Source: a virus. Taken from it: DNA of 23,482 nt. The notes beneath the pieces were generated by a model. The model had not been told where the DNA came from and did not search any database. It saw nothing but the letters and a program-made list of their open reading frames with translations. The translations under genes and the position numbers were made by a program. Positions 1 through 23,482 of the stretch are shown piece by piece (position 1 is the first letter of the stretch; every line of letters begins with the position of its first letter). The stretch covers positions 1 to 23,482 of the IMG/VR virus record IMGVR_UViG_3300038441_000972; one strand, given 5' to 3'.

Positions 1-112
1 GACCCCCTGGGGACCCCCGGGAGGGTCCTGGGGACCCTGGGGACCCCCTGGGGGAAGGGTCCCGGGGGTCCCGGGAGGGTCGACCGGTCGGAGGGTCGAC
101 CGGTCGGGAGGT
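1..112. repeat. GGGTCC/GGGACC-rich short repeats, left copy
   Basis: This is non-coding, very GC-rich sequence built from overlapping GGGTCC, GGGACC and CCCGGG words, followed by two direct copies of GGGTCGACCGGTCGG. No open frame resembles a gene. The 15-mer CCCCCGGGAGGGTCC at 14-28 recurs exactly at 5334-5348, on the other side of the leftward gene block. The function is unknown. The palindromic words could fold as terminator-like RNA or act as recombination-prone repeats. Confidence 0.6.
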
Positions 113-125
113 CGGACGCGACCAC

Positions 126-142
126 GACGAACGAACGCGCAG
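126..142 (+). other. half copy of the E1-E3 RNA element
   Basis: The 17-mer GACGAACGAACGCGCAG reads on the plus strand as the 5' half of the structured element seen at 946-1002, 3768-3828 and 4615-4679. It joins the E1/E2 outer-stem sequence GACGAACG, the AA internal loop, and the first seven bases (CGCGCAG) of the inner stem of E3. No matching 3' half follows, and the orientation is opposite to the full copies. It may be a decayed copy or a chance match. Confidence 0.3.
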
Positions 143-148
143 TGTGCA

Positions 149-190
149 CAACACGACCCCGACCCCCCGCAGGGAGTCGGGGTCGTGTTG
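149..190 (-). terminator. strong hairpin after the leftward operon
   Basis: A perfect 15-bp inverted repeat (149-163 with 176-190) encloses a 12-base loop. It starts about a dozen bases past the stop of the last leftward gene. No U tract is evident, so it would be a GC-rich actinobacterial-type terminator or an RNA 3' end stabiliser. It abuts palindrome site 1, whose first base it shares. The hairpin is directly visible; termination is inferred. Confidence 0.6.
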
Positions 191-204
191 ATAGGCGACT
201 ATCA
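189..204. promoter_or_regulatory. palindromic site 1 (TGATAG-N4-CTATCA)
   Basis: Full match to the 16-bp palindrome, with centre GCGA. The right arm contains TCA, which is the TGA stop codon of the leftward zinc-ribbon gene ending at 202. It lies directly behind the terminator hairpin. One of twelve sites in the window, proposed to bind a phage repressor. Confidence 0.7.
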
Positions 205-333
205 GTCGTCGGTCTGTACGGTCCCGCAGTCCACACACCTGCGCTCGACCGGACCGTGACCGCTCGTCTCGGTCGATCGTGCAGGACGCTCGACCTCGCG
301 TACGTCGGGTGACCCACACCGTTGACAGGTCAT
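202..333 (-). CDS. small zinc-ribbon-like protein
   Basis: A 43-residue protein with two CxxC knuckles (Cys3/Cys6 in CQRC and Cys33/Cys36 in CVDC), the spacing expected for one structural zinc site. Such mini zinc ribbons are common in phages and usually bind nucleic acid or a protein partner; the role here is not known. A longer frame starts at 387, but the ATG at 333 overlaps the upstream stop as ATGA, which favours the short form by translational coupling. It is the last gene of the leftward operon. Its stop codon lies inside palindrome site 1. Confidence 0.6.
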   Translation of the reverse strand: MTCQRCGSPDVREVERPARSTETSGHGPVERRCVDCGTVQTDD

Positions 334-524
334 CGGACGGACCGAACGATGTGCGCGATCATCGCGAGCGCGGTTCGTTCCTTCCATGAACCGCGGAGGA
401 CCGCGGCGATCGCGTCGACCGCGTCAGTGTCACGCTGCGCGGCGATCACACTGTCGTCCGCGGCGGTGACCATTTCGACAGTCCCGTCGAGATGTAACTG
501 CACTTCGAGCTCATGCGGATTCAC
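330..524 (-). CDS. hypothetical protein, 64 aa
   Basis: Not recognised. GTG start with a good Shine-Dalgarno (AAGGGAG) about eight bases upstream. The start lies just inside the upstream stop region, and the stop overlaps the next gene as ATGA, so it is part of a tightly coupled chain of small leftward genes. The protein has a charged N-terminal half and an Ala/Ile-rich helical-looking C-terminal half ending in Arg residues. No catalytic motif, signal peptide or membrane segment is seen. Confidence 0.55.
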   Translation of the reverse strand: MNPHELEVQLHLDGTVEMVTAADDSVIAAQRDTDAVDAIAAVLRGSWKERTALAMIAHIVRSVR

Positions 525-525
525 T

Positions 526-693
526 TCACTGCTCCCTTCGGATTGTTTCGTCGACGCGGGTCAGTAACGCTTGTTCGTTCGGTGTGCGGTCATCGACGGT
601 GTACCCGAGGTCCGCGAGCGTGCGCAGGTCCTCAGCGGGGACGAGGACGTACCGCTTGCCGTCCCCCGCTGTCCCGATCGCGTACGCGCTCAC
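526..693 (-). CDS. hypothetical protein, 55 aa
   Basis: Not recognised. A short gene read as GTG-AGC-GCG. The start overlaps the upstream stop by four bases (GTGA at 690-693), and its TGA ends one base before the next start. The product begins VSAYAIGTAGDGKRYVLVPA, then continues LRTLADLGYTVDD and ends in a charged helix. The double junction, with no gap on either side, is the main evidence that it is real. No known domain is visible. Confidence 0.5.
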   Translation of the reverse strand: MSAYAIGTAGDGKRYVLVPAEDLRTLADLGYTVDDRTPNEQALLTRVDETIRREQ

Positions 694-917
694 GTGACCA
701 ACCCCGCGAGTCGCTCCTGCGTCGTCTCGCTGATCGCGTAGGTACCGACCTGCCCGATGAACGTGACACGGAGCTGCTGGCCGGCGTTGACGAGCGCGAC
801 GATGGTCGCTTCCGCGGACGCGGACTCGCTCGCCATGAACCGCTTGACCGCGGTGATCCTGCCGTGGTCACCGAGTGACGCGACGATGATCGCCGCGTTG
901 TCGTATCGACTTGCCAT
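690..917 (-). CDS. hypothetical protein, 75 aa
   Basis: Not recognised. The open frame extends upstream to 1196, but that part is antisense-like Arg-rich sequence inside the neighbouring gene. The ATG at 917 follows an AAAGGGAA Shine-Dalgarno at good distance, so it is chosen as start. The protein begins MASRYDNAAIIVASLGDH and is rich in Ala, Ile and Val with no charged tail; it may be a small alpha/beta protein. The structured RNA element E1 lies directly upstream in the same transcript (946-1002), 28 bases before the start, so translation may be controlled there. Confidence 0.6.
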   Translation of the reverse strand: MASRYDNAAIIVASLGDHGRITAVKRFMASESASAEATIVALVNAGQQLRVTFIGQVGTYAISETTQERLAGLVT

Positions 918-945
918 GTCATTCCCTTTCGTTGGTGTGATGTGC

Positions 946-1002
946 GACGAACGTCGCGCCGAACCCACCGTCTCCCGACGGTGCGCTCGACGTTCGTTCG
1001 TC
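946..1002 (-). promoter_or_regulatory. structured RNA element E1
   Basis: Read as minus-strand RNA. Outer stem P1 is GACGAACG/CGTTCGTC. The internal loop is AA opposite CGA. Inner stem P2 is CGTCGAGC/GTTCGGCG with two G-U pairs. After one G-G mismatch comes terminal hairpin P3, CACCGTC/GACGGTG, with a GGGA tetraloop. The 5' end overlaps the stop codon of the vWA gene, and the 3' end is 28 bases before the start at 917. E2 and E3 share the architecture with different stem sequences. Function unknown: leader regulator, processing site or attenuator are all possible. Confidence 0.65.
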
Positions 1003-2836
1003 AGCGGTACCAGCTGCTGATCCGGTCCACCGCGACCTGACGGAACAGTCGCGCGAGGTCCGTCGGGTCCTCGATGTGCGCGACGTACTGACAACCGTGG
1101 TCCTGCGTCGCGCTCGTCCCGAGGAGAACACACATGGTCGTCACACCCGACTCTGCGAGTGCGACGATCGTCGCGTCGTTGTCGGTCGAGTACCAATCAC
1201 CGTCGGTCAACACGATGAACAACCGGTTCTTGGCGGACGCTCCTGCCAGGACCCTCCACGCTTCGTGGATTGCGGTCTTGGGTTGCGTCCCACCCTGCGA
1301 CGACGGGACGAACATGCGACCGTCGGGTCGATCCCCCGGAGCTGCGAGGAGACGGTGCGGTCCACTGTCGAACGTGACGACAGTGATGGTCCCTTCGAGG
1401 TCGTCGATTGCGTGCCGGATCGCGTACGTCGCTTCCCCGAGTGCGTGACACTGTTGGTGCATCGACCCCGACACGTCGAGGAGAAGAACGACCTCCAACT
1501 CGGCGGCGTCCATCATCCCCGGTTCGTACCGGTCGAACATTGCGTCGGGTTCGGTCGTCGGGTTCAACAACCTGCGGACGTTCAACTTGCCGGAGTCGGT
1601 ACGCCGGTTCCATCCGGGTTCGGCGTCGTTCTTCAGGTCCATCAACGCGTCGCTGACCTCGCGGTGAAGCTGACGTGCCGTGTCGGTCGGTTCGTCGTAC
1701 CGTCCTTTCGCGTCGTCACCTTCTGCGATGTCACCGGGTCGTCCGTACTCGACTGCGTCGGTGATCGAGTCGAGCTCGTCGGCGGCGGACTGGTCGTTGC
1801 GGATGATGTCTCGCGCTGCGTCCTTCAACGCTTTGCGGATCGTCCCCCGGGTCAGCGGTTCGCTCGGGGTGTCACCTGCACCCGCTCCACCTGCGTCGGC
1901 GTCGTCCCCACCTTCGGGGGTCTTGTCGGTCGCGCTGGTGTCACCTGCACCCGACCCGTCTCCGTCTCCGTCGTCGTCGTCGTCGTCCGCGTCGTCTCCG
2001 TCGCTCGCGTCGTCGTCGTCGTGTGCGTCGTCGTCGTCGGACTCAGCTTCGTCGGCGGTCGGGTACGGAGTGCCGGTCGGGTCGTCGGTGGTGGGTTCAC
2101 CGCCGTCCATGACGACACACGTACCGTTCGACGGCGGCGGCGGGTTGTCCTCGAACATGCGATGCAGTTCCTGCAACAACTCCCACGCGATGTCACACTC
2201 AGTGTCACCGGGATCGGTGAGACGTTGGTACTCGCCGACGATGCGCGTCACTTCGTCGGTGTCGTGCTGACCGCGGGTCGCGATCATGCGCGCTTTCGCG
2301 ACTGCGCGGACCGAGTCCGGCAACCACGTCCGTCCTGCCATCAACAACCACGCGCTCTCGTCATCGGCGACGAGGTGATGTCCGAGTGCGGCGGTGAGGT
2401 ACCCGGTCCACGGTGCGAACCGAGCGAGGATCAGTCGCTCCTGCCGTTGGTCCTCGACGATGTTGTGCATCGTCGCGATCCCCTTCAGGTACGCGCGGTC
2501 CGACTCAAGGACCCGGTACATGAGCGTCGATGTGCGACGCGGTGAGAACAGGACGTGACCAAGCTCATGTGCGTTCGTCCCCAACCAGACTGCGATGGCG
2601 GCGCGGTCATCGAGGTTCGGCATCCGGTTGTAAGCGAACGCGACCTTGTCACCTTCGAGTGTCGTCCACGCGGGTGCCGGACCTGCGTTGACGACTGCGA
2701 CACTGTCGAGGTCGACGGACAGAATCTGGTCGGTGAGTCGAAGCTCACGTGCCAGACGCTGGACTCTGAGTAGTTCGTAGGGGGACACTTCGTCGAGGTC
2801 GACGAGTGTGCTGCCGAGTCGTTGATCGTTCTTCAT
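1001..2836 (-). CDS. HExxH / von Willebrand A domain protein (CobT-like)
   Basis: A 611-residue protein. The N-terminal part carries the zinc-peptidase motif HELGH (90-94), with a possible third ligand near Glu128/Asp129 in NIVEDQRQE. Residues about 250-330 are an Asp-rich, low-complexity linker, seen in the DNA as GAC/GTC triplet runs at 1960-2045. The C-terminal vWA domain has the metal-ion site DVSGS (about 454-458) and LTDGD (about 542-546). The next gene in the transcript encodes a MoxR-type ATPase, and MoxR/vWA pairs usually act as chaperone machines that insert metals or remodel complexes. A CobT-type cobaltochelatase role is not implied. ATG start with AAGGGAAA upstream. Its stop overlaps E1. 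Confidence 0.8.
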   Translation of the reverse strand: MKNDQRLGSTLVDLDEVSPYELLRVQRLARELRLTDQILSVDLDSVAVVNAGPAPAWTTLEGDKVAFAYNRMPNLDDRAAIAVWLGTNAHELGHVLFSPRRTSTLMYRVLESDRAYLKGIATMHNIVEDQRQERLILARFAPWTGYLTAALGHHLVADDESAWLLMAGRTWLPDSVRAVAKARMIATRGQHDTDEVTRIVGEYQRLTDPGDTECDIAWELLQELHRMFEDNPPPPSNGTCVVMDGGEPTTDDPTGTPYPTADEAESDDDDAHDDDDASDGDDADDDDDDGDGDGSGAGDTSATDKTPEGGDDADAGGAGAGDTPSEPLTRGTIRKALKDAARDIIRNDQSAADELDSITDAVEYGRPGDIAEGDDAKGRYDEPTDTARQLHREVSDALMDLKNDAEPGWNRRTDSGKLNVRRLLNPTTEPDAMFDRYEPGMMDAAELEVVLLLDVSGSMHQQCHALGEATYAIRHAIDDLEGTITVVTFDSGPHRLLAAPGDRPDGRMFVPSSQGGTQPKTAIHEAWRVLAGASAKNRLFIVLTDGDWYSTDNDATIVALAESGVTTMCVLLGTSATQDHGCQYVAHIEDPTDLARLFRQVAVDRISSWYR

Positions 2837-2855
2837 GGTGTGCGTTTCCCTTCGT

Positions 2856-2871
2856 TGATAGTTGACTATCA
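2856..2871. promoter_or_regulatory. palindromic site 2
   Basis: Full TGATAG/CTATCA palindrome with centre TTGA. The right arm supplies the TGA stop of the AAA+ ATPase gene, and the site lies 20 bases upstream of the vWA start at 2836, between two genes of one operon. An intra-operon position fits a transcription-blocking (stoperator-like) role better than a promoter operator. Confidence 0.7.
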
Positions 2872-3738
2872 GGACAGACAGAGGTCGGCGCTGATCGCGT
2901 CGATGTTCGCTTCCATCGCTCGTGCGACCGGACCGCGCTCCTCGTGTGCGAACCGGTTGACGAACAGTCGAGCTGCGAGCGTCATCCCGAACCTGCCAGC
3001 GTGACGCTCGAACTCCATGAGCGCGTTCGTGCTGACCGGTGTGCGAATCTCCGCGAGTGACCTCATGTTCTCGGCGAGGTCGAGGAGTGTGCTCGAGTCA
3101 CACAACTGCTCCTCAACTGCGCGGTCGTAATCCCAATCAAGCTGGATTGCGAACCGGTTTTGGAACGCTTCGTTCAACCGGACTGCACCCTGGTACCGAG
3201 GGTTGTGCGCGCTCCCGAACAGTGTCGGTTGCGGGTCACCGAGTCCGCCCGCTCCGGCGATGATCGTCTCCCCGTTCTCGGGGACCGACATGCGCCGGGT
3301 GACCGCGAGGAGCTGGTGGAACCCTGCGGTGATCCGCGGATGTGCGAGTGACGCTTCGTCGACGAGTCCGGTGCCTCCGTACCGAACGACGAGCGTCAGG
3401 TCACCGTCGACGAACTCGACTGCGCCATCGGGACCGATGGTCGTGCGTCCGAGGATCGTTCCGATGTCCATTGACGCGTTGCATTCCACCAACGCGAACG
3501 GGAAGCGTCGCGCTGCGGCGTGCGCTCGGAACAGTGTCGTCTTGCTCGACCCGGTGGGACCGGCGAGGAGGACGTTCTCTCGCTCCTCGATTGCGGCGTC
3601 GAGTAGGTCGAAGTCGTCGAGACCCTCGATGTTGCGGTGGACGTACGCGTCGGCGAGTCGCTCATCGGGGATGAGTGCCTCCACTCGGTCACGTACGTCG
3701 GCGGGGACGGTGTTGATGTCGAACGTAGGAACAGTCAT
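2869..3738 (-). CDS. MoxR/CobS-like AAA+ ATPase
   Basis: A 289-residue ATPase. Walker A is GPTGSSKT (60-67), Walker B GLVDEAS (124-130), sensor-1 SAHNP (177-181) and the Arg finger lies in NRF (about 195). This order and size match the MoxR/CobS branch. It would form a ring that powers the partner vWA protein encoded next (1001-2836). ATG start with AGGAG nine bases upstream. Element E2 lies just before the Shine-Dalgarno, and palindrome site 2 covers the stop. Phage copies are known in several tailed phages, but their target is generally unknown. Confidence 0.85.
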   Translation of the reverse strand: MTVPTFDINTVPADVRDRVEALIPDERLADAYVHRNIEGLDDFDLLDAAIEERENVLLAGPTGSSKTTLFRAHAAARRFPFALVECNASMDIGTILGRTTIGPDGAVEFVDGDLTLVVRYGGTGLVDEASLAHPRITAGFHQLLAVTRRMSVPENGETIIAGAGGLGDPQPTLFGSAHNPRYQGAVRLNEAFQNRFAIQLDWDYDRAVEEQLCDSSTLLDLAENMRSLAEIRTPVSTNALMEFERHAGRFGMTLAARLFVNRFAHEERGPVARAMEANIDAISADLCLS

Positions 3739-3767
3739 TGCGTTTCTCCTGTGTGTGTGTGATGTGC

Positions 3768-3828
3768 GACGAACGTCGCGCCGAACACACGTCGACAGAT
3801 CGCGACGTGTGCTCGACGTTCGTTCGTC
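3768..3828 (-). promoter_or_regulatory. structured RNA element E2
   Basis: Same plan as E1: P1 GACGAACG/CGTTCGTC, AA opposite CGA, and P2 CGTCGAGC/GTTCGGCG with two G-U pairs. P3 is a different stem, ACACGTCG/CGACGTGT, stacked directly on P2 with an 8-base loop. It begins just after the TAA of the 244-residue gene and ends 29 bases before the ATPase start. P3 shares no sequence with the E1 P3, yet both pair perfectly. A short GT run (3751-3760) follows. Confidence 0.65.
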
Positions 3829-3829
3829 G

Positions 3830-4564
3830 TTACAGACCCCTCATGTCGGCGCGCTTGGCGACGGGACGCTTGGACCCGTTCGCTGCGGTCGACTTCGTGG
3901 GTGCGGGTGTCGACGGTGCTTTCGCTTTCGCTGCGACCTTCGACCGTGCGGCCTTCGCTCGGAGCTTCTCGACGTGTGCGATCACCTTCGTGAGCGACGC
4001 GTTGAGCTTGTCGAGGAGGTCGGTGTCGGTCGTGTTACCGATCGCTGCGATCAACTCCTTGCCACCGTTCGCTCGGAGGTCGAGGAGTAGATCGACCTGC
4101 TTCTGCGACGGTTGCGTCGCGCTCGCTTTCGACTTGGGGACTTTCCCCTGCGAGATTGCGATGTTCTTCCGAACCTGCGCGACGGTCACCTTGTTCGGAC
4201 CGAGGGTCTTGCTGATGTCTTTCAACATCTTCTCGGCGGCTGACGTGTTGCCATCCGACGCGATGAGGACCATCGCTTCCCGGTGTGCGGAGAAGCTGAC
4301 GTTCGGGACTCGCTTGGACGCGGGCCACCGTTGCGCGGTGTCTCGGTACAGGCGGAGTGTGTTGACTCGGAGGTTTCCGAGGACACCTTCCTGCGTCGCT
4401 TCGTCGATGATGACCTGGAAACCGCCGGCTCCCTTGGGGATCGCCGCGGCGAGTGCCTCGGCGAGCTCCCATCGGTCACCTTCGGTTTGTACGTCGCGCA
4501 TCTTGTCGAGGACACCGGCCATTTTCGCTTTGTCGATGCCGTTGTTCGTCGGTGTTGCTGACAT
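3830..4564 (-). CDS. hypothetical protein, 244 aa, possibly DNA-binding
   Basis: Not firmly recognised. The start is the ATG at 4564 (MSATPTNNG), preceded by GAAAGG; an upstream extension to 4639 is unlikely. The first half has regular helices and a stretch LRLYRDTAQRWPASKRV followed by VSFSAHREAM. It reminds me of helix-turn-helix-type proteins of actinobacterial plasmids and phages, but I cannot name the family. The second half contains a Gln/Leu helix and ends in a Lys/Ala/Pro-rich basic tail, typical of nucleic-acid-binding proteins. Element E3 precedes it in the transcript. Confidence 0.6.
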   Translation of the reverse strand: MSATPTNNGIDKAKMAGVLDKMRDVQTEGDRWELAEALAAAIPKGAGGFQVIIDEATQEGVLGNLRVNTLRLYRDTAQRWPASKRVPNVSFSAHREAMVLIASDGNTSAAEKMLKDISKTLGPNKVTVAQVRKNIAISQGKVPKSKASATQPSQKQVDLLLDLRANGGKELIAAIGNTTDTDLLDKLNASLTKVIAHVEKLRAKAARSKVAAKAKAPSTPAPTKSTAANGSKRPVAKRADMRGL

Positions 4565-4601
4565 GGTGGAACCTTTCGGTTGTGCTGATGTCGTGAGTCC
4601 G

Positions 4602-4781
4602 TCACGACGCGGGAGACATGAACGTCTCGCGCAACTCACGACCGATCGCTCGGTCGTGTGCTGCGCGTTCGTTCATGTCGACGACCGTCAGGATGTGGAC
4701 GCTTGCCAGCGTTCGGTCGTCGTCTGCGTTTTGCGTCAGCCCCTTGTCATCGGTTCGACGGGTGGACGTGTCGTTTGCCAT
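4602..4781 (-). CDS. hypothetical protein, 59 aa
   Basis: Not recognised. First gene after the long leftward leader. Start taken at the ATG at 4781 (MANDTST), although its Shine-Dalgarno is weak (GGAAG adjacent to the ATG); a TTG at 4880 would add 33 residues. The protein is polar, with VHILTVVDMNERA in the middle. The last 26 or so codons coincide with structured element E3, which is intergenic in its other copies. Either the gene has grown over the element or the frame is spurious there. Confidence 0.4.
   Translation of the reverse strand: MANDTSTRRTDDKGLTQNADDDRTLASVHILTVVDMNERAAHDRAIGRELRETFMSPAS
4615..4679 (-). promoter_or_regulatory. structured RNA element E3
   Basis: Same plan as E1/E2 with changed stems. 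P1 is GACATGAACG/CGTTCATGTC, the internal loop is AA opposite AGA, and P2 is CGCGCAGC/GTTGCGCG with one G-U pair. After one A-A mismatch comes P3, CACGACCGA/TCGGTCGTG, with a GCGA tetraloop (GNRA type). Compared with E1, three P2 pairs change on both sides while pairing is kept, and P1 gains two pairs. It ends about 50 bases before the start of the 244-residue gene. Confidence 0.6.
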
Positions 4782-5118
4782 CTTCCGATGCGCCACGGGT
4801 TCTGTCTCCGTGTCCTCGACCGTTGCCCGACTGCCCTGATGTGAAAGGGGATCGGGTCGTGAGGTTCGTGCGTTCTGCAAACGATTCGCTTCACTCCACC
4901 GTTATGAACTTCGAGCGTTGTGCGTTCTTACCGACTGACGCTCTCGCTTCCCTGTATCCCTGCGGCTCCCGGGGGAGTCCTCGCTTGACCGTGGGGTTGC
5001 GTCTGCGCTCTGTGTCGAAACACTCCGCTCGCTTGTGTGGATTGCCAGTCCTATGTCGATGACCGTCGGGTCGGCGGCGGAGGCGATCAACCTCCTCATC
5101 CCTGTACCGGGGACCGTC

Positions 5119-5141
5119 GAGCGCGATGTGCGCTCTCATAC
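5119..5141 (-). repeat. leader hairpin copy B (GTATGA + stem)
   Basis: On the minus strand GTATGA is followed by GAGCGC, loop ACATC, GCGCTC and then GA. Copy A, 63 bases away, has the same GTATGA and GAG...CTC frame, but its inner three pairs are TCC/GGA instead of CGC/GCG. Pairing kept through sequence change suggests the fold matters. Confidence 0.5.
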
Positions 5142-5183
5142 ACCGTGTGCGACGTGCGTCGCTCCCAGGTGCGAACCGGGATC

Positions 5184-5204
5184 GAGTCCGGGGGACTCTC
5201 ATAC
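5184..5204 (-). repeat. leader hairpin copy A (GTATGA + stem)
   Basis: On the minus strand GTATGA is followed by GAGTCC, loop CCC, GGACTC and then GA. Partner of the copy at 5119-5141. It lies about 30 bases downstream of the expected start of the leftward transcript, so it would be near the 5' end of that RNA. Confidence 0.5.
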
Positions 5205-5240
5205 TCGGAGGGTCCCGGGGGACCAAGCGAGCGAACCTCA

Positions 5241-5249
5241 AGTGTATCA
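5241..5249 (-). promoter_or_regulatory. candidate leftward promoter (extended -10)
   Basis: The minus strand reads TGATACACT, an extended -10 (TGnTAnAnT type) at the head of the leftward leader. No good -35 box is seen, which is tolerated with an extended -10. The box overlaps a TATCACC half-site and lies five bases from palindrome site 3, so a protein bound there would cover the promoter. Inferred from motif and position. Confidence 0.45.
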
Positions 5250-5253
5250 CCGG

Positions 5254-5269
5254 TGATAGTCAACTATCA
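5254..5269. promoter_or_regulatory. palindromic site 3 at the leftward promoter
   Basis: Full palindrome with centre TCAA and the longest arms seen (GGTGATAG/CTATCACC, 20 bp; site 12 shares these arms). Just to its left TATCACC (5245-5251) is a third half-site, forming a second palindrome TATCACCGGTGATA (5245-5258). It is intergenic and overlaps the -35 region of the candidate leftward promoter, so it is the best candidate for a primary operator. Confidence 0.7.
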
Positions 5270-5362
5270 CCCGGGGGGACCCCTAGTCCCGTATGGGTTG
5301 TGGGGTCGCCTATAGGTAGGAGGGTCCGAGGTCCCCCCGGGAGGGTCCCGGGACCCGACCCC

Positions 5363-5707
5363 CTACCCGATGTCCCAGAGTCCCAGCGCGCCGCGAACGC
5401 GTACCGGTCGACGTGTGCGGCGCGGGTCCTCGAGGACCCAGTGCCAGTGACCCGGTCGCGCCCACTCGCTGCGGGAATCTCTGACGACATCGACAAGACG
5501 GACCGTGGCGATCACGAGACCGCGGACGTGACAGAGCTCGTCCGCAGGGTCCCACCATTCGGCGTCGACGTTCGGGTCCATACGTCCGGCGTGGATCGCG
5601 AACCGTTCACCGATCGCAATGGTCGGTTCCCAGGTTCGGTTCTCTACGTCTTTCGTTCCGCGCGCGATGAGTCCCGCCCACGGTTGACGTACGGTCAGTG
5701 CTTTCAT
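5363..5707 (-). CDS. ASCH-domain protein
   Basis: A 114-residue protein beginning MKALTVRQPWAGLIARGTKD, then VENRTW, the typical N-terminus of ASCH domains (a small beta-barrel fold related to PUA, thought to bind RNA or modified nucleotides). The full length fits a stand-alone ASCH protein. Conserved Trp residues and HAGRMD follow. Phage copies are frequent and their substrate is usually unknown. The transcript appears leaderless: TAAGCT lies six bases before the ATG. Terminator-like repeats follow the stop. I infer RNA or nucleotide binding only from the family. Confidence 0.75.
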   Translation of the reverse strand: MKALTVRQPWAGLIARGTKDVENRTWEPTIAIGERFAIHAGRMDPNVDAEWWDPADELCHVRGLVIATVRLVDVVRDSRSEWARPGHWHWVLEDPRRTRRPVRVRGALGLWDIG

Positions 5708-5713
5708 ACCCGC

Positions 5714-5719
5714 AGCTTA
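5714..5719 (-). promoter_or_regulatory. leaderless -10 box for the ASCH gene
   Basis: The minus strand has TAAGCT, then six bases, then ATG. This is the spacing expected when transcription starts at the start codon. No Shine-Dalgarno is present. No convincing -35 is seen. Confidence 0.5.
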
Positions 5720-5747
5720 CCGTACTTAGAGGACTAACGGACGCACC

Positions 5748-5763
5748 AGATAGCCGCCTATCA
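5748..5763. promoter_or_regulatory. palindromic site 4
   Basis: AGATAG-CCGC-CTATCA: one flank base departs from the consensus. The right arm gives the TGA stop of the cupin-like gene. The site is about 40 bp upstream of the ASCH start on the leftward strand, in the zone where an upstream operator could act. Confidence 0.65.
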
Positions 5764-6420
5764 GTCGTCCTCGACAGGGAACTGCAAGCGCAGGACCCGC
5801 GCTCCCGACTGTCCCGCTTGACCCTTCAGCTGCGACCCCGCGTCGAGCCAGCGCGCGGACACGGCGGACACGTCGTCGATGTCACCGCCGATCACGACGA
5901 CGAACCCTCCCCCGCCGCCCATCTCCAACGCGAGCGTCTCGTGACGCAACAGGTTCGACGCGCTCACCGTCAACCCGTCGTCGTCGCCGTACTGGACATC
6001 GCGCCAGCAGGTATCGAGCGCAGTCAGGTCGAACGTCAACCCGCGGGGTGCGACCGGTCGACGTTCCGCGAGCACGTCATGCGAATCTGGCATGTAGAAC
6101 GGACCCGGGTCGTGTTCACGGCGCAGCGTCAAGTAGCACAGACCGTTGTCGTCGGGACGCACCGGGCCGTACACGCGGTGACGGTCGACGTACCGCACCA
6201 TCCCCTTCGACATGCGCGACCGACCGATGATGCCGCCACCACCGACGATGACCTGGAACTGCGAGACATCGTGGAAGTGCGACGCGATCACCGACCCGTT
6301 CGGTTGCTTCAGCGCCTGCACCTGCGGACCCTTGGTGTCGGGGTCGAGGTCACCGGCGAGCATCGCACGGTCGAACCGTTCGATCGGCAGCTTGAACTCG
6401 GGGAAGTGCAGCCATTCCAT
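5761..6420 (-). CDS. cupin-like protein
   Basis: A 219-residue protein. The region around residues 43-65 (GSVIASHFHDVSQFQVIVGG) looks like cupin motif 1, with His-x-His followed by a Gln and a Gly-rich turn. A second region, LRHETLALEMGGGGGFVVVIGG, may be a second barrel half. The family includes dioxygenases, isomerases and pure binding proteins, so substrate and activity cannot be assigned. It is unusual beside phage genes and may be an acquired metabolic or defence gene. The ATG is preceded at seven bases by TAGCGT, so the transcript is probably leaderless. Its start codon is only 20 bp from the divergent ParB-like gene. Confidence 0.55.
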   Translation of the reverse strand: MEWLHFPEFKLPIERFDRAMLAGDLDPDTKGPQVQALKQPNGSVIASHFHDVSQFQVIVGGGGIIGRSRMSKGMVRYVDRHRVYGPVRPDDNGLCYLTLRREHDPGPFYMPDSHDVLAERRPVAPRGLTFDLTALDTCWRDVQYGDDDGLTVSASNLLRHETLALEMGGGGGFVVVIGGDIDDVSAVSARWLDAGSQLKGQAGQSGARVLRLQFPVEDD

Positions 6421-6426
6421 CCGCCG

Positions 6427-6433
6427 TACGCTA
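6427..6433. promoter_or_regulatory. shared bidirectional -10 element
   Basis: TACGCTA reads as TACGCT eight bases before the rightward ATG (6441) and, on the other strand, as TAGCGT seven bases before the leftward ATG (6420). Only 20 bp separate the two start codons and there is no room for Shine-Dalgarno sites. One near-symmetric -10 box probably serves both leaderless genes. The -35 boxes, if any, would lie inside the coding regions and are weak. Confidence 0.5.
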
Positions 6434-6440
6434 CCGACCT

Positions 6441-7031
6441 ATGACGACTCACAACATTGCTGCACCGCTCGAGACGCTCGCCGCGCCCGTCACGAACCTC
6501 ACCGAACTACCCGGCAACCCGAGACGTGGCGACATCGACGCCATCGCTCGTTCGCTGCGCGTGTTCGGTCAGCGCAAACCGGTGACCGCCCGGGTGACCG
6601 GCAGGGACGAGAACGACGACCCCGTCGGGTACGTCACCGCCGGGAACCACACACTGCACGCTGCCCGCGACCGGCTCGGGTGGTCGCATCTGGCAGTCGT
6701 GTGGATCGAGGAGGACGAGACGACCGCGAACGCGTGGGCACTCGCCGACAATCGGCTCTCCGAGATTGGCGACAACGACCCCGACGAGCTCGCTGCGCTC
6801 CTCGCGCAGATCGCCGAGGACGGCAGTCACGAGCTGTTCGCCGCGACCGCCTACACCGACGACGACCTCGCTGCACTCCTCGCGTCGTCGATGCCGCCAC
6901 CGGGTGACGCACCGCTGACCGATTTCCCCGAGCAGTGGGGCGTCATCGTCGAGGTCGACAACGAATCCGAGCAGGTCGAGCTGCTCACCCAGCTGTCTGC
7001 CGACGGCTATCGCGTGAGGGCGATGATGTGA
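6441..7031 (+). CDS. ParB-like nuclease-domain protein
   Basis: A 196-residue protein with the ParB/Srx-type domain in its first half: NPRRGDIDAIARSL, then RKPVTARVTG and VTAGNHTLHAARDRLGW, where the nuclease-like GNHT/R segment corresponds to the NTP-binding box of ParB. It continues with ALADNRLSEIGDND, typical of phage ParB-like proteins near DNA modification or packaging genes. The C-terminal part (GVIVEVDNESEQVELLTQL) looks like a separate small domain. It overlaps the next gene by three bases (ATGTGA), so the two are co-translated. Because its neighbour carries an ATPase and an acyltransferase-like domain, a role in DNA modification is inferred rather than partition. Confidence 0.75.
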   Translation: MTTHNIAAPLETLAAPVTNLTELPGNPRRGDIDAIARSLRVFGQRKPVTARVTGRDENDDPVGYVTAGNHTLHAARDRLGWSHLAVVWIEEDETTANAWALADNRLSEIGDNDPDELAALLAQIAEDGSHELFAATAYTDDDLAALLASSMPPPGDAPLTDFPEQWGVIVEVDNESEQVELLTQLSADGYRVRAMM

Positions 7032-8185
7032 GGGCCGACGTGACCGTCTCCGTCGACATCGAGCACACGCCGCGCATCCTTCAGACCGGCGCGATGTTCG
7101 ACGTGCCACCCGACACGCACATCTCCCGGTCGTGGACCGCGGACCTGCCGATCGAGGACCAGCCCTGGTCAGTCGGCCTGATCGTCGGTCCATCCGGTGC
7201 CGGGAAATCGTCAGTCGCTCGTCGCTGCTTCACCGTGCAGCCCACCCCCGAATGGCGTGACGACGCCAGCGTCCTCGACTGCTTCCCCGACGACATGTCG
7301 ATCCGGGCAATCATCGACCTGCTGACGAGCGTCGGGTTCTCGTCACCGCGTGCGTGGATGCGGCCCTACTCGACGCTCAGTACCGGCGAGCAGTTCCGTG
7401 TCGACTGCGCTCGTCGTCTTGCCGAAGCGCCCCCCGGGGAGATTGTGACCATCGACGAGTTCACGTCCGTCGTCGACCGGCAGGTCGCGCAGGTCGCGTC
7501 ATCGACGGTTGCGAAAACGGTCCGCCGGCAGGGACGCCAGCTCGTCGCCGTGACCTGTCATTACGACGTGGTCGAGTGGCTGCAACCCGACTGGATTTAC
7601 CAACCGCACGCAGAGCACTTCACCTGGAGGTCGGTTCAATCCCGACCGCAGTTGGAGCTTGGCATCTATCCAATCCATCGCTCCGCGTGGCGAGTGTTTG
7701 CGCCGCATCACTATCTGAGCGCCAAGCTGCACCCGGGAGCGCAATGCTTCGGTGGGTTCATCAACGACGAGTGCGTCATGTTCATGTCGTTCCTGCACTT
7801 CATGCACCCGCAGGCGAAGAACCTGAAGATGGGTCACCGGCTCGTCGTGCTCCCCGACTGGCAGGGGCTCGGTCTGTCGGAACGCATGGGCGAGACGATG
7901 GGGCAGTACCTCTACGAGCAGGGGTACCGGTACCGGGTCGTGACCGCGCACCCGGCACTCATCCGGAGCCGCTCGAGGTCGCCACGGTGGAAGCTCGTCA
8001 GCGGCGGTCCGGGTCGGCGCCTGCACTCGGACTCGACGGTGGAGCGGTGGCGGAAGGCTGCGCTTGATCCTCGCCGGTACAACACGTACTCGTTCGAGTA
8101 TGTGGCTCCGCAAACAGTGCCGCCAGCTCCTCCCGATCGCGGGGGTGTTGACCGTGCAGGTAGTGGAACTGCTCTCGATCGTTGA
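7028..8185 (+). CDS. ABC-type ATPase fused to GNAT acyltransferase-like domain
   Basis: A 385-residue protein starting at the GTG that overlaps the ParB stop. The first half is an ABC ATPase without membrane segments: Walker A GPSGAGKS (54-61), signature LSTGEQ (117-122), Walker B VTIDE (140-144) and switch His178 in TCHYD. The second half (about 215-330) resembles a GNAT fold, with the acyl-CoA-binding loop VLPDWQGLGLS (274-284). This arrangement matches the family known as ABC ATPase fused to predicted acetyltransferase (COG2401 type). GNAT-like proteins such as phage Mu Mom modify adenine, so DNA modification is a reasonable inference. The C-terminal 60 codons are antisense to the sulfotransferase gene. 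Confidence 0.75.
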   Translation: MRADVTVSVDIEHTPRILQTGAMFDVPPDTHISRSWTADLPIEDQPWSVGLIVGPSGAGKSSVARRCFTVQPTPEWRDDASVLDCFPDDMSIRAIIDLLTSVGFSSPRAWMRPYSTLSTGEQFRVDCARRLAEAPPGEIVTIDEFTSVVDRQVAQVASSTVAKTVRRQGRQLVAVTCHYDVVEWLQPDWIYQPHAEHFTWRSVQSRPQLELGIYPIHRSAWRVFAPHHYLSAKLHPGAQCFGGFINDECVMFMSFLHFMHPQAKNLKMGHRLVVLPDWQGLGLSERMGETMGQYLYEQGYRYRVVTAHPALIRSRSRSPRWKLVSGGPGRRLHSDSTVERWRKAALDPRRYNTYSFEYVAPQTVPPAPPDRGGVDRAGSGTALDR

Positions 8186-8747
8186 CGTGCGGGAACGGGA
8201 CATCGGGGACCGGTGCGTTCAAGAATCCGCACAGCGGTGCCCACCCGTCGGTCACGTCGTGCACCAGGAGCCGACGTGATGGGACTCCGTCGATCACGGC
8301 AGCGTTGTGGGCTTGATAGGCGGCTATCACGTCGGCGCGGGTGAGCGTGTCGAGTGGTCGTCCGAAGCTGCGCTGCTCGACGACCTCGACGACGAAGCGT
8401 CGGAGTGCGACGACCCACGGTGTGCGCGCTGGTCGGTGTGCACGGCGGACGACTTCACCGACGGTGTCGTCGAAGCTGTCCCACCACCGGTCGGGATCGC
8501 GCACACTGAGGACGACGTACGCGTCGGGGTACATGGCGGTCAGCTCACGCCAGTAGGTGCACGCAGGCCAGTCGACGGTGGCGCGGTACCCGTCGAGGAC
8601 GTGCAGGTCACCGTGCCGCCAGCGTTCCATGTGGTCGTCCTGGTAGGCGGCGTACATGTGGTAGCAGGGGTCGTAGCCGAGCGTCTCGAGCGCGTGCTTG
8701 AGCGACAGTGTGCCTGTGCGACCGAATCCGGCACCGATGACCTGCAT
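7998..8747 (-). CDS. sulfotransferase-family protein
   Basis: A 249-residue protein starting at the ATG at 8747, with TAAGGAAA seven bases before it. The N-terminus MQVIGAGFGRTGTLSLKHAL contains the 5'-phosphosulfate-binding loop of PAPS sulfotransferases (Sulfotransfer_4-like). AYVVLSVRDPDRWWDSF matches the 3'-phosphate-binding segment. Substrate unknown; surface glycans or lipids of the host are plausible. It is antisense to its neighbours and may be an expressed lysogenic cargo gene. After about residue 215 (ALFAEP) the sequence becomes low-complexity Ser/Thr/Pro and runs 188 bases under the ATPase/GNAT gene. The true end may once have been near 8100. Palindrome site 5 lies inside it. Confidence 0.75.
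   Translation of the reverse strand: MQVIGAGFGRTGTLSLKHALETLGYDPCYHMYAAYQDDHMERWRHGDLHVLDGYRATVDWPACTYWRELTAMYPDAYVVLSVRDPDRWWDSFDDTVGEVVRRAHRPARTPWVVALRRFVVEVVEQRSFGRPLDTLTRADVIAAYQAHNAAVIDGVPSRRLLVHDVTDGWAPLCGFLNAPVPDVPFPHVNDREQFHYLHGQHPRDREELAALFAEPHTRTSTCCTGEDQAQPSATAPPSSPSAGADPDRR
8314..8329. promoter_or_regulatory. palindromic site 5 (intragenic)
   Basis: Full consensus with centre GCGG, inside the sulfotransferase coding region and the only copy buried in a gene. It is about 420 bp downstream of that gene's start, again suggesting a block to elongation rather than initiation. Confidence 0.65.
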
Positions 8748-8759
8748 GTGTTTCCTTAG

Positions 8760-8789
8760 TTGGCTTACGACCGGTAGTGCTGCTACCCT
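8760..8789 (+). promoter_or_regulatory. leaderless promoter of the RHH/HicA-like pair
   Basis: TTGGCT (8760-8765) and TACCCT (8784-8789) are 18 bp apart, and the ATG follows the -10 box after exactly six bases. Both hexamers match sigma-70-type elements reasonably. No Shine-Dalgarno is present, so the messenger is probably leaderless. Confidence 0.55.
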
Positions 8790-8795
8790 GCCGGT

Positions 8796-8972
8796 ATGAC
8801 TACTGACAACAGCAAGACCAGGAATCGTACGAAGCCCGATACGACCGGCCTCGTCGGCATCAACGTGCTGATCCCCGAGGCGTTGCACAAGCGTGTGCGG
8901 GTCAAGTCCGTCAACAATGGTCTCACGATGACCGACGCTATCGAGCAGGCACTCAAGGCATGGCTGCGATGA
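8796..8972 (+). CDS. ribbon-helix-helix protein (possible antitoxin)
   Basis: A 58-residue basic protein. After a disordered N-terminus, GINVLIPEALHKRVRVKSV starts as a beta strand and first helix, and LTMTDAIEQALKAWL is the second helix, the standard pattern of CopG/Arc/ParD DNA-binding dimers. Such proteins often repress their own operon and neutralise a toxin. It overlaps the next gene as ATGA. The downstream protein looks HicA-like, so an antitoxin-toxin pair is inferred, although classical HicA partners are larger HicB proteins. Confidence 0.6.
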   Translation: MTTDNSKTRNRTKPDTTGLVGINVLIPEALHKRVRVKSVNNGLTMTDAIEQALKAWLR

Positions 8973-9202
8973 GTAACGAACTGCGCGGTCTCCGTGACCG
9001 CGAGAGACAGCTCGTCCGTGGGCTACTCGCCGCGGGCTGGACGCTGCATCGGCAGGGGAACAAGCACTTCCGACTCCGGCATCCCGACGGTGTGCACGGC
9101 GTGACGTTCGGCGGTACGTCGTCGGACAATCGTTCGTGGTTGAACTTCCGTGCGGACATACGTCGCGTCGAGCGAGCCGTCGCTGCGGAGGCAGCGTCGT
9201 GA
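8969..9202 (+). CDS. HicA-like small RNA-binding protein (possible toxin)
   Basis: A 77-residue protein. The core GWTLHRQGNKHFRLRHPDG is followed by VTFGGTSSDNRSWLNFRADIRR, like the compact double-stranded-RNA-binding fold of HicA mRNA interferases: Gly-Trp strand, then a basic strand with HFRLRHPDG, then the C-terminal helix. HicA uses a conserved His in that strand; His61 of the Mu-type numbering cannot be assigned, but KHF and RHPD are present. The start overlaps the preceding stop (ATGA), and the stop overlaps the next GTG. Could also be a phage regulator of the same fold. Confidence 0.5.
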   Translation: MSNELRGLRDRERQLVRGLLAAGWTLHRQGNKHFRLRHPDGVHGVTFGGTSSDNRSWLNFRADIRRVERAVAAEAAS

Positions 9203-9411
9203 GGGGCTGGTGGGGGATGGCGTGCTGGAACGGTCTGAGCGCCGACCAGCAACGACGACTCGTCGAGTGGGGCAACCTACCCATCGGTTACACGCCGGAT
9301 GGCGCCTGCGAGTCAGGCGCGGAGGTCGCGGTCGAGACGCAGCACGACACCGCGCACGGACCCCGGTTCTACTGTCGGGCGTGCGCGGTCGCGTACCTCG
9401 ACGAGCGGTAG
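9199..9411 (+). CDS. small Cys-containing protein, 70 aa
   Basis: Not assigned a function. Starts with GTG overlapping the upstream stop (GTGA); an ATG at 9217 is the alternative. The sequence MACWNGLSADQQRRLVEWG, then PIGYTPDGAC and RFYCRACAVAYL is of a type I recall from other actinobacterial phages, always as hypothetical. Cys residues in GAC-ESG and YCRAC could bind one metal ion. It ends one base before the convergent stop of the next leftward gene. Confidence 0.6.
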   Translation: MRGWWGMACWNGLSADQQRRLVEWGNLPIGYTPDGACESGAEVAVETQHDTAHGPRFYCRACAVAYLDER

Positions 9412-9690
9412 TCAGCCCTCGTCAGGATTGGCAGGGTTCGGATCGTCCGAGCTCTGCTGCTGTGCGAGCTGCGCCTCAGCTTCCGCGCGGGCCTGTTCTT
9501 CACTGAGGTCCGGGCCGACGACGATGTACCCGGTGGGGGTATCGCCGGGCTGCGCGTCGGTGTGCGGGCCGGTGAGGATGACGCGAGGAGTCTCGCCGCT
9601 TTCGGTGACCTGCGGGGTCACGTCAGCGGTCGGCTCGTCGGAGGGCTGCTCGCCCTCATGCTGCTCAGGATCGTTCTGCTGCTCAGTCAT
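9412..9690 (-). CDS. acidic low-complexity protein, 92 aa
   Basis: Not recognised. Very acidic and rich in Glu, Pro, Gln and Asp, with a short ordered-looking core (PRVILTGPHTD, then GYIVVGPDLSEEQARAEAEAQLAQQ). Likely intrinsically disordered with one helix. It follows the other leftward gene 12 bases away and ends flush against the convergent stop. ATG start without a clear ribosome site. A location beside the portal suggests a packaging or scaffolding accessory, but this is only positional. Confidence 0.5.
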   Translation of the reverse strand: MTEQQNDPEQHEGEQPSDEPTADVTPQVTESGETPRVILTGPHTDAQPGDTPTGYIVVGPDLSEEQARAEAEAQLAQQQSSDDPNPANPDEG

Positions 9691-9702
9691 GCAGCGACGG
9701 TA

Positions 9703-10020
9703 CTACTGCTGTGGCGGCTGCGGCTGCGACGAGCCCGACGACTGCGTCGGCGACGGCTGTGGCTGTGTCGTGAACTGGCCCCCCGTGGTGTCGGACGGCT
9801 GTGGCTTGTCCGACGACTGCGACTGCGACTGCGCCTGCATCTCCTGGGCCTGCTTCTCCTGCTCCTTGACCGCGTCGGCCTGCGCCTCGTTCTGCGCGTT
9901 GACCTGCTGCTCGCGGAGACGGGCCAGCTTCTCGTTGCGCTCGTCGTCGGTGAGGCTGCGGTCGCGCTCGAGCTCGTCGACCTGCTCCTGGTACTGCTGT
10001 GCGGTCATGTTCTCACCCAT
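9703..10020 (-). CDS. Gln-rich coiled-coil protein, 105 aa
   Basis: Not recognised. The first 70 residues form an obvious charged helix (MTAQQYQEQVDELERDRSLT and on), likely a coiled coil. The rest is Gln/Ser/Pro low-complexity ending in PQPPQQ. ATG at 10020 with AGAGGAG at suitable spacing. It is divergent from the portal gene, with palindrome site 6 in between. The composition recalls scaffolding or assembly proteins, but the leftward orientation is unlike a normal structural gene. Confidence 0.55.
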   Translation of the reverse strand: MGENMTAQQYQEQVDELERDRSLTDDERNEKLARLREQQVNAQNEAQADAVKEQEKQAQEMQAQSQSQSSDKPQPSDTTGGQFTTQPQPSPTQSSGSSQPQPPQQ

Positions 10021-10061
10021 GATGGGCTCCTCTGTGTCGTGGACGCCGCTGACGGTACCCC

Positions 10062-10077
10062 TGATAGTCGTCTATCA
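10062..10077. promoter_or_regulatory. palindromic site 6 at the structural promoter
   Basis: Full consensus with centre TCGT in the divergent intergenic space. It ends 22 bp before the -10 box of the portal gene, so it lies just upstream of or over the -35 region, and is placed to control the rightward operon and perhaps the leftward one too. Confidence 0.7.
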
Positions 10078-10099
10078 CACTGGCTGACCTGCACTGCGT

Positions 10100-10105
10100 T
10101 ACCCT
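10100..10105 (+). promoter_or_regulatory. -10 box of the structural operon
   Basis: TACCCT, nine bases before the portal ATG, the same hexamer as used by the 8796 gene. No Shine-Dalgarno lies between, so the transcript is likely leaderless or near-leaderless. Confidence 0.4.
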
Positions 10106-10114
10106 CTGCGAGCA

Positions 10115-11608
10115 ATGGGTGACTACGTGACCGACTACGGCCTCGTCGTGACCGACCGCCGCCACAAGCGCGAGGACCCCCGGTCGTGGCCTCCGAACGA
10201 CAACGGCCCCGGGGTCAACGTGCCGCCGCGGACGGTCGGTCCGACGAGCAGCGAAGGCTTCGGGAACACGCACGTCATGTACCCGTCGACCACGACGACC
10301 GCGACGCCGTACTCACCGGTCGTCGCACCGCAGGTGATGCCGTGGTCCGGATGGCCCGTCGAGTGGGACACCCCGAACTGGGGGAACGGCGCACGCGGAC
10401 TGGGCGACATCATCAACCGCGTCTCGGTCGTGTTCGGCGCCATCGACCTCAACGCGTCGATCCTGTCGACGATGCCGCCGTACCGCGTGCGCGACAACAA
10501 GGTCATCGAGCCGGTGCCGTGGATGCTCAACCCGCAACCCGAGGTCTACACCGGGTGGACCGAAGCGATGAAGCAAGTCATCATCGCCTACTTCTCCGGC
10601 GAAGCGTTCCTGTGGGCAACGTCACGCAACCCGAACGGCACGGTCCGCACCTGGGTGATGCTCAACCCCGGATGGGTCGATGTCGACATGGTCGGCCAGA
10701 CCCGTCGGTACGAGATGGGTGGCATCGACATCACCGACGACGTGCTGCACATCCGGTACTCGTCATGGCCCGGTGACGCCCACGGACACGGCCCGCTTGA
10801 GGCGTTGGCGCTCAACCTGTTCGGCGCGGCGGCGTTGGAGAAGTACCAGTCGACACTCTCGATGCGTGGCGGTATCCCGTGGGGTGTCCTCAGCGCGCCG
10901 GGGAACCTGTCGGAGACGCAAGCGACAGCGATGCGCGACCGGTTCGTGCAGTCACGCATGTCGGCCATCGGTTCCCCTGCGGTCATGTCGGGCGGCGTGA
11001 CACTCACGCCGTTCTCGCTCAGTCCGAAAGACATGGCGCTCCTCGAGCTGCGGCAGTTCGACGAAGCACGATGCGCGGTCCTGCTGTCGGTCCCGCCGAC
11101 ACTGCTCGGCCTCCCGACCGGCGACGGGTCGTTGACGTACCGCAACGCGGAGGGCATCTATGACTTCCACTGGCGTGCGTACCTACGTCCGAAGGCGGCG
11201 ACGATCATGGAGGCCGTGTCGAACTGGGCGCTGGTGCCCGGCGAACGCGCCGAGCTCAACCGCGACGAGTACGTGCGTCCTGCGTTCAACGAGCGTGTCA
11301 CCGGGTGGACTGCGCTGCACGGCATCGTCGACCCGGTGACCGGCAAGCGTGCGATCACCGTCGAGGAGATTCGTGCTGCGGAACGTCTCGAAGGCGCGAG
11401 CGCAGAGATTCCGAAGTCGACACCACGGGCCGATCCGCTGACCGCACAGGTCGGTGCGCCGTCGATGGTGCAGGCCCAGCTGATGACGGTGAACGAGGCA
11501 CGCGCGGACTACGGGTTGCCGCCGCGTCCTGATGGCGACCGGATGATGACACCGGCGGAGATTGCGGCACTCAAGGGCACGAACACGCCGCCGGGTGGTC
11601 CGTCGTGA
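10115..11608 (+). CDS. phage portal protein (HK97 type)
   Basis: A 497-residue protein and first gene of the structural operon. It forms the dodecameric ring at one capsid vertex through which DNA is packaged. The family is shown by the clip/wing/stem progression, including the segment LELRQFDEARCAVLLSVPP followed by GLPTGDGSLTYRNAE and FHWRAYLRPKA, the usual portal signature. The tail (about 430-497) is Pro/Thr-rich and ends TPPGGPS. No terminase precedes it, which is unusual; the leftward coiled-coil gene stands there instead. The stop overlaps the next gene as GTGA. Confidence 0.9.
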   Translation: MGDYVTDYGLVVTDRRHKREDPRSWPPNDNGPGVNVPPRTVGPTSSEGFGNTHVMYPSTTTTATPYSPVVAPQVMPWSGWPVEWDTPNWGNGARGLGDIINRVSVVFGAIDLNASILSTMPPYRVRDNKVIEPVPWMLNPQPEVYTGWTEAMKQVIIAYFSGEAFLWATSRNPNGTVRTWVMLNPGWVDVDMVGQTRRYEMGGIDITDDVLHIRYSSWPGDAHGHGPLEALALNLFGAAALEKYQSTLSMRGGIPWGVLSAPGNLSETQATAMRDRFVQSRMSAIGSPAVMSGGVTLTPFSLSPKDMALLELRQFDEARCAVLLSVPPTLLGLPTGDGSLTYRNAEGIYDFHWRAYLRPKAATIMEAVSNWALVPGERAELNRDEYVRPAFNERVTGWTALHGIVDPVTGKRAITVEEIRAAERLEGASAEIPKSTPRADPLTAQVGAPSMVQAQLMTVNEARADYGLPPRPDGDRMMTPAEIAALKGTNTPPGGPS

Positions 11609-11808
11609 GCCAGGACGACCTCGTTGCTGACGCGCTCGACTCGGTCGTCGAGTTCGACCCTGACACACCGACGCCTCAAGCCGAGGCGCTCGGCGAGTAC
11701 GTGTTGAACTTGCCGCGAGGCGTGCACTTCGACCTCACGCAAGTCTCGACTCTGGAACTGTTGGACGAGCTGCGACGCCGCGTGCTCGGAGGGAGTGGAC
11801 ATGACTGA
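11605..11808 (+). CDS. hypothetical protein, 67 aa
   Basis: Not recognised. GTG start overlaps the portal stop by four bases, and its stop is overlapped by the protease start. Acidic N-terminal half, then LNLPRGVHFDLTQVSTLELL and a C-terminal helix with Arg residues. The location between portal and protease suggests a small head accessory or chaperone. Confidence 0.6.
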   Translation: MSQDDLVADALDSVVEFDPDTPTPQAEALGEYVLNLPRGVHFDLTQVSTLELLDELRRRVLGGSGHD

Positions 11809-12565
11809 CGGACCGTTCCTGCGCGCGTACCCGACGCAGATCGAGCAGACGGGACCACGCCAGCTGACTGGCCGGCTCGTCCCCTACGACCTCCCGACGC
11901 AGGTCCTCGACATGCTCCCCGACGGCGGGATGGACACGTACACCGAAGGGTTCCGTCGTGGTGCGTTCTCACCGCAGGCCGGGTCGAAAGCGAAAGGTGT
12001 CATCAACAAGATCGGGTTGGTGCACACGCACGGTCCGCACGGACTCGGATACCTCGGTCCGTTCGTCGGACTGCGTGAGGAGGACGACGGGCTGTACGGC
12101 GACGCGCGCATCCTGCCGTCACTCGAAGGCGATGTCGGCATGTTGCTCGAGAACGGCATCGACGAACTGTCGGTCGAGTTCCGGTTGCCGCGTGCCGACC
12201 ACACGGTCGAGGTCGACGGCGTGAAGTGGCGGGTACGCGCACATCTCGATCAGGTGGCGCTCGAACCGAAGGGTGCGTACGCGACCGCGCAGGTGCTCGC
12301 GTACCGGTCCGAGATGGACGAGCAGCAACGCGAGCAAGCCGAACGTGACGCCGCCGAGAAGGTCGAGCGGGAAGCTGCCGAGGCTGCGGAAGCGGAGAAG
12401 CAGGCAGAGCGGGACCGCGTCGCGGCAGAGGCGGAGGAGGCGGCGGAACGTCGCCGCGAGTTCGAGAAGCTCGCCGCGCGTGCCGACGAGGAAGTCGCCA
12501 AGCAACAGCAGCTCGTCCGTGAGTACGGCGTGACCCAGCCGGGCGGCTTCCGGAGGCAGGACTGA
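11801..12565 (+). CDS. prohead protease with coiled-coil tail
   Basis: A 254-residue protein starting at the ATG at 11801 after GGAGGGAG; a GTG at 11795 is too close to that site. The first 170 residues match the HK97-type prohead serine protease: LTGRLVPYDLPTQV, LVHTHGPHGLGYLGPF (candidate catalytic His) and IDELSVEFRLP (catalytic Ser in the LSVEF motif). Residues about 170-240 are a long Glu/Ala/Arg coiled coil, probably a scaffold-like segment removed during maturation. It would cut the capsid N-terminal delta domain. No separate scaffold gene follows, supporting a fused role. Confidence 0.85.
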   Translation: MTDGPFLRAYPTQIEQTGPRQLTGRLVPYDLPTQVLDMLPDGGMDTYTEGFRRGAFSPQAGSKAKGVINKIGLVHTHGPHGLGYLGPFVGLREEDDGLYGDARILPSLEGDVGMLLENGIDELSVEFRLPRADHTVEVDGVKWRVRAHLDQVALEPKGAYATAQVLAYRSEMDEQQREQAERDAAEKVEREAAEAAEAEKQAERDRVAAEAEEAAERRREFEKLAARADEEVAKQQQLVREYGVTQPGGFRRQD

Positions 12566-12756
12566 TGCCGCCGACCGATACCGGCACGAAGGTCACGTCG
12601 ATTGAGTCGCCGATCGTCCACCAGATCGCGGTGCCAGCGGCGTGGCATCTCGGAGGGCACGGTGACCCGGTCGCCGAGTTCGACTACTTGCAGCTTCGAC
12701 TCCACGAAGATGGCACGGTTACATGGGTACGCGACGCACCGACCAAGGGAGACTGA
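12565..12756 (+). CDS. hypothetical protein, 63 aa
   Basis: Not recognised. The ATG overlaps the protease stop (TGATG). Sequence has a central VPAAWHLGGHGDPVAEFDYL and a C-terminal LRLHEDGTVTWVRDAP, which looks like two beta hairpins. No cysteine, signal or membrane segment. The next gene begins four bases later. Confidence 0.6.
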   Translation: MPPTDTGTKVTSIESPIVHQIAVPAAWHLGGHGDPVAEFDYLQLRLHEDGTVTWVRDAPTKGD

Positions 12757-12760
12757 CGAC

Positions 12761-12904
12761 ATGCCTACCACCACGATGACGAAGGACTACCTCGGTCGGC
12801 CACTGGTCAACGCGACCCCGGGTACGAGCCAGGCGACCGACTCGATGGGTCGGGCAGTTGTGGCTGGCAACAAGGATTACCTGGGGCGTTCGCTCGTCGC
12901 CTAG
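12761..12904 (+). CDS. 47-aa protein with repeated DYLGR-type motif
   Basis: A small protein built of three similar units: KDYLGRPLV, TDSMGRAVV and KDYLGRSLV. The ATG follows GGGAG. The same DYLGR type of small protein occurs near capsid genes of other actinobacterial phages as far as I recall, with no assigned role. Three-fold repetition and the position just before the major capsid gene suggest a head decoration or assembly peptide. It is certainly short and could also be a leader-type ORF. Confidence 0.55.
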   Translation: MPTTTMTKDYLGRPLVNATPGTSQATDSMGRAVVAGNKDYLGRSLVA

Positions 12905-12915
12905 ACGCGCAGCTC

Positions 12916-12931
12916 TGATAGTCGCCTATCA
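12916..12931. promoter_or_regulatory. palindromic site 7
   Basis: Full consensus with centre TCGC at the beginning of the 185-base non-coding stretch before the capsid gene. The rest of that stretch (12932-13089) shows no gene; it may hold a promoter or a translational enhancer for the most abundant protein. Confidence 0.7.
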
Positions 12932-13089
12932 TCTCGCCTCGAGCAGAGGTGACGACTCTCGACACCCGCAGCACCACGGACTCCCGGTAGCTCCGGCTCC
13001 GTCCCTGCGGGCCGACCCGCCCGACGCCTAACCCACCATCACTGGGCCACGGCACATCGGTTGCTGGGTCCGCGTCACCGGGAGGCACC

Positions 13090-14346
13090 ATGCCCCACGC
13101 ACTCGTCGAGGACTACATCCGCGAACGCGACGACCTCGTCAACACCGTCAACGTGCTCAAGAACAACGCCGCCGACCGCGGCAAGGACCCGACTGCCGAC
13201 GACCTCGAGATGATGACGAAGTCGTACGCACGCATCGACCGGCTCGACGAGATGATCGCCGTGCTCGGACGCGACACGACGATGGACCAGGAGACGCGCG
13301 ACAAGCTGCTCTCCCCGACGCCGGGTCCGCCGTCGGAGGTCATGTACCGCTCGGGTGGCGAGATGCTGTGGGACTGCCTGCACGGCACGTTCGGCAGCTC
13401 TCACGACCACGACGACCAGGACGCGAAGCGTCGCTGGGACCTCGTGATGAAGCGTGCCGCCGAGCACATGGGCACGAAGGCATCGAACACGACCCCGGTC
13501 GCGGGCGATGTCGGCGGTCTGTTCGTCGCACCCATCGTCGGTCCGGTCATCGACCTGTCGCCGAAGGGTCAGCCGTTTCTCTCGGCGATCGGGCGGCAGC
13601 AGGCACCGAACGCGCTGACGTTCTCGCGTCCGCGCATCGTCGACCCGAACCTCAAGACAGGCGGCGCGGCCCAGCAGACGTTGGAGAAGGCCGAGCTCGT
13701 CTCCAAGAAGTTCGACATCAAGGTCGACAACCTGTCGCTCAACACGTACGGCGGCTACCTCAACGTGTCGCAGCAGCTCATGTCGCTGCAACCGGCGGGG
13801 TGGAACATCATCATCAGCCAGCTGCAACGTCGTGTCGCGTGGCAGGGTGAGGCAGCGGCGCTCACCGCCCTCGCGTTGACGACGGCGAAGGTCACGCTCG
13901 CGGCGGGAGCGACTGCCGCAGTGACGATCAAGGCGTTGTACGACGCGGCGGCGCTCGTCTACACGAACACGTCGGAGCTGCCGACGTGGATCACGTACGG
14001 ACCCGCGGGCTGGGCGATGCTCGGCTCGCTGGTCGACTCGGCGGGCCGTCCACTGTTCCCGTACCTGGGGGCGGCGAACGCGATCGGTACCGCGTCACTC
14101 GACAGCTTCAACCTCGGTCCGCTCGGGTTGCAGTCGATCCTCACGCCGGCCATCACCGACACCAAGATTTACGTCGGCAACAGCTCGGCGCTCGAGGCGT
14201 ACGTCTACCCGTTCCCGGTCCTCGAAGCCGTCGAGCCTGCACTGCTCGGTCGTCAGGTCGCGGTCGCTGAGGCGATCGCGTTCTACCGGCCCGTGACGAA
14301 CGAGACAGGGCCGGTCAGCAACGGCGCTGTGCTTGTCGGTCCGTAA
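13090..14346 (+). CDS. major capsid protein (HK97 fold)
   Basis: A 418-residue protein with GGGAGG before the ATG. The first 90 or so residues are a helical delta domain (ERDDLVNTVNVLKNN...). The mature part begins around TKASNTTPVAGDVGG. GLFVAPIVGPVIDLS and LNVSQQLM are typical of the HK97 N-arm and P/A domains. IKVDNLSLNTYGGYLNVSQQ and the C-terminal ALLGRQVAVAEAIAFYRP support the assignment. It assembles the icosahedral shell after cleavage by the preceding protease. A strong hairpin follows the stop. Confidence 0.9.
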   Translation: MPHALVEDYIRERDDLVNTVNVLKNNAADRGKDPTADDLEMMTKSYARIDRLDEMIAVLGRDTTMDQETRDKLLSPTPGPPSEVMYRSGGEMLWDCLHGTFGSSHDHDDQDAKRRWDLVMKRAAEHMGTKASNTTPVAGDVGGLFVAPIVGPVIDLSPKGQPFLSAIGRQQAPNALTFSRPRIVDPNLKTGGAAQQTLEKAELVSKKFDIKVDNLSLNTYGGYLNVSQQLMSLQPAGWNIIISQLQRRVAWQGEAAALTALALTTAKVTLAAGATAAVTIKALYDAAALVYTNTSELPTWITYGPAGWAMLGSLVDSAGRPLFPYLGAANAIGTASLDSFNLGPLGLQSILTPAITDTKIYVGNSSALEAYVYPFPVLEAVEPALLGRQVAVAEAIAFYRPVTNETGPVSNGAVLVGP

Positions 14347-14356
14347 CACGACGTGG

Positions 14357-14390
14357 GTGGGGCGGCGGTAACCACCTGCCGCCGCCCCAC
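14357..14390 (+). terminator. GC-rich hairpin after the capsid gene
   Basis: Perfect 12-bp stem, GTGGGGCGGCGG/CCGCCGCCCCAC, with a 10-base loop, 11 bases after the stop. No U tract follows, so it may be a partial terminator or an RNA stabiliser that keeps capsid mRNA abundant. Confidence 0.55.
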
Positions 14391-14411
14391 TCGCACACGG
14401 AAGGACACGAC

Positions 14412-14765
14412 ATGAGCATGAGCATGGACGAGGTACGGCGGGCACAACTCGGACTCGGCTACTACGACGCGAGCTACGACCCGAGCGTCTGGACGCCGGA
14501 CCCGACACTCGCGACGCTCGCACCGAACACGCGGGTGCAGAACTCGGCGGCAGCGACGATCACGTTGACCGGTACGAACTTCGCGACCGACGCGGTCGTC
14601 GTCGTCGACGGCGTCGTCGCGGGTGGCACCCGGGTGAGTGCAACGTCGATGACGTTGAGCTACGCACCGGGTCCGATCGGCTCGGGCAGTCGGGCGTTCA
14701 AGGTCCGCAACGTGTCGGTCAACGAGGACTCGAACGTCGTGAACCTGACGGTGACTGCGACCTGA
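14412..14765 (+). CDS. Ig-like (IPT/TIG) decoration-type protein
   Basis: A 117-residue protein. After a helical N-terminus, residues about 40-115 (ATLAPNTRVQNSAAATITLTG, then VVVVDGVVAGGTRVSATSMT and FKVRNVSVNEDSNVVNLTV) match an IPT/TIG-like immunoglobulin fold. In phages such domains sit on head or tail surfaces, so a capsid decoration or head-tail accessory role is inferred. The ATG follows GGAAGGA at the usual distance. It begins 22 bases past the post-capsid hairpin. Confidence 0.6.
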   Translation: MSMSMDEVRRAQLGLGYYDASYDPSVWTPDPTLATLAPNTRVQNSAAATITLTGTNFATDAVVVVDGVVAGGTRVSATSMTLSYAPGPIGSGSRAFKVRNVSVNEDSNVVNLTVTAT

Positions 14766-14767
14766 CG

Positions 14768-15097
14768 ATGGCGTACGCGACTGCCGCCGAGCTCGCCGCC
14801 GCGTTGAACACGACGGTGACTGCCGAGAACACGAAGGTGCTCGACGACTGCCTCGGATCGGCGACGATCGAGATTGACCACTACCTGCAAGTCGAAGGGA
14901 TCGCAGTGGCGACGATCCCGAGTGCGCTATTGACGCGCGTCAACATCAACCGTGCGGTCGAGTGGTTCAAGGCACCGGCGATGTACGCAGGGATCGCAGG
15001 TGTGCAGGAGACAGGGACGGTGACCGCGCCGAAAGCGCCGTTCGACGATCACGCCGCGACGCTCCTGCCGTACAAGATGTCATGGGGTCTGGCGTGA
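14768..15097 (+). CDS. head-tail connector (gp6/gp15-like)
   Basis: A 109-residue helical protein beginning MAYATAAELAAALNTTVTAE, then LDDCLGSATIEIDHYL and INRAVEWFKAPAMYAGIAG. This helical bundle pattern is that of the head-tail adaptor that docks on the portal. Starts two bases after the preceding stop. The stop TGA is also the first half of palindrome site 8, and the end overlaps a tiny GTG-start frame. Confidence 0.75.
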   Translation: MAYATAAELAAALNTTVTAENTKVLDDCLGSATIEIDHYLQVEGIAVATIPSALLTRVNINRAVEWFKAPAMYAGIAGVQETGTVTAPKAPFDDHAATLLPYKMSWGLA

Positions 15098-15180
15098 TAG
15101 TCGCCTATCAGCGCGGCGGTCCTGTCGCATCACCGCAGCGTGCGTGGCTGTACGCGGGGGAACAGGTACGTCGTGGGTGA
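15094..15180 (+). CDS. possible tiny protein, 28 aa
   Basis: GTG-ATA-GTC frame (product VIVAYQRGGPVASPQRAWLY and eight more residues). It overlaps the connector stop by four bases, and its stop lies inside the start of the next gene. Double overlap is the only support. It occupies the place where a head-closure (stopper) gene is usual but is far too short for one. It might be a coupling peptide or pure chance. Palindrome site 8 covers its start. Confidence 0.3.
   Translation: MIVAYQRGGPVASPQRAWLYAGEQVRRG
15095..15110. promoter_or_regulatory. palindromic site 8
   Basis: Full consensus with centre TCGC, identical in centre to site 7. The left arm contains the TGA stop of the connector gene. 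It lies inside a tightly packed head-tail operon. Confidence 0.7.
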
Positions 15181-15595
15181 GCTTGCGACACTCCGCGGTC
15201 AGGTCGTCGACGCGCTCCGGACCGCGTCCGCGCCGCACACCGACTGGGCGGTCCTCGACCAGCCCGTCGACGGGCTCACGCCACCGGCGTTCATCGTCAT
15301 GTGGTCGGAGCCGATGCTGTTCGGCCCCACAACCAGCTGTGTCTACTCGGCTGGCGTCGACATCCGGATCGTCAGCACACGCGTCGAACCGGGCGTCGGT
15401 CTCGATGTCCTCGAGTTGATGGTCGAGACGGCAGTCTCGGCGCTCGTCGAGGCACGACACCCGATCCGGCAGGTATCGAAGCCCGCGCCGTACGACGTGG
15501 ACGGGGTCCGGTATCAGAGCGTCGTCGCGTTGTGCACCGCGACGGTGAGCATCACCCAACCCGCGCTGCTTGCAGCATCGAACGGAGGCCACTAA
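15173..15595 (+). CDS. tail terminator protein
   Basis: A 140-residue protein starting at the GTG at 15173; frames reaching 15140 lack a good site. LATLRGQVVDALRTASAPHTDWAVLDQPVDG, split in the protein by normal loops, leads into TPPAFIVMWSEPM and VDIRIVSTRVEPGVGLDVLELMV, typical of the alpha/beta tail-terminator fold that caps the tail tube before joining to the head. It precedes the tail tube gene directly, which supports the call. TAA overlaps the next ATG. Confidence 0.7.
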   Translation: MGELATLRGQVVDALRTASAPHTDWAVLDQPVDGLTPPAFIVMWSEPMLFGPTTSCVYSAGVDIRIVSTRVEPGVGLDVLELMVETAVSALVEARHPIRQVSKPAPYDVDGVRYQSVVALCTATVSITQPALLAASNGGH

Positions 15596-16032
15596 TGGCT
15601 GTCAGTCCAGTCACCGCCGCACCTTTCATCATCGTCAAGCCGAAGATTCTGCTCGGCAACATCACGACCGGTGTCACCATCGAGTGCGCCGCGAATCAGG
15701 TCGACGCGTCTCCCGAGCAGGACGAGAACACGTACGAGACGTTCTGCGGCACGTACACGACGTACAAGCCGGAGAAGTGGGTCATCACCGTGACGGCGTT
15801 GCAGTCGTTCGGCGCGGCGGGCCTCTGGACGTTGGTGCGTCCGCTCGTCGGCACGGTCACCGCGTTCGAGCTGCTGCCCGACACGTCGGTGGCACGGTCG
15901 GTGTCGAACCCGGCGATGGTCGGCAACGCGCTCGTCAAGGCGTTCCCGTTCCTGACATCGCCGGTCGGCGAGCCGTCCGAGTTCGAGCTGGTGCTGGCCG
16001 TCCAGGGCGTACCGACCTTCCCGATCACCTGA
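15595..16032 (+). CDS. major tail protein
   Basis: A 145-residue protein with GGAGG before the ATG that overlaps the upstream stop. A beta-rich sequence (FIIVKPKILLGNITTGVTIEC, broken by turns, then KPEKWVITVTALQSFGAAGLW and SEFELVLAVQGV) with no helix-rich part fits the compact tail tube fold. Its place after the terminator and before the chaperone pair is diagnostic. Fairly short but within range for siphovirus tube proteins. Confidence 0.75.
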   Translation: MAVSPVTAAPFIIVKPKILLGNITTGVTIECAANQVDASPEQDENTYETFCGTYTTYKPEKWVITVTALQSFGAAGLWTLVRPLVGTVTAFELLPDTSVARSVSNPAMVGNALVKAFPFLTSPVGEPSEFELVLAVQGVPTFPIT

Positions 16033-16035
16033 CCG

Positions 16036-16401
16036 GTGGCCGCGAACGTCCAGATCGACACGTCGGGCTTGGTGCGGCTCCTCAACCGGATGGAGGGCCG
16101 CGCACAGCCCCTCGCGAACGCCGAGTGCACCAAGGAAGCGAAGTCGGTCGTGGAGCAGACGCAGGCGAAGTTGCCTCACCGTTCGGGGGAACTCGCCGAC
16201 TCGTTGAGCGCGGCGCCGGCGAGCACAGGCGCGATCATCACGTGGGCGGCTGTTTATGCTGCGTGGATCGAGTACGGCGGTTCACGTGGTCGTGCTCGTG
16301 TCGCAGGTGGTCGGTATCTCGGTCCCACATGTGCGGGTGCCGACAACCGGATCGCCGCGGCTATCACACGACAGCTCGAACAGGAGGCACGGACGTGGTG
16401 A
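16036..16401 (+). CDS. HK97-gp10-like protein
   Basis: A 121-residue protein with GTG start four bases after the tail tube stop. TQAKLPHRSGELADSLS and AAVYAAWIEYGGSRGR, followed by GGRYLGPT, match HK97-gp10-like proteins, which act at the head-tail joint. In most related phages this gene comes before the tail terminator; here it follows the tail tube gene, so the order is shuffled. Overlaps the next gene as GTGA. Confidence 0.7.
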   Translation: MAANVQIDTSGLVRLLNRMEGRAQPLANAECTKEAKSVVEQTQAKLPHRSGELADSLSAAPASTGAIITWAAVYAAWIEYGGSRGRARVAGGRYLGPTCAGADNRIAAAITRQLEQEARTW

Positions 16402-16697
16402 AGATCAGGGTGGACGCTGCGGACATGACGCTCGCAGAACATGCAGAAGCGGCACAGATCGCGGCGGAGAACGGACATCCGACCGACGGACCGGGCGCGC
16501 AGTTCTACTCGGTGGCAGCGATGGCGTATCTGGTGCACAAGCGGGTCGACCCGACGTTCACGTACGCGCAGGCACTCAACCTCAAGATGAGTGAGCTCGA
16601 CCTCGTCAACGAGGACGAGGGCGGAGAAGCGGCCCCGGAAGCCATCGCCGCCAGCAATGGCGGCGCGCCGCAAACATCGCCCGTATCTGGACCCTGA
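16395..16697 (+). CDS. tail assembly chaperone, frame G
   Basis: A 100-residue protein. GTG at 16395 or 16398; GGAGG is seven or ten bases before, and the second would overlap the upstream stop exactly. The core MTLAEHAEAAQIAAENGHPT and YLVHKRVDPTFTYAQALNL looks helical. The position between tail tube and tape measure, together with an overlapping downstream frame, matches the G part of the G/G-T chaperone pair that coats the tape measure protein during tail assembly. The C-terminus is Ala/Glu/Gly-rich. Confidence 0.65.
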   Translation: MVKIRVDAADMTLAEHAEAAQIAAENGHPTDGPGAQFYSVAAMAYLVHKRVDPTFTYAQALNLKMSELDLVNEDEGGEAAPEAIAASNGGAPQTSPVSGP

Positions 16698-16822
16698 ATC
16701 CACAGGACGTGCTCGACATGCCGATGGGCTTGCTCGACGAGATGAACAGCATCATCCTCGACGAGCAACGCGCACAGCGTCGAGCGCAAGCACGGGCCCG
16801 TGCTCGAGGACGGCACCGGTGA
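16595..16822 (+). CDS. tail assembly chaperone, frame T (via -1 frameshift)
   Basis: This frame is open from 16595 to 16822 and is -1 relative to the G gene. Its coding-like part begins NIARIWTLNPQDVLDMPMGL, then LLDEMNSIILDEQRAQRRAQ and a basic tail, a typical T domain with no good start codon of its own. Expression as a G-T fusion by -1 slippage is expected. No canonical X-XXY-YYZ heptamer is visible; the nearest are G-GGC-GGA (about 16619) and C-CCG-GAA (about 16634). The stop TGA opens palindrome site 9. Confidence 0.5.
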   Translation, partial: ARPRQRGRGRRSGPGSHRRQQWRRAANIARIWTLNPQDVLDMPMGLLDEMNSIILDEQRAQRRAQARARARGRHR

Positions 16823-16835
16823 TAGCCGTCTATCA
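16820..16835. promoter_or_regulatory. palindromic site 9
   Basis: Full consensus with centre CCGT. The left arm holds the TGA stop of the T frame, and the tape measure ATG is 12 bases after the site. Confidence 0.7.
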
Positions 16836-16846
16836 GGACCGATGAC

Positions 16847-19087
16847 ATGCCGAACACTGCCGATGTCATCGTCAAGTTCCTTGCTGACACGTCGCAGCTC
16901 AAGGCGGGGCTGAACGAAGCCGAACGCAGCACGACGGGGGTCACGAAGGCGGTCAAGGGCGTCGGGACCGCTATCACGGGGGCGTTCGTCGCCACCGAGG
17001 TCAAGAGCTGGATCACTGCCGCTGAGACTGCCGATCAGGTGTCGGCGAAGCTCGCCAAGACGCTCAAGAACGCCGGTGACGAAACCGGCAACTGGACGAA
17101 CAAGGCGGAGGAGCTCGCGTCGTCGCTGTCGCGCAAGGTCGGCATCGACGACGAGGTCATCAAGGGTGGGCAGACGATCCTCGCGACGTTCCATGAAGTG
17201 TCGGGAGCGGCGGGTCAGCAGGCAGGCATCTTCGACCGGGCAACGAAGGCGGCGGTCGACCTGTCGGCGACAGGGTTTAGCTCGGTCGAAGGTGCAGCGA
17301 AGATGCTCGGGAAGGCACTCCAAGACCCCGAGAAAGGACTCGCTGCCCTCGGGAAAGCGGGCGTGCAGTTCACCGAGCAGCAGAAGGAACAGATCAAGGT
17401 CCTCCTCGCGAGCGGCGACGCGCTCGGTGCACAGAAGATCATCCTCAAGGAAGTCGAGAATCAGGTCGGCGGCGTCGCCGAGAAATCCGCGACGGGCAGC
17501 ATGAAGATGTCGGTCGCGTTCGGTGAGCTGCAAGAGTCACTCGGTCGCGCGTTACTCCCGACATTCCTGCGCGTCGCGGACGCGGCGGGTGCGGTCGCTG
17601 ACGCGTTCGGCACACTCCCCGCGCCGGTCCAACAGTTCGTTGTCGTCGCCGCGCTTGCGGCCACCACGGTCGGCCTCCTCTATTCGGCAGGCGTGAATGT
17701 CGTGAGGGGCATGAGTGCGATCGCTGGTGGCGTCGCGAAAGCTGCCGCTGAGATTCCTTATCTGATCCTCCGGTTGCAGATGCTCAACGCGACGCAAATC
17801 CTGACCGCGGGTGCGATCGGCCTCGCGGTTGTCGCCATCGCTGGGTTCGTGTGGTGGATGGGCCAGGGCAAGACGGCTGCGGAGGAGGCCGCGGAGGCAG
17901 GGAAGCGGTGGGGTGAAGCGCACGTCAAGGCCGCGGAGGCGGCGGGGCAGACGACGCAGCAGACACTCGCGATCCTCGAGCCGCAGTTGCAGTTGTTGAA
18001 GGCGGCGTACAAGGGCACCGAGTTCGCGATTCAGGAGTACGGCAAGACGAGTCTCGACGGTGCGGCGTCGCAGCGCGAGTTCGGGATGACGACCTTCGAG
18101 GTCACGGAGGCGATGCGTGAGCAGGGCGCGAAGGGCGCGGCCCTGAAAGCACAGATCGAGGAGCTCGAACCTGCAATCAAGAAGCTCAAGGAGGAGCAGA
18201 AGCTCGCAGCGATCACGGAGCAGGCACGCATCGCGGACCTCGACCGACTCGCCGCGGCGTCGGAGGGTGTCGCGACGGCGAACGAGACGCAACGCAAGTC
18301 GGTGACCGACCTCGCGAACGCGTACCTGGCGGGCCAGGGTGGGGCGCTTGGGTATGAGGCGGCGCAGCTCAACGTCGAAGCCGCGCAGAAGAAGGTCGAT
18401 GACCTCATCGCGAAGGGCTCGGTGCCAACTTCGTACGAGTACCGCGATGCGGTGAACTCGTTGGAGCAGTCGAAGATTCAGGCGACGAAAGCCGCTTACG
18501 ACATGCAGGTCACTGAGGGCAATCTCGCCGACAAGCTCAAGAACGAAGGCGTCAGCGGCCTCATCGCGATGAAGAACTCGCTCCTCGAAACGATCCGGGT
18601 GCACGGCGACGCGACGGGTGCGGTGCAAGCACAGATCGACAAGATCGACGACCTCATCGCCAAGAACCCGGTGACGACGAAGGTCGATGCCGAGACGAAA
18701 GACGCGAACGACAAGGTCGACGAGCACGGTCGCAAGGCTGACCATGCGACCCGGCGACGCAACACGCAGATCGACGTGACGTTGACGCCGTACGCGCAGG
18801 AGCAGTTGAACCGGGCAGGGTCGGTCCTCGGCTTCGCGACCGGTGGCCTCGTCCCCGGGTCTCGGTTCACCGCGGTGCCGGCGATCCTCCACGGTGGTGA
18901 GCGTGTCGTGTCCGCCGCGCAGCTCGCAGCAGGGCAGTACAGCGGCGCTGGTGGGACCGGGGGACAAATCTCGATCACGGTGAACGTCGCCGCCGGGACC
19001 CCGCCCGCTGAGGTAGGCGGCGCGATCGTCGACGCGATCCGGTCCTACGAGCGGACGAACGGCACCGCCTGGCGTACGGTCCAGTGA
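16847..19087 (+). CDS. tape measure protein
   Basis: A 746-residue protein and the longest gene in the window. N-terminal VIVKFLADTSQLKAGLNEAE is the classic tape measure start. Long helical and coiled-coil stretches (GVQFTEQQKEQIKVLLASGD, LEPAIKKLKEEQKLAAI) and two hydrophobic segments (about 263-290 and 320-342, AGAIGLAVVAIAGFVWWMG) lie in the middle. It sets tail length (about 110 nm if 0.15 nm per residue) and enters the host membrane. No muralytic domain is obvious. It stops inside palindrome site 10. Confidence 0.9.
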   Translation: MPNTADVIVKFLADTSQLKAGLNEAERSTTGVTKAVKGVGTAITGAFVATEVKSWITAAETADQVSAKLAKTLKNAGDETGNWTNKAEELASSLSRKVGIDDEVIKGGQTILATFHEVSGAAGQQAGIFDRATKAAVDLSATGFSSVEGAAKMLGKALQDPEKGLAALGKAGVQFTEQQKEQIKVLLASGDALGAQKIILKEVENQVGGVAEKSATGSMKMSVAFGELQESLGRALLPTFLRVADAAGAVADAFGTLPAPVQQFVVVAALAATTVGLLYSAGVNVVRGMSAIAGGVAKAAAEIPYLILRLQMLNATQILTAGAIGLAVVAIAGFVWWMGQGKTAAEEAAEAGKRWGEAHVKAAEAAGQTTQQTLAILEPQLQLLKAAYKGTEFAIQEYGKTSLDGAASQREFGMTTFEVTEAMREQGAKGAALKAQIEELEPAIKKLKEEQKLAAITEQARIADLDRLAAASEGVATANETQRKSVTDLANAYLAGQGGALGYEAAQLNVEAAQKKVDDLIAKGSVPTSYEYRDAVNSLEQSKIQATKAAYDMQVTEGNLADKLKNEGVSGLIAMKNSLLETIRVHGDATGAVQAQIDKIDDLIAKNPVTTKVDAETKDANDKVDEHGRKADHATRRRNTQIDVTLTPYAQEQLNRAGSVLGFATGGLVPGSRFTAVPAILHGGERVVSAAQLAAGQYSGAGGTGGQISITVNVAAGTPPAEVGGAIVDAIRSYERTNGTAWRTVQ

Positions 19088-19100
19088 TAGACGGCTATCA
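19085..19100. promoter_or_regulatory. palindromic site 10
   Basis: Full consensus with centre ACGG. It fits exactly between genes: its left arm is the tape measure stop, and the next GTG start begins with the very next base after the right arm. Confidence 0.7.
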
Positions 19101-21092
19101 GTGACGACGATCTTCTTCACGCCGAACCAGGGCGGGCTCGGTCCCCGCACCGACTGCTCGGTGCGTGTCGTGCTCGGGTACTACCCGTTCGACGCGGGCA
19201 TCTCGAGATGGGATGAAGCGAAGTGGGATGTCGCCGGTGGCGGCATATGGGAAGGCGGCGCCCCCGTCGACGACGACGTGAGCGCGAACGTCATGGAGGT
19301 CACGTACACGGCAGGTCGTGACCAGCCACTCGACCGGTTCCGGACCGGGACGTGCACGGTGAAGCTCTACGACCCCGAAGGCAAATACTCGCCGTGGCTC
19401 GACACTGCGACCCCCGCGGTCGATGACGGTGCCATCCGGCCTGGTATCACGCTCCGCACCGAGATAGTCACCGCGACCGGCAAGTACCCGCGGTTCTTCG
19501 GTGTCGTCGACCAGATCATCGACAACTGGGCGCAGGTGTCACCCGACCCGGCGAACCCGCACATCGTGACGTTCCGTGCGAACGATGCGCTCGCGACGCT
19601 CGCCGCCTACGACGGTGTGCCACAGACCCCAGCGGGCGCGGACGAGCTGACCGGTGCGCGACTCCACCGCATCGCCGACAACGCCGGTTACACGGGGACA
19701 CGCAACTTCGATGTCGGCAGCGTCGCGTGCATCGCGACGGACCTCGACAAGAACGCGCTCGACGAAGCCGGGTTGACGACCGACACCGAACGCGGCGCGT
19801 TGTGGGCCGACGGGCTCGGTGTGTTGCAGTTCCGTGACCGCAACGGACTCGTCGCGGACGGCAGGTACACGGTCGTGCAAGCCAAGTTCGGCGAGGAAGG
19901 CATCACCGCACTCCCCGAGGTCCCGACGTTGCCGACGATCGCGGGACTCGCAGCGCGATACAACGCCGACGACGCCGCGTCGATCGCGAGTAGCGCGACG
20001 GCAGTGTCGCAATGGAATGACGTGAGCGGCAACGGTCGTCATCTGGTGCAGGCCACGTCGACGAACCAACCCAAGACGGGGACACGCACACTCAACGGTC
20101 GCAACGTCATCGACTTCGACGGCAGCAACGACTTCCTCAAGTCGTCGGCGTGGACGCTCGCGCAGCCACTCACCTACTTCGTCGTCGCCGAGACAGACGT
20201 GGCGGGCAACCAGCTCGTCATCGACCGGGGGACGAGCGGCACACCAGGCGGACCGATCCTGCAACGCAACTCGACAGGATCATGGGAAGCGTTCGGCGGC
20301 ACGTCGCTTATCGGCGGTACCGCGGACCTCAACCCGCACGTGTTCGCAGCGGTGTTCAACGGCGCGTCGTCACGTCTCCGGGTCGATGGCGCGCAGGTCG
20401 CAGGGAACGCGGGCGCTCAGTCATTCAGCGCGGGTGGCATCACGGTCGGGTCGTCGCGCACACCGTCGCTGTACTGGAACGGCCATGTCGCCGAGGTCCT
20501 CGTCTACGCGGGCGCGTTGAGCACGGCGGACATCGAGGCGGTCGAGGACTACCTGGCGTACAAGTGGCTCAACGTGGTGCCACCGGTCGAGGCGGCAGGC
20601 GAGATTTGCTACTCGGCGATCCAGCCGGCGAGTGACAACGCGAAGACCCGCAACATCGTGACGATCACCCGTCAGGGCGGCAGTCCGATCACTCGCACGG
20701 ACCTGACCTCGGTGTCGTTGTACGGCAAGAAGTCGTACCAGCGCACCGACCTGTTGCACACGACCGACGCGGAGAGTCTCGTGATCGCCGACGAGTACCT
20801 GGGGCTGTACTCGTACGCCACGAACCGGATCGAGCAGCTCGGGATCGACGTGGCGAACGCCGACCCGGCACACATCGACACGATCATCGGCCTCGACCTC
20901 CTGCACCTGATCGAAGTGAAGCGGCGGGCGGTCGGGTTCCAGATCGTCGCCGAGTTGCAAATCGAGGGGATCACGGAGACAGTGACGCCTAGTGCATGGA
21001 CCGTAAACTTCCGCACGTTCGACGCCGGGCACGTGTTCACGCCCGCAGCGTGGGGTGCGGTCGATTGGGACGAAGGACTGTGGGGCTACTGA
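19101..21092 (+). CDS. minor tail protein with inserted lectin-like domain
   Basis: A 663-residue protein, GTG start directly after site 10. N-terminal part to about 270 (FDAGISRWDEAKWDVAGGG; TVKLYDPEGKYSPW) and C-terminal part (about 500-663; TRNIVTITRQGGSP, then FDAGHVFTPAAWGAVDWDEG) belong to one baseplate/tail-tip protein type. Residues about 275-495 are a separate concanavalin-like domain: LAARYNADDAASIA, VSQWNDVSGNGRHLVQA, LNGRNVIDFDGSNDFL and LYWNGHVAEVLVYAGAL. It looks inserted into a loop, as expected for a host-glycan receptor-binding module. Confidence 0.75.
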   Translation: MTTIFFTPNQGGLGPRTDCSVRVVLGYYPFDAGISRWDEAKWDVAGGGIWEGGAPVDDDVSANVMEVTYTAGRDQPLDRFRTGTCTVKLYDPEGKYSPWLDTATPAVDDGAIRPGITLRTEIVTATGKYPRFFGVVDQIIDNWAQVSPDPANPHIVTFRANDALATLAAYDGVPQTPAGADELTGARLHRIADNAGYTGTRNFDVGSVACIATDLDKNALDEAGLTTDTERGALWADGLGVLQFRDRNGLVADGRYTVVQAKFGEEGITALPEVPTLPTIAGLAARYNADDAASIASSATAVSQWNDVSGNGRHLVQATSTNQPKTGTRTLNGRNVIDFDGSNDFLKSSAWTLAQPLTYFVVAETDVAGNQLVIDRGTSGTPGGPILQRNSTGSWEAFGGTSLIGGTADLNPHVFAAVFNGASSRLRVDGAQVAGNAGAQSFSAGGITVGSSRTPSLYWNGHVAEVLVYAGALSTADIEAVEDYLAYKWLNVVPPVEAAGEICYSAIQPASDNAKTRNIVTITRQGGSPITRTDLTSVSLYGKKSYQRTDLLHTTDAESLVIADEYLGLYSYATNRIEQLGIDVANADPAHIDTIIGLDLLHLIEVKRRAVGFQIVAELQIEGITETVTPSAWTVNFRTFDAGHVFTPAAWGAVDWDEGLWGY

Positions 21093-21093
21093 C

Positions 21094-21708
21094 ATGGGCT
21101 TGACCAGCAATGTTGTTGGCAACACCCCGATCCTGTCGTCGTGGGGCAACGAGGTCCGTGACCGCAGCGTGCAGGTGTTCGCGAACGCGGCGGAGCGGAC
21201 GGCGCAGTGGACGGCACCACCGACGGGGGCGGTGTCGTATCTCGTCGACCAGCCGGGGCTCATGTGGGTGTTCGTCGCGGGTGCGTGGAAGGCGCCGAAC
21301 GCGATGGGCATTCCGTCCGGCGGCTACATCACCAGCGCGACGGGTGTGCAGATTCCTCCGGCGTCGACGATCGACCTGCCGAGTATGGCGTTCACGTTCA
21401 CGCCGGTAGCGAACCGCAAAATCAAGATCACGGGCAGCTTGCAGACACACATCAACTCGGGGACACCGGCGACGGCGTTCACGCTCTACATCACGGACAG
21501 TGCGAACACGATCTTTGCGCAACGGTCATCGTGGATGCTCGACAATGCGAGCTTCGTGAACCAGCAGACGTTGACGGTGTTCCATGTGATGAACTCGACG
21601 GGTGCGGCCATCTCGTTGAAGCTGCGTGCCAACAACTATCTCGGCAGCGCAGTCGGGCTGTATACCGATTTCCAGACGATGATCGTCGAGGACGTAGGAC
21701 CGGTCTGA
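21094..21708 (+). CDS. minor tail / fibre-like protein
   Basis: A 204-residue protein. N-terminal MGLTSNVVGNTPILSSWGNE and VFANAAERTAQWTAPPTGAV are the start of a tail-attached family; the remainder is beta-rich with GTPATAFTLYITDS and TLTVFHVMNSTGAAISLKL, like a compact trimeric fibre head. No collagen-like repeat. Close to the lectin-bearing tail protein, so likely part of the same adsorption apparatus. Starts two bases after the previous stop. Confidence 0.65.
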   Translation: MGLTSNVVGNTPILSSWGNEVRDRSVQVFANAAERTAQWTAPPTGAVSYLVDQPGLMWVFVAGAWKAPNAMGIPSGGYITSATGVQIPPASTIDLPSMAFTFTPVANRKIKITGSLQTHINSGTPATAFTLYITDSANTIFAQRSSWMLDNASFVNQQTLTVFHVMNSTGAAISLKLRANNYLGSAVGLYTDFQTMIVEDVGPV

Positions 21709-21709
21709 C

Positions 21710-22531
21710 ATGCCTGACGTGTGGCTCCCCGGAGCGTGGCGCGACTACGGAGCGTGCGCGAACTATCAAGGCGGTTGGAACCGGCTCGAGCTCGCGGTGT
21801 CGCACTTCACGGTCGGTGCCGACTCGCGTGGCATCGGTCGTCGTGGCTACTTCCACTGGCTTGTCCACCAGGACGCCGGTCGGGAGAACGGGTGCACGCA
21901 GTACGCGCCGATCAACGCCGCGACATGGCATGCCGGCGGGTCGTCGTCGATGCCTGACGCGAACCAGCGGGGACCGGGCATCGAGTTCGAGCGCAGGGTG
22001 ACGGGCGGCTACAACGATGACGGCCTCGCGAACGCCGAACCGTTGACCGACAATCAGATCGTGTGGGGGCAGCGCATCGTCGACTTCTGCGCCGAGTGGG
22101 GCATCGCTCCGGTGATGTACGACGGTCCTCGGTACGGCGCGGGCGGGTGGCGTGGCTGGGTGAACCACCACGACCTCGACCGTGACCGTTACGACGGGCT
22201 GACCAACGGGGAGTGGGCTGCGATCATTGGTGGGACGACGCAACCTGACCCGACGAAGCAACGGAACGGAGACAGCGTGCTGTACGTGATTGGCAGTGTC
22301 ATCGAGGACGGTCGGCCCGATGCCGGTCAGGTGCTCACCGTGCTCTACGACACGGTGAGCGGTGTCGAATGTGCACGGCTCAACGAGCCGTCTGGCGCGT
22401 TCGGGTTCGGTGGTGTCGCGTCGTCGTGGATTCAGCAGGGCGCGTTGGCGTACTTCACGTCGCCGCTCGGCGCGTACGTCGTCGGGATGAACATGCAGAA
22501 GCTCCGCCAGGCGCACGGCTACCAGGAGTGA
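21710..22531 (+). CDS. endolysin, N-acetylmuramoyl-L-alanine amidase
   Basis: A 273-residue protein. Residues 1-170 form an amidase_2 domain: VSHFTVG (His32), NAATWHAGG (His74), GIEFERR (Glu91) and WVNHHDLDRDRYDG (His152 or 153, Asp158) give the zinc-site and catalytic residues in the usual order. It cuts the peptide from muramic acid in peptidoglycan. Residues about 195-273 (SVLYVIGSVIEDGRPDAG, then FGFGGVASSWIQQGALAYF) are a separate domain, probably wall-binding, of a type I do not recognise. Starts one base after the fibre gene and overlaps the putative holin start. Confidence 0.85.
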   Translation: MPDVWLPGAWRDYGACANYQGGWNRLELAVSHFTVGADSRGIGRRGYFHWLVHQDAGRENGCTQYAPINAATWHAGGSSSMPDANQRGPGIEFERRVTGGYNDDGLANAEPLTDNQIVWGQRIVDFCAEWGIAPVMYDGPRYGAGGWRGWVNHHDLDRDRYDGLTNGEWAAIIGGTTQPDPTKQRNGDSVLYVIGSVIEDGRPDAGQVLTVLYDTVSGVECARLNEPSGAFGFGGVASSWIQQGALAYFTSPLGAYVVGMNMQKLRQAHGYQE

Positions 22532-22746
22532 ATGACGCCCGCGGGCGGCGACCCGTGGGCGAGGTGGTGCTGCTCATCTTGACGGTCGCGATCTGCTTCT
22601 GCATCCTGACCGCAATCGTCGCGACGGCGATCATCGCTGTCCTCGAACCGGGCAGCGAGGTCGGTGTCGCAGCGTCAAGTCTCGGAACACTGGTGAGCGC
22701 GCTCGCCGGGTTCGTGATCGGACGCGCGCTCGGTGGGGGTCACTGA
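22528..22746 (+). CDS. putative holin
   Basis: A 72-residue protein. GTG start overlaps the endolysin stop (GTGA); a GTG at 22555 is the alternative. Two hydrophobic stretches: VVLLILTVAICFCILTAIVA and the following IIAVL, then VAASSLGTLVSALAGFVIGR. Short size, two membrane segments and the position right after the endolysin fit a class II-like holin. The TGA stop is the left arm of palindrome site 11. Confidence 0.65.
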   Translation: MNDARGRRPVGEVVLLILTVAICFCILTAIVATAIIAVLEPGSEVGVAASSLGTLVSALAGFVIGRALGGGH

Positions 22747-22758
22747 TAGCCGTCTATC
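22744..22758. promoter_or_regulatory. palindromic site 11
   Basis: TGATAG-CCGT-CTATC with a C in place of the final A. The left arm carries the holin stop. It lies at the end of the structural and lysis operon. Confidence 0.65.
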
Positions 22759-22802
22759 CACCCCGGCCTGGTCGGCTGGCCGATCCCACCGCTAGGGTCG
22801 CG

Positions 22803-22836
22803 GACGACGCCGCACCTAGATAGGTACGGCGTCGTC
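22803..22836 (+). terminator. long hairpin after the lysis genes
   Basis: GACGACGCCG (22803-22812) pairs with CGGCGTCGTC (22827-22836), one mismatch, then ACCTA with TAGGT and a two-base turn. It lies 57 bases past the holin stop and 35 bases before the secreted protein gene. A terminator without a U tract, or a folded leader for the next gene, are both possible. Confidence 0.55.
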
Positions 22837-22870
22837 GCATGTCCAGACCACTTTGCCGGAGGACGGACAC

Positions 22871-23440
22871 ATGTCGAAACGTACCCCACGCGTCATTGCT
22901 GCGATGCTTTGTTGCGTCACTTTTCTCGCGACGACTTCGACTGCTCACGCAGCGAAGGTCGCGTCGCCGACAACGGACCCGGTGTCCGTTCTCACCGCGG
23001 ACGCGAACGCGTACGGACAGGCGATGATCGTCGCGTTTTGGGACGAGCTCGCACGCTACGAAGCTGCGCGTCTCGAGGCCGAACGTGTCGAAGCGGAACG
23101 TGTGGCGGCGGAGGCGGAAGCTGCAAGACTGGAAGCCGAGCGGCGACGGGTCGCCTCTCTGACCCCTGCCCGTCTGAGTCCGACTCCGTCGCCGCTCTCG
23201 ACTGTCGGTGAGTGCACCGGGTTCGTGATCCCCGACTACATCATCCAACGCGAGTCGGGCGGCAACCCGTCGGCGTACAACCCGTCCGGTGCGTACGGGT
23301 GCGCGCAGACGCTCCTGTCGCACTACTCGGGCAGCGGCGTGTGTGCCGGGATCAACCCGTACACGATCGAGGGCCAGCGGGCGTGCGTCCAGATTCTCTA
23401 CGACCGTGGCGGGCTGGCCCCGTGGGCGGCGACCCGGTGA
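22871..23440 (+). CDS. secreted Rpf/transglycosylase-like protein
   Basis: A 189-residue protein, ATG after CGGAGGA. Residues 1-27 are a Sec signal (basic start, hydrophobic AMLCCVTFLATTSTAHA, cleavage after AHA). Residues about 58-95 are a Glu/Ala/Arg coiled coil, followed by a Pro/Ser linker. The C-terminal 75 residues (YIIQRESGGNPSAYN, then AYGCAQ and CVQILYDRGGLAPW) match the lysozyme-like fold of resuscitation-promoting factors and lytic transglycosylases, with Glu128 as catalytic acid. Cys115, 144, 158 and 172 could form two disulfides. It lies after the lysis cassette, past a hairpin and with its own ribosome site, and may be made in lysogens or help release. Confidence 0.75.
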   Translation: MSKRTPRVIAAMLCCVTFLATTSTAHAAKVASPTTDPVSVLTADANAYGQAMIVAFWDELARYEAARLEAERVEAERVAAEAEAARLEAERRRVASLTPARLSPTPSPLSTVGECTGFVIPDYIIQRESGGNPSAYNPSGAYGCAQTLLSHYSGSGVCAGINPYTIEGQRACVQILYDRGGLAPWAATR

Positions 23441-23453
23441 TAGCCACCTATCA
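23438..23453. promoter_or_regulatory. palindromic site 12
   Basis: GGTGATAG-CCAC-CTATCACC, as long as site 3. The left arm contains the stop of the secreted protein gene. A -10-like CACACT lies 14 bp downstream, before a possible new gene, so this copy could act as an operator. Confidence 0.7.
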
Positions 23454-23478
23454 CCTGCGGACCTGACACACTGTCGGG

Positions 23479-23482
23479 ATGC
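23479..23482 (+). other. possible gene start cut by the window end
   Basis: An ATG at 23479 follows CACACT (23467-23472) after exactly six bases, the same leaderless spacing as seen for the 5707 and 8796 genes. Only four bases of the gene are present, so nothing can be said about the product. Confidence 0.25.

Follow-up and report, generated by a model that had tools for sequence, protein, structure and literature searches.

Three copies of a structured RNA in a leftward phage operon: a candidate intercistronic mRNA element

Three related elements (E1, E2, and E3) in the leftward operon of an IMG/VR virus record very probably form a functional RNA structure on the sense strand. By analogy with known systems, we tentatively propose that they may be helix-dependent intercistronic mRNA elements for processing or insulation, a reading that we rate a little short of probable and whose main rival is an element bound by a regulator. 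The window analysed here is the whole record of 23,482 bases; its plus strand carries portal, head, and tape-measure genes, and the leftward operon lies at 690-4781 (Table 1). In the order in which it is read, the operon encodes the protein P3, an AAA ATPase, a VWA-domain protein, and a 75-aa ORF that matched no family. E1 and E2 each sit between a stop codon and the next ribosome-binding site of this one operon, E3 is placed ahead of P3, and the gap of 32 nt ahead of the VWA gene is without an element. Because E3 lies inside a possible 59-aa frame, for which the search gave no homologue, it may not be strictly intergenic. No tRNA-like identity was found. Stop-codon read-through at E1 (UGA followed by the hairpin) was considered and rejected; the continued frame differs from that of the 75-aa ORF.

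Table 1. Coordinates of the operon genes, the RNA elements and their parts, and the dispersed palindrome in the window.
Feature	Position	Strand	Details
Small ORF, 75 aa	690..917	(-)	Downstream of E1; start codon 28 nt after E1
Unpaired tail, E1 copy (GCACATCACACC region)	934..945	(-)	Common to E2; shared run CGCACATCACAC begins at the last base of E1
hp2 of E1	944..957	(-)	GCGAC-GUUC-GUCGC; mutually exclusive with P1; forms once the 5′ strand of P1 is blocked
E1	946..1002	(-)	P1 1002-995/953-946; internal loop AA 994-993 / CGA 956-954; P2 992-985/964-957; P3 helix 983-977/972-966; loop GGGA
VWA-domain protein	1001..2836	(-)	UGA stop overlaps the base of E1
AAA ATPase, MoxR/CobS-like, Pfam AAA_5	2869..3738	(-)	Downstream of E2; start codon 29 nt after E2
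Unpaired 12-nt tail, E2 copy	3756..3767	(-)	Common to E1
hp2 of E2	3766..3779	(-)	Same sequence as in E1; from blocking of the 5′ strand of P1
E2	3768..3828	(-)	P1 3828-3821/3775-3768; loop AA / CGA 3778-3776; P2 3818-3811/3786-3779; terminal hairpin 3810-3787
P3, predicted helical, ParB/Noc-like DNA-binding fold	3830..4564	(-)	Stop codon 1 nt before E2; start codon 50 nt after E3
Possible ORF, 59 aa	4602..4781	(-)	3′ half overlaps E3
hp2 of E3	4613..4628	(-)	GAGAC-GUUCAU-GUCUC; from blocking of the 5′ strand of P1 and from sequence
E3	4615..4679	(-)	P1 10 bp with paired AT insertion, 4679-4670/4624-4615; loop AA / AGA 4627-4625; P2 4667-4660/4635-4628; terminal hairpin 4659-4636, GCGA loop
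16-bp palindrome, 12 sites	189, 2856, 5254, 5748, 8314, 10062, 12916, 15095, 16820, 19085, 22744, 23438		

The initial annotation had described one minus-strand plan for all three copies, and we confirmed both this plan and its coordinates: an outer stem (P1) of 8, 8, and 10 bp in E1, E2, and E3, an internal loop of AA opposite CGA, CGA, and AGA, and a second stem (P2) of 8 bp. The terminal hairpin differs in sequence in each copy while remaining paired in all, and two of its loops are of GNRA type (GGGA and GCGA), as had also been stated. The minimum free energies on the minus strand are -43.6, -43.8, and -47.5 kcal/mol for E1, E2, and E3 (shuffle z of -5.0, -5.2, and -5.6; 0 of 200 shuffles were as good), and the plus strand folds less stably (-34.3, -40.7, and -45.9). 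When 15,614 windows of 63 nt from the two strands of the contig are ranked by stability, E3, E2, and E1 come fourth to sixth. E1 and E2 match in sequence with E = 9e-16: both arms are identical, the tips differ yet still pair, and outside the tip the two are near-identical, including an unpaired tail, CGCACATCACAC, that was absent from the initial annotation. That annotation also counted three second-stem pairs changed on both sides between copies; pairing is indeed kept, but only two such pairs belong to the second stem (C-G to G-C and G-C to C-G), the third both-sided change between E1/E2 and E3 (C-G to U-A) being in the outer stem, and one further second-stem pair is altered on one side only (U-G to C-G). 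The outer stem of E3 carries in addition a 2-bp insertion that is matched on both strands. Pair counting over the three copies gives 100% pairing, although statistics from three sequences are weak alone (26 of 500 shuffles were as good).

Several observations point to RNA, rather than DNA, as the level at which the elements act. Wobble pairs were found on the sense strand, in line with the earlier placement of the G-U pairs on the leftward RNA: in the stems of 33 elements, with both classes scored alike, sense-strand G-U pairs outnumber A-C by 57 to 16, and RNA function is therefore favoured (nominal binomial 1.5e-6, a value that is overstated since the paralogues are not independent, with a clear direction). 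Whole-gap folding is less consistent, since some regions, such as G3_4 and the wider E3 region, fold better antisense. The strongest covariation comes from L050 (G007), a relative with seven copies that have almost the plan of E1-E3, each made of a 4-bp outer stem, a 2x2 internal loop, an inner stem, and a variable tip, followed by a flush second hairpin. There, 99.2% of cells pair, and 12 of the 18 pairs change on both sides (in 28 cells); none of 500 shuffles and no slid register comes close, with the qualification that the paired segments were extracted by hand, so that the alignment leans towards structure. This strong covariation argues for selection for pairing. Together with the better sense-strand fold of E1-E3 and the sense-strand wobble, it supports the earlier proposal of an RNA function in the leftward transcript.

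Relatives were gathered by scanning IMG/VR with alignments of the ATPase, P3, and the VWA protein, and about 15 contigs hold the operon or part of it. In several of them, the corresponding gaps of this operon contain intercistronic hairpins in multiple copies, with sequences of their own and shorter helices (11-18 bp). For example, G003 (L007) has four copies of GTGACGTTCAGCGAGT-hairpin-GTTCGGTGCACGAGCACC, the third ending in CACACGCACC; G001 and G004 have two and three copies of CAGCGG-hairpin-ACGATGC-(6 nt)-GCATCC; and L040 has at least two hairpin copies. In G003, as in L050, a second hairpin stands close behind the first. A whole-contig repeat search in G001, G003, and G004 placed the copies in this operon and in sense orientation, plus a few partial matches elsewhere that we read as chance. 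Copies within a genome are more alike than copies from different genomes (median local score 23 vs 14). In L014, L035, L037, and L052 the same genes occur with the elements absent or the gaps short or unstructured; the operon thus does not need the elements. Among isolates, the nearest ATPases are those of Gordonia phages (∼39% identical). In the phages Gray, UBSmoodge, and ChisanaKitsune, gaps ahead of the related ATPase contain hairpins that follow a stop codon and precede a ribosome-binding site. In Gray such hairpins occupy gaps 70-71 and 71-72, and its record annotates no feature there; GMA6 and DalanDe have no hairpin in the gap immediately before the ATPase.

The statement that no described motif has this plan holds for Rfam 15: the window gave no match at the gathering score, the region around E1-E3 none at E <= 1, and the elements of the relatives likewise none. 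The covariance-model search proposed in the initial annotation returned no convincing copy elsewhere; over 19 sources (∼276 kb), the model built from E1-E3 found only the three copies, their opposite strands, and weak matches (E 0.001-10) that we regard as chance. Exact and degenerate arm patterns gave one exact match in viral contigs, with flanks that do not continue the motif, and then none. Searching 50,697 phage records for distant DNA similarity to the region gave no match, P3 had no relative among them, and bacterial and archaeal genomes scanned with the ATPase alignment gave no relative. Since the exact motif was found in no other sequence searched, an outcome that the initial annotation had named as speaking against its motif, E1-E3 are a lineage-specific version; what recurs across relatives is the position and general plan, not the exact motif. 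As for known signals, neither a terminator-like site (a G+C-rich hairpin with a U run) at E1-E3 nor a sigma-70-like promoter in window 1-10000 was found.

P3 is conserved with the operon and was absent from the isolated phages searched. Its predicted structure is helical (mean pLDDT 85), and residues 11-141 have their best structural matches in DNA-binding domains, those of Noc, Spo0J, ParB, and KorB (Z 8.5 to 6.3); this grouping comes from a second structural alignment only, Foldseek having given no significant match, and Z values in this range can reflect a common helical arrangement. A 16-bp palindrome (TGATAGACGTCTATCA in relatives, TGATAGNNNNCTATCA in the window), whose format recalls parS, recurs every ∼2-3 kb and often provides a gene's stop codon. 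It is also present in contigs G001-G006, G009, G010, and G014 (15 in G002, 19 exact in G010) and was absent from G007 (L050), G008, and G011. Its sites are spaced more evenly than at random in G000 (P 0.002), G002 (0 of 20,000), and G006 (0.001), not in G001 and G003. P3 might bind this dispersed palindrome.

Other stable or repetitive sequences occur as well. In the capsid operon, an 18-bp hairpin at about 14353-14394 (window 14325-14410, plus strand) follows the stop codon of the major head protein gene and precedes the next ribosome-binding site, as E1 and E2 do in the leftward operon. At window 120-215 (plus strand), a very stable 13-14-bp hairpin, AACACGACCCCGAC...GTCGGGGTCGTGTT (z -6.6), adjoins a palindrome copy and is preceded by a copy of ACGAACGAACGCGCAG, which resembles the 5′ arm of E3. 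The contig end (window 1-120) carries G- and C-rich short repeats like GGGACCCCCTGG, and similar CCCCCAGGGAC arrays occur at 266-480 of L050. The gap elements at 2042-2128 and 2392-2478 of L050 are 93% identical, with outer stem, internal loop, and inner stem as in the seven copies and a second hairpin (GAGAGAC...GTCTCTC / GTTTCTC), and they add two examples of the general plan.

In the processing or insulation reading, E1-E3 would be copies of a cis-acting RNA element in the gene gaps of one leftward polycistronic mRNA, acting, as we infer, through a long, nearly continuous helix (∼23-27 pairs with a small asymmetric internal loop) and not through a loop. The individual cistrons would be separated and protected by a nuclease specific for double-stranded RNA (RNase III of the host, or a phage-directed equivalent), by the helix as a barrier, or by both, and each downstream ribosome-binding site, 28-50 nt away, would be left free. 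We favour recognition of the helix because the tips change with pairing kept, the loops are unconserved, a U run is lacking, and the ribosome-binding site is free. Against this, the 11-18 bp helices of the relatives are close to or below the usual helix requirement of RNase III, some relatives with the same genes have no elements, and the lower arms and tail of E1 and E2 are conserved beyond what a pure helix would need, which recent duplication or sequence-specific recognition may explain.

Sequence-specific recognition is what the main rival supposes: a phage-specific RNA regulon, in which an RNA-binding protein acting in trans, from the phage or its host, binds the conserved lower part and jointly controls translation or stability across the operon. 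We consider this possible though rather doubtful. The greater likeness of copies within a genome, with conserved arms around fast-changing tips, is what a recognition code of each lineage's own would produce, and the 12-nt unpaired tail common to E1 and E2 fits as well; duplication or gene conversion would, however, yield the same pattern, the elements leave the ribosome-binding site uncovered at their distance from the start codon, and no protein stood out as a candidate RNA binder, P3 looking like a DNA-binding protein.

In folding predictions, blocking the 5′ strand of the outer stem lets its 3′ strand form a 5-bp hairpin (hp2) flush with the second stem in all three copies; this fold has an energy of -34.6 to -36.3 kcal/mol, and the full fold one of -43.6 to -47.5. 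We treat this alternative fold as a lead. It could make the elements an attenuator, or a switch that responds to translation: a ribosome terminating at the stop codon upstream would cover the 5′ strand of P1, P1 would open, and hp2 would form and alter downstream pausing, termination, or decay. E1 begins at a stop codon and E2 1 nt after one, hp2 of E3 differs from that of E1/E2 by one pair changed on both sides, and the second hairpins of G003 and L050 fit such a device. We nevertheless hold it to be distinctly unlikely, with support for hp2 in the window amounting to that one pair, no U-rich tail behind the elements and just one terminator-like site within 10 kb, E3 not directly following a known stop codon, and the outer stem and hp2 coexisting in L050, where they are not alternatives. 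In a broader reading, which we consider unlikely, the elements belong to a class of phage intercistronic RNAs whose sequence changes fast and is particular to each lineage, while the architecture is common to all: an outer stem, a small internal loop, an inner stem, and a second hairpin that is flush or competing. Such elements might either sense ribosome passage at the stop codon upstream, as a switch, or be bound by a regulator particular to the lineage.

The concerted copies within genomes, their patchy presence and absence among relatives, and the possible location of E3 inside a reading frame could also mark REP- or MITE-like hairpin cassettes without an essential role, spreading or copied within each phage genome; we think this very unlikely, as the copies found are sense-oriented and in one operon, and the covariation in L050 implies selection for pairing. 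Inverted repeats acting on DNA, as operators or promoter-linked sites like those suggested for the extended start-associated sequences (ESAS) that E1-E3 resemble in near-gene-start position and inverted-repeat form (PMC3203893), are highly improbable given the sense-strand wobble bias, the better sense-strand fold, the negative search for a sigma-70-like promoter in window 1-10000, and arms that vary in concert with no kept consensus.

The elements point to a layer of mRNA structure between the genes of actinophage-like operons that is selected for pairing and not for sequence, and that annotation based on sequence misses for this reason. Because several genomes, L050 above all, have many internal copies, this layer is directly testable by covariation.

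The nearest pattern already reported in actinophages is that of the ESAS in cluster K mycobacteriophages, each a 17-bp imperfect inverted repeat with a spacer of 4-13 bp immediately upstream of a gene start; there are several copies per genome, the consensus varies by phage subgroup, and differences between the arms fail to preserve RNA pairing (PMC3203893). They contain SigA-like -35 and -10 hexamers (PMC11373665). E1-E3 are similarly multi-copy, imperfect inverted repeats with a variable spacer upstream of genes, but their total paired length is 23-27 and their 3′ end lies 28-50 nt from the start codon, changes preserve pairing both in E1-E3 and in the relative L050, window 1-10000 gave no promoter-like site, and no SAS-type box was noticed at the starts. 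Since the unpaired departures and SigA promoters of ESAS are not found here, E1-E3 are not members of that group. The Gordonia hairpins of Gray, UBSmoodge, and ChisanaKitsune share the setting, with several per genome, each placed after a stop codon and before the ribosome-binding site of genes that immediately precede a related AAA ATPase; they differ in sequence, in being simple hairpins in the smaller gaps, and in their T-containing tail (TTTCAYGTTTCAC). We call E1-E3 an uncharacterised example, not in Rfam, among phage intercistronic hairpins, which are already known as a kind.

The put antitermination RNA of HK022 is a cis-acting two-hairpin RNA that makes RNA polymerase terminator-resistant. 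The T7 early transcript bears several RNase III sites. One of these, R1.1, is 60 nt long, has an asymmetric internal loop, lies in the interval from gene 1.0 to gene 1.1, and is cut by RNase III (PMC6121014); the actinobacterial RNase III AbsB cuts mRNA (PMC2936110). E1-E3 are irregular hairpins with a long double-stranded helix in intercistronic regions, a form that RNase III processing sites also have. Unlike the T7 sites, their arms share sequence, their internal loop has 2/3 nt (4/5 nt in R1.1), and the stems of their relatives are shorter. Like R1.1, they are about 60 nt long, have an asymmetric internal loop, and lie between consecutive genes of one transcript; by this analogy in position and plan, T7 R1.1 is the closest putative functional counterpart of E1-E3.
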